IMG/VR virus record: IMGVR_UViG_3300028392_000154
Coordinates: 1 to 36,847 of that record
Length of the DNA: 36,847 nt
Direction: 5' to 3' (one strand)
Origin: a virus
This document shows positions 1-36,847 of the stretch, piece by piece. Every line of letters begins with the position of its first letter. Within the stretch, counting starts at the first letter, position 1. Below the pieces are notes generated by a model that saw only the letters and a list, made by a program, of their open reading frames with translations, did not search any database and was not told the DNA's origin. A program made the translations under genes and the position numbers.

Positions 1-2337
1 TATTGCGGGAGAAGCAGATGATCCAGAAACATTATTTAAAATATAATTGGATACAGCATTATACAAATAATCTGGTCTATACCACATTTCAATTACGTTA
101 TATGCAGAACCATTTGGATTATTTATAAGTGCACTTCCTTGCGGTTTTATAGAGTCTCCAGTAAACTTTATTCCAAAATTTGCGGGTCTTGAGTAAACTG
201 AAGAAGTTTCATCATAATCCATAATAGTATAATTAGAAAATGATCTTGGTGTATATGGCTGTATTGTAAAGTTTGCAACATCTGAAGATACCCCCAAATT
301 TCTAAACATATAGTATGATAAATTATTAAAAAACTTTTTATTAGAATCAATAACTACTGGATCATCTATAATTTCTATTTTTATATTAAATGGTTTTGTC
401 ATATCATATAAATCATATGGCGTTATTGATTGAAATCTTTTAATTTTTGAGTATGTGTTTCCGCCATCAGTAGATATAGAAACTATAGTGTTATCTAAAG
501 TATTCCAATTTACTTGGTTTCCAACAAAATAACAATTTATACCTGATAAATGAGATGCAATAGTTTTTGTATAAGTTCCTTTTAATGAAGGTGGTAATAA
601 AATTTGATCTGTAGATCTATCTTTAGATGTTGATGTAAATCTTGTCATTAAAAATTTCACTTCGTTAAAATCATATGATGTAAAATTTGAATTATATTTT
701 GGATAAATTCCAACATTTTTTATATATCCTGTAAAATTATTTGCACTTTGTTTTTCAAAAGAGTAGCGGGAATTATTACCAACACTAATTTGAAGACTTT
801 GTGATGATATTGGTACAAAAGAATTATCTGAATTTATTGTGGTTGTCCCACCTTCTGTTGTATATAATGTTAATTCTGAGTCTGAAAAAGATAATGCTAT
901 ATTAGAACTTGCTGAAGATGCAGAAAAAACTTGATCTATAACACTTATTTCTAAAGAGCCAAAATGATCATATAGAAAAAGAGTATAGTGCCAGCTAGAA
1001 GTAATTTTATCTAAATAGTATTTTAAATATAAAGCTAAAGGTATGCTAAAATTTCCATAATTAGAGTATACTCCAGGTATTCCAAAAATCATTTCCGAAG
1101 ATGCTGAACCTTTAGTTATTTGCATAGAAAAGGTTGTTCCAGGAGTTTCACCACTCTTTAAAATATTAATATTTGGAGAAGAAATGTCAGAAATTATTTT
1201 TTCACTTATTGTCCAATAAAGTTTTTGAGTACTTGATGTTGATAGTTTTATCCCAGAGGAAGAGTTTATTGTATAGTTAGAATAATCACTCTTAACATCC
1301 GAATCTGAAAAAATTTGTGCAAAATTTTCATTTGAATCTATGTTGATATTTTTTAACCCGTATATACTTGAGTCCATAAGTATAGCTTTAGATTCTCCAT
1401 AAGTTGCATCTGTAAAATTTTCTCCATAAATATTAGCTTTTGATATTGTTGTATTTCTAATTGAATAAGAATTAAAGTCAAAATATGACGTAGATGCGTT
1501 TAGCCTTGAATTATTTTTTGGTTCACTATTTATAAACGCTGATTTGTACATATAGTTAAATTTTTGATTAGACCCGTCAGTACTCCTTTGAGTTCCAAGG
1601 TCTTTTGCAAAAGATTGTGCCCCACTTATAGCTAATGATGTAATAATAAAATTATTTGGTTTACCAGTTGTATTAAATAATGAAGACCCATCAATTCTTA
1701 ATCTACTAGCTATTGAACTCCACAAACTTGTTGTGTTTAAATAAATTTTTCCAGCTCCAGTATTATCTGTTTTTCCATTTATAAATAAATTAATACTTCC
1801 ATATTTATCTGTAGGTTTATTTGGAGGAACATATTCTGCCACAACCAAATAACTTCTATCAAATTGTGGTAAAACAGCATAGGCATCTGTATTTGAGGCA
1901 GACCCAATTGTTTCTAGCAAATTAAACCTAATTGTATTAGTTAAATAATCATAATAAATTGAACCCAATTCACTATAACTATCACTCAAAATTTTTAATA
2001 TTTTTAATTGATTATTTTGATAGGGTGTTGTCCCATAGCCCCCGCCATCTAATTGATTATTAAAGTTAAACCAAAACGATATGGACCATCCATAGCCAGA
2101 GGATTTAAAGAGGTCTCTTGCGGGACCAGCTGGTGTTAATATGTCTACTACACTATTTGATTTTATCAATAGACTTTTTGATTCTGATTGTTCATTATTA
2201 ATAATTGGGGTAGATGTGTAGCCAACATTAGTAAAACTAGCATAATAATTACTGTTATTCCAAATTTGTTCAACATTAGATCCTAATGACCAATATGCTG
2301 TTGGATTTATTATTGACATTGCAGCTGTTGTATACAT
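1..2337 (-). CDS. LamG-like phage tail/fibre protein, C-terminus outside window
   Basis: An open frame of 779 codons starts at ATG 2337 and runs off the window at base 1, so the protein is partial. An AAAGG ribosome site lies about 10 bases upstream. The N-terminus (NPTAYWSLG) and later pieces such as SISFWFNF and INLFINGK resemble LamG/concanavalin-like jelly-roll domains, and a second similar start (SAYNVIEMWYRPD) appears near the window edge. It is very rich in Ser, Asn, Thr and Tyr, as tail fibre proteins often are. It is the last of four minus-strand tail-like genes. The role in receptor or glycan binding is inferred; the domain call is from pattern only. Confidence 0.75.
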   Translation of the reverse strand, partial: MYTTAAMSIINPTAYWSLGSNVEQIWNNSNYYASFTNVGYTSTPIINNEQSESKSLLIKSNSVVDILTPAGPARDLFKSSGYGWSISFWFNFNNQLDGGGYGTTPYQNNQLKILKILSDSYSELGSIYYDYLTNTIRFNLLETIGSASNTDAYAVLPQFDRSYLVVAEYVPPNKPTDKYGSINLFINGKTDNTGAGKIYLNTTSLWSSIASRLRIDGSSLFNTTGKPNNFIITSLAISGAQSFAKDLGTQRSTDGSNQKFNYMYKSAFINSEPKNNSRLNASTSYFDFNSYSIRNTTISKANIYGENFTDATYGESKAILMDSSIYGLKNINIDSNENFAQIFSDSDVKSDYSNYTINSSSGIKLSTSSTQKLYWTISEKIISDISSPNINILKSGETPGTTFSMQITKGSASSEMIFGIPGVYSNYGNFSIPLALYLKYYLDKITSSWHYTLFLYDHFGSLEISVIDQVFSASSASSNIALSFSDSELTLYTTEGGTTTINSDNSFVPISSQSLQISVGNNSRYSFEKQSANNFTGYIKNVGIYPKYNSNFTSYDFNEVKFLMTRFTSTSKDRSTDQILLPPSLKGTYTKTIASHLSGINCYFVGNQVNWNTLDNTIVSISTDGGNTYSKIKRFQSITPYDLYDMTKPFNIKIEIIDDPVVIDSNKKFFNNLSYYMFRNLGVSSDVANFTIQPYTPRSFSNYTIMDYDETSSVYSRPANFGIKFTGDSIKPQGSALINNPNGSAYNVIEMWYRPDYLYNAVSNYILNNVSGSSASPAI

Positions 2338-2361
2338 AATTATTTTATACCTTTTGTTTAC

Positions 2362-2508
2362 CTAATCTAAACATTTTAACTCACCACTAAAATTATAAGA
2401 AACACTACTAGAAACAAAATTATTACTACTTAAATAATCATTAGTGTTTCCGTTAAATTCCCAATATCCAATTGGGTTTCCTAATAAAATATTTAAACTA
2501 TATGACAT
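2362..2508 (-). CDS. 48-aa LamG-start-like peptide, possible fragment
   Basis: A 48-residue frame begins at ATG 2508, overlapping the stop of the collagen-like gene (TAATG), and ends 24 bases before the LamG-like gene. Its start, NPIGYWEFNGN, resembles the NPTAYWSLGSN start of the downstream protein, so it looks like the first strand of a LamG domain that then stops. It could be a genuine small tail protein, a decayed duplicate, or the front of a frameshifted product. No other domain is visible. Confidence 0.5.
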   Translation of the reverse strand: MSYSLNILLGNPIGYWEFNGNTNDYLSSNNFVSSSVSYNFSGELKCLD

Positions 2509-3281
2509 TAGGAAATTGTCACCACTGCAAAAGTATTACTAGCAGTGCCGTCAACGCCATAAAATCTGATTGAATTAAATTGTTTTGTAATTGCAAAACC
2601 ATTATTTCCGTTACTTATATTACTACTAGATAAGCCATTAATGCTAATAGAACCACCACTAGTACTTCCCCATTGGGCAAGTAGTTCAATTTCTTTTCCA
2701 GCATTAGAATTAAAATTAGTAAAAGTAATTCCTAAACTTCCACTATTAACATGTAAATGTACAATTTTGTCTGTAGCCCAGTCAATTGTTATATTATTCA
2801 CATATCCTGGAACTACACGAATATTTCCAGTTGTTGCTGCCGTATTTTGAACTGTTCCATCTGGAAATTTAATACCTCTTGCAGTAGAAAGATATCCTGT
2901 ATCTCCTGTATTTCCAATTGTAATATCTTGGGCGGAAGCGGTAGAATTAATACCAGTTGGAGTAATTCTAATATTACCCGTCTGAATTTGAACAGAACCA
3001 GATATATTAAGCACACCATTTGTCACAGTTAATCCAATATTGCTTGCAGTTACTGTATCTGTAAGATAAAGAGTTGATGCTCCAAGAAACAAACCTTTCC
3101 AACGCATTGATGCAGATCCTAAATAATAAGTATTGTCTGATGCTGGAATTAAACTTGAAGTAATTGCAAGTGGATTTATTGCTGTTGCACTAGCACCCTG
3201 TGTACCTGGAATACCCTGTGGACCTGGAGTTGTCACAAAAACTTGATTAATTGTATTGTTTACTGAAATATTATCTGTCAT
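2508..3281 (-). CDS. Collagen-like tail fibre protein
   Basis: 257 residues. A short collagen-like Gly-X-Y stretch (GPQGIPGTQG, about residues 19-28) is followed by a Ser/Thr/Asn/Gly-rich body with the motif LGSASMRWKGLFLGAS near residue 55, a pattern common in phage fibre proteins that carry repeated beta-strand units, and KFPDGTVQNTAA near 138, also typical of fibre shafts. The start overlaps the stop of the upstream gene by one base. Probably a side-tail or receptor-binding fibre in the virion; the exact role is inferred. Confidence 0.75.
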   Translation of the reverse strand: MTDNISVNNTINQVFVTTPGPQGIPGTQGASATAINPLAITSSLIPASDNTYYLGSASMRWKGLFLGASTLYLTDTVTASNIGLTVTNGVLNISGSVQIQTGNIRITPTGINSTASAQDITIGNTGDTGYLSTARGIKFPDGTVQNTAATTGNIRVVPGYVNNITIDWATDKIVHLHVNSGSLGITFTNFNSNAGKEIELLAQWGSTSGGSISINGLSSSNISNGNNGFAITKQFNSIRFYGVDGTASNTFAVVTIS

Positions 3282-3658
3282 TATTCAATCGTACCTGCAT
3301 CCACATCAAGCCAGCCTTTAACTAGAGTAGATTTGATACCTGAAGGGCTTTCAACTCTAAGTTGATATGAAGATCTGGGATAATTTAAATTATTAGTTAT
3401 ATTTCCAGGAACATTAATATTTATTATTCCGCTACTAGCACTTGGTGTACTTAAATATAAGCCTGAGAGGGAGCCACTAGATGGAATAGTAGAAAGCGAA
3501 CCACTAGCACACAAAATTAAACCACCTGGCTGATTTCTAATTTCAAAAATTGCTGAATAGCCATTTAAATTAATAGCACTGCCACTAGCATCTAACCAGG
3601 ATACCTGCAAAACAAAACTATCACCTTGCGTTATGTAATAATTTTCGCCTGTTGCCAT
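3281..3658 (-). CDS. Small beta-rich tail/baseplate-like protein
   Basis: 125 residues beginning MATGENYYITQGDSFVLQVSWLD. The pattern of a short N-terminal strand, a polar DASGS turn, and later YQLRVESPSG and VKGWLDVD resembles the small beta-sandwich proteins encoded next to phage fibres. It is first in the four-gene tail cluster and its stop overlaps the start of the collagen-like gene. No catalytic motif is visible. The structural role comes from neighbourhood and composition rather than a specific family match. Confidence 0.6.
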   Translation of the reverse strand: MATGENYYITQGDSFVLQVSWLDASGSAINLNGYSAIFEIRNQPGGLILCASGSLSTIPSSGSLSGLYLSTPSASSGIININVPGNITNNLNYPRSSYQLRVESPSGIKSTLVKGWLDVDAGTIE

Positions 3659-3718
3659 AATTCACCCACTTTATAAATATTTATAACAAGATTATACCAT
3701 TTAGAATAGGAAATACAA

Positions 3719-3754
3719 AGACCCCGCCCTCTCGTGAGATTGAAGGCGGGGTCT
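3719..3754 (-). terminator. Intrinsic terminator after ribonucleotide reductase
   Basis: A 10-bp perfect stem (AGACCCCGCC with GGCGGGGTCT, loop 3729-3744) lies just downstream of the reductase stop on the minus strand and is followed by a T-rich stretch (CTTTGTATTT). It separates the reductase transcript from the tail genes. Confidence 0.75.
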
Positions 3755-3768
3755 GGAGAGGGCACTAT

Positions 3769-5697
3769 TTATGCGCCAATATCTACCAATTCACATTCTC
3801 CACTTACACAAGCAAGTGATTGAGAACCAGTAGTATTATCTTCGGTTTCGTATAAAGATAGATTTTCCCAAGCAATATGCTTTGGCATCTTCTTTACGAA
3901 TGCTTCATACTCTTCCTTTGTAGCATCCTGATAAGGAGCTTGTACATAGGTGTGTTCTGAGTAGGGAAGAAATGAAACACCAGATAATTCGTCAAAATGT
4001 TTAAATACCCAAGCACCAACTTCCATCCATTCGTCTTCACGAATAGAAACGGTAATTGATGGTTTGTGCTCGCACCAATGTCTTTGATAAGTTAACCAAA
4101 CATCTAAATGTTCAATTGCCGTAAGATCATTACGTTTAATTGCATTTTTTGGTGCTTTCATTGGAAATGAAAAAACTGTAGTGTCATTTGGTTTCATAAA
4201 ATCATCTTCGGCGGGAATACCAGAATCTTTAAGGAACTGAGTTAGTGGATCTTTCTTATCCCCACGCACAGTACGAATATAGTAATCACTATGCCAAGGA
4301 TGCATACCAGATGATACACCAACTAACTGAGATACTGTTCCAGATGGTTTAACACAAGTAATTGCTGCGGATGGATTAATGCCAATTTTACCTGCTTCTT
4401 CAATATTTGTTGTTACTGCAAGCTCTCTAAGGAAATCAAGTGTCTTAGATAGTTTATCTAGACCTTGCTGACCTGACATATACTTATGACCAAACTGACC
4501 TGTCAAAGAAACGCCAAGTAGACGCTCTTCTTCTGTATTATCTTTCCAGATTTTACGAAGATACTTGAAATCTGTAAGTGTTGACTGCCAAGTTCCAAGA
4601 ATTGTAGCAAGTTCTACCTTACGAGCAATATCTTCAACTGAGTCATCTTCACGAAGTACAACCTCTGAAAGATTACAGAACTGATATGGTCGTAGAATAA
4701 TTTCAGAGCATGGATTAGTTCCATAATGAACTTCTGGGTCTCTACGACCAAACTTAGAAGCTTGTGACTGAGCAGCCTTTACATTGTAAATACCACGCTC
4801 ACCAGACTTAGAGTCATACACTGATTTCCATTCTGCAATAAAGTCATTCATTTCTGGCTTACCAGCAAATGCAACTGAATTGTTTGATAATGCTCTTTGT
4901 GGATGATTTTCCCACCATGCACCTGCTTTTGCAGTTGCCATATCATGATCGTTAAGATCTGAAAGAGAAATCATGGCACTACGGCGTACACCACCAACTA
5001 CAACTACCTCACCAATCTTACACATAATATCATGTGCTTCAATTGGCTTTAGTTTGCGACCAGCAGCATTACGAAATGTTTTGATTGTGAAATCAAAAAG
5101 ATTAACTAGCGGTTGTGGACCCGATGCACGACCACCAAATGTTTTTAGTCTTGCTCCAGCAGGTCTAACCTTAGTTACATCAATTGCAGGAATCTGACCT
5201 TGATACAACAAAGCAATAAGTTCACGAAGAGCTTTTGACCAGCCCGCCTTTGAATCCTCTACAACAATAATTGTTTCGGTCTTTTCAAATTTTTCTGCAA
5301 TTACTGGAAGTTTATTCACATATACACTCTCTACTGAGAAACCTACCCCTGTTCCACACATAAGAATATACATTGCCTCATCGAATGAACGAAGTGAGTC
5401 GACAGGAAGAAATGAACAGTTATATCCTGCTACATGATCTCGTTCTAATGCAGGACCTGCGGTCATAACAGAACGCATAGATGGCATAACATTTCTATCG
5501 AATACAAATTGTTTTAATTCTGTAACAAGCTTCTCATCTGGAGCATAGCTATGTTTTTCTTTGAGATGCTTCTGAATATAATCGAAGTATCTATCTACGG
5601 TCTCTGACCAAGTTTCTCGTCTATTTTCTTCACCAAGCCAACGAGCATAACGGCTTAGAGCAATAAAGTTTTCATAAGGATTTTCAATCCCACTCAT
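3769..5697 (-). CDS. Adenosylcobalamin-dependent ribonucleoside-triphosphate reductase (class II, monomeric type)
   Basis: 642 residues. It reduces ribonucleotides to deoxyribonucleotides using a thiyl radical made from adenosylcobalamin. The expected cysteines are present: C94 (GYNCSF) and C341 (QFCNLSE) as the redox pair, C330 in NPCSEI with E332 in the active site, and C630/C635 near the C-terminus (LACVSGEC) for re-reduction. The spacings of 11 between C330 and C341 and 5 between C630 and C635 match the Lactobacillus leichmannii enzyme (408/419 and 731/736). The protein is somewhat shorter than that enzyme. ATG 5697 is preceded by AAAGGTG. It presumably boosts the dNTP pool for phage DNA synthesis and needs host cobalamin; its likely reductant is a thioredoxin, and one is encoded at 28039-28347. 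Confidence 0.96.
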   Translation of the reverse strand: MSGIENPYENFIALSRYARWLGEENRRETWSETVDRYFDYIQKHLKEKHSYAPDEKLVTELKQFVFDRNVMPSMRSVMTAGPALERDHVAGYNCSFLPVDSLRSFDEAMYILMCGTGVGFSVESVYVNKLPVIAEKFEKTETIIVVEDSKAGWSKALRELIALLYQGQIPAIDVTKVRPAGARLKTFGGRASGPQPLVNLFDFTIKTFRNAAGRKLKPIEAHDIMCKIGEVVVVGGVRRSAMISLSDLNDHDMATAKAGAWWENHPQRALSNNSVAFAGKPEMNDFIAEWKSVYDSKSGERGIYNVKAAQSQASKFGRRDPEVHYGTNPCSEIILRPYQFCNLSEVVLREDDSVEDIARKVELATILGTWQSTLTDFKYLRKIWKDNTEEERLLGVSLTGQFGHKYMSGQQGLDKLSKTLDFLRELAVTTNIEEAGKIGINPSAAITCVKPSGTVSQLVGVSSGMHPWHSDYYIRTVRGDKKDPLTQFLKDSGIPAEDDFMKPNDTTVFSFPMKAPKNAIKRNDLTAIEHLDVWLTYQRHWCEHKPSITVSIREDEWMEVGAWVFKHFDELSGVSFLPYSEHTYVQAPYQDATKEEYEAFVKKMPKHIAWENLSLYETEDNTTGSQSLACVSGECELVDIGA

Positions 5698-5750
5698 AAT
5701 AACACCTTTTTCAATTTTGATTTAGACATCTAGTGTATCATTGTTTTTTT

Positions 5751-6728
5751 CTAAAATCTAGATTTTTGAATTTTTTTCAATCTTCCGACAGCAGGTCTTG
5801 TAACTAGCTCCCAGTCATATTCTTCATGAATTTTAAGAGCATTCTTAAATGCTACTGCACAATATTTATCATAGTTTTCTACAACCTCTACCATATGTTG
5901 AGACAATTGCTCCATACTTGGTCTAAGCATGTTTCCAATGTGTACTTCTTGCCAAGGACTCATAGCTATTTCAGATTCAAGGGGTAGGGTAATTCTATTT
6001 GCGTATTCCGCCCACCCGCTTGTACAAATTGTTGGAATTCCCATAGCCATTGCCTGAAGTGGATTAAATCCAAAACCCTCGCCCCAAGAAGGATAAACAA
6101 AACATTGAACAGATGAATACAAATCAATGAGTTGCTCACGAGAAACAACATCTGTCATAATTGTAATATTGTTATACTTGATATCGGGTGGGAGTCCAAG
6201 AGTTTGCAACTTATGACTACCAGTACATTTCATAATAAGACGATATCTAGGATCATTGCCATATAGTCTTGCAAATGTATCAACAACAAGTTGACCATCT
6301 TTGCGGTCAAAGGGTTCTCCAATGTGCAGGAAGGTAAATGGTTGTGATCTATCCCATCTTCTTTTCATTGGATAAAATGCGTGATCTATTCCATGTAGGT
6401 AAACAAAAACTTCTTTATCAAGTTTGGCTTCAAAAATTTTCTTATTCCATTGAGATGTAGTCCATATTTCATCACATTGTTGTAAGCCTGGATACCAATC
6501 TGCATGAAATTCTGTTGATTCCCAAGGTGTATAACCAATTTTATATTGATTTTCGAACCAGGAATACTGAGGCGGTTGACAGAAAGAAATACCAATATTG
6601 GCTTCACTATCCAGTACAACTGGATCTAAGCCTAACTTTTTCATATTTTGAAACATATGCCAAGAAGCATTGCCAAAGCCTAGAGCTACATACATATATT
6701 CGGGGGCACCTGAGAAGGAAACTTTCAT
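5751..6728 (-). CDS. GT4-type glycosyltransferase (GT-B fold)
   Basis: 325 residues. The C-terminal half contains YPSWGEGFGFNPLQAMAMGIPTI, the nucleotide-sugar-binding signature of family GT4; FTFLHIGEPFDRKDGQ matches the start of the second Rossmann domain. In the EX7E motif the second Glu is Gln (E-GFGFNPL-Q). The N-terminal acceptor domain is short. It is first on the minus strand after the AT-rich divergent region. It probably transfers a sugar to virion protein or host envelope; donor and acceptor cannot be read from sequence. Confidence 0.88.
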   Translation of the reverse strand: MKVSFSGAPEYMYVALGFGNASWHMFQNMKKLGLDPVVLDSEANIGISFCQPPQYSWFENQYKIGYTPWESTEFHADWYPGLQQCDEIWTTSQWNKKIFEAKLDKEVFVYLHGIDHAFYPMKRRWDRSQPFTFLHIGEPFDRKDGQLVVDTFARLYGNDPRYRLIMKCTGSHKLQTLGLPPDIKYNNITIMTDVVSREQLIDLYSSVQCFVYPSWGEGFGFNPLQAMAMGIPTICTSGWAEYANRITLPLESEIAMSPWQEVHIGNMLRPSMEQLSQHMVEVVENYDKYCAVAFKNALKIHEEYDWELVTRPAVGRLKKIQKSRF

Positions 6729-6884
6729 TTGAAAAGTATAGCATAATTGTTTTAATTTGACACTTTTAAATTTACTCGCTATAATCCTTATATATATAGA
6801 TAAGGGGTATATAATATATATATAATATATAACTAATATAGATAATATATTAATATATATAATATTATATTATTAATAATAATA
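6729..6884. promoter_or_regulatory. AT-rich divergent intergenic region
   Basis: About 156 bases between the minus-strand glycosyltransferase and the plus-strand block. From 6795 on it is almost pure A/T with repeated TATA/ATAT steps, so many -10-like hexamers exist and no single promoter can be assigned. It probably holds divergent promoters; no SD sequence precedes the first plus gene. Confidence 0.5.
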
Positions 6885-7121
6885 ATGGAATTTAAAGTAT
6901 TTGTGAGATATTATCGACTTTCTACTTTTGATAATAAATTGCCTGAAATTTTGTGTGCAAATGACGCAGAGCATATGTCACTTATTCCAGCAATTGACGA
7001 GCATGACAATATTTGGTTAGAGTGCTATGCTTGCGGATACACACTAAGACCAGGCTTAGATATGTATAATAAACTCAGTAAGGCGGTACAGGAAATAGAT
7101 GGCGAATCTGCAGGATATTAG
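6885..7121 (+). CDS. Hypothetical 78-aa protein, possible zinc site
   Basis: First gene of the plus-strand block. C24 and an ECYACGY motif near residue 48, with histidines between, could make a metal site. No SD is seen upstream (only AAT repeats), so translation may begin on a very short leader. Its 3' end overlaps the next gene by 23 bases. Function unknown. Confidence 0.65.
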   Translation: MEFKVFVRYYRLSTFDNKLPEILCANDAEHMSLIPAIDEHDNIWLECYACGYTLRPGLDMYNKLSKAVQEIDGESAGY

Positions 7122-7326
7122 TCCAGAAGAACCTAAAATTAATTCAGAGGCTCTCTACGAGCTTCTAGGAGGCATGTATATCCAATTGCTTCGTGTATAC
7201 GACCTATTGGCTCTTATAGCATCAGGTGATAGTAATAATACTAAAGTAGAGCAATTGATTTCTTTGCATGAGTCAGGAAAGGTCCTGTCTCCAGATCCCG
7301 CCCTAGTGTTGGATGATAATGAATAA
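7099..7326 (+). CDS. Hypothetical 75-aa helical protein
   Basis: Starts inside the end of the previous gene (ATGGCGAATCTGC) and is followed by an ATG overlapping its stop. The sequence is mostly helical (LYELLGGMYIQLLRVYDLLALIA) with an acidic tail, a pattern of many small actinophage proteins. No motif is recognised. Confidence 0.65.
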   Translation: MANLQDISPEEPKINSEALYELLGGMYIQLLRVYDLLALIASGDSNNTKVEQLISLHESGKVLSPDPALVLDDNE

Positions 7327-7384
7327 AATAATTTTTGCACTATTGATACTATGGTGGTTTACTTATGCCTATTCAGGAAAGTAA
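7319..7384 (+). CDS. 21-aa membrane peptide
   Basis: ATG 7319 overlaps the stop of the preceding gene. The peptide is almost one hydrophobic helix (IIFALLILWWFTYAY) ending in SGK. A very similar peptide, also with a hydrophobic core and an RSGK end, is encoded at 23680-23745, which supports both being real. Function unknown. Confidence 0.5.
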   Translation: MNKIIFALLILWWFTYAYSGK

Positions 7385-7589
7385 TCTAAGTATATTTGTG
7401 TGTCCGTATTGTTTTGACTATAAAATGCTATATCAGAAGCCTATGAGTGTAAATGCGACAAACTCAATGCATGAACATATGATTTCTTGCTCCCCCCGCC
7501 GAAAAAGTATGATACAAGATGCAATTAATAAAACAATTGACGAAAATTATGATCTTCTGCTACAATTAGGTGATTCTGATGATGAGTAA
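7365..7589 (+). CDS. Small zinc-finger-like protein (74 aa)
   Basis: CPYC near residue 13 and HEHMISC near residue 36 form a CxxC...H-x-H/C arrangement typical of a single zinc finger. It overlaps the genes on both sides by a few bases, so it is part of one translationally coupled operon. Could bind DNA, RNA or protein; no specific family recognised. Confidence 0.7.
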   Translation: MPIQESNLSIFVCPYCFDYKMLYQKPMSVNATNSMHEHMISCSPRRKSMIQDAINKTIDENYDLLLQLGDSDDE

Positions 7590-7689
7590 TATGACTCTAG
7601 AGGAATTTGCAGAGATTTTACACAAAGTTATCTCAAGAGATGACTACGATTTAACAGAAAGAGAACAAAATAATGTCTTGGACAACTAA
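7579..7689 (+). CDS. Hypothetical 36-aa acidic helical peptide
   Basis: Begins at ATGATG (7579 or 7582) overlapping the previous stop and ends inside the next gene. Content is charged and helical (LEEFAEILHKVISRDD). Accepted on tight overlap with neighbours; no motif. Confidence 0.45.
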   Translation: MMSNMTLEEFAEILHKVISRDDYDLTEREQNNVLDN

Positions 7690-7852
7690 AATGGGTGTTT
7701 TGACCTGCCATAAGTGCAAAAAGTTCAAAATGTCAGTAAGAATTCCATTCAACAAAATTACAATGGATGAATTTGACAAGCATACAACAGCTTGTGTAGG
7801 AAATCCTTACAAAGATTCTAAACCAACCAATGTTACACTTGGATATAACTAA
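7673..7852 (+). CDS. Small zinc-finger-like protein (59 aa)
   Basis: CHKC at residues 12-15 and HTTAC at 37-41 give a CxxC...HxxxC metal site like that of the 7365-7589 protein, of which it may be a paralogue. ATG overlaps the end of the upstream frame. Lys-rich around the first pair. Last gene of the first plus-strand operon. Confidence 0.65.
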   Translation: MSWTTKMGVLTCHKCKKFKMSVRIPFNKITMDEFDKHTTACVGNPYKDSKPTNVTLGYN

Positions 7853-7887
7853 TAAATACAGTAGTATTTATATAAATTAGGAGAATT

Positions 7888-8049
7888 ATGAAAATTTTAT
7901 CAGTTTTTTACTTATTTTTACTTTCACTTGTTGCCAAGAGTGCTATATCTGATGTCAGAAGCAATAGGATAAGTGTTTCTGATCTTTTATTTCCCGCATT
8001 TTTTATTTTTATATGTCTTATTGTCATATTTTCGGTGCTTACTGCATGA
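7888..8049 (+). CDS. 53-aa membrane protein
   Basis: Strong SD (TAGGAG) before ATG 7888. Two hydrophobic helices (residues 3-15 and 34-52) flank a loop SDVRSNRIS. That D-x-R-x-x-R-I loop recalls the first cytosolic loop of type IV prepilin peptidases, but the protein is far too short to be one. Its stop overlaps the next start (ATGA). Confidence 0.6.
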   Translation: MKILSVFYLFLLSLVAKSAISDVRSNRISVSDLLFPAFFIFICLIVIFSVLTA

Positions 8050-8204
8050 ATTTTGTAAATTTTCTGACTTTAGGTCTGATATTGTATCCAATATTTTATT
8101 TTATGTTTCCAAATCAGAGATATAAGCTGCATCCCTTGTCATATGTTAGCTGGATATTTATCTCTTATGTATTTTATTTGTTTTTTGGATCCCGCCATTC
8201 TTAA
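8046..8204 (+). CDS. 52-aa membrane protein
   Basis: ATG 8046 overlaps the TGA of the preceding gene, which argues for this start rather than an in-frame start at 8013. Two hydrophobic segments separated by NQRYKLHPLS. Together with 7888-8049 it forms a pair of small membrane proteins. Function unknown; holin-like roles are possible but nothing in the sequence proves one. Confidence 0.55.
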   Translation: MNFVNFLTLGLILYPIFYFMFPNQRYKLHPLSYVSWIFISYVFYLFFGSRHS

Positions 8205-8205
8205 A

Positions 8206-8223
8206 ATGTGACGAATCTCACAT
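8206..8223 (+). terminator. Weak hairpin after membrane-protein pair
   Basis: ATGTGA/TCACAT six-bp stem just after the stop at 8204, followed by ATAAATT. Weak, but it lies at the expected place. Confidence 0.35.
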
Positions 8224-8301
8224 ATAAATTCAGTTTTGGCAAAATGTTAATATATTTTAAATTTGTATCATACACATTTTTAATCAGTCTATAAAAAAAG
8301 A

Positions 8302-8325
8302 TAGTGCGCCCATACGGGCACACTA
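8302..8325 (-). terminator. Terminator of the minus-strand island
   Basis: TAGTGCGCCC pairs with GGGCACACTA (one C/A mismatch) around an ATAC loop. Read on the minus strand it is followed by TCTTTTTTTAT, a good U-tract, so it terminates the two-gene island 8344-8598. Confidence 0.8.
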
Positions 8326-8343
8326 CTTAAGTCTATGAAATAG

Positions 8344-8463
8344 TTATTCTGCGATTGCTTCGCAGATTAGGCATAAGTTATTTTCAAAAGGTGCTAACTT
8401 ATCGCCACACTCAACACACTTAGCGTTAGTGATAACCTCAACATCGTTATCGTAGTCGTACAT
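8344..8463 (-). CDS. Small double-CxxC zinc protein (39 aa)
   Basis: C16-x2-C19 and C31-x2-C34 form a zinc-ribbon-like pair. The core KCVECGDKLAPFENNLCLIC closely matches KCAVCGDKLTAWENSICILC in the plus-strand gene at 9717-9824, so the two are paralogues on opposite strands. ATG 8463 directly abuts the stop of the upstream gene. Confidence 0.75.
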   Translation of the reverse strand: MYDYDNDVEVITNAKCVECGDKLAPFENNLCLICEAIAE

Positions 8464-8598
8464 TTACTTTACCTCTTTCATTTGGTTGACTAATTCTTTA
8501 TAGTGGCGTGTCTGCTTAGGTTTAGCGTAGGTATCAAAACCCCAAGCAATAATAGCGACAGTCTGGATGATTAGTAATGCGATGCGAATTATGTTCAT
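8464..8598 (-). CDS. 44-aa single-pass membrane protein
   Basis: Residues 3-20 are a hydrophobic helix, followed by a basic tail (KPKQTRHYK). First gene of the minus-strand island, with its own module-type promoter upstream at 8605-8634. Function unknown. Confidence 0.6.
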   Translation of the reverse strand: MNIIRIALLIIQTVAIIAWGFDTYAKPKQTRHYKELVNQMKEVK

Positions 8599-8604
8599 AC
8601 AACT

Positions 8605-8634
8605 AAAGTAGCACATAACGCAGACATTTTTTGT
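8605..8634 (-). promoter_or_regulatory. Minus-strand promoter with conserved TGTC spacer
   Basis: On the minus strand, ATGTCTGCGTTATGTGC precedes the -10-like TACTTT, the same TGTC...TGC arrangement seen in the plus-strand promoters. The -35 hexamer is poor. It drives the island 8344-8598. Confidence 0.55.
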
Positions 8635-8660
8635 CAATTCCCGCCTAATTTTTATAAAAC

Positions 8661-8672
8661 ATTGTATACAAT
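8661..8672. repeat. Palindrome ATTGTATACAAT, copy 1
   Basis: Perfect 12-bp palindrome followed by TCTTTTTTTATTTTAT. Copy 2 at 8778-8789 has nearly the same T-rich tail, so the two form direct repeats flanking the first intergenic module. Candidate operator or weak terminator. Confidence 0.55.
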
Positions 8673-8688
8673 CTTTTTTTATTTTATC

Positions 8689-8777
8689 GGCGTGTCGATT
8701 TGACAGATCAGGAGCTGCGGGGCTACCCCCGCCTTTGCTATATTTGTCAAGCTACGACACACCCTATTTTTCTCTGG
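8689..8777. repeat. Intergenic module 1 (arms, GC hairpin, CTCTGG box)
   Basis: Left arm GGCGTGTCGATTTGACA (8689-8705) is complementary, with small bulges, to right arm TTGTCAAGCTACGACACACC (8744-8763). Inside is GCGGGG-CTAC-CCCCGC; the CTCTGG box follows at 8772. First clear member of the family repeated to 24.7 kb. Confidence 0.85.
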
Positions 8778-8789
8778 ATTGTATACAAT
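8778..8789. repeat. Palindrome ATTGTATACAAT, copy 2
   Basis: Identical to copy 1, extended to GATTGTATACAATC, directly after a CTCTGG box and before a T tract. Lies upstream of the promoter for 8873-8974. Confidence 0.55.
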
Positions 8790-8816
8790 CTTTTTTATTT
8801 ATTTTAGTGTTTCGTG

Positions 8817-8845
8817 TTGTTTTTGTCGGTGGCGTGTGTTAGTTT
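8817..8845 (+). promoter_or_regulatory. Promoter, TTGTTT-17-TAGTTT with TGTC spacer
   Basis: The spacer TTGTCGGTGGCGTGTGT carries the conserved TGTCGG element. Drives the 33-aa peptide gene at 8873. Confidence 0.6.
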
Positions 8846-8872
8846 TATCTTGTAAGCAAAAAAGGAGAAAAA

Positions 8873-8974
8873 ATGCTAACAGTTCTAAAGGTTCTAATGG
8901 TTCTAAGCGTTGCGCTATTTGTAACTCTTGTAGTGCTTGAACTAAAGCCAAACAAATACACCGACAAATTCTAA
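8873..8974 (+). CDS. 33-aa single-pass membrane peptide
   Basis: SD AAAGGAG before ATG 8873. One hydrophobic helix (residues 2-22) then LKPNKYTDKF. The beginning (MLTVLKVLMVLSV) resembles the peptide at 9197-9307 (MLTFLNVTMVLAV), so these are likely paralogues. Function unknown. Confidence 0.6.
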   Translation: MLTVLKVLMVLSVALFVTLVVLELKPNKYTDKF

Positions 8975-8994
8975 CCCACGCCTACGGCGTGTCG

Positions 8995-9026
8995 TTACTA
9001 AAAATGTCAGTAGGGTGTGCTACATT
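8995..9026 (+). promoter_or_regulatory. Promoter upstream of structured RNA 1
   Basis: AAAAATGTCAGTAGGGTGTGC precedes TACATT (9021-9026), matching the conserved spacer and -10. The -35 region (TTACTA) is weak. The start is expected near 9033, about 20 bases before the long stem. Confidence 0.6.
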
Positions 9027-9052
9027 ATTACTATAACTAAATAGAGGTAAAA

Positions 9053-9156
9053 AGAATCAAGTCTCGGACATAGGGTAGATGACTTCACTAGGTCAGGACA
9101 TAGAGCCACCAAAAAATTGGATTCGGCTGGATACATAGGCACTAAGACTTGATTCT
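9053..9156 (+). ncRNA. Structured RNA 1: three-way-junction leader or ncRNA
   Basis: A perfect 12-bp stem, AGAATCAAGTCT (9053-9064) with AGACTTGATTCT (9145-9156), closes a domain holding two hairpins: TGAC/GTCA (about 9079-9094), and AGCC/GGCT enclosing CCAA/TTGG (about 9103-9127). Each joining strand carries a related motif: GGACATAG, GGACATAG and GGATACATAG. It has no plausible coding frame, sits just after a module-type promoter, and ends 40 bases before the next ATG. It could be a free ncRNA or a cis-acting leader; it matches no class I recognise. Confidence 0.65.
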
Positions 9157-9196
9157 CTTTATCTTTATTTAGTACCCAACAAACAAAGGAAAATAA

Positions 9197-9307
9197 ATGC
9201 TAACTTTTCTAAATGTAACAATGGTTCTAGCGGTTGTGGTGTTTGCTTCTTTGCCGTTCGTATTTATCTGGGCAGCCGTTGCAGATGATAAGGACAGCAA
9301 AAAATAA
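9197..9307 (+). CDS. 36-aa single-pass membrane peptide
   Basis: SD AAAGGAAA before ATG 9197. Hydrophobic helix over residues 3-26, then a charged tail ADDKDSKK. Similar N-terminus to the 8873-8974 peptide. It lies directly downstream of structured RNA 1, which may control it. Confidence 0.6.
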   Translation: MLTFLNVTMVLAVVVFASLPFVFIWAAVADDKDSKK

Positions 9308-9309
9308 TC

Positions 9310-9394
9310 GGCGTGTCGGCTTGACAAGCTGTCCCCTGCGGGGCTACCCCCGCAGTCGGGCGTGTCGTGTTACGGGGATCTAAAAAATCTCTGG
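9310..9394. repeat. Intergenic module 2
   Basis: Left arm GGCGTGTCGGCTTGACAAGC (9310-9329), hairpin TGCGGGG-CTAC-CCCCGCA, then TTACGGGGATCTAAAAAATCT and CTCTGG. The right arm is replaced by GGCGTGTCGTGTTACGG. Confidence 0.8.
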
Positions 9395-9409
9395 CGTGTC
9401 GTTACCAAA

Positions 9410-9433
9410 AATGTCGGTGGGGTGTGCTATGGT
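9410..9433 (+). promoter_or_regulatory. Promoter with TGTCGG spacer, -10 TATGGT
   Basis: AATGTCGGTGGGGTGTGC followed by TATGGT (9428-9433). It lies inside an upstream open frame, which is why the coding start is placed at 9458. Confidence 0.65.
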
Positions 9434-9457
9434 GTAACTATAACGAAAGGGCAAAAA

Positions 9458-9667
9458 ATGACAATTTATGTAGATTTTGAAGTAATGGAAAATCGTGAGT
9501 TTGTAAAGGCTAACCCAAACAACTCTCGCCTAGTAAATACAGTTTTAGATTCTTGCAAGGGTGACGCTAATTGCACCAACCTAAACGAAATCCGTTCAAA
9601 AGATTTTGGGTTTATAACTTGGTACTGCCCCGAACACTACCACCTAGCAACTTGGGCTAACGACTAA
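9458..9667 (+). CDS. Hypothetical 69-aa Cys-containing protein, family A
   Basis: Start chosen at ATG 9458, after SD GAAAGGG and downstream of the promoter; a GTG at 9362 would translate the promoter itself. MTIYVDFEVMENREF and FGFITWYCPEHYH align with MTVFVSGEVEENRIL and ADFISWLCEFC in the 11099-11335 protein, so these are paralogues. Conserved Cys/His residues suggest metal binding. Function unknown. Confidence 0.7.
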   Translation: MTIYVDFEVMENREFVKANPNNSRLVNTVLDSCKGDANCTNLNEIRSKDFGFITWYCPEHYHLATWAND

Positions 9668-9668
9668 A

Positions 9669-9692
9669 AATGTCAGACCCTTGTGCTAGATT
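9669..9692 (+). promoter_or_regulatory. Promoter with TGTCAGACCC spacer, -10 TAGATT
   Basis: AATGTCAGACCCTTGTGC then TAGATT at 9687-9692; the element begins a few bases after the preceding stop, without an intervening module. Confidence 0.65.
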
Positions 9693-9716
9693 GTAATCAT
9701 AATCAAAGGAGAAAAA

Positions 9717-9824
9717 ATGTCGGACTTAGAAATTGTTGAGAACATCACCAAAGCAAAATGTGCGGTATGTGGTGACAAACTTACCGCTTGGGAAAATTCT
9801 ATTTGTATTCTATGTGAGGACTAG
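9717..9824 (+). CDS. Small double-CxxC zinc protein (35 aa)
   Basis: KCAVCGDKLTAWENSICILC gives two CxxC pairs, a mini zinc ribbon. Close paralogue of the minus-strand 8344-8463 protein. SD AAAGGAG upstream. Confidence 0.75.
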   Translation: MSDLEIVENITKAKCAVCGDKLTAWENSICILCED

Positions 9825-9827
9825 ACT

Positions 9828-9920
9828 ATGTATCGTGAACCTATCCTGAACCCCGCCGAAACTTGGCTATTTATTATTGCTTTAGGTACTTTTATCTACG
9901 CCATTTTTTCTAAAAAATAA
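9828..9920 (+). CDS. 30-aa single-pass membrane peptide
   Basis: Starts four bases after the preceding stop. Residues 12-27 are hydrophobic (TWLFIIALGTFIYAIF), with a KK end. Probably cotranscribed with the zinc protein. Confidence 0.5.
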   Translation: MYREPILNPAETWLFIIALGTFIYAIFSKK

Positions 9921-9921
9921 T

Positions 9922-10040
9922 CGGCGTGTCGGCTTGACAACCCGCCCAAGGGCGGGGCTACCCCCGCCTGTGGATAACTTGTTGATTACGGGAGCTGCAA
10001 AAATCTCTGGATTGTATACAAAGTTTTTTGCGACACGCCG
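9922..10040. repeat. Intergenic module 3 with perfect outer arms
   Basis: CGGCGTGTCG (9922-9931) and CGACACGCCG (10031-10040) are a perfect 10-bp inverted repeat. Inside are CCCGCCC/GGGCGGG, GGCGGGG-CTAC-CCCCGCC, an isolated DnaA-box-like TGTGGATAA (9969-9977), CTCTGG, and a palindrome variant ATTGTATACAAA (10011-10022). Confidence 0.85.
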
Positions 10041-10054
10041 AATAAAATACCAAA

Positions 10055-10078
10055 AATGTCGGTGGGGTGTGCTAAGGT
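10055..10078 (+). promoter_or_regulatory. Promoter with TGTCGG spacer, -10 TAAGGT
   Basis: AATGTCGGTGGGGTGTGC followed by TAAGGT (10073-10078). Same spacer sequence as the promoter at 9410. Confidence 0.65.
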
Positions 10079-10107
10079 AGTATTACTACACAGAAAAGGG
10101 GTTCCAA

Positions 10108-10308
10108 ATGGAATTTGACAAATTGAAAAACTTGCTTATCGGCGGTGCTATTGTTAGCCAAAAGTCGGGCGTACTTATCCAAGACATTGACACCGTAGAG
10201 GATAAATTTTTTGGTATTGTTGTTGGCGGTTATGTCGTAACCGTTGATTGGAATAATCAGGTAAAGCGTACACCACGCTACACAACAATAGACCTATCCG
10301 ACTACTAA
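10108..10308 (+). CDS. Hypothetical 66-aa protein
   Basis: AAAGGGG precedes ATG 10108. Alternating hydrophobic residues (GIVVGGYVVTVDW) suggest a small beta-barrel, like KOW/tudor folds, but this is weak. Single-gene cassette between two promoter units. Confidence 0.65.
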   Translation: MEFDKLKNLLIGGAIVSQKSGVLIQDIDTVEDKFFGIVVGGYVVTVDWNNQVKRTPRYTTIDLSDY

Positions 10309-10309
10309 A

Positions 10310-10333
10310 AATGTCGTACCCCTATGCTATAAT
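10310..10333 (+). promoter_or_regulatory. Promoter with TGTCGTACCC spacer, -10 TATAAT
   Basis: AATGTCGTACCCCTATGC followed by a perfect TATAAT. It abuts the preceding stop. Confidence 0.7.
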
Positions 10334-10362
10334 AATTTTATTCAATTGAAACGGAGAAGCAA

Positions 10363-10536
10363 ATGGCAACATTCTTAGAAACAACAGAAACCCCACTCTA
10401 TGGACAAATTTGGGAAAGCCCAATTGACGGACAATTTTTTTATTTGCGTGAGCGTAGTTTCCCTCGTGGTAATCGTATGGTTTGCCTAATGGAAAATTTA
10501 CAGGGATACCACGAGTATTTTGTCTTCCCCTACTAA
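10363..10536 (+). CDS. Hypothetical 57-aa protein
   Basis: SD CGGAG before ATG 10363. Aromatic and beta-rich (GQFFYLRERSFPRG, YFVFPY). No recognised domain. Single-gene cassette. Confidence 0.6.
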   Translation: MATFLETTETPLYGQIWESPIDGQFFYLRERSFPRGNRMVCLMENLQGYHEYFVFPY

Positions 10537-10538
10537 AA

Positions 10539-10562
10539 AATGTCAGACCCCTATGCTAGAAT
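10539..10562 (+). promoter_or_regulatory. Promoter with TGTCAGACCC spacer, -10 TAGAAT
   Basis: AATGTCAGACCCCTATGC followed by TAGAAT (10557-10562), directly after a stop codon. Confidence 0.7.
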
Positions 10563-10588
10563 AGTCACATAACGAAACGGAGAAAAAA

Positions 10589-10711
10589 ATGACTTGCAAT
10601 TACTGCGACAAAATCGCAACGGTAGAATTGACTTCAACAATTGGTTTTTGTGACGAGTGCAACCCAATTTGTTCAGGTTGTGAAAATCTAGATTGCGATT
10701 GCACCTGCTAA
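10589..10711 (+). CDS. Cys-rich 40-aa zinc-binding protein
   Basis: Nine cysteines in 40 residues, in CNYC, CDEC, CSGC and CDCTC groups: a compact two-site zinc or metal-binding peptide. SD CGGAG upstream. The stop merges into the next promoter. Confidence 0.65.
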   Translation: MTCNYCDKIATVELTSTIGFCDECNPICSGCENLDCDCTC

Positions 10712-10712
10712 A

Positions 10713-10736
10713 AATGTCAGACCCTTATGCTAGATT
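10713..10736 (+). promoter_or_regulatory. Promoter with TGTCAGACCC spacer, -10 TAGATT
   Basis: AATGTCAGACCCTTATGC followed by TAGATT (10731-10736). Confidence 0.7.
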
Positions 10737-10763
10737 AGTTATACAACGAAACGGAGAAAAAAA

Positions 10764-10961
10764 ATGAATGCAATTTTATTCGCAACAGCACTAACCGCAC
10801 TAACAATTGGTTTTGGAATCTTTACCGCAATTGAATTAGATTCTTATGAAAAGAAAAATCACAAGCCACACCGCCTTGATGTGCCTCTAATGTTGCTTGC
10901 TTGTTTTTCACCATTCTTTACTTTTATTGGTACAATTTATTTATGGGCTAGCGTGTCATAA
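10764..10961 (+). CDS. 65-aa membrane protein
   Basis: Two hydrophobic helices (about residues 3-24 and 41-63) joined by a loop with His and Lys (SYEKKNHKPHRLD). SD CGGAG upstream. Small two-pass phage membrane protein of unknown role. Confidence 0.65.
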   Translation: MNAILFATALTALTIGFGIFTAIELDSYEKKNHKPHRLDVPLMLLACFSPFFTFIGTIYLWASVS

Positions 10962-10962
10962 T

Positions 10963-11036
10963 TTGACAAACCCCGACAGGGCGGGGCACCCCCGCCCCTC
11001 CCCAAAGCTTAATTACGGAGATCTAAAAAATCTCTG
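10963..11036. repeat. Intergenic module 4
   Basis: TTGACAAA, hairpin GGCGGGG-CAC-CCCCGCC, then TTACGGAGATCTAAAAAATCTCTG; GAGAT/ATCTC can form a second small stem. No TACGACACGCC block. Confidence 0.8.
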
Positions 11037-11052
11037 CGTGTCGCTACCCAAA

Positions 11053-11076
11053 AATGTCGGTAGGCTGTGCTAGTAT
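11053..11076 (+). promoter_or_regulatory. Promoter with TGTCGG spacer, -10 TAGTAT
   Basis: AATGTCGGTAGGCTGTGC followed by TAGTAT (11071-11076). Confidence 0.65.
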
Positions 11077-11098
11077 TATTTTTAGAAAGGTGGTCAAA

Positions 11099-11335
11099 AT
11101 GACTGTATTTGTTTCTGGTGAAGTTGAAGAAAATCGTATTCTTGCGAGCGAGCAACCTGAAATTTTCAAGTTGGCTGTCACTACACTTATTTGTTGTGAC
11201 AATAACATCTGCGATAATCGCTTGGAAGTTTTTCAAAAAGATGCCGATTTTATTTCTTGGTTGTGCGAGTTTTGCGATGTTGATGATGCCTCTGATGATT
11301 TCCCTCTATGGTTAGAGTATGACGAAGGCGAGTAA
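11099..11335 (+). CDS. Hypothetical 78-aa Cys-containing protein, family A
   Basis: Start at ATG 11099 after SD AAAGGTGG; the in-frame GTG at 11054 lies inside the promoter. Paralogue of the 9458-9667 protein, sharing the M-T-hydrophobic-V start, an E(M/E)ENR motif, and a W-(Y)-C segment. Five cysteines suggest metal binding. Confidence 0.7.
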   Translation: MTVFVSGEVEENRILASEQPEIFKLAVTTLICCDNNICDNRLEVFQKDADFISWLCEFCDVDDASDDFPLWLEYDEGE

Positions 11336-11337
11336 AC

Positions 11338-11413
11338 TTGACAAAGCCCGCTATGGCGGGGCACCCCCGCCTTGATCAAATGTCAAGTTACGACACACCC
11401 CAATTTTCTCTGG
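11338..11413. repeat. Intergenic module 5
   Basis: CTTGACA and TGTCAAG arms enclose GGCGGGG-CAC-CCCCGCC, followed by TTACGACACACC and CTCTGG (11408-11413). Confidence 0.85.
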
Positions 11414-11418
11414 ATAAA

Positions 11419-11442
11419 AATGTCAGACCCTTGTGCTAAGTT
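11419..11442 (+). promoter_or_regulatory. Promoter with TGTCAGACCC spacer, -10 TAAGTT
   Basis: AATGTCAGACCCTTGTGC followed by TAAGTT (11437-11442). Confidence 0.65.
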
Positions 11443-11470
11443 TGTATTGTTCCCAACCGAAAGGCTCAAA

Positions 11471-11758
11471 ATGACAATTTTTGACACATCTGCCCCAATT
11501 GCTTTCAAGACCTCAACCTCTGACTGGGTTGCTGACTTGCAACAGTCAATCGTTGATGAGTTTATTTCTCGTAATGGTGCTATGTATCATACGCCTAGCG
11601 TTGTGTCGGTTGCCAATGGTGTTCAGTACGCAATTTGTGCTTCTTGCGAAAAAAATGTTGAAGCGTGGCTTGATGACGAAACTATGCTTTTTGGCAATTT
11701 TGGCGTTCGTGTAGAGTTTGTCAATGGTGCTATGCTAAATAAAGTTTGTGAAATGTAG
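11471..11758 (+). CDS. Hypothetical 95-aa protein
   Basis: Start taken at ATG 11471 after CGAAAGG; longer in-frame starts translate through the module and promoter. The middle reads ICASCEKNVEAWLDD, a CxxC with no second pair until a lone Cys near the end. No recognised family. Confidence 0.65.
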   Translation: MTIFDTSAPIAFKTSTSDWVADLQQSIVDEFISRNGAMYHTPSVVSVANGVQYAICASCEKNVEAWLDDETMLFGNFGVRVEFVNGAMLNKVCEM

Positions 11759-11844
11759 GCGTGTCGGCTTGACAAGCCCCGCCAAGGCGGGGCACCCCCG
11801 CTCTTATCATTTGTCAAGTTACGACACACCTAAAAATTCTCTGG
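11758..11844. repeat. Intergenic module 6, best palindrome
   Basis: GGCGTGTCGGCTTGACAA (11758-11775) pairs with TTGTCAAGTTACGACACACC (11811-11830), enclosing GCCCCGCC-AA-GGCGGGGC and ACCCCCGC. CTCTGG at 11839-11844. It begins on the last base of the previous stop codon. Confidence 0.88.
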
Positions 11845-11857
11845 CTTATTATAGAAA

Positions 11858-11881
11858 AATGTCGGTGGCATGTGCTAGGAT
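11858..11881 (+). promoter_or_regulatory. Promoter with TGTCGG spacer, -10 TAGGAT
   Basis: AATGTCGGTGGCATGTGC followed by TAGGAT (11876-11881). It heads the 177-aa DUF7178-like gene. Confidence 0.65.
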
Positions 11882-11909
11882 GTAATCACATCAACCGTTA
11901 GGAAATTAA

Positions 11910-12443
11910 ATGACCTACTTCAACCGCTATCTCGCAATCGCACAACAGGCAACACTTGCCCAAATTGAATTGGCGACACAATGGTACGCAGACGCAGAAT
12001 TAGTGGCACACGATGTTGTTCGTATTCTTGCGACTCGTGGCATTAACGCAACACTTGAAAATGGTGCTAGTGTTGTTTCATCGTTCTCACCTCGTCAGCG
12101 TTGGAATCGCAATGTTGTTCAGGCGTTAGAGTTTGCACATACAGGAAAAGCAACAGGACTAAAAAATAATTTAGTTATGGCACAAAATAGTTTAGTGCTA
12201 GGGTTCAATGCACTAAAAGGATTAAAAACAAATGCGTTCGCTCGTGCAATCGCTGGCGATGAAAATGCCGTTACCATAGATGTGTGGATGTGCTACGCTG
12301 GCGGATTAGATACTAATGCACCAAATAAAACACAATACCGAGAAATGGCACAAGCGGTTAAAGATGTTGCGAGAGAATTAGGCTTGACACCTCGCACAAC
12401 TCAGGCACTAATCTGGATTATCTTTAGGGGTTCGCATGAATAG
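11910..12443 (+). CDS. DUF7178-like phage protein (177 aa)
   Basis: The sequence SPRQRWNRNVVQALEF, then FNALKGLKTNAFARAIAGDENAVTIDVWM, then a C-terminal LTPRTTQALIWI helix, fits a widespread actinophage family that I know as DUF7178. The AVTIDVW segment recalls the VDTHV part of helix-hairpin-helix DNA glycosylases, so DNA binding is possible; no catalytic residue can be assigned. SD GTTAGGAAA. Family call from memory of the pattern, not a search. Confidence 0.65.
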   Translation: MTYFNRYLAIAQQATLAQIELATQWYADAELVAHDVVRILATRGINATLENGASVVSSFSPRQRWNRNVVQALEFAHTGKATGLKNNLVMAQNSLVLGFNALKGLKTNAFARAIAGDENAVTIDVWMCYAGGLDTNAPNKTQYREMAQAVKDVARELGLTPRTTQALIWIIFRGSHE

Positions 12444-12498
12444 AATTGTTTACATACTATTAACTTTTATCATAACTTTATTTAGTAAAGATTCTTAA
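12436..12498 (+). CDS. 20-aa membrane peptide
   Basis: ATG overlaps the end of the DUF7178-like gene by eight bases. Hydrophobic helix (IVYILLTFIITLF) with a KDS end. Similar in style to the 21-aa peptides at 7319 and 23680. Might be spurious. Confidence 0.35.
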   Translation: MNRIVYILLTFIITLFSKDS

Positions 12499-12515
12499 AC
12501 CACCGCCCCCCCAAC

Positions 12516-12589
12516 TTGACAAAGCTGGGGGAGCGGGGCACCCCCGCCCTTCTTACTATCCTATTTACGGAGATCTAATAAATCTCTGG
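12516..12589. repeat. Intergenic module 7
   Basis: TTGACAAAG, GAGCGGGG-CAC-CCCCGCCC hairpin, TTTACGGAGATCTAATAAATCTCTGG. Confidence 0.8.
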
Positions 12590-12591
12590 AA

Positions 12592-12615
12592 AATGTCGGT
12601 GGGGTGTGGTATAGT
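12592..12615 (+). promoter_or_regulatory. Promoter with TGTCGG spacer, -10 TATAGT
   Basis: AATGTCGGTGGGGTGTGG followed by TATAGT (12610-12615); the CTCTGG box abuts the -35 region. Confidence 0.65.
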
Positions 12616-12636
12616 ATTATTAGAAAGTAGGTAGTT

Positions 12637-12843
12637 ATGGGATTTATTAAAGCGTTTATTATGGACAACGATGGTGCGGGTTGGGTTGGGCTTGACGAAC
12701 TAACCGAAGAAGAAAAAGCACAGTTAGAAATTGCAATTACAAAACAAGAGTCAGGACTTGCTTGTGTAATCTGCTATCTGCCAATTCTTGCAGGTACAGG
12801 CAACACTTGTGAAAAGCACATTGGCGTTATACCTAATTGGTAA
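12637..12843 (+). CDS. Hypothetical 68-aa protein with C-terminal zinc-like site
   Basis: An acidic helical half (DELTEEEKAQLEIAI) followed by CVICYLPILAGTGNTCEKH, a CxxC...C..H zinc-finger-like tail. The SD is weak (AGTAGGTAG). Single gene before the next promoter. Confidence 0.65.
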   Translation: MGFIKAFIMDNDGAGWVGLDELTEEEKAQLEIAITKQESGLACVICYLPILAGTGNTCEKHIGVIPNW

Positions 12844-12845
12844 AA

Positions 12846-12869
12846 AATGTCAGACCCCTATGCTAAGAT
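12846..12869 (+). promoter_or_regulatory. Promoter with TGTCAGACCC spacer, -10 TAAGAT
   Basis: AATGTCAGACCCCTATGC followed by TAAGAT (12864-12869). Confidence 0.7.
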
Positions 12870-12897
12870 AAGTTTATCAAACGAAATGGAGAGCCAA

Positions 12898-13137
12898 ATG
12901 GCAAATAATAAATCACTCGCAGACCTTACCCAAGAATTAGTAGATGTTATGTATGAATTGGACAAGGCAAAATACTCACGACCTGAACGCATACACGGTT
13001 GGATAAAAGTGGGTTGGCTTTTGTCAATCGGTTTAGATAACGGTTTAGGCAAGCGACAACTTGCAACCACATTGCAACGAGAAATTGACGGTGCAAAGCA
13101 AGAACTAGAAGCCAAACTACTACAAACAACAAACTAA
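12898..13137 (+). CDS. Hypothetical 79-aa helical protein
   Basis: Start at ATG 12898 after GGAGAGCC, not the in-frame ATG in the promoter at 12847. Mostly helical with a Q/E-rich end (LQREIDGAKQELEAKL), possible coiled coil. Cotranscribed with 13147-13254. Confidence 0.65.
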   Translation: MANNKSLADLTQELVDVMYELDKAKYSRPERIHGWIKVGWLLSIGLDNGLGKRQLATTLQREIDGAKQELEAKLLQTTN

Positions 13138-13146
13138 GGAGAGCAA

Positions 13147-13254
13147 ATGAAACTGCACGAATGGAAAGAAATGGTAAAGGCAGAGCGTGAAGCAGAAGCC
13201 AAAGCCAATGCCCAAAAGACCGCACAAATTGCAAAGGTAACTAAGGAGTCATAA
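13147..13254 (+). CDS. 35-aa charged helical peptide
   Basis: SD AAGGAGAG just upstream. The sequence is a single Lys/Glu/Ala-rich helix (VKAERE...AKAN). No motif; probably translated with the gene before it. Confidence 0.5.
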   Translation: MKLHEWKEMVKAEREAEAKANAQKTAQIAKVTKES

Positions 13255-13255
13255 C

Positions 13256-13330
13256 TTGACACCCGCCCAAGGGCGGGGCACCCCCGCTTTTCTTATTTGT
13301 CAAGTTACGACACGCCCAATAAATCTCTGG
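13256..13330. repeat. Intergenic module 8
   Basis: TTGACA, CCCGCCC/GGGCGGG, GGCGGGG-CAC-CCCCGC, TTGTCAAGTTACGACACGCC, CTCTGG. Confidence 0.88.
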
Positions 13331-13337
13331 ATTACTC

Positions 13338-13367
13338 TTGAAAAATGTCGTACCCTTATGCTATAGT
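13338..13367 (+). promoter_or_regulatory. Promoter TTGAAA-18-TATAGT
   Basis: Spacer AATGTCGTACCCTTATGC. One of the clearest members: good -35, 18-bp spacer with TGTC at spacer positions 3-6, TGC before the -10. Confidence 0.8.
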
Positions 13368-13396
13368 AAAATTATCAAATCAACGAAAGGGAACAA

Positions 13397-13702
13397 ATGT
13401 TCACTCTAAACAACATCACCAAGACCGCCGACCACTCTGCTTATTCAGTTTCTTCACGACCTTGCCCTACCTGTGAAGATGTAATCACTATTCAGATTGC
13501 CCCAGAAAAATTATTCCTTTACAATCAGGGTGGCTATGTTCAAGATGTTCTTAGCAATTTTGATGTTGATACTCGTGAGCGTTTTATTACAGGCACTTGC
13601 GCTGATTGTTGGAATGCTATGTTCGGCTCTGATGATGAAGGTGACCTAGATTATCTAATTGACGATTATGCAGAGGCATCTTTATTTGGTTGGGAGAACT
13701 AA
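13397..13702 (+). CDS. Hypothetical 101-aa zinc-ribbon-like protein
   Basis: CPTC near residue 23 and CADC near 68 form two CxxC knuckles separated by a beta-rich stretch, like a zinc ribbon; the rest is acidic (GSDDEGDLDYLIDDYAEA). SD GAAAGGG. Confidence 0.7.
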   Translation: MFTLNNITKTADHSAYSVSSRPCPTCEDVITIQIAPEKLFLYNQGGYVQDVLSNFDVDTRERFITGTCADCWNAMFGSDDEGDLDYLIDDYAEASLFGWEN

Positions 13703-13705
13703 TCC

Positions 13706-13773
13706 CAACCCCCTGCGGGGGATCCCCCGCCAAAGCTGCGTGTCAAGTTACGACACGCCAAAATTATCTCTGG
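13706..13773. repeat. Intergenic module 9
   Basis: CCCCC-TGC-GGGGG overlapping GCGGGGGATCCCCCGC, then TGTCAAGTTACGACACGCC and CTCTGG. Confidence 0.85.
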
Positions 13774-13780
13774 GTTATTG

Positions 13781-13810
13781 TTGAAAAATGTCAGACCTAT
13801 GTGTTATAGT
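13781..13810 (+). promoter_or_regulatory. Promoter TTGAAA-18-TATAGT of a leaderless gene
   Basis: Spacer AATGTCAGACCTATGTGT. The -10 ends at 13810 and the ATG is at 13817, so the expected transcription start coincides with the start codon. Confidence 0.78.
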
Positions 13811-13816
13811 GTAACT

Positions 13817-13963
13817 ATGAACAAGAAAATGATTACAGCAACACAAGCAACACCTGAGCAATTACAGGCTCGCTTGGAACTTCGCCGTTCTAACGCAAGC
13901 GGTGGTCATAAGAATAAGAAAGCCTACACTCGCAAAACAAAACACAAAGGAATAGGATACTAA
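13817..13963 (+). CDS. 48-aa basic protein, leaderless
   Basis: Start chosen at ATG 13817, seven bases after the -10; no SD is present, so the mRNA is probably leaderless. ATG 13829 is an alternative. The C-terminal half is strongly basic (GHKNKKAYTRKTKHKG), which suggests nucleic-acid binding. Coupled to the next gene (TAATG). Confidence 0.6.
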   Translation: MNKKMITATQATPEQLQARLELRRSNASGGHKNKKAYTRKTKHKGIGY

Positions 13964-14271
13964 TGGGATACAATACAGCAATCGGAATTGCAGAGTCAGA
14001 TGTTACTTTTGAGCAACAAATTGCTTGGCACTTGCAAGGTAATCATTACCCGCCAATTCCAACAACTATGGTACAGCCTTGTATTGAAGCCATTAACGCT
14101 TACAACGAAGACAACGGAAGTCTAGAAATTGAATTACCTGAAGGCGTAATTTACAAAGGCAAAACTACTGCACCCGCTTGGGCAATCATTGAACAGCACC
14201 ACCTTAATGCTTGGTGCTATGATGAAGACTACATAGATGATGCTTGGCTTGACGAAGATGATGAATACTAA
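13963..14271 (+). CDS. Hypothetical 102-aa protein
   Basis: SD AAAGGAATAGG; ATG overlaps the preceding stop. NTAIGIAESDVTFEQQIAWHLQGNHYPPIP with an acidic tail (DEDYIDDAWLDEDDEY). The HYPPIP segment is of a type often seen in small actinophage proteins. Function unknown. Confidence 0.7.
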   Translation: MGYNTAIGIAESDVTFEQQIAWHLQGNHYPPIPTTMVQPCIEAINAYNEDNGSLEIELPEGVIYKGKTTAPAWAIIEQHHLNAWCYDEDYIDDAWLDEDDEY

Positions 14272-14274
14272 AAT

Positions 14275-14350
14275 TTGACAACCCCGCCTTCGGGCGGGGC
14301 AACCCCGCAATTGTATACAATGTTTTTACGGACACACCCTAAAATCTCCC
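14275..14350. repeat. Intergenic module 10 with palindrome copy
   Basis: TTGACA, CCCCGCC-TTCG-GGCGGGG, overlapping GCGGGG-CAA-CCCCGC, then ATTGTATACAAT (14310-14321), T5, ACGGACACACC. CTCCCA replaces CTCTGG. Confidence 0.8.
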
Positions 14351-14353
14351 AAA

Positions 14354-14377
14354 AATGTCAGACCTATGTGCTAGAGT
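14354..14377 (+). promoter_or_regulatory. Promoter with TGTCAGACC spacer, -10 TAGAGT
   Basis: AATGTCAGACCTATGTGC followed by TAGAGT (14372-14377). Confidence 0.65.
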
Positions 14378-14401
14378 ATGTAATACAACGAAAGGTTAAT
14401 T

Positions 14402-14515
14402 ATGTATCGCAAAATGACAATTGTAATGACTAGAGCAGGGCTATCCTATGAGTGTTTCTACTGCAAAGAACAACTGGCTGCTGACGAGGCTGATACCCAC
14501 AACTGCCCAGAGTAA
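14402..14515 (+). CDS. 37-aa zinc-finger-like peptide
   Basis: CFYC at residues 18-21 and HNC near the end give a CxxC...HxC metal site. SD CGAAAGG. Stop followed at once by the next promoter. Confidence 0.6.
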   Translation: MYRKMTIVMTRAGLSYECFYCKEQLAADEADTHNCPE

Positions 14516-14516
14516 A

Positions 14517-14540
14517 AATGTCAGACCCCTATGGTAAAGT
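14517..14540 (+). promoter_or_regulatory. Promoter with TGTCAGACCC spacer, -10 TAAAGT
   Basis: AATGTCAGACCCCTATGG followed by TAAAGT (14535-14540). It heads the whiB-like gene. Confidence 0.65.
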
Positions 14541-14569
14541 AAAACTATCAAATCAACAAAAGGATAAAA

Positions 14570-14785
14570 ATGTTTCAAGATAAAGCAAATTGCCTAAGTG
14601 CTGACCCAAGTATTTTCTTTAGTGCAAAACTAAAAGATAGGGCAGAGGCGTTGTCGTTATGTAACGCTTGTGTCGTGCGTGATGAGTGCCTAGAGTTTGC
14701 ACTAACAAATGAAAGTGTAGACGGTATTTATGGCGGTCTACTTGGTGACGAGCGAAAGGCAATACTAAAAAATGAAAGAGTGTAA
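14570..14785 (+). CDS. WhiB-family iron-sulfur regulator (71 aa)
   Basis: C8, C31, C34 and C40 give the WhiB pattern C...CxxC-x5-C that binds a 4Fe-4S cluster, followed by GIYGGL, a variant of the G[VI]WGG turn. WhiB proteins are confined to actinobacteria and their phages and bind the main sigma factor to alter transcription. It lacks a long basic C-terminal tail, so DNA contact may be limited. Possible role: redirecting host transcription or acting on the module promoters (inference). SD AAAAGGA. Confidence 0.93.
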   Translation: MFQDKANCLSADPSIFFSAKLKDRAEALSLCNACVVRDECLEFALTNESVDGIYGGLLGDERKAILKNERV

Positions 14786-14876
14786 AGTTCACCCGATTGT
14801 AAATGTAACAGACAGAACCAACCCAACCTGTATGCTATGCGGTGCAAGCGTACCAGAAGCGAGAGATGATTACTAA
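14772..14876 (+). CDS. 34-aa zinc-finger-like peptide
   Basis: C4-x2-H7 and C20-x2-C23 (KECKVHP...TCMLCGAS) make a compact CH...CC site. Overlaps the whiB-like gene by 14 bases and the next ATG by one base, so translation is coupled. Confidence 0.6.
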   Translation: MKECKVHPIVNVTDRTNPTCMLCGASVPEARDDY

Positions 14877-15091
14877 TGAAAACCTTTCAGACTAATTTAC
14901 TTGTTACATACAAGCAACAACCAGAAAATTTTGCTAACCCTTATGAGTTTGTAGATGTTCACCCTGATAACCAATACCGTATTGAAAACGGAATGTTGTC
15001 TTTTGAAACCCGAAGCGGTGACGAAATTATTTACATTCCCGCCGAAAGTATTTTATTTTTTCATACAGTTTGCGTTGAATTCCCCTTCTAG
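14876..15091 (+). CDS. Hypothetical 71-aa protein
   Basis: ATG overlaps the preceding TAA. Beta-rich with EFVDVHPDNQYRI and IIYIPAESILFFHTVCVEF. Last gene of the whiB operon. Function unknown. Confidence 0.65.
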   Translation: MKTFQTNLLVTYKQQPENFANPYEFVDVHPDNQYRIENGMLSFETRSGDEIIYIPAESILFFHTVCVEFPF

Positions 15092-15097
15092 GAAATG

Positions 15098-15181
15098 GCG
15101 TGTCAATTTGACATTTGCCCCAGGGCGGGGGACCCCGCTAAAGCTGATTTGTCAATTACGGTGATCTAAAAATTTCTCTGG
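15098..15181. repeat. Intergenic module 11
   Basis: GGCGTGTCAATTTGACA arm, GGGCGGGGGACCCCGC hairpin, ATTTGTCAATTACGGTGATCT, then CTCTGG (15176-15181). Confidence 0.82.
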
Positions 15182-15188
15182 ATTATCC

Positions 15189-15217
15189 TTGAAAATGTCA
15201 GTGGTATGTGGTAGATT
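15189..15217 (+). promoter_or_regulatory. Promoter TTGAAA-17-TAGATT of a leaderless gene
   Basis: Spacer ATGTCAGTGGTATGTGG. The -10 ends seven bases before the ATG at 15224, so the mRNA is predicted leaderless. Confidence 0.72.
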
Positions 15218-15223
15218 ATTCTT

Positions 15224-15457
15224 ATGAGCCAAATGAAACGATTACTAGAAAACCTACAACCTGTACCACATAACTCTTTGATGTGGGAATTACTTCACTA
15301 CTCTTGCCCAATAGATGAATACGAAAGTCTTATTGTTGACGGAGTAATAAAAACTTTCAAGATTTCTTTACACTGCCACGATTTTGTGGTAGAGTGTCTA
15401 TACAACCCAAAAACAAGCGATTACGCAATTATCAACTATGAAAAGGAATGGAACTAA
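15224..15457 (+). CDS. Hypothetical 77-aa protein, leaderless
   Basis: No SD; ATG sits where transcription should start. HYSCPIDEYESLIVDGVIKTFK and LHCHDFVVECLYN suggest a small alpha/beta protein with Cys/His residues. Overlaps the next gene by one base. Confidence 0.65.
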   Translation: MSQMKRLLENLQPVPHNSLMWELLHYSCPIDEYESLIVDGVIKTFKISLHCHDFVVECLYNPKTSDYAIINYEKEWN

Positions 15458-15789
15458 TGACATTCAAGATTACTACCGCTATTGAAACAACCTATGATGA
15501 AATTGACATTGTGCGAGAAATGCTTGCCACAGGTGAGTATGGATTTGGTTTGTCAGACATTACCACCGAAGCAATCATTGACTTTATTGGTCGCCTAGAG
15601 TTTGGTTCTGATGTTATGTACAACAACACAACACACACCACATTCGCCAAGACTATTACATACCGTATCTATGATGAGAATGGTGGCGGTGATTTTTTCA
15701 ACCGTTCATTTGACGGCGTATCAGAACACATTCGCAACAGTATGAATGGCACAGATGTAGACGCACTAAAGAAACTATTGGGGGAATAA
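15457..15789 (+). CDS. Hypothetical 110-aa protein
   Basis: ATG 15457 overlaps the preceding TAA and follows AAAGGAATGG; an in-frame ATG at 15448 is less likely. Contains ITTEAIIDFIGRLEFGSDVMYN and an acidic helical end. No known domain. Confidence 0.68.
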   Translation: MTFKITTAIETTYDEIDIVREMLATGEYGFGLSDITTEAIIDFIGRLEFGSDVMYNNTTHTTFAKTITYRIYDENGGGDFFNRSFDGVSEHIRNSMNGTDVDALKKLLGE

Positions 15790-15790
15790 G

Positions 15791-15991
15791 ATGAGAGCAA
15801 CAATCAGTCGCCAATACCGTGAGGGTAATTGGTCAATCTATTCAGAGGACATAGACCACCATTGGGAAAGGTTTTTAGAACTTTGCCCATTTGAGTTTGA
15901 TAAAGATAACGAGAAGCATCGCTGGTATGCTAATGGGTTTGTTCAGGCACTCTTTGGTGACACCGCCCACTTAAACATAGAATGGAGTTGA
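15791..15991 (+). CDS. Hypothetical 66-aa protein
   Basis: SD GGGGGAATAAG. Rich in Trp, His and Tyr (EDIDHHWERFLELCPFEFDKDNEKHRWYANGF is the helical core, quoted only in part in the call sense). Third gene of the leaderless operon. Function unknown. Confidence 0.65.
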   Translation: MRATISRQYREGNWSIYSEDIDHHWERFLELCPFEFDKDNEKHRWYANGFVQALFGDTAHLNIEWS

Positions 15992-16064
15992 CAAAGCTCC
16001 CCCTAGCGGGGGATCACCCGCAGCTGCCAAATGTCAAGTTACGATAATAAAAAAATATCTCTGG
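15988..16064. repeat. Intergenic module 12
   Basis: TTGACA at the end of the preceding gene, CTCCCCC/GCGGGGGA hairpin, TGTCAAGTTACGATAATA, CTCTGG (16059-16064). The module's left arm overlaps the last codons of the gene. Confidence 0.8.
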
Positions 16065-16071
16065 ATTATCC

Positions 16072-16101
16072 TTGAAAAATGTCAGACCTATGTGCTAAGA
16101 T
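16072..16101 (+). promoter_or_regulatory. Promoter TTGAAA-18-TAAGAT
   Basis: Spacer AATGTCAGACCTATGTGC. Clear member of the family. Confidence 0.8.
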
Positions 16102-16133
16102 AAACTTATAAACCTACCGAAAGAGAGAAAATA

Positions 16134-16463
16134 ATGGGTGCAAGAGTTCACTTTGTATTTAATGACGGAAGCAATAGTGCCGTAGTGCTTTATTCACATT
16201 GGGGTGCGGATAGTTGGGAACAGGATTTAGCCCAAGCAATTCGCCACGCACAACCACGATTGGGTGATACATCATACTTTACTCGTATGGTTATCTCACA
16301 TCTTATGCTAAAAGAGATACTTGATGAAACAGGATTTGGTATCTACGCTATTGACCCTAAGCATACACCTAGTATCTATGACGAAGTAGTAGAGATTGAC
16401 TTAACTAAAAATACCGTCAATGGTTATTCGTTTGATAGTATGATGATTTGGCAGGAAGTGTAA
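16134..16463 (+). CDS. Conserved-type actinophage protein (109 aa)
   Basis: GARVHFVFNDGSNSAVVLYSHWGADSWEQDL is split by the pattern LYSHWG, which I recognise from small conserved proteins in many actinophages; their function is unknown. The rest is helical (AQAIRHAQPRLGD) and beta (GFGIYAIDPKHT). SD GAGAGAAAA. Overlaps the next gene by one base. Confidence 0.7.
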   Translation: MGARVHFVFNDGSNSAVVLYSHWGADSWEQDLAQAIRHAQPRLGDTSYFTRMVISHLMLKEILDETGFGIYAIDPKHTPSIYDEVVEIDLTKNTVNGYSFDSMMIWQEV

Positions 16464-16657
16464 TGACACATTATTTTGCAACAGACGGTAACTATGGTGA
16501 CGGTACAGGTATGATTATGCTAGTCACCGATAATTGGACAGATGAAATGTGGGAACTAATTGACAGTGCTACCGATAGTATGCGTATCGTTATTGCTCAT
16601 AGGTTTGCTCACGGTTACACAGTAGATGAAGTAGAGAGAGATTTACTTAATGGATAA
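16463..16657 (+). CDS. Hypothetical 64-aa protein
   Basis: ATG 16463 overlaps the preceding TAA; SD GGCAGGAAG. Contains DGNYGDGTGMIMLVTDNW and a helix ending VERDLLNG. No recognised family. Confidence 0.65.
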   Translation: MTHYFATDGNYGDGTGMIMLVTDNWTDEMWELIDSATDSMRIVIAHRFAHGYTVDEVERDLLNG

Positions 16658-16793
16658 AGCAGTTTATAAATTACTAGCAGAGTGGTATCCAGATGGTGTA
16701 TTCACAGAAGATGAACTTTGGGAAGTAATTGCCGAAGCAGATGGTAACAAGTTAGATTATTATGCTGATGGTGATTTGACAGAGTGGCTTTAA
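16650..16793 (+). CDS. Hypothetical 47-aa acidic protein
   Basis: Overlaps the preceding gene by eight bases. Helical, acidic, with AEWYPDGVFTEDELWEVIAEAD. Last gene before module 13. Confidence 0.58.
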   Translation: MDKAVYKLLAEWYPDGVFTEDELWEVIAEADGNKLDYYADGDLTEWL

Positions 16794-16799
16794 TCTAAT

Positions 16800-16867
16800 C
16801 CCCGCCTTCGGGCGGGGGACCCCGCTAAAGCTGCCATACTATTTACGGAGATCTAAAAATTCTCTGG
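16800..16867. repeat. Intergenic module 13
   Basis: CCCCGCC-TTC-GGGCGGGG followed by GACCCCGC, then ATTTACGGAGATCTAAAAATTCTCTGG. Confidence 0.82.
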
Positions 16868-16876
16868 AACTTTTAC

Positions 16877-16906
16877 TTGATTTTTGTCGGTGGTATGGTG
16901 TATAGT
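16877..16906 (+). promoter_or_regulatory. Promoter TTGATT-18-TATAGT
   Basis: Spacer TTTGTCGGTGGTATGGTG. The -10 ends at 16906, so transcription should begin around 16913, at the first base of structured RNA 2. Confidence 0.8.
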
Positions 16907-16913
16907 AGTATTT

Positions 16914-16990
16914 GTATGTGGGGCTAATACCACTAGACGGTACGAGAAAATGGTTGAAATTCTAGAACTAAAGACCAGTTCCCCACATAC
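16914..16990 (+). ncRNA. Structured RNA 2: compact 77-nt RNA or leader
   Basis: GTATGTGGGG (16914-16923) and CCCCACATAC (16981-16990) form a perfect 10-bp closing stem. Inside are a TACC/GGTA hairpin with loop ACTAGAC and a TGGTT/GACCA hairpin whose loop holds TTCTAGAA; CTAGA and TCTAG in the two loops could pair as a kissing interaction. It begins at the predicted transcription start and ends 26 bases before ATG 17017. It is not a tRNA (no 7-bp acceptor, anticodon or T arm). Leader element or processed small RNA; class unknown. Confidence 0.62.
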
Positions 16991-17016
16991 TAACAACCTA
17001 CCGCAAAGGAATAGAA

Positions 17017-17124
17017 ATGATAGATTGGGAAGCCGTAATAAATTGGGAAGCAGTAGATAATCTGTCACCAGAAGCACTAGAGCAAGTATCTAAGATTTTG
17101 GAAAAGGTGATTACTAATGCCTAA
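17017..17124 (+). CDS. 35-aa peptide with internal repeat
   Basis: SD CAAAGGAA. The first residues repeat a W-E-A-V unit (DWEAVIN, NWEAVDN), then a helix PEALEQVSKILEKV. First gene after structured RNA 2. Function unknown. Confidence 0.55.
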   Translation: MIDWEAVINWEAVDNLSPEALEQVSKILEKVITNA

Positions 17125-17290
17125 GTATTTATTTGTATCTACCCGAACCACAGAGTTTGAAGACTACATAGAAGCGGAAACGCAAAGTGAAGCACAAAAG
17201 ATTTATGATGAACTTATCGCTGATGATTTGACAGTTGTAAGTCAGCATTTTGATTATCGGCTTATAGGATTTGAAATAGAGGTGGCATAA
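17117..17290 (+). CDS. Hypothetical 57-aa protein, EAE-type family
   Basis: Begins MPKYLFVSTRTTEFEDYIEAETQSEA; the beta-strand, then a helix starting at a conserved (E/D)A(E/D)-S-x-x-EA, recurs in the proteins at 21375 and 21924, so they may share a ferredoxin-like mini fold. Overlaps both neighbours. Confidence 0.62.
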   Translation: MPKYLFVSTRTTEFEDYIEAETQSEAQKIYDELIADDLTVVSQHFDYRLIGFEIEVA

Positions 17291-17487
17291 TGCAGTATCA
17301 CTATGTTGTTTTGTATGATGAAGATACAGATAAGTTTGAAATAGATGTTGATACTACCCGAACACTATTTGAATCACAGGGCGTAGCATTTGACCCTAAT
17401 CATCAGGTATGGCATTGGAATGATGAACTAATGGAAGCAGACTATTTAGACTATGAGCAAATGCTTTCAGAGAAGTTAGATTCTTAA
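17290..17487 (+). CDS. Hypothetical 65-aa acidic protein
   Basis: ATG overlaps the preceding TAA; SD AGAGGTGG. Very acidic, Tyr/Trp-rich (YDEDTDKFEID, HQVWHWNDELMEADY). Last gene of the RNA-2 operon. Confidence 0.62.
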   Translation: MQYHYVVLYDEDTDKFEIDVDTTRTLFESQGVAFDPNHQVWHWNDELMEADYLDYEQMLSEKLDS

Positions 17488-17490
17488 ACT

Positions 17491-17561
17491 TCCCGCCTTC
17501 GGGCGGGGGATCCCCCGCTTTCTAGCTTTGTCAAGTTACGACACACCTTAATTTTCTCTGG
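17491..17561. repeat. Intergenic module 14
   Basis: CCCGCC-TTC-GGGCGGG and GCGGGGGATCCCCCGC overlap; then TTTGTCAAGTTACGACACACC and CTCTGG. Confidence 0.87.
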
Positions 17562-17587
17562 ACTTTTTATTTGTTTTGTGGTAGGGT
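17560..17587 (+). promoter_or_regulatory. Possible promoter, -10 TAGGGT
   Basis: TTTGTTTTGTGG precedes TAGGGT (17582-17587); the spacer motif is degenerate (TTGT instead of TGTC). Weak member. Confidence 0.4.
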
Positions 17588-17609
17588 ATGGGAAACGAAA
17601 GGAGTTCTT

Positions 17610-17747
17610 ATGAGCAATTATGAAGATGGGTTTGCAGATGGTATTCGTCACTACAAAGACCAACTTTTAGAATGGGCTGACACCTATGAAGATGCCGAAG
17701 ATTACCAACAATTCTATGAAAAACTAATTGAAAAACTTGAGCAATAA
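17610..17747 (+). CDS. Hypothetical 45-aa acidic helical protein
   Basis: SD GAAAGGAG. A single acidic helix-rich peptide (YEDGFADGIRHYKDQLLEW) with a final coiled-coil-like EKLIEKLEQ. Function unknown. Confidence 0.6.
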   Translation: MSNYEDGFADGIRHYKDQLLEWADTYEDAEDYQQFYEKLIEKLEQ

Positions 17748-17750
17748 TCC

Positions 17751-17779
17751 TTGACAAGACCCCCTATCTGTGCTAAGAT
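17751..17779 (+). promoter_or_regulatory. Promoter TTGACA-17-TAAGAT
   Basis: Perfect -35; spacer AGACCCCCTATCTGTGC keeps AGACCC and TGTGC but not TGTC. It lies four bases after the preceding stop. Confidence 0.75.
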
Positions 17780-17809
17780 GTAATCACAACCTAACGAAAG
17801 GAAGCAAAA

Positions 17810-17962
17810 ATGGACAAGTCGTCTATTACTATCGGAAGTTCTTTTACAACCCTAACCTCAAAGGTTACAGGAACAGTAAAGGAAATCGTAAAAAACGCAA
17901 ATGGCTCTTTGCGTGTTCGTCTTGATGTAGACGGACAAGACCGTTGGACTACCGTAAAGTAG
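17810..17962 (+). CDS. Small beta-barrel-like 50-aa protein
   Basis: SD AAAGGAAG. The sequence VTGTVKEIVKNANGSLRVRLDVDGQDRWTTV has the strand-turn-strand pattern of KOW/tudor-like barrels, as in hypervirulence-associated DUF2945 proteins. The match is by pattern only. Confidence 0.55.
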   Translation: MDKSSITIGSSFTTLTSKVTGTVKEIVKNANGSLRVRLDVDGQDRWTTVK

Positions 17963-17985
17963 TTTGATTGTTGGGGTCTGGCAAA

Positions 17986-18009
17986 AATGTCAGACCCCTA
18001 TGATAAGAT
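17986..18009 (+). promoter_or_regulatory. Promoter with TGTCAGACCC spacer, -10 TAAGAT
   Basis: AATGTCAGACCCCTATGA followed by TAAGAT (18004-18009). Confidence 0.68.
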
Positions 18010-18040
18010 TATTTTACAACCTACCGAAAGAGAGATAACA

Positions 18041-18514
18041 ATGGGACTAGACATGTACCTACGAGCAAGCGAATACATTTCACGCTACGACTATGACAAT
18101 GGTAATTTAGATGACCGCAATCCTTTGTACCAGCAACTAATTGAACTAACAGGTGTTGCTGACCAGATTGACAACGAGGGCTTTGGTGGTTTATCTGTTG
18201 ATTTCCCTATGGGTTATTGGCGTAAAGTCAATTCTGTTCATAACTGGTTTGTTATGAATTGTGGTGACGGCGAAGATAACTGTCAGACCATGTATGTCAA
18301 TCGTGGAAATCTTGAGGAACTAAAAAGTTTGTGTGAGCAGGTTCTCGCTAATCATTCATTAGCAGAAGAATTGCTTCCAACAGCATCAGGGTTTTTCTTT
18401 GGCTCTACTGACTTTGACCAATACTATTTCACAGACTTGGAATACACAGTCAAAGTTATTGACCGTTGCCTTGCTTCTAAGTTTGATTATTTTGAGTATC
18501 AGGCTTCTTGGTAA
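18041..18514 (+). CDS. MGLDMYL-type conserved phage protein (157 aa)
   Basis: Start at ATG 18041 after GAAAGAGAG; the frame is open further upstream but that part is the promoter. MGLDMYLRASEYIS at the N-terminus and YWRKVNSVHNWFV in the middle are hallmarks of a family found in many phages; its function is unknown. Two Cys in MNCGDGEDNC follow the HNWF motif. Monocistronic, with a terminator behind it. Confidence 0.75.
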   Translation: MGLDMYLRASEYISRYDYDNGNLDDRNPLYQQLIELTGVADQIDNEGFGGLSVDFPMGYWRKVNSVHNWFVMNCGDGEDNCQTMYVNRGNLEELKSLCEQVLANHSLAEELLPTASGFFFGSTDFDQYYFTDLEYTVKVIDRCLASKFDYFEYQASW

Positions 18515-18520
18515 TAAATT

Positions 18521-18546
18521 GGGTGGGGCTTTTATTAGCCCCGCCC
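18521..18546 (+). terminator. Hairpin terminator
   Basis: GGTGGGGCT pairs with AGCCCCGCC around TTTATT, a nine-bp stem just after the stop at 18514. It lacks a strong U-tract but lies at the operon end, before the tRNA. Confidence 0.6.
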
Positions 18547-18553
18547 CCACATT

Positions 18554-18630
18554 GGTTCCATAGCATAATTGGTTAATGCACCGCCCTGTCACGGCGGAGA
18601 GTGCGGGTTCGAACCCCGCTGGGATCGCCA
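18554..18630 (+). tRNA. tRNA-Asp (GTC)
   Basis: 77 nt including an encoded CCA. Acceptor GGTTCCA pairs with TGGGATC (two G-U), anticodon arm CCGCCCTGTCACGGCGG reads GTC (Asp), T arm GCGGG-TTCGAAC-CCCGC is canonical. No tRNA-specific promoter is visible; it sits between a terminator hairpin and module 15. Confidence 0.95.
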
Positions 18631-18691
18631 GCTGCGGGGGAACCCCGCCAGACTTGATTTGTCAAGTTACGGTGATCTAAAAAAATCTCTG
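18631..18691. repeat. Intergenic module 15
   Basis: GCGGGG-GAA-CCCCGC follows the tRNA CCA directly, then ATTTGTCAAGTTACGGTGATCT and CTCTG. No left TTGACAA arm. Confidence 0.78.
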
Positions 18692-18709
18692 CATCTAATA
18701 AAATAAACC

Positions 18710-18739
18710 TTGATTTTTGTCGGTAGTGTGTGCTATGAT
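18710..18739 (+). promoter_or_regulatory. Promoter TTGATT-18-TATGAT
   Basis: Spacer TTTGTCGGTAGTGTGTGC. Clear promoter for the DUF932-like gene. Confidence 0.82.
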
Positions 18740-18768
18740 TAGTTTGTAAATCTAACTTAGGAGAAAAA

Positions 18769-19761
18769 ATGGCAATTGACCAAATTGAAATTATCAACGG
18801 TAAGGCTTCTTACGCTTCTTTGCGTACACCTGCCTACCACCAACTTGGAACTGTATTCCAAGATGAAGTTACTACTTCCGAAATGCTATCTTTAGCAAAC
18901 CTAGATAAATGGAATGTTCGTTTAGAAGAAATCCCACTACCCGACAATTACTCTATGACCGCCGAGAACTTTCTTGTTGTGCGTGACCACCCAGAGGACA
19001 AGCACTCAAATGTTTTATCAGTTGTAGGTAAGCGTTACAAGACTTTGCAGAACGAGGAACTGTTTGCGTTTGGCGATAACCTGCTTGACGGTGGTCGTTG
19101 GGAAGTTGCTGGTTCATTGAAAAATGGTCGTATCGTTTTTGGTGCGTTAGCCCTAGAGCGTGAAACCGTACTTGACCCAAATGGTGTAAATGATGTTATC
19201 AAGAATTACCTTGCTATCTCTACAAGCCACGATGGTTCTAGTGCTGTTCAGGCAACCGTTACTCCAATTCGTTTGACCTGTATGAATACTCACACCGCCG
19301 TATTCCGTAAGGGTGCTAACCAGTCTTTCAAGTTGCGACACACACAGTCAATTGACGGTAGAGTTGCTCAGGCTCGTGAAGCACTTGGCTTGGCTAATCG
19401 CTACCTTGACGAGTTTGATAAACTTGCAAAGGCTATGATTGAAACCGAAGTTACCAAAGCACAGTTTGACAAGATTGTTTCACTTGCGTACCCAATGCCA
19501 GAAGCAGATAAAAAGGGTGCTGTAAAAAAATGGGAAAATAAGATTGACTTGCTAGAGGAAATCTATGTTGGCGATACCAATGGTATGATTGCTGGCAACG
19601 CTTGGGGTGCTTACAACGCATTGACCGAACGCCTTGATTGGTTCAGAACTTCTCGTGGCAACGAAGAAAGTCTGCTTATGGGTACAGCAGGTTTTGACCC
19701 TGTTGTGAACGCAGAGAAAAATAAACTACTACAAATCGTAAGCGAAGTGGCAGGGGTCTAA
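18769..19761 (+). CDS. DUF932 phage/plasmid-like protein (330 aa)
   Basis: The N-terminal pattern TPAYHQLGTVFQDEVTT..EMLSLANLDKWNV, the middle VVGKRYKTLQNEELFAFGD, and VTPIRLTCMNTHTAVF are characteristic of DUF932 (TIGR03299), a common phage and plasmid protein of unknown biochemical function, sometimes near recombination or antirestriction genes. Length is usual for the family. SD TTAGGAG. Single-gene transcript ended by the terminator at 19757. Each quoted motif is a fragment, not continuous sequence. Confidence 0.9.
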   Translation: MAIDQIEIINGKASYASLRTPAYHQLGTVFQDEVTTSEMLSLANLDKWNVRLEEIPLPDNYSMTAENFLVVRDHPEDKHSNVLSVVGKRYKTLQNEELFAFGDNLLDGGRWEVAGSLKNGRIVFGALALERETVLDPNGVNDVIKNYLAISTSHDGSSAVQATVTPIRLTCMNTHTAVFRKGANQSFKLRHTQSIDGRVAQAREALGLANRYLDEFDKLAKAMIETEVTKAQFDKIVSLAYPMPEADKKGAVKKWENKIDLLEEIYVGDTNGMIAGNAWGAYNALTERLDWFRTSRGNEESLLMGTAGFDPVVNAEKNKLLQIVSEVAGV

Positions 19762-19782
19762 CCCCTGCCCTTCGGGGTTTTC
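19757..19782 (+). terminator. Intrinsic terminator after DUF932 gene
   Basis: AACCCC and GGGGTT around TGCCCTTC, followed by TTCC after the TTTT in the right arm; it overlaps the stop codon. An alternative stem CAGGGG/CCCCTG overlaps it. Confidence 0.65.
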
Positions 19783-19783
19783 C

Positions 19784-19856
19784 TTGACAAATGGATCTGG
19801 GCGGGGGACCCCGCCGAAGCTGCCCTCCTATTTACGGTAGCCTAAAAAATCTCTGG
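19784..19856. repeat. Intergenic module 16
   Basis: TTGACAA, GGCGGGGGACCCCGCC hairpin, ATTTACGGTAGCCTAAAAAAT, CTCTGG. Confidence 0.8.
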
Positions 19857-19865
19857 AACTTTTCC

Positions 19866-19895
19866 TTGATTTATGTCATACCCCTGTGCTAAGAT
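19866..19895 (+). promoter_or_regulatory. Promoter TTGATT-18-TAAGAT
   Basis: Spacer TATGTCATACCCCTGTGC. Clear member. Confidence 0.8.
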
Positions 19896-19925
19896 TAGTT
19901 TATCAACCTACCGAAAGGAAAATAA

Positions 19926-20717
19926 ATGCCAAACTGGTGTTTCAATTCAGTTATCGTATCCGCTAAGACCGAAGCAGAACTTGTAGAGTTTCTAGATTTC
20001 TGCGACCAGCCACACACATCAAATCACATTGACTGGCGTACTAATGAACCTGTCAATGATACAAATGCTAAAGGTGTGTTCTGGAATTTTATTACTCCCA
20101 CCGACCTTGAAGCATACTTTGGTGGTGACACTTCGTCTAAAGCCTCAACAAACGAGAATGTAATGGCAACTATCGCTCACGAAATGGCTAATGGTATGGA
20201 CTGGTATCATTGGAATGTTCGTAACTGGGGTACTAAGTGGGACATTATCCTAGAGCGTGAATACATTAGTATTGTTCACAACGAAAAAAATGACACCTAT
20301 TATTTCAACTGGAACTTTGATACTGCTTGGTCGCCAGCAGATGAAGCGTATAATGCTATGGCAAAGCGTTTCCCTAATCTTGACTTTGACTTTGAGATTA
20401 CAGAAGAAGCCAATTTCTATCTAGGCAAACTAAACTTTGCAGGTGGCGAACTTGTATCAGAGAACTGGGTAGATGACCCATCACACGCAGACTTTATGGA
20501 GTTTGACCTACCTTGCTCACATTGTAACTGGGGTGAAGATGTGTTTGACTTATCAGAAACAGTCATTGAACATCTTGAAAGCCAACTAGATTACTACTAT
20601 GACGACTGCCCACCAGCACAGCAACTCAAAGATAGAATTGCTGAACTAACCATTGACAATCCTAGTGAAGATGTGCTAGAATTGTCAGTATCAACCACTA
20701 CCCAATCAGGAGAATAA
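19926..20717 (+). CDS. Api92-like ferredoxin-fold protein (263 aa)
   Basis: MPNWCFNSVIV at the start, NWGTKWD near residue 100 and FNWNFDTAWSPADEAY near 125 match the Api92-like/DUF1281 family of phage and plasmid proteins with a ferredoxin-like fold. A later CSHCNWGEDVF could bind metal and the C-terminal part is acidic. Biochemical function is not established for the family. SD CGAAAGGA. Followed by 20719 with a one-base gap. Confidence 0.85.
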   Translation: MPNWCFNSVIVSAKTEAELVEFLDFCDQPHTSNHIDWRTNEPVNDTNAKGVFWNFITPTDLEAYFGGDTSSKASTNENVMATIAHEMANGMDWYHWNVRNWGTKWDIILEREYISIVHNEKNDTYYFNWNFDTAWSPADEAYNAMAKRFPNLDFDFEITEEANFYLGKLNFAGGELVSENWVDDPSHADFMEFDLPCSHCNWGEDVFDLSETVIEHLESQLDYYYDDCPPAQQLKDRIAELTIDNPSEDVLELSVSTTTQSGE

Positions 20718-20718
20718 A

Positions 20719-21183
20719 ATGGAATACAAACCAAAACACGCAAGCACAGAAACCACACCAGAAGAATTGGTGTATGACCCATACGCCAAGATTGTTGTAA
20801 ATGTTAGCCCAAGTTACTCAAGTGTTACGCCAGAAGTTTTGGAAGCACATCAGGTAACTTCGCTAAAGAATAACGAAGATGTACGCAAACAGCGTATCAT
20901 AAAAGTAAATGGTCAGATTGACAATGTTCGTGACTATCTAATTGAAAACTATGATGAACTTGGCAATCACGCAGACGAGATTGCTCGCTTGCTTGACATT
21001 GAACTTACCAACGAAGTCACCGTTGATGTAAATGTAACTTTCTCGGTTACAATGACACTACCAATGGGTACGGAAGCCGATAGCGTAGAGGGCTATGATT
21101 TCTCGTTTGATGTTGTTAGCGAAAACTCAGACTATGAAATCACCGACTACGATACCTATGTAGTCTATTGTAACGAGGGCTAA
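20719..21183 (+). CDS. Hypothetical 154-aa protein
   Basis: SD CAGGAG within the previous gene's end. N-terminal half helical (VRKQRIIKVNGQIDNVRDYL), C-terminal half beta-rich with VTVDVNVTFSVTMTLPMG and acidic ends. No family recognised. Second gene of the Api92-like operon. Confidence 0.68.
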   Translation: MEYKPKHASTETTPEELVYDPYAKIVVNVSPSYSSVTPEVLEAHQVTSLKNNEDVRKQRIIKVNGQIDNVRDYLIENYDELGNHADEIARLLDIELTNEVTVDVNVTFSVTMTLPMGTEADSVEGYDFSFDVVSENSDYEITDYDTYVVYCNEG

Positions 21184-21203
21184 TCTACGGGTAGGTAGGT
21201 AAA

Positions 21204-21242
21204 TGTGGCTGGGGATAACCACAATAAAAACCCCACTTTTTT
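21204..21242 (+). terminator. Terminator with T6 tract
   Basis: GTGGCTGGGG with downstream CCCCAC, and an alternative GTGG/CCAC hairpin, followed by TTTTTT at 21237-21242. Ends the Api92-like operon. Confidence 0.65.
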
Positions 21243-21243
21243 A

Positions 21244-21304
21244 CAAGCTGCGGGGGGAACCGCAAATAAGGATCAATCAATTACGAAGGGTCTAAAAAAT
21301 CTCC
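21244..21304. repeat. Intergenic module 17, degenerate
   Basis: GCTGCGGGGGGAACCGC, ATCAATTACGAAGGGTCTAAAAAAT, CTCCCA. The GC hairpin is partly lost (GCGG/CCGC). Confidence 0.65.
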
Positions 21305-21314
21305 CAACTTATAC

Positions 21315-21344
21315 TTGATTTATGTCAGGGGTATGTGCTAAGAT
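21315..21344 (+). promoter_or_regulatory. Promoter TTGATT-18-TAAGAT
   Basis: Spacer TATGTCAGGGGTATGTGC. It heads the operon 21375-22418. Confidence 0.8.
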
Positions 21345-21374
21345 ATCTACATATCAACTACCGAGAGGAAAGAA

Positions 21375-21557
21375 ATGGCAGAATATCAGGTCATTGTTTA
21401 TGGCTGGATTACCGCAGATAACCTACAAGAAGCAGAAGAGATGTATGCAGATAATCAGTGGTTTATTGACTATCATGTATTAGAAGATGAAAACGGACAA
21501 CAGTTTGACCAGAACGATATAGAGGAGTTGGCAAATGCAGCAAGTGGCTCTAACTAA
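21375..21557 (+). CDS. Hypothetical 60-aa protein, EAE-type family
   Basis: SD CGAGAGGAAAG. EYQVIVYGWITADNLQEAEEMYAD: a strand then a helix starting at A-D-N-x-x-EAE, like the 17117 and 21924 proteins. Overlaps the next gene by 23 bases. Confidence 0.65.
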   Translation: MAEYQVIVYGWITADNLQEAEEMYADNQWFIDYHVLEDENGQQFDQNDIEELANAASGSN

Positions 21558-21762
21558 AAACTATTATATAACTGTATCTAGTAATAGTAGTATTGTTATA
21601 AGTGAAGAAGAATATGACCAATATCTTCTTGACAATCCCGCTGATGGTGTGGTAGACTACGAAGAAATGTTTGATTACTTTGAGGCTAAGGGTCACAATG
21701 TAAGTACAGATGAAGAAGCAGTAGACTATGAGAATAATGGAGTAGAACTTGAGTTCCTATAA
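21535..21762 (+). CDS. Hypothetical 75-aa protein
   Basis: SD AGAGGAG. YYITVSSNSSIVISEEEYDQYLLDNPADG suggests a beta hairpin then an acidic helix. Overlaps both neighbours. Function unknown. Confidence 0.62.
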   Translation: MQQVALTKNYYITVSSNSSIVISEEEYDQYLLDNPADGVVDYEEMFDYFEAKGHNVSTDEEAVDYENNGVELEFL

Positions 21763-21931
21763 AGTAACCTTTATATCTGATTATTTTGTTTTATACACAA
21801 CAGTAGATACAGGTATTTATGATGATGAAGAAATTTGCGACCAAGCAAACCAATTAGTAAAAGACTGGTGTGGATTTGAGCCACAGAAGTTTGCAACCGA
21901 CTATGATATAGAGGAAGTATCTTATGCCTAA
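21749..21931 (+). CDS. Hypothetical 60-aa protein, TTG start
   Basis: No ATG is available; TTG 21749 follows GGAG at a suitable distance and overlaps the upstream gene by 14 bases. SSYKVTFISDYFVLYTTVD then an acidic helix and a lone WCGF. Function unknown. Confidence 0.58.
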   Translation: MSSYKVTFISDYFVLYTTVDTGIYDDEEICDQANQLVKDWCGFEPQKFATDYDIEEVSYA

Positions 21932-22109
21932 GTTTGATGTAGAAGTAACAGTTAATTTTATGTTTGAGGTGGAAGCAGATAGTTATGCGGAAGCCGAAGA
22001 GCAAGGCTGGAAATGGGAAGATTATGCTATGCATGGGATAGTATATGAAATTACCGCCACAGAACAATATGCACCAATAGATGAGGAAGATGAAGATGAA
22101 GATGAGTAG
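21924..22109 (+). CDS. Hypothetical 61-aa protein, EAE-type family
   Basis: SD GAGGAAG. FDVEVTVNFMFEVEADSYAEAEEQGW is the strand-strand-helix pattern shared with 17117 and 21375; the C-terminus is a run of Glu/Asp. Overlaps the next gene. Confidence 0.65.
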   Translation: MPKFDVEVTVNFMFEVEADSYAEAEEQGWKWEDYAMHGIVYEITATEQYAPIDEEDEDEDE

Positions 22110-22266
22110 AGAAATCGATCCCAAACTGCTAGAAAAATTGGCAGATGAATTAGTTGAAATGCATAATGCAACAGGTATCGAATTAGAATATTGGGATACC
22201 GCCAGAAAATTTGTAGAACATTTCTACGAGGTAACTTTTAGAGTAGCAGTTGGGTATAAAATATGA
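22102..22266 (+). CDS. Hypothetical 54-aa protein
   Basis: Start taken at ATG 22102, which overlaps the preceding TAG; several upstream in-frame ATGs lie in the GAAGATGAAGATG repeat of the previous gene. Helical (LLEKLADELVEMHNATG). Function unknown. Confidence 0.55.
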   Translation: MSREIDPKLLEKLADELVEMHNATGIELEYWDTARKFVEHFYEVTFRVAVGYKI

Positions 22267-22418
22267 CATTAAATGAATTAAGGGAACAAATTCAAGAGAA
22301 TATTGTTACTGTACTTGACGATTATCAGGGATATGAGATTGATTCATTGATGATTGATAAGATATGTCAGGTTGTTGTAGATACCTTTAATGATGCTTTC
22401 TACGCTCCCGCCCCTTAA
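22263..22418 (+). CDS. Hypothetical 51-aa helical protein
   Basis: ATG overlaps the preceding TGA (ATATGA). Helical with LNELREQIQENIVTVLDDYQG; last gene of this operon. The stop lies at the start of module 18. Confidence 0.58.
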   Translation: MTLNELREQIQENIVTVLDDYQGYEIDSLMIDKICQVVVDTFNDAFYAPAP

Positions 22419-22483
22419 TTGGGGTTGCGGAGTAGCCCGCAAAAAGCCCGATCTAATTTACGAAAGCCCTTGATAATCTCTGG
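22412..22483. repeat. Intergenic module 18, degenerate
   Basis: CCCC-TTAATT-GGGG and TTGCGG/CCCGCAA stems, ATTTACGAAAG, CTCTGG (22478-22483). Here CTCTGG lies inside the promoter spacer. Confidence 0.65.
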
Positions 22484-22498
22484 AATTTATGGTAGGAT
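22470..22498 (+). promoter_or_regulatory. Promoter TTGATA-17-TAGGAT of a leaderless gene
   Basis: The spacer ATCTCTGGAATTTATGG lacks TGTC. The -10 ends at 22498 and ATG is at 22505, so the transcript should be leaderless. Confidence 0.72.
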
Positions 22499-22504
22499 TT
22501 GCAT

Positions 22505-22837
22505 ATGCAGAAAATATATAACTTAGATGATGTAACAGAAGAACAATTAGGTTGCTGGATTGACGGTACAAATATGTCCAGCGCAGAATTTGATATTCAA
22601 ATTGTAGAAACCGCCCTACACTTTGGTATGCCATTAAATGTAGAAGATTGGAAAGAACTAAAAAACCAATTGGAAGATTATCCTGGCGATGAACTAATCC
22701 TTGAAGATTTGCAAGGTGTTGCAGATTGGTCATATGATTGGTTTAACATGAAAGTCCGTGAAACAGGCTACTACTTTGAGATAGATGCAAATTGCCTATT
22801 TCTTACTCACGAAGATATGGAGTTAATCAATGACTAA
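22505..22837 (+). CDS. Hypothetical 110-aa protein, leaderless
   Basis: Start taken at ATG 22505 at the predicted transcription start; TTG 22499 is in frame but lies between -10 and +1. Acidic, helical (YNLDDVTEEQLGCWIDGTN). Overlaps the next gene by eight bases. Function unknown. Confidence 0.66.
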   Translation: MQKIYNLDDVTEEQLGCWIDGTNMSSAEFDIQIVETALHFGMPLNVEDWKELKNQLEDYPGDELILEDLQGVADWSYDWFNMKVRETGYYFEIDANCLFLTHEDMELIND

Positions 22838-23012
22838 AGATGAATTAGTTAAACATATGGAAGATGCCCTAGCAGAAGTTAAATCACAAGATTTTAAATC
22901 TTGGCGGGAACTTGAAGGGCTTTTAGAAAAAGAAGAAATAGAACTTGACAAGGCTTGGCATAACGGGTATTATAGTGCTATTCAATCAGTAAAGGAAATG
23001 TTAAATGATTAA
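22830..23012 (+). CDS. Hypothetical 60-aa helical protein
   Basis: TKDELVKHMEDALAEVKSQDFKSW then a KAWHNGYYSAIQSVKEML helix; the W-x-x-GY-x-x-A-I pattern is typical of small phage helical-hairpin proteins. Overlaps both neighbours. Confidence 0.62.
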   Translation: MTKDELVKHMEDALAEVKSQDFKSWRELEGLLEKEEIELDKAWHNGYYSAIQSVKEMLND

Positions 23013-23223
23013 ACTACCAGAAGAAATCCAAGTATCCCGTCATATGTACTATGATGTGCAGGATATTGCTAAGAGCCTTATCGAAAATGATGAACGCACT
23101 ATTGAAAGTGTAACACTTGAAGAAGTGTTAGATGTTGTCCTTGCTTGGGCATATGATGATTTTGCTACACTTACAGACTTTGAACCAATTGTAACCGATT
23201 TAGAAGGGAATATATTAAACTAA
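23005..23223 (+). CDS. Hypothetical 72-aa protein
   Basis: Overlaps 22830 by eight bases; its TAA overlaps the next ATG. Helical and acidic (VTLEEVLDVVLAWAYDDFATL). Function unknown. Confidence 0.62.
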   Translation: MIKLPEEIQVSRHMYYDVQDIAKSLIENDERTIESVTLEEVLDVVLAWAYDDFATLTDFEPIVTDLEGNILN

Positions 23224-23687
23224 TGACAACTAAAACAATCAGAGATGATGTAACAATTACCTATTCAGAGGTAGTTCCAGAAGATAGGCAACAGGCTGAA
23301 TTCTATGTACATAGTGGTGATATGGAAACTATTGCTCTATTAGAGTATAAAGACCGTGTTCTACATGTTGCTCGTAATGGGGAGATGTATTTATCGATCC
23401 CCGCCGAAGATTTAGAAACAGGCGAGTGGGTAGAGCATGAGGTCAATATATGCCGCTACACAGACGACCTAGAGCGTTTTGCGGAAACAGATGAGGATTT
23501 ATACGCCCTAATTCATTTATGGTCTGTAGAGCGTGAATACGAGATTTACCATAACAACCCTTGGTGGGAAGTGTGGAGCGATGATGTATTGCCTGAAGGC
23601 GAAGTCCTAGATAGTTTTTATCAGGCTATTGACTGGGCAGTTAAGTTTATTAAAGATGATGAAAATTGGGGGGCAACAAATGGATAA
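23223..23687 (+). CDS. Hypothetical 154-aa acidic protein
   Basis: SD GAAGGGA. Beta-rich first half (VTITYSEVVPEDRQQAEFYVHSG in part) and Trp-rich second half (NNPWWEVWSDDVLPEGEV). No family recognised. Central gene of the 22505-24101 operon. Confidence 0.65.
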   Translation: MTTKTIRDDVTITYSEVVPEDRQQAEFYVHSGDMETIALLEYKDRVLHVARNGEMYLSIPAEDLETGEWVEHEVNICRYTDDLERFAETDEDLYALIHLWSVEREYEIYHNNPWWEVWSDDVLPEGEVLDSFYQAIDWAVKFIKDDENWGATNG

Positions 23688-23745
23688 ACTAATATTAATT
23701 GGATTGGTTGTATTTTGGTTTGTAATAGCTAGGAGTGGAAAATAA
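23680..23745 (+). CDS. 21-aa membrane peptide
   Basis: Overlaps the preceding gene; its TAA overlaps the next ATG. Hydrophobic helix with ARSGK end, closely resembling the 7319-7384 peptide. The recurrence and tight fit support a real gene. Confidence 0.5.
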   Translation: MDKLILIGLVVFWFVIARSGK

Positions 23746-24101
23746 TGAATAAGAGAGAATACTTGCGGAGCCTAGGGTTTACCGTAGGCGAACGTGGTAG
23801 ATTTAATGACATAATGAAAATTGAATTAGCTAAATATGATGGCGTATTCGATGATGATATTAAACCATTAAAGACTAATAAGATAAAGGAATATAAGCCT
23901 ATGGCTGCACCAGTTATGCATAAGCAAAAGCGGGTCAGAGAAAATCGTATGCTTACAGGCTATACTAAAGAAGGATATAAGATCGGATTTGATGGGTGTC
24001 TAAGGTGTCATCAACATATGGTATATTGCCAATGTCCAGGTGGTATTACACCCCCCACATTAGTGGTTAAGTGCGATGAAGCTATTGTTAAAATCCCTTG
24101 A
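23745..24101 (+). CDS. Lsr2-like DNA-binding motif plus zinc site (118 aa)
   Basis: The N-terminus YLRSLGFTVGERGRFNDIM resembles the DNA-binding domain of Lsr2, in which a short R-G-R loop inserts into the minor groove of AT-rich DNA after a helix and a G-(F/Y)-x-V turn. The C-terminal part has CLRCHQHMVYCQC, a compact zinc site. Lsr2-like proteins bridge and silence AT-rich DNA in actinobacteria and occur in their phages. Here it may compete with host silencing or coat phage DNA (inference). SD GGAGTGG. Confidence 0.62.
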   Translation: MNKREYLRSLGFTVGERGRFNDIMKIELAKYDGVFDDDIKPLKTNKIKEYKPMAAPVMHKQKRVRENRMLTGYTKEGYKIGFDGCLRCHQHMVYCQCPGGITPPTLVVKCDEAIVKIP

Positions 24102-24127
24102 TTTTTGTCGGGGTCGTATGGTATAAT
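24098..24127 (+). promoter_or_regulatory. Promoter TTGATT-18-TATAAT
   Basis: Spacer TTTGTCGGGGTCGTATGG; perfect -10. It overlaps the last codon of the preceding gene. Last promoter with the TGTC spacer. Confidence 0.8.
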
Positions 24128-24154
24128 TAGTGTCCATAACTAAATAGGAGAAGT

Positions 24155-24388
24155 ATGTCTAGAAAGATAACCACAAATGCTGTGGATAAGTTTGTTGATG
24201 CCCTAAATGATAAAAGGTTTAGTCCTAGATTGTTTGGGTCGTTTCTACTTGATGAAAGTAATGAAACTAATCAGTTATTCTTACAGATAATTGACAGTTA
24301 TTTATTTGCTCAAAACATCAGGTATGAAAATGGAGATAGAGATTTTGTGGCTATTCGTAGCCACGACCTATACAGGTCGGAAATTTAA
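24155..24388 (+). CDS. Hypothetical 77-aa protein
   Basis: SD TAGGAGAAG. Helical with FVDALNDKRFSPRLFGSFLL and an RYENGDRDFVAIRS end. Last gene before the candidate origin. Function unknown. Confidence 0.62.
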   Translation: MSRKITTNAVDKFVDALNDKRFSPRLFGSFLLDESNETNQLFLQIIDSYLFAQNIRYENGDRDFVAIRSHDLYRSEI

Positions 24389-24395
24389 AAATCCT

Positions 24396-24424
24396 TTGAC
24401 ATTAATTTATCCACATAGTATAAT
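24396..24424 (+). promoter_or_regulatory. Perfect consensus promoter TTGACA-17-TATAAT
   Basis: Both hexamers are exact and the spacer is 17 bp. The spacer contains a DnaA-box sequence TTATCCACA (24407-24415). No TGTC spacer box. It drives the candidate small RNA. Confidence 0.85.
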
Positions 24425-24430
24425 AGAACA

Positions 24431-24508
24431 TACATAGGCGTTCAGGCGTATCAGTCAAGTCTATAATATAGCCCCCTAGATAAGCGGTATATCTGGGGGG
24501 TTTTTCTA
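24431..24508 (+). ncRNA. Candidate small RNA between consensus promoter and terminator
   Basis: About 78 nt lie between the expected start (near 24431) and the terminator U-tract. There is no ATG-initiated frame. The 5' half contains CATAGGCG and CAGGCG, and the 3' half is the terminator hairpin. The layout (strong promoter, short body, strong terminator) is that of a free small RNA; its position beside DnaA boxes suggests a replication role, which is inference. Confidence 0.65.
24472..24507 (+). terminator. Strong intrinsic terminator
   Basis: CCCCCTAGATA pairs with TATCTGGGGGG (one G-U) around AGCGGTA-type loop bases, followed by TTTTTC. Confidence 0.9.
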
Positions 24509-24558
24509 TGCCCAAAATAGATCAGATAAGATAGATAAATATATCTGGGCATTATTTT

Positions 24559-24676
24559 TACCCCGCAAAATCCAATACCCCTATTTACGAGGAAGCTAAA
24601 AAATCGCTGGACTTTTTATATACCCCGCAAATATTGCATTTTATTTAACATTACGACCAGCATCAAAAAATCTCTG
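24559..24676. repeat. Two decayed tandem modules (19a and 19b)
   Basis: TACCCCGCAAA opens each unit (about 24559 and 24630); each ends with a CTAAAAAATCGCTGG or CATCAAAAAATCTCTGG box. TTTACGA and ATTACGA blocks are retained, the GC hairpin is lost. Confidence 0.65.
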
Positions 24677-24947
24677 GAGTTTTGCCCATTTTTTGCCCAT
24701 TTTATCTAAGTTTTATCCAATTTTTGTACAAATTTGGTCAAAATACTTGACATTACGGGTGTTATTTGGTGGTGCTTTATATCACCTATAACATTTAGGT
24801 AGTAAATGGGGACTATTTAAACTATTTTGTGGTGTATTTATTGTGGATAACTTGTGTATAACTTAGGTTATTTATCCACAGATGTAGATAAACTTGTGGA
24901 TAACCTTTAATCTAAATAGCTCTAGATATCAGAGTATGTGTTCTCTA

Positions 24948-24976
24948 TTGACTTATGTATATGTATATAGTATAGT
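24948..24976 (+). promoter_or_regulatory. Promoter TTGACT-17-TATAGT of a leaderless gene
   Basis: AT-rich spacer without TGTC. The -10 abuts ATG 24977; the expected start coincides with the second ATG at 24983. Confidence 0.7.
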
Positions 24977-24982
24977 ATGGGT

Positions 24983-25210
24983 ATGAATGATAACCCTCTT
25001 GAAATTCCCGCCAACTTTGATTGGCTCGCATCAATTGCATTAGAATTAGTAGATGCTGTAAATCGTGTAAATGAACTACATAAGCAAGTACCTGGTCCAT
25101 ATGATGATTATATATGTGATCATTGTAGTAGGTTTCGCTTAGATCCCGCCGATGTTGTTCCTTATCCCTGCCCAACTATTAATGCATTAGAAGGGCAGAA
25201 AAGTGACTAA
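24983..25210 (+). CDS. CxxC...YPCPTI small zinc protein (75 aa)
   Basis: Start placed at ATG 24983, seven bases after the -10; ATG 24977 is alternative. A helix (LASIALELVDAVNRVNELH) is followed by CDHCSRFRLDPADVVPYPCPTINAL: a CxxC pair and a third Cys in a Y-P-C-x-T-I motif. This layout is common in actinophage small proteins and recurs here at 25439 and 32053. Zinc binding is likely; role unknown. Confidence 0.7.
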   Translation: MNDNPLEIPANFDWLASIALELVDAVNRVNELHKQVPGPYDDYICDHCSRFRLDPADVVPYPCPTINALEGQKSD

Positions 25211-25442
25211 TAAAATAGTTATAAGCCAATTTGCACTATCTATATTTTCTATGGTGGGCAATATTCTTGTTGGATATCACAAAAAATGGATATGGCGATT
25301 TGCCCATACTCAAAATGCATTTAGTGCATTATATTTTATTATTACGAAACAATATGGATTTCTTATAGAAAATGCTTTCTATGTTGGAATTTTTATTAAC
25401 AATCAAAAGCAATGGAAATTGCAAGAATTAGGAGAAAAATGA
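25203..25442 (+). CDS. 79-aa membrane protein, PnuC/YgjV-like pattern
   Basis: GTG start 25203 after GAAGGG. Three short hydrophobic segments with GYHKKWIWRFAHTQNAFSALYFI and KQYGFLIENAFYVGIF. The W-x-(W/L)...N-x-x-(W/Y)..Y-x-x-x-x-x-x-Y-G pattern resembles half of small PnuC- or YgjV-type membrane proteins. Transport is not proven. Confidence 0.6.
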   Translation: MTNKIVISQFALSIFSMVGNILVGYHKKWIWRFAHTQNAFSALYFIITKQYGFLIENAFYVGIFINNQKQWKLQELGEK

Positions 25443-25633
25443 TTAAGAAACACCCTTATCGCATAGCGGTAAAACATATAAGACAAATGCATTATGCAGA
25501 AAAGCGTGGAGAGCATTTAAAGGTTACTTGCGCCGTATGTAATGTTCCATATCCTTGCAAGACTATCCAAGTAATTGATGATGATCTATATGACGATAAT
25601 GAATTAAATGCAGTGGTAGATAATGCTAAATAA
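25439..25633 (+). CDS. CxxC...YPCKTI small zinc protein (64 aa)
   Basis: SD TTAGGAG before ATG 25439. A basic N-terminal helix, then CAVCNVPYPCKTIQVIDDD, the same CxxC/YPCxTI motif as 24983 but compressed, and an acidic tail. Overlaps both neighbours. Confidence 0.66.
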   Translation: MIKKHPYRIAVKHIRQMHYAEKRGEHLKVTCAVCNVPYPCKTIQVIDDDLYDDNELNAVVDNAK

Positions 25634-25778
25634 ATTAGTTAAATCAATCTCAGGCGTTTATAATAAATATGCTACTGCAAGTAAGGGTGATAAGCTCTAT
25701 TATTTAGTAGTAGGCTCCTGGTCGGCTTTTGCAGCCATAAATCTAGTCCTGTTGATTCAACTTATCTGGGTCACATAG
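25623..25778 (+). CDS. 51-aa single-pass membrane protein
   Basis: Overlaps 25439 by 11 bases. A basic and Tyr-rich N-terminus, then one long hydrophobic helix (residues 27-50). Last plus-strand gene in the window. Confidence 0.6.
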   Translation: MLNKLVKSISGVYNKYATASKGDKLYYLVVGSWSAFAAINLVLLIQLIWVT

Positions 25779-25797
25779 AATTAGGGCGGGGATAAGA

Positions 25798-25833
25798 ATA
25801 GGGCACACATGTTTTGTGTGCCCTATCTTTTTA
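25798..25833. terminator. Convergent intrinsic terminator
   Basis: ATAGGGCACACA pairs perfectly with TGTGTGCCCTAT around TGTTT, followed by CTTTTTAC on the plus strand. It separates the plus block from the convergent minus block; on the minus strand the tail is weaker. Confidence 0.88.
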
Positions 25834-25843
25834 CTACTAAGGT

Positions 25844-26230
25844 TTACATTTGATCGTCAAGTTCAGAATGGTGTTCCATCTGCTCGGATCTAATTAATGT
25901 TTTAAGGTCTTGAATCTCTTCCCACATACGGTCTACAATTTCATTTGTATCTTGACTAAGGTTATAATCTTTATTCATTAGGCGTTTATCTTCTCTGGCT
26001 GCTCTATTTGAGCTATTAAGAATTAGTCCTGATAGTAATATAGCCTCTAGTGATACTGTTAGTGTAAGTAATCCGTAAGGGTAATTTTCAATCCCGCCCA
26101 AGATCCATACTGCCCACCACAATGTGTGAAATAGTAAGAATACTGGTCTGCCAAACATATCTGATATAACATCTGAAAATTGTTCGGCTTTTCTATTGAT
26201 ATTGCGTAGTAAATTGCGGATGATTAACAT
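25844..26230 (-). CDS. DUF1003-like membrane protein (128 aa)
   Basis: Two transmembrane helices (VFLLFHTLWWAVWILGG and a YGLLTLTVSLEAILLSGLIL-like stretch) followed by NSSNRAAREDKRLMNKDY, which matches the LSLEAI..ILxSQNR.A..D pattern of DUF1003; a long acidic coiled-coil-like tail follows. DUF1003 proteins are small bacterial inner-membrane proteins of unknown function. No SD stands out. Last gene of the minus block. Confidence 0.72.
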   Translation of the reverse strand: MLIIRNLLRNINRKAEQFSDVISDMFGRPVFLLFHTLWWAVWILGGIENYPYGLLTLTVSLEAILLSGLILNSSNRAAREDKRLMNKDYNLSQDTNEIVDRMWEEIQDLKTLIRSEQMEHHSELDDQM

Positions 26231-26245
26231 CCCCCTTATATTAAA

Positions 26246-26272
26246 TTAGGCGTGGGGGTTGCCCACGCCTAA
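26246..26272 (-). terminator. Hairpin terminator
   Basis: TTAGGCGTGGG pairs perfectly with CCCACGCCTAA, and on the minus strand runs into TTTAATAT. It ends the transcript of 26290-27158. Confidence 0.78.
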
Positions 26273-26289
26273 AATAATTATACCACAAA

Positions 26290-26520
26290 TTAGTTAATCA
26301 ATTTTACTTCTTGTGCTTTTGTAATGAGAATATTGTTTACTGCTTCCATATAAGAATTGATTACGAATGCCGTATCATCTACACTATGCTGTGCATATTC
26401 CATTAATTGTTCTTCGGTAAATCTATCTTCAATAGCCCATTTTTCTAACAAACTATGTGCAACCTGTTGGATTGCATCTTCTAGTTCTGTTAGACTTAAT
26501 GGTATAGATGAATCTGTCAT
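26290..26520 (-). CDS. Hypothetical 76-aa helical protein
   Basis: All-helical and acidic (LTELEDAIQQVAHSLLEKW, EEQLMEYAQHS). Its start overlaps the stop of the GroES gene by one base, so it is coupled to it. Possible partner or regulator, unknown. Confidence 0.65.
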   Translation of the reverse strand: MTDSSIPLSLTELEDAIQQVAHSLLEKWAIEDRFTEEQLMEYAQHSVDDTAFVINSYMEAVNNILITKAQEVKLIN

Positions 26521-26837
26521 TAGTTACCGCCCTTGTTTACGGCAAGTACATAACCTGCACGAACATTTAGAAACAAGTAATCTTCATTATCAATTTTATG
26601 CTTAACGCCGTTATGTGGGGCGTAGGTGACAGTATCGCCTACTGCGACATCCATTGGGAACCTGTTCCCATTTATGTCGATGCCTCCTGGTCCAACGCTC
26701 ACTACTTCTGCCTGTGGCAATGCATCATCAATGTCTGCATCTTCTGTAATGATAAGACCAAATGAAGTCTTTGTTTCTGTTTCTTGCTTGGGTAGTTTTA
26801 CGAGTACCCAATCTCCTAGTGGATTTAAATCCGACAT
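26520..26837 (-). CDS. GroES-type co-chaperonin (105 aa)
   Basis: LGDWVLVKLPKQE at the start, a mobile-loop region TKTSFGLIITED, AEVVSVGPGG, and NVRAGYVLAV at the end correspond in order to the strands, loop and C-terminus of Cpn10. The hydrophobic tripeptide of the loop is L-I-I instead of I-V-L/I-M-L. No GroEL is in the window, so it probably caps the host chaperonin to fold capsid or tail proteins, as T4 gp31 does. Slightly longer than host GroES. Confidence 0.9.
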   Translation of the reverse strand: MSDLNPLGDWVLVKLPKQETETKTSFGLIITEDADIDDALPQAEVVSVGPGGIDINGNRFPMDVAVGDTVTYAPHNGVKHKIDNEDYLFLNVRAGYVLAVNKGGN

Positions 26838-26843
26838 TTTACC

Positions 26844-27158
26844 TTACTTTCCTGTAAAGAATGCTTTAACTTTAGCCCAGAATGATGGTGCATTATCAAG
26901 TACTGCCTGTACTTCTGCATCGGTCACTTTTGGTGCTACAGCCTTTACTACCTTTTTTACGGTAGCCTTATTTGCTTCTGCAACTGCAAGTGCTTCGTCA
27001 ACAGCACTTACTACCTGATCAGTAGTAGTCTTCTTGACAGGAGCTTTCTTAGGTGCAGCCTTCTTGACAGGCTTATCAGCATTAGTACTGTCTGCAATTA
27101 CAGCCTTTTTGGTTGCTGGCTTCTTTGCAGTTGTTTTTGCCTTTGGTGTTTCACTCAT
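26844..27158 (-). CDS. Histone H1-like Lys/Ala/Pro-rich basic protein (104 aa)
   Basis: The first half is built of TTAKKPATKKA, KKAAPKKAPVKK-type units, like the basic tails of actinobacterial nucleoid proteins (HupB) and histone H1. The rest is an Ala/Val-rich helix and ends in SFWAKVKAFFTGK. DNA binding or condensation is likely; a virion-packaged role is possible. SD AAGGAG in TATAAGGAGAAAAAC. Shares an operon with GroES. Confidence 0.75.
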   Translation of the reverse strand: MSETPKAKTTAKKPATKKAVIADSTNADKPVKKAAPKKAPVKKTTTDQVVSAVDEALAVAEANKATVKKVVKAVAPKVTDAEVQAVLDNAPSFWAKVKAFFTGK

Positions 27159-27218
27159 GTTTTTCTCCTTATATATAAGTGTTTTAATATCTTACTATAT
27201 TATTATTTATTTGGCAAC

Positions 27219-27764
27219 TTAAATTGACAATATGTCAAAAGGTTCGCCAACATAGGGGGTATATAGGGATGACGCTTCTAGTGCCACCCTAATTCTTTTA
27301 TTTGGATCTTTCCACGCTTCTGTGGTAAATAAAGACCCTAATGCAACTGCAGCTCCACTGCCTATTGCATTATAATTTCTGCCTACCTCAAACATAGCCC
27401 AATCTTCATCAAATTCAAATAGGTGTCCACGAAGTCCGATCAAAACTTGAAAGTCCTCTTTTTCTTCCTTTTCGAGACTCAATTCCTGTGCCTGTTTGCG
27501 AAATGCTGTAACCACAACTCCATTTAAAAATGCATCTAATTGCTCAGATGTTCTTGTAGATGGCGATGGCTTTGGATAGTCAAAGACATGTTGCATCAGT
27601 TTGCCAAATCTAGCACTTCCTGCATATCCCACAATATACTCACCTTTGATGAATACTTTAGGTAAATGCATACGGCTTACTATACCAGCACCTTCATCGG
27701 TCATTGCCGAATCCCCGCCCATATAAACCTTGCCGTCTTTAGCAACTGCTGCAATACAAGTCAT
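27219..27764 (-). CDS. HslV/proteasome-like Ntn hydrolase (181 aa)
   Basis: MTCIAAVAKDGKVYMGGDSAM matches the N-terminus of HslV-type subunits in pieces: Thr2 would become the N-terminal nucleophile after Met removal, D18 in GGDSA and K36 in HLPKVF fit the catalytic Asp and Lys, and GSGAAVALG matches the family's Gly-Ser-Gly turn. Length fits the family. No HslU ATPase is nearby. It could degrade or process phage or host proteins, with a host ATPase or alone. Stop codon is followed by the GroES cluster after 60 bases. Confidence 0.88.
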   Translation of the reverse strand: MTCIAAVAKDGKVYMGGDSAMTDEGAGIVSRMHLPKVFIKGEYIVGYAGSARFGKLMQHVFDYPKPSPSTRTSEQLDAFLNGVVVTAFRKQAQELSLEKEEKEDFQVLIGLRGHLFEFDEDWAMFEVGRNYNAIGSGAAVALGSLFTTEAWKDPNKRIRVALEASSLYTPYVGEPFDILSI

Positions 27765-28055
27765 TTACAGATCCTTTGTAATATCGTTAAAAATATTATT
27801 TACGACTTTCTTATTCTTAAGTAAGCGGTCTCGCTCTTCTTTCTTTTCAATTTCATATGCTGCAAGGAATTCCAAAGCTTTATATGACCAACTAACCTGA
27901 CGAATAATTTCTTTTGAACTTAGCAAAATTACAAATGCAATAAGATCAACAATTGCTGAATTGCCAGCATGAACATTCTTATAAGCATCGTAAATTACAT
28001 ATGTGTGAAGTGCTAGATTAACTAGTGACCCCACGATTCTACCCAATGTGTACAT
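27765..28055 (-). CDS. Hypothetical 96-aa membrane-associated protein
   Basis: An N-terminal hydrophobic stretch (RIVGSLVNLALHTYVIYDAY), a second (AIVDLIAFVILLS), then a charged helical tail with EIEKKEERDRLLKNKK. Adjacent to the HslV-like gene (start follows stop directly) and overlapping thioredoxin by 17 bases. Function unknown. Confidence 0.65.
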   Translation of the reverse strand: MYTLGRIVGSLVNLALHTYVIYDAYKNVHAGNSAIVDLIAFVILLSSKEIIRQVSWSYKALEFLAAYEIEKKEERDRLLKNKKVVNNIFNDITKDL

Positions 28056-28347
28056 TTTTTACCTCTTCTAGTATCTCTTCTGAAGTTCTACCTTCAATTT
28101 TTTGTACCAAATCACCATAACTTAAAACAAGGATTTGTGGTACTGACATAATATTGTATACGCCCAGATATTCTGGATCAATGTTGTCTACATCTACAAT
28201 ATAATATTTATTTTCTTTATCTATAGTTCCAGCCCTAGCAAACTGCGGTTTAATTAGCTTACAAGGTTGACACCAAGTAGCGGTAAAATAAACAATAGCA
28301 TTGCTTTCATTAAAGCTATCTTCAATCTTGTCAATTACTTCTAACAC
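28039..28347 (-). CDS. Thioredoxin, WCQPC active site (102 aa)
   Basis: IVYFTATWCQPCKLIKPQF contains the thioredoxin active site with Gln in place of the usual Gly (WCGPC), and the cis-Pro motif MSVPQILVL follows near residue 75. GTG start overlaps the previous stop. A likely electron donor for the phage ribonucleotide reductase or for virion protein folding; partner inferred. Confidence 0.93.
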   Translation of the reverse strand: MLEVIDKIEDSFNESNAIVYFTATWCQPCKLIKPQFARAGTIDKENKYYIVDVDNIDPEYLGVYNIMSVPQILVLSYGDLVQKIEGRTSEEILEEVKNVHIG

Positions 28348-28580
28348 TAACCAACCAACAATTCATCTGCAAAAATAAGGTCTCCGTAGTATCTACGCTT
28401 AAGTACATAATCTTTTACAAAGTCTATTCCAAACTGCCGTCCTGCCATTACAATTACCCATCTAGGTTCGTACTTGGAATCTACACACGTCTGGCACATC
28501 AGCAACTGCTGACCCTTTAGAATCTTTGATTCTACTGGATGTAGTTGATTTTTCTGCTTTTTGCAAGAATAACACAACAT
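28347..28580 (-). CDS. Zinc-ribbon-like protein (77 aa)
   Basis: CYSC at residues 3-6 and CQTC at 29-32 make a two-knuckle zinc site, followed by an alpha/beta tail (GRQFGIDFVKDYVLKRRYYGD). The same organisation is common in phage and actinobacterial small proteins. Overlaps both neighbours by one base. Confidence 0.72.
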   Translation of the reverse strand: MLCYSCKKQKNQLHPVESKILKGQQLLMCQTCVDSKYEPRWVIVMAGRQFGIDFVKDYVLKRRYYGDLIFADELLVG

Positions 28581-28774
28581 TAGTTTTCCTCTATTTCTTC
28601 AATATTTATTTGTTCTAAAATATCAAAATCTTCATTAAGTAATATGGTTTCATATTCAAATCCATCTTTTACGAAATGCACTTTTGATGCATATGTTCCA
28701 AAAAACAACACTTCACCATACACCTTTTCATCTGGTATATAAATAATTGTATAGTTAAAGTTTTGTTTCTTCAC
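28580..28774 (-). CDS. Hypothetical 64-aa protein, GTG start
   Basis: GTG 28774 with GAGGGA about ten bases upstream is preferred over an ATG at 28819, which would overlap the upstream gene by 65 bases and lacks an SD. Beta-rich (YTIIYIPDEKVYGEVLFFG) with an acidic end. Function unknown. Confidence 0.6.
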   Translation of the reverse strand: MKKQNFNYTIIYIPDEKVYGEVLFFGTYASKVHFVKDGFEYETILLNEDFDILEQINIEEIEEN

Positions 28775-29057
28775 GATACTTAATTCCCTCAATTTCACAT
28801 CTTGTTCCATATGAAGCAATTAAATCTCTAGCCATCCATAGCCATTCCATAATGTTTTCTTGTTGATGTGTATTAAAAGACATAATGTTTTCTTCATACA
28901 CAACCAAAGCAATCCATTCTGGTCTAGCCCTTACATCAAGTATTATGCCCTTGTAAGGTGCTTTTAAATCCCGCAAAGCTTTAGCCATTTGTACATTATA
29001 AAATATTTTCTGTGGCTTGTGTGGTTTTATATCATCATTAAAGGTTAGATTTTCCAT
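28755..29057 (-). CDS. Hypothetical 100-aa protein
   Basis: Alpha/beta with KALRDLKAPYKGIILDVRARPEWIALVVYEE-type strands (quoted in part) and a helical QQENIMEWLWMARDLIAS. Overlaps the WhiB gene by 20 bases. Small phage protein of unknown function. Confidence 0.66.
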   Translation of the reverse strand: MENLTFNDDIKPHKPQKIFYNVQMAKALRDLKAPYKGIILDVRARPEWIALVVYEENIMSFNTHQQENIMEWLWMARDLIASYGTRCEIEGIKYREETKL

Positions 29058-29358
29058 GAATTTTCTTTAACTTTCTCCATACTTCTAAAGACTTATGGGT
29101 ATTGTTTTGTTTATCAACTCTACCAAGATTCATATAAATCCCGCCCCATACGCCTTTTTCTTTATTCTTTACGCCCTCTGAGTAGCACTGTCGTGCAACA
29201 GGACAAACCATACACATCTCATCAATCTGCATAGCAAGCTTTTGATCATTTTCATAAAAATCATAGAAATTATTTACATGCATTCCTCTGCAAGCAGATA
29301 GATGATACCATTGCACATCTTCTGCCATCATACCTAGAGAATCAATAATTTCAGACAT
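29038..29358 (-). CDS. WhiB-family iron-sulfur regulator (106 aa)
   Basis: C23, C49, C52 and C58 form the WhiB cluster ligands (SACRG, CMVCPVARQC) and GVWGGIY is the exact family turn. Unlike the 71-aa WhiB at 14570, it has a basic C-terminal region (EVWRKLKKIHGKSNL), so it may touch DNA. Probably modulates the host primary sigma factor. Overlaps both neighbouring genes. Confidence 0.95.
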   Translation of the reverse strand: MSEIIDSLGMMAEDVQWYHLSACRGMHVNNFYDFYENDQKLAMQIDEMCMVCPVARQCYSEGVKNKEKGVWGGIYMNLGRVDKQNNTHKSLEVWRKLKKIHGKSNL

Positions 29359-29575
29359 ACTTGTTTAAAACTTTCCATGTTCCAGAATCTGTCATAGGAA
29401 TACGCATTGCATGTCCCCATTTACCATTACGAAACATTCCGTTTTTTTGGGTAAATCCATTTTCGTTTTCTGTCCATTTAATAATGTCCCAGCCATCCCA
29501 GTGAAAACCAATTCTTTTGTTTTTTTCTACAAAAGCATGGGCTTTGTCATAGTTTAATTCAACTAAGTTTTTCAT
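29351..29575 (-). CDS. Hypothetical 74-aa protein
   Basis: Aromatic and beta-rich, HWDGWDIIKWTENENGF then KNGMFRNGKWGHAMRIPM; SD AAAGGGTT upstream. First gene of a run ending at 27219. No family recognised. Confidence 0.66.
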   Translation of the reverse strand: MKNLVELNYDKAHAFVEKNKRIGFHWDGWDIIKWTENENGFTQKNGMFRNGKWGHAMRIPMTDSGTWKVLNKYV

Positions 29576-29640
29576 TTTAACCCTTTCAAGGTTGTTTACG
29601 ACTAATAGTATATTTTACCATTATGTCTTATATTTATCAA

Positions 29641-30024
29641 CTAGAGCTTTTTAATTTCTCTAAATGGAATATTAAACTCTTCTAATAATTTCTTGCAATA
29701 TGACGCTCTTTTGTCATCTACTGATCTAAAAATTAAGGCATAATCTGCCCCAGACTCCATCATATTATAGTCATTGGTGGACTTAGGAACATCCTTAGAA
29801 TTTCTAAAAATTTCTTCCCTAATAGATACACCCTTTTGTCTTAAAAATTTTTCTACTTTGCCCACATACTCGGTAACTAGGTCTTCTGCACCCCTACTTG
29901 CCGTATGAACAAGAGTTAATTTATCATCCTCATAATACTTCATGTCTTCTAGTATTACCGTCATTTGCCTCATAACGTCAGGGTAGCTATCCCAATCCTG
30001 ACTTCCGACCACAATTACTCTCAT
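29641..30024 (-). CDS. SLOG/DUF2493-like Rossmann protein (127 aa)
   Basis: MRVIVVGSQDWDSYPDV at the N-terminus and LTLVHTASRGAEDLVTEYV near residue 37 give the GSR...H(G/T)xxxGAD pattern of YspA/DUF2493 proteins in the SLOG superfamily, which bind nucleotide-like ligands. In phages the family is common, with unknown substrate. SD GAAAGGA. Confidence 0.82.
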   Translation of the reverse strand: MRVIVVGSQDWDSYPDVMRQMTVILEDMKYYEDDKLTLVHTASRGAEDLVTEYVGKVEKFLRQKGVSIREEIFRNSKDVPKSTNDYNMMESGADYALIFRSVDDKRASYCKKLLEEFNIPFREIKKL

Positions 30025-30040
30025 AATTTCCTTTCTAAAT

Positions 30041-30069
30041 GCTAACAGCGGTCAATGACCGCTGTTAGC
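30041..30069. terminator. Long perfect hairpin
   Basis: GCTAACAGCGGTCA and TGACCGCTGTTAGC form a 14-bp perfect inverted repeat with one central base. It lies between the modular protein's stop and the SLOG gene on the minus strand; it lacks a U-tract, so it may stop transcription or act as an RNA processing or protein site. Confidence 0.6.
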
Positions 30070-30094
30070 CTAAAGCTTTATAGCTTATTTTAAA

Positions 30095-31486
30095 TTAGTT
30101 TTTAACAATACCAATTGATGATTGGTAGGTTGGACCGAATGCTCCACCCCAAATGCTCTTTTTGATATCCTTATCATCCGCATCATCATCTGGTTCTGAA
30201 CCAGCATCTGAATCATCATCTCCAGCAGCTTTTTCAAGCTCATCTACCGAAGCCATAACAGCTCCAGAAGAAGATGGTGAAGGCACTGAATCTGATTTAT
30301 TCATCTTCATGCACTTTGTACAGCACTCCTTGTTGGTTGTGCAGTTATCTCCACAATCATCACAGCAAGCTGCCTTAGTAATACCCATAGCAGCACACTT
30401 TGTGCAATCATCTCCTGTGCAATCTGGACCACACGATTCAGCTTTTGTTACGACACCTGCTGGTTGATTTACTGTTGTATTAGCAACCTGTGAGTTATCT
30501 CCATCTCCCTTAACATTATTGGCATCGCCAACATCTTTTGTTACAGGAGCTGTTTCATTAGATACAGATACTGAATCTGCTCTACCAACATTTGGTGCAT
30601 CTGCTGCCTTAGCAACAGGTGCTGTTTCATTAGATACTGAAACTGAATCTGCTCTACCAACATCTGGCAAACCTGCCAAAGCCTTTTCTAAAGACTTAAT
30701 TGCCTTTGTAATTTTTCTGCGAGCCAGATCTGAGTCCACAGACTTAGTTACGGCAACATCGCCTTTTGGATCGGGTTCCGTTGTTACTTTATCTTTTTCC
30801 GACATATTTATTTTGTCACCTCCTCTTGCATATTCTTCTGGCATAGGATCTTTATTTGGATCTTTTGCCATACTGGAATTTCCACCAATAGTTTTCTTTA
30901 TTGAATTTAATGTATTCATTTTGTGTCCAACTAAAGTCTCGGTGGGCTTTCCATCTTTATAAATTCTAATCAATACTGCTGGGTTATCTTTGGTTCCTGT
31001 AATTGTAAAACTAGAATCTGGCACTTTAATAGTTCCGTTCTTTTTGACCTTTACAACTTTTCCAGTAGCATTACCGCCACTAGAACCCCAAGAGACCATT
31101 TGACCAACTTTGATTTTTTTATTAGAGCTTTTTATTAAATCATCTATTTCATCCATAATCATTTTTTTGATTGTATGTTTTACTTTAGATCTAGCAAAAG
31201 CAAAACCAGCATCTCCGCCCCATAAATCCCAAGCAACTCTGCCTGGACTTGGGTATCCTTCTTCTCCAGAATTAAATCCTGTGGCTTTTTTATCTACCTC
31301 ATGGCGGGAAAAAAAAGAATACATTCTTTTTACAGTATCGTCAGATAACGATTCTCCAGCAACAATTTGATTTGCTCTAGCATACCCAACAGAAGTACCA
31401 CCACGCTTGCCTTCTTTATGCCATGCGAGTGCTCTTTTTGCTGCGGATTTCATTCCGCTTGTTGGCTTATGTCCTGTGTCTGCCAT
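30095..31486 (-). CDS. Modular phage protein: N-terminal HEVDK domain, tudor-like domain, Cys-rich cluster (463 aa)
   Basis: Residues 1-100 (RALAWHKEGKRGGTSVGYAR, MYSFFSRHEVDK, AWDLWGGDAG) match a domain widespread in phage structural and head-region proteins. Residues 124-190 (IKVGQMVSWGSSGG, GKVVKVKKNG) resemble the DUF2945/hypervirulence-associated tudor domain. A 16-residue direct repeat, VGRADSVSVSNETAPV, occupies 276-291 and 300-315. Residues 352-392 hold 11 cysteines. The C-terminus is acidic then IKKSIWGGAFGP. Probably a virion or head-assembly protein; SD AAAGGAG. Confidence 0.72.
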   Translation of the reverse strand: MADTGHKPTSGMKSAAKRALAWHKEGKRGGTSVGYARANQIVAGESLSDDTVKRMYSFFSRHEVDKKATGFNSGEEGYPSPGRVAWDLWGGDAGFAFARSKVKHTIKKMIMDEIDDLIKSSNKKIKVGQMVSWGSSGGNATGKVVKVKKNGTIKVPDSSFTITGTKDNPAVLIRIYKDGKPTETLVGHKMNTLNSIKKTIGGNSSMAKDPNKDPMPEEYARGGDKINMSEKDKVTTEPDPKGDVAVTKSVDSDLARRKITKAIKSLEKALAGLPDVGRADSVSVSNETAPVAKAADAPNVGRADSVSVSNETAPVTKDVGDANNVKGDGDNSQVANTTVNQPAGVVTKAESCGPDCTGDDCTKCAAMGITKAACCDDCGDNCTTNKECCTKCMKMNKSDSVPSPSSSGAVMASVDELEKAAGDDDSDAGSEPDDDADDKDIKKSIWGGAFGPTYQSSIGIVKN

Positions 31487-31504
31487 AATATATTCTCCTT
31501 TATT

Positions 31505-31738
31505 TTAGTACGGTCCAGCCTGACCATCAACGATTGGTCCACCAGCTGGCTGTTCAATTGTCATTGAAGCATCAGTTCCGTTGCCAACAGTTGGGAAAGA
31601 AGCAATATTTACTGCTTCGTTTACACCAAGATCTGTTACACTTGGGGTAACATCTGCTGCTGGGTCAGATGCGCTGACACCTGTTGATGGGTTTGCTGAT
31701 GGCTGTACAACTGTGTTATTCTGTAAGTTGTTATCCAT
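31505..31738 (-). CDS. Hypothetical 77-aa low-complexity protein
   Basis: SD GAGGTGA before ATG 31738. Ser/Thr/Pro/Asn/Gly-rich with few charged residues, no Cys; likely disordered. Directly upstream of the modular protein and probably cotranscribed, so a virion-associated role is possible. Confidence 0.65.
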   Translation of the reverse strand: MDNNLQNNTVVQPSANPSTGVSASDPAADVTPSVTDLGVNEAVNIASFPTVGNGTDASMTIEQPAGGPIVDGQAGPY

Positions 31739-31803
31739 TAAATTAATTCACCTCGTTTCATTTAGAGCATAAAGCCCTTAGATATATTATACTACAAATT
31801 TGT

Positions 31804-31947
31804 TTATTCTACGCTTTTTTCTAATACTGTCCACATATTTTGAGTATTTTCTATTAGCAAAGAAGCTTCTAAAACCGTCATTTGCAGGAGTTCTTCTGGG
31901 TCTAATCCCAATTTTTCTGCATATTTCATTAATTTATTTATTAACAT
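31804..31947 (-). CDS. Hypothetical 47-aa helical protein
   Basis: MLINKLMKYAEKLGLDPEEL then a long helix. ATG 31947 lies inside the end of the next upstream gene (14-base overlap). Helix-turn-helix-like beginning (KLGLDPEELLQ), too short to prove. Confidence 0.5.
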   Translation of the reverse strand: MLINKLMKYAEKLGLDPEELLQMTVLEASLLIENTQNMWTVLEKSVE

Positions 31948-32053
31948 TTTTTAATTTTTCCCTAAAAATATTACAGTCACATCGTAAACATGGACCTCTG
32001 CCCAACAAATGTTGAGGATCATCATGCCCACATTCGCAATGCAAAACTGTCAT
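31934..32053 (-). CDS. 39-aa zinc-finger-like peptide
   Basis: HCECGHDD and PCLRCDC provide two Cys/His groups for a zinc site. ATG 32053 shares a base with the preceding stop. Basic tail. Confidence 0.58.
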   Translation of the reverse strand: MTVLHCECGHDDPQHLLGRGPCLRCDCNIFREKLKNVNK

Positions 32054-32274
32054 TATACGCTATCTGCCAATTTTATGGTTTCACAAGGATATTTTTTGGG
32101 AGCCATGTATGTGGATAATTCTAAGCGGTAGCCACTACATTCTTTGCATATCAAATAACTTCCACCATTACTTGCAGGAAATTCCATTGGTTGATGAAGA
32201 CTTTTTATTCTATCTAAAATGCGATAAACAAGAGCCATGTATTCTTCATTAGGCACTTGAGTTACTCTTTTCAT
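32053..32274 (-). CDS. CxxC...YPCETI small zinc protein (73 aa)
   Basis: Start placed at ATG 32274; an upstream in-frame start at 32304 would overlap the DUF7455-like gene more. A helix (YMALVYRILDRIKSLHQ), then ICKECSGYRLELSTY and KKYPCETIKLA: same layout as 24983-25210 and 25439-25633, so it is a distant paralogue on the opposite strand. Confidence 0.68.
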   Translation of the reverse strand: MKRVTQVPNEEYMALVYRILDRIKSLHQPMEFPASNGGSYLICKECSGYRLELSTYMAPKKYPCETIKLADSV

Positions 32275-32464
32275 TGATAGCCCAACGCTCATCAATAATT
32301 TCAAAGGCTGACTTGTCTAATATTTTTTGATTTTTCTGATAATGGTGCCCACAAAAATACAATTCGCCAGCTACCATTCGGACAAGAACAAATGCTTGTG
32401 AGCCACAACGGTCACATCTATCTGCAATTAATAATTTTCTTGTTTTTTCCAAAGTATCTGTCAT
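32249..32464 (-). CDS. DUF7455-like zinc protein (71 aa)
   Basis: CDRCGSQAFVLVRM, GELYFCGHHYQKNQ match the conserved CDRCGAQA...ELxFCGHH pattern I know from a small family (DUF7455) in actinobacteria and their phages. Two Cys, then C-G-H-H, should bind zinc. Function unknown. ATG 32464 overlaps the preceding stop. Confidence 0.85.
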   Translation of the reverse strand: MTDTLEKTRKLLIADRCDRCGSQAFVLVRMVAGELYFCGHHYQKNQKILDKSAFEIIDERWAINEKSNSSA

Positions 32465-32652
32465 TAATCCACGCCCAAAATTCTAATAACAGTCTGACAA
32501 GGATCTCCGCCCTCTTCCCATTCAAGCATTTCTTCTTCAGTCCAGTATTCTTGACCGCCGTCATGGGTGTTGCAATAAGTATCGCTTACCCAGCCTTTGG
32601 CAATGCCAAATTGAATCCAGTCTGCTCGTTCATTCCACTCTTGATCATTCAT
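32464..32652 (-). CDS. Conserved-type phage protein, CNTHDGG motif (62 aa)
   Basis: WVSDTYCNTHDGGQEYWTEEE and EWEEGGDPC are patterns found in many actinophage small proteins. C27, H30 and C52 may bind metal. ATG overlaps the preceding TGA. Confidence 0.72.
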   Translation of the reverse strand: MNDQEWNERADWIQFGIAKGWVSDTYCNTHDGGQEYWTEEEMLEWEEGGDPCQTVIRILGVD

Positions 32653-32816
32653 AATAAATCCTCTATTTCTTTTAATACCTTACTACTATATTGTACACTA
32701 TTACGGTTCAATATGTCAACGATTCTATTTTTTTCATTCTTGCGTGACTCGGTACATCCACGACAAGGACATTCTTTGATTCTATCCCAAGTTGCACTTT
32801 GTGTTGGGTCAGCCAT
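32649..32816 (-). CDS. 55-aa Cys-motif protein
   Basis: ECPCRGCTESR near residue 16 gives CxCxxC; the rest is a charged helix (KNEKNRIVDILNRNS). Overlaps genes on both sides (8 bases at its start, ATGA at its end). Confidence 0.62.
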   Translation of the reverse strand: MADPTQSATWDRIKECPCRGCTESRKNEKNRIVDILNRNSVQYSSKVLKEIEDLL

Positions 32817-33117
32817 CGTCTCTTGTAAAACTTTCTATTTCTCCAGTTTTAATATATTTCTTGCCCTTTTCACTAACAAAAAAAGTTACATCTAAATTTT
32901 CATTATAAGAAATATCAATCAAGCCCATTTCATATAAATGCATTAAATCATTATCAATTTCTTCTTTAATTACTTCCGCAGCCTCTGGTAAAACTTCTTC
33001 CAATATATCTAAATTAAATCTATATAAAGGTTCTCCATCATCATTTACGCCATATGGCTCCATTGCTCCTTTTTCCAATAAGTATTGAAAAAAATCATCG
33101 TCATTTTCAAAATGCAT
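32809..33117 (-). CDS. Hypothetical 102-aa winged-helix-like protein
   Basis: FQYLLEKGAMEPYGVNDDGEPLYRFN and LYEMGLIDISYNENLDVTFFVSEKGKKYI in pieces resemble a phage family with a helix followed by a winged strand pair (L-I-D-I-S...F-x-V-(S/T)-E-K-G). Very acidic, so not an obvious DNA binder. ATG overlaps the preceding stop. Confidence 0.62.
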   Translation of the reverse strand: MHFENDDDFFQYLLEKGAMEPYGVNDDGEPLYRFNLDILEEVLPEAAEVIKEEIDNDLMHLYEMGLIDISYNENLDVTFFVSEKGKKYIKTGEIESFTRDDG

Positions 33118-33395
33118 TACTTGTTGTCCAACTTTTCAATTAAATTGACAAACTGAACAAAAACTTCTGCAAATGTTGCTTGTTCAGCAGCAATATCTGC
33201 AATATGGATTGCTTTAGTTTTTCCAAAACGGCTGTCAAGGTGGTTTAAAAACGCCTCTGCATATGCTTTTACAAACTGTTCTGGGGTTGTATATTTATGT
33301 GCTTTACTCTGGATTTCTCCATTAACGGTTGTTGTTTTTGTTTTATTGGCATGCTCATGCCCAAGTTTTGACCATTTATTTTCACTGTAACTCAT
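33117..33395 (-). CDS. Hypothetical 92-aa helical protein
   Basis: A basic, polar start (HEHANKTKTTTVNGE), then two helices (EQFVKAYAEAFLNHL, FAEVFVQFVNLIEKL). First gene after the tmRNA. SD AAAGGAT. Function unknown. Confidence 0.62.
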   Translation of the reverse strand: MSYSENKWSKLGHEHANKTKTTTVNGEIQSKAHKYTTPEQFVKAYAEAFLNHLDSRFGKTKAIHIADIAAEQATFAEVFVQFVNLIEKLDNK

Positions 33396-33414
33396 TTTTT
33401 ATCCTTTGTTTATG

Positions 33415-33645
33415 TGGAGATGGGCGGATTTGCACCGCCGTTCTATATGTTTTCTATTATACAGTATTGCAGTAATATTGTCTAGATTTTTTATTTATTT
33501 TTTATACGACTTTCTGTTCCCATGCAGTCGTCACACGGCTTTAGTTTATGCAGCTAAAGCGAGGGTATTTTGAGATACGCCGTTTATTTTTAGTTTGTTT
33601 TACTTCTGTATAAAAGTCTGCACATAGTCGAAACTAGGCATCCCC
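33415..33645 (-). ncRNA. ssrA: tmRNA (phage-encoded ssrA)
   Basis: On the minus strand the 5' end GGGGATG pairs with the 3' end CATCTCC as a seven-bp acceptor (one G-U), followed by discriminator A. GTTTCGACT near the 5' end and T arm GGCGG-TGCAAAT-CCGCC are as in tmRNA. The tag frame, set by AATAAAC before GGC, reads GVSQNTLALAA then stop, with the typical ALAA end; CTTTAG/CTAAAG forms the helix around the tag end, and ACGACT/AGTCGT a further helix. CCA is not encoded (A-CAT). At 231 nt it is shorter than typical bacterial tmRNAs. It rescues stalled ribosomes and tags proteins for proteolysis. Confidence 0.9.
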
Positions 33646-33786
33646 TTATTTAATTTTACCACACTTAGTGCATAAACTTTCTACATACTCATGCTTGTGA
33701 TTAGCTTTTTTGGGCTTAGGTTTAGGCTCAACCTTTTTTCTTCTGCCCCGAATTACTTCTTCTTCTGGATCAATCCAGTTTTTCAT
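33646..33786 (-). CDS. 46-aa basic zinc-finger-like peptide
   Basis: VIRGRRKKVEPKPKPKKANHKHEYVE is basic and Pro-rich, then CTKCGKIK gives a CxxC knuckle with upstream His residues. Its stop touches the tmRNA 5' end, so the tmRNA is probably processed from a longer transcript. Overlaps the glycosyltransferase by four bases. Confidence 0.62.
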   Translation of the reverse strand: MKNWIDPEEEVIRGRRKKVEPKPKPKKANHKHEYVESLCTKCGKIK

Positions 33787-34910
33787 AACCCTTTTGCTTT
33801 CCTATAAATTTCAATTATGGTGTCTGACCAATCATGTACCTTATCAGATAAATTATACTTATCCATCACTACTTCATAACCCTTTTGAGCATCTGCTTTT
33901 CTATTTGCTGGGTCTATATAATATTCCATATGTTTAATCCAGTCTGCAGGTTTTTCTGCAATTTTCCCCGCACCTTCATTTGCAAGCAATTTATACTCAT
34001 GTGTTCCAGCTGCAACAAAAGGAATTCCAGTCATTGCATATTCCACACCTTTAAGACTTGATTTTGCTTCATTGAATGGAATCATATCAAGCGGTACAAG
34101 CCCAATGTCCATAGGCATCAGTATGTTGCCGTAATTCCAAACACTTGTTCCTGTAACTTCAATTAATCTTTCAGGATCCATTTTGGTCAATTCGGCAAAT
34201 TGTTTTGGCTTGTCCATAAGCATTCCAGCATGATAAAACATAAGGTCATGCTTATCTAAAAATGGTCCTAAAATTCCCTGTAATTTTTCAACATCATGCT
34301 GTCTCCATAACATAATACCTACCCAACCAATTGTTGGTTTCCAGCCAGCGTTGTCAAAACGCTTCATAAATAATTTTGGATCAACCGAGTTTCTAACAAT
34401 ATAATTATTTTTATTTAACTTACCATAGTTATTTGCAAGAAATTCTGTACTATGAATTAGAGCATCTGCAGAACTATACGATGTATGCATATGGTCTCTA
34501 TTCCATGTAACATCTTTATTTGGGTGTGTAGTATGAAAAGCAATATTGGTTTGTGGTAATCCCATAAACCAATCATCAACATCAATAATAACCACTTGAC
34601 CCAAAGCTCTTGCTTGTTCAATCATTTCTTTTGCTTTATGCCACATAAATAACTTTATTACAACAACATCTAGTTTGTCAAAGCATTGGTCTGGATTTTT
34701 AATTGGTGATCTATCTGTATAACTTAGTCTATATTGGGTGGGTGCAACTACAAAGCCTTCTCCATCTTTCCACCCAATTTCACCACATACTGATTCGTGA
34801 CCTATTGTATTTAAATAAGCAGATACAGATGCACATCTAATCCAAGTGCATCCACCTGGAGATCCTATGCCAAAATCTGCCCAGTCTGAACTAATAAAAC
34901 CTATTCTCAT
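33783..34910 (-). CDS. GT4-like glycosyltransferase (375 aa)
   Basis: Start at ATG 34910, overlapping the preceding TGA (ATGA). MRIGFISSDWADFGIGSPGG then VVIKLFMWHKAKEMI and VVIIDVDDWF in the N-terminal Rossmann half; KPTIGWVGIMLWRQHDVEKL begins the second, and SSLKGVEYAMTGIPFVA is the C-terminal donor-binding region. Domain order fits GT-B transferases seen in phages and surface-polysaccharide loci. Last enzyme of the sugar cassette. Confidence 0.82.
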   Translation of the reverse strand: MRIGFISSDWADFGIGSPGGCTWIRCASVSAYLNTIGHESVCGEIGWKDGEGFVVAPTQYRLSYTDRSPIKNPDQCFDKLDVVVIKLFMWHKAKEMIEQARALGQVVIIDVDDWFMGLPQTNIAFHTTHPNKDVTWNRDHMHTSYSSADALIHSTEFLANNYGKLNKNNYIVRNSVDPKLFMKRFDNAGWKPTIGWVGIMLWRQHDVEKLQGILGPFLDKHDLMFYHAGMLMDKPKQFAELTKMDPERLIEVTGTSVWNYGNILMPMDIGLVPLDMIPFNEAKSSLKGVEYAMTGIPFVAAGTHEYKLLANEGAGKIAEKPADWIKHMEYYIDPANRKADAQKGYEVVMDKYNLSDKVHDWSDTIIEIYRKAKGL

Positions 34911-35530
34911 TTTAAAAATCCATAATCTACATTTGCTTCTTCTATGTCTGACCAACTTGGTCTTTGCCAAGCTAAAGATGGGGTAAAAGCAAAACTGTTA
35001 AATCTATGCAGATTTTTTGAATATGTAACATCTGTTGGTTCGTGAATTGTTTGCACATCTAAAAGACTTTGATAGACGCTGCTGTTAATAGCAATGGCAT
35101 GCATGGCTAAAGTGTTGTTTGCAATAGATAAGTTTTCGGTAATTTTAGATGGCACTCCCCATGCATGATTTCCACCCAGATAAAGAATATCCCAATTTTC
35201 TGGCAAATCTTTAATAGCAATATTAAATTTTTCGACAAAGTTATCAGTAAATTCTACATCATCCTCAAACATTAAAAAGTTTTTATAACCTTTTTCAATT
35301 GCATCTTTTAATAAATTTATATGAGAAAGAGCAAATCCAGCATTTCCCTTTCTAATAGGAAAAGAATATTCACTGGTTGGAATAGTATCTCCATCAACCG
35401 CAGAAAATCTTTCAACATTTTCAATACCATTTTTACTAAATTCATCTAGGCATTCCTGCCACCTGTCAGTTCTTTTATCCAAATTTACACAATAAATATG
35501 ATCAAAAAAACTATTTAAAGTTTCATTCAT
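34907..35530 (-). CDS. GT25-family glycosyltransferase (207 aa)
   Basis: IYCVNLDKRTDRW at residues 12-24, then GNAGFALSHINLLKDAIEKG and FLMFEDDVEF (EDD at 89-91, the metal/donor site) are hallmarks of family 25 (LPS galactosyltransferase type). WDILYLGGNHAW follows. It overlaps both neighbours, so is part of one operon with the sugar-activating genes. Acceptor unknown. Confidence 0.9.
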   Translation of the reverse strand: MNETLNSFFDHIYCVNLDKRTDRWQECLDEFSKNGIENVERFSAVDGDTIPTSEYSFPIRKGNAGFALSHINLLKDAIEKGYKNFLMFEDDVEFTDNFVEKFNIAIKDLPENWDILYLGGNHAWGVPSKITENLSIANNTLAMHAIAINSSVYQSLLDVQTIHEPTDVTYSKNLHRFNSFAFTPSLAWQRPSWSDIEEANVDYGFLK

Positions 35531-36242
35531 TTAAACTCCTCATACTTTCGTAAATATCTTTTTTCATTCTTGTTGCCGAATAATTATGATCTCTATCAAT
35601 CCAACAAATTTCTATTGACAAATCTTTACCAGTATAATATTTTTCTAAATAATCTTTTCCAAGAAAACGAATATCATAATGACCAGATGATAACATTTCT
35701 TCTAATTCCCACTCATATTCATAAATATGAATATCATCAATATACTTTAATGCTAAAAGAACCTCTGCTCTTTCATGCCAAGCATTCACTGGTTTTAGCT
35801 TTCCATTTTCAATAGATGGATCCATGTGAAGAGCAATAGTTAAATGTGTGCATTGTTCTTTAGCCTTGCAAAACATCTTTATGTATCCTGGATGGATTAC
35901 ATCAAATGCTCCAGCAACAATTCCATATTTTACTGGAGAGACTTTCTTTTTCCAGTCATCAATGTGTACTGCTCTATCATCTATATAGTAGTGGGCAAAT
36001 GGTTTGCAATTCATTATTAGCCTATTATAAAGAACCCCCCACTCCTGCAATTGGTTTTTTGTCAGGTCTGTGTGGTCTTTTTTACTTACTGATCCACGAG
36101 CGGTCATAATAATAATTTCATTATTTTCATTATACAATTTATTAATTTTATCTACAACAAATTGATCTGGTACAGCTAAATCATACTGACTATCTTCCAC
36201 CTTGCTGCAAATAGTTCCATCTAAATCAAAACAGTATATCAT
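35523..36242 (-). CDS. HAD phosphatase-like / nucleotidyltransferase fusion (239 aa)
   Basis: Start at ATG 36242, overlapping the preceding TGA. Residues 1-100: HAD fold with CFDLDGTI (D6, D8), IIMTARG and YYIDDRAVHIDDW. Residues 104-239: a cytidylyltransferase-like domain with GIVAGAFDVIHPGYIKMF and YSATRMKK at the end. The usual HxGH is H-P-G-Y here. Between a GmhA-like isomerase and glycosyltransferases, it may dephosphorylate and activate a heptose-type sugar, combining GmhB- and HldE/HddC-like steps. Substrate is inferred. Confidence 0.82.
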   Translation of the reverse strand: MIYCFDLDGTICSKVEDSQYDLAVPDQFVVDKINKLYNENNEIIIMTARGSVSKKDHTDLTKNQLQEWGVLYNRLIMNCKPFAHYYIDDRAVHIDDWKKKVSPVKYGIVAGAFDVIHPGYIKMFCKAKEQCTHLTIALHMDPSIENGKLKPVNAWHERAEVLLALKYIDDIHIYEYEWELEEMLSSGHYDIRFLGKDYLEKYYTGKDLSIEICWIDRDHNYSATRMKKDIYESMRSLNE

Positions 36243-36751
36243 TCGCACTCCACAATTCCATGTAAAAATATCTGATGAACACATTCGGCAACACCGTAAC
36301 TGTGAGTAGGAATATAATAATTAAATTTAGCACTTTTTGATTGCAATTTTAATGGATTAAAAGATTCGAATGCAGATAACACTCCGTAAGAAATGTTATT
36401 ATTTTCGCAATATTCTGCAGCCCTTAAAATATTTTTAGATTTTCCAGAAGAACTAATTAGAATAACAAGAGTATTTTTTTTTGCATAAAATTCTAAAAAT
36501 TTTGCGTATGCATCATCTACCCCAAAATCATTCATAAAGCAGGTAAGCATTGATGGGTCTGAAAAAGAAAGTGCTCTTTTTCCGCCACGCTTTGTCATAT
36601 CCTGAGCAATATGTGATGCAACCGCATTACTTCCACCATTACCCAAAATAATAATTTCCTGATGCTTACTATAGGCATTTTTAAATTTTTCATAATCTTC
36701 CCCAGAAATAATATTCTGAGTTGCACTAATGCATTCTTCAAAAAAATTCAC
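36239..36751 (-). CDS. GmhA-type SIS-domain phosphosugar isomerase (170 aa)
   Basis: GTG start 36751. ILGNGGSNAVASHIAQDMTKR at about 35-55 is the sugar-phosphate-binding loop of sedoheptulose-7-phosphate isomerases (GNGGSA...H.A.DL), LVILISSSGKSKNIL is the second SIS motif, and AECVHQIFLHGIVE the final helix with the catalytic His. Slightly short. Probably makes a heptose-7-phosphate for the cassette. The first motif is quoted in pieces. Confidence 0.88.
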   Translation of the reverse strand: MNFFEECISATQNIISGEDYEKFKNAYSKHQEIIILGNGGSNAVASHIAQDMTKRGGKRALSFSDPSMLTCFMNDFGVDDAYAKFLEFYAKKNTLVILISSSGKSKNILRAAEYCENNNISYGVLSAFESFNPLKLQSKSAKFNYYIPTHSYGVAECVHQIFLHGIVECE

Positions 36752-36847
36752 AATAATACTCCACTCACTCCATCTACAGACAAATCAAGTTTAACATATT
36801 CGTAAGGAATACGCAAGCTATTTTTATGAGAAAATACTAAGAAGAAT
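36748..36847 (-). CDS. C-terminal end of a possible GHMP kinase, partial
   Basis: The frame is open from the window edge to TGA at 36748, overlapping the GTG of the isomerase. The last 32 residues run FFLVFSHKNSLRIPYE then LDLSVDGVSGVLL. A G-G-G-F-L-x-x-F strand, then a conserved D-G near the C-terminus, is how HddA-type heptose-7-phosphate kinases end, and the neighbour is a GmhA homologue. With so little sequence this is only a suggestion. Confidence 0.4.
   Translation of the reverse strand, partial: FFLVFSHKNSLRIPYEYVKLDLSVDGVSGVLL

Follow-up and report, generated by a model that had tools for sequence, protein, structure and literature searches.

The window, meaning the whole 36,847-nucleotide stretch of phage DNA that was analyzed, encodes a tmRNA (ssrA) gene on the minus strand at 33415..33645. 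The mature RNA is 231 nt, CCA tail not counted, and we number it 1-231 from 33645 down to 33415 (reading GGGGATG...CATCTCCA). Its 7-bp acceptor stem is formed by GGGGATG (33639..33645, minus) and CATCTCC, the latter followed by the discriminator A (33415..33422, minus), and the T arm, GGCGG-TGCAAAT-CCGCC, is at 33423..33439 (minus). The D-loop-like segment AGTTTCGA (33628..33638, minus) occurs without a D stem. CAT follows the discriminator A, so CCA is not encoded; the tRNA-Asp of the window, unlike the tmRNA, has an encoded CCA. A sequence-only reading made before this analysis had given these coordinates, the 231 nt length and the tag GVSQNTLALAA, all correctly. The acceptor ends, T arm and ALAA-stop frame that it claimed are all found on the minus strand, and it was right about the absence of an encoded CCA and about a coding gene abutting the 5′ end.

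That gene is a 46 amino acid ORF (MKNWIDP...CTKCGKIK; 33646..33786, minus), and its TAA abuts base 1 of the tmRNA with 0 nt between them. The ORF has a CxxC end (CTKCGKIK) and a third-position bias, which indicates that it is probably a real gene. Its start is overlapped by the stop of an upstream glycosyltransferase-like gene (33783..34970, minus). Directly downstream of the tmRNA is a gene for a 92 amino acid protein (33117..33395, minus), whose ribosome-binding site starts a few bases past the tmRNA 3′ end. A cut at the stop of the 46 amino acid ORF would leave an mRNA ending exactly at a stop codon, a possible rescue substrate. Elsewhere, the window encodes an HslV-family peptidase-like protein (phrog_1040; 27219-27764, minus), and the gene is also present on a 100-kb relative.

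Relatives of the RNA and their shared structure

The RNA of the window is carried by 19 further loci on viral contigs, giving a family of 20 with the window included. L002, L003 (on the 100-kb contig) and L004 were reached via the neighboring glycosyltransferase and one further gene, and all have the RNA. Viral contigs were scanned with a pattern of the RNA ends (acceptor, D-loop and 3′ acceptor) in size classes of 212-242 nt, 243-273 nt and <212 nt. The first class contained two family members (L015 and L027), an unrelated 223-nt tmRNA (L028) and a chance match (L026); the second contained 15 tmRNAs, namely 14 family members of 246-253 nt and L043; the third contained a single odd case, L029. 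We separate the family into six members without the pseudoknot PK1 (the window, L002, L003, L004, L015 and L027; 230-239 nt) and 14 PK1-bearing sisters (L031, L033-L039, L041, L042 and L044-L047; 246-253 nt). In the L031/L037 subgroup of sisters, the gene downstream of the tmRNA is related to the one in the window.

Other searches gave less. When the tmRNA of the window and that of sister L034 were compared with isolated phages by BLASTN, no full-length relative came up; only Sushi23 and a near relative matched, weakly and at the T-arm end. A conserved-core pattern was discarded as a family finder (15 stretches, only four of them family members). In GTDB genomes, the same end pattern at 212-242 nt, which is a narrow pattern, gave 69 stretches, and in no case were acceptor, T arm and tag present together.

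The family shares a structure of 46 pairs, comprising the acceptor stem, T arm, helix 2 in two parts, a resume-codon hairpin, helix 5 and a hairpin in the place of PK2. Over the 20 members, 96.1% of cells are paired and 13 pairs have compensatory (both-side) changes; none of 500 shuffles and no slid control did as well. The acceptor stem is 100% paired, with G3:U70 as its third pair in 20/20 members, and the T arm is also 100% paired, with compensatory changes in three of its five pairs. The outer part of helix 2 (5′ strand 33621..33627, minus, pairing with 33443-33449) has compensatory changes in 4/7 pairs, and the 5′ strand of the inner part (33606..33616, minus) pairs with 33454-33464; the 3′ strands together span 33443..33464 (minus). 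GTTTCGA of the D-loop segment is invariant across the family. The sole departure of the T loop, TGCAAAT, from the canonical form is G for U55. The sequence-only reading had rightly called this loop unusual; as a defect it fails, since the G is common to 20/20 members and is therefore a family trait.

Taken from the window only, the evidence is weak and the programs are equivocal. ARAGORN and Infernal had been proposed as a check in the sequence-only reading: ARAGORN does not call the tmRNA at 33415-33645 of the window, and the Rfam model RF00023 matches the window RNA over its full length at 36.4 bits, under the gathering score of 47. Short genomic matches of 75-95 nt, probably tRNAs, reach 38 bits with this model, so the score is not discriminating. 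The same reading held that a covariance score below threshold would count as refutation. The score does fall below, and the test is invalid here because an RNA that has lost PK1 to PK4 scores lower with the model and because homologues of the same structure fall on both sides of the cut-off (43.0-58.9 bits for the PK1-less relatives; two PK1-bearing sisters reach 67-76 bits). ARAGORN names a tmRNA in L002, L003 and L027, the first two with the tag of the window, and also calls PK1-bearing sisters tmRNA. RNAfold gives z = -3.4 for the window RNA, with 1/200 shuffles folding equally well, and the end pattern is found at one site in the window and in 0 of 100 shuffles. The tRNA-like matches would suit a reading of the locus as a chance resemblance, or as a tRNA misread as a tmRNA. 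Chance would yield the end pattern 0 times, homologues that share the tag are called by ARAGORN, and the pairs covary, so the comparative data already refute this reading and we give it practically no credence. It is this sequence comparison with relatives that settles the identity of the gene as a tmRNA.

Conservation of the tag reading frame

The tag frame (33546..33581, minus) begins with the resume codon GGC and reads GGC GTA TCT CAA AAT ACC CTC GCT TTA GCT GCA TAA, for GVSQNTLALAA-stop. The tag amino acids are identical in 4/6 PK1-less loci, and L004 has three synonymous changes and no amino acid changes (for example, GCT TTA GCT GCA to GCT CTG GCT GCT). Across the family, the amino acids are conserved while codons change. 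Variation is limited to a few positions, all before ALAA, and ALAA-stop is present in 20/20 members, as is AUAA 2 nt upstream of the resume codon, itself GGC throughout. Mutation of the AUAA/AUAG tetramer before the resume codon shifts the frame (PMC4236655). The end of the tag and its stop codon lie in the helix 5 hairpin (33538..33560, minus).

The tag bears on whether the RNA could be a decoy, as proposed for mycobacteriophage DS6A, in which a charged or SmpB-binding tmRNA-like RNA would block the host tmRNA and the tag would be a remnant. A phage RNA of this sort has been described, and tmRNA is inhibited by a similar molecule (PMC4131195, PMC11915505); the RNA of the window is, like that of DS6A, a reduced phage tmRNA, and strongly so. 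However, a decoy would need neither tag frame, AUAA, helix 5 nor stop codon, all kept in 20/20 members, nor synonymous changes in the tag. The DS6A RNA consists of the tRNA-like domain only, with no tag, whereas that of the window has a conserved tag and so is not of the DS6A type. We consider a decoy quite improbable.

Loss of PK1 and the other pseudoknot positions

Before the tag, the PK1-bearing sisters have CAGC/GCTG (helix 2d), ACAAG/CTTGT (helix 3) and, read by eye, a helix 4 of 3-4 pairs (AGTT/AACT). Helix 2d and helix 3 of PK1 are both present in 14/14 sisters and in 0/6 PK1-less loci. The missing block is a single gap of 16-17 alignment columns, and the remainder, AAGTAAAACAAACTAAAAATAAAC, has no fold. 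In the window, the site of the sisters' helix 2d and PK1 is an A-rich single-stranded leader (33582..33605, minus; 71% A, no fold), which closes with AUAA and 2 nt before the resume codon. The sisters resemble the window in the rest of the structure, the T loop (TGCAA[AT]T) and the resume codon, and differ in having helix 2d, a short PK1 and tags of the form G[AKT]TQ[NT]A[LF]ALAA. Comparison of the two sets bears out an earlier suspicion that pseudoknots had been lost: as aligned, the tmRNA is one trimmed by clean loss of a folded element before the tag message.

A tree that excludes the PK1 columns and L028 places the PK1-less six on one side of a branch with support of 84/95, which is not strong; with L028 included, the PK1-less group is unresolved. 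On the former tree, the change in the PK1 block maps as one event. Since the outgroups Sushi23 (281 nt) and L043 (260 nt) still have the P3 hairpin, loss explains the difference more simply than gain. Sushi23, a Streptomyces phage of the Stanwilliamsviridae, has a one-piece tmRNA with the tag ANSKFAFALAA and is like the window in its acceptor ends, helix 5, GGAACAGAA hairpin loop and AUAA-NN before the resume codon. It is unlike the window in the kept P3 hairpin of PK1 (its sequence fits P4 too), a possible PK2 (CCUUG/CAAGG, by eye), a canonical T loop (TTCGAAT) and an RF00023 score of 89 bits.

PK1 may have been lost by drift, leaving a non-working gene, and the sub-threshold RF00023 score and the failure of ARAGORN to find the gene would fit such decay. 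Against this, nine pairs have compensatory changes within the PK1-less six, the tag and motifs are intact, and the exact abutment with the upstream stop is kept in 6/6 PK1-less loci at 0 nt. An ORF stop at 0 nt from base 1 was seen in no sister examined. Decay therefore seems very unlikely.

Another reading is that PK1 was replaced, for example by the 4-pair resume-codon hairpin (RNA 65-68 with 79-82), so that local shielding remains. Pairing in this hairpin stands at 93%, and one of its pairs has changed on both sides (G-C to A-U); a helix at the resume-codon place of E. coli tmRNA has been predicted, by energy only (PMC1168896). However, the hairpin occurs in PK1-bearing sisters too, which argues against replacement. 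The five closest PK1-less rows break one of its pairs and are able to fold a different hairpin. We regard replacement as unlikely.

At the position of PK2, the window has a hairpin with the conserved GGAACAGAA in its loop (33506..33531, minus); no downstream partner was found. An A/T-rich linker (33465..33505, minus) occupies the place of PK3 and PK4, neither of which was found, and, the PK2-place hairpin aside, there is no covariation-supported helix of at least 4 pairs elsewhere. Two candidate interactions were set aside: pairing of the GGAACAGAA loop with downstream sequence (CUAG/CUAG-type pairings lack covariation and are absent in the window), and complementarity of the D-loop with the hairpin loop (GTTTC/GGAAC), which is invariant and hence proves nothing. 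From these comparisons, we describe the RNA as a one-piece phage tmRNA that is naturally PK1-less and probably pseudoknot-free.

Reduced tmRNAs are known elsewhere. The Oenococcus oeni tmRNA is, like that of the window, a natural reduction, with no helix 4 and hence no PK1 (PMC1168896); it is reported to lack helix 4 only, whereas the phage RNA is without helices 2d, 3 and 4 and PK2 to PK4. The tmRNA of Synechococcus PCC7009, a short cyanobacterial form, is 250 nt (PMC1168896). Known tmRNAs range from 230-400 nt (PMC3968760), which puts 231 nt at the lower end. The L028 locus (IMGVR_UViG_3300043446_002523, 9502-9724) encodes a phage tmRNA without PK1, with the tag NNNINNYALAA and otherwise different from the family; RF00023 gives it 67.4 bits, and ARAGORN misses it. 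Its lack of PK1 is probably a second, independent loss.

The phage, its host and the proposed working of the RNA

By its shared genes the contig is probably related to actinobacteriophages, which agrees with the earlier claim of a phage-encoded tmRNA. The ribonucleotide reductase of the window is 67% identical to the enzyme of Streptomyces phages. A second gene has its nearest counterparts in Streptomyces phages of ~130 kb, and the identity of the glycosyltransferase to that of Streptomyces phages is 39%. The 100-kb relative (L003) carries terminase, portal, head and minor tail genes, and by its gene content the phage is tailed. Judged gene by gene, the phage is most likely related to the Streptomyces phages of the Stanwilliamsviridae; this uncultured phage probably infects an actinobacterium. 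Neither the window nor three relatives yielded an SmpB gene, so we assume host SmpB.

We consider it very likely that the gene encodes a one-piece tmRNA of a tailed phage that lost PK1 and helix 2d in one clean deletion, has no detectable pseudoknots, and works with host factors. Transcription of the RNA would be part of a closely spaced phage operon or would start from an extended -10 box immediately upstream. A TGnTAAAAT box (33653-33661, minus) lies inside the coding end of the 46 amino acid ORF, 7 nt before G1, and this position reads TATAAT in several sisters, so transcription from base 1 is possible. The host would add CCA to the 3′ end, G3:U70 would direct charging with alanine, and host SmpB and EF-Tu would bring the tmRNA into stalled ribosomes. 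In such trans-translation, the ribosome would resume at GGC after AUAA-NN and append (A)GVSQNTLALAA, and the released chain would be open to destruction by host ClpXP-type proteases. More tentatively, and with some doubt, we suggest that this is a naturally functional tmRNA with PK1 to PK4 all gone, its 5′ end set right after the stop of a conserved small gene, perhaps with transcription beginning at base 1 under the extended -10 box inside that gene.

Counting against a working tmRNA are the RF00023 score, the need to borrow SmpB, the G at U55, and the result of Nameki 2000, as reported in PMC3968760, that PK1 is the only pseudoknot required for tagging in E. coli. The same source summarizes PK2-PK4 as dispensable. 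According to the account of Wower 2009 in PMC4236655, E. coli tmRNA with PK1 swapped for a single strand tags efficiently in vivo; as described there, that RNA resembles the window's in lacking PK1 and in reaching the tag through a single strand. It is an artificial RNA, and that of the window is natural. On our reading, the engineered RNA keeps PK2 to PK4, which the phage RNA does not have. Pseudoknots are typical of one-piece tmRNAs, but given these reports we took neither PK1 nor PK2 to PK4 as defining the class; the RF00023 gathering score, being a software threshold, was not taken so either.

Phage tmRNAs are already known, including those of Bxz1, Wildcat and phage G (PMC4131195), and tmRNAs were found in 402/18,146 phage genomes (PMC9004378). 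A working engineered PK1-less tmRNA is known too; what is new is this natural PK1-less variant, the counterpart of a result previously shown with engineered E. coli tmRNA. The need for PK1 has been argued from such engineered RNAs, as required in one study and replaceable in later ones. In this phage family, the RNAs that have PK1 and those that lack it are set apart by a single clean block and share the tRNA-like part and the tag end, so the role of PK1 could be tested on molecules kept by selection. An RNA of ~230 nt also offers a compact start for structural work. Such genes can escape ARAGORN and RF00023, and counts of phage tmRNAs are therefore probably too low.

Comparing the tag with those of candidate hosts, as had been proposed, gave 0 matches to GVSQNTLALAA in 397 actinobacterial genomes. 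The single hit of a tmRNA search in these genomes was weak, 66 nt long and in an intron-bearing tmRNA. At L126 (1026-1620, minus), the T loop of an actinobacterial tmRNA is seemingly interrupted by a group I intron (RF00028, 47.3 bits). The L029 locus (IMGVR_UViG_3300035698_024657, 130 kb; 2900-3110) has a tmRNA of ~74 nt that consists of the tRNA-like domain only, with CCA encoded, and resembles the DS6A form. Ahead of it lies another tmRNA-like 5′ end, and after it comes an ORF whose GLFDGEG motif is LAGLIDADG-like.
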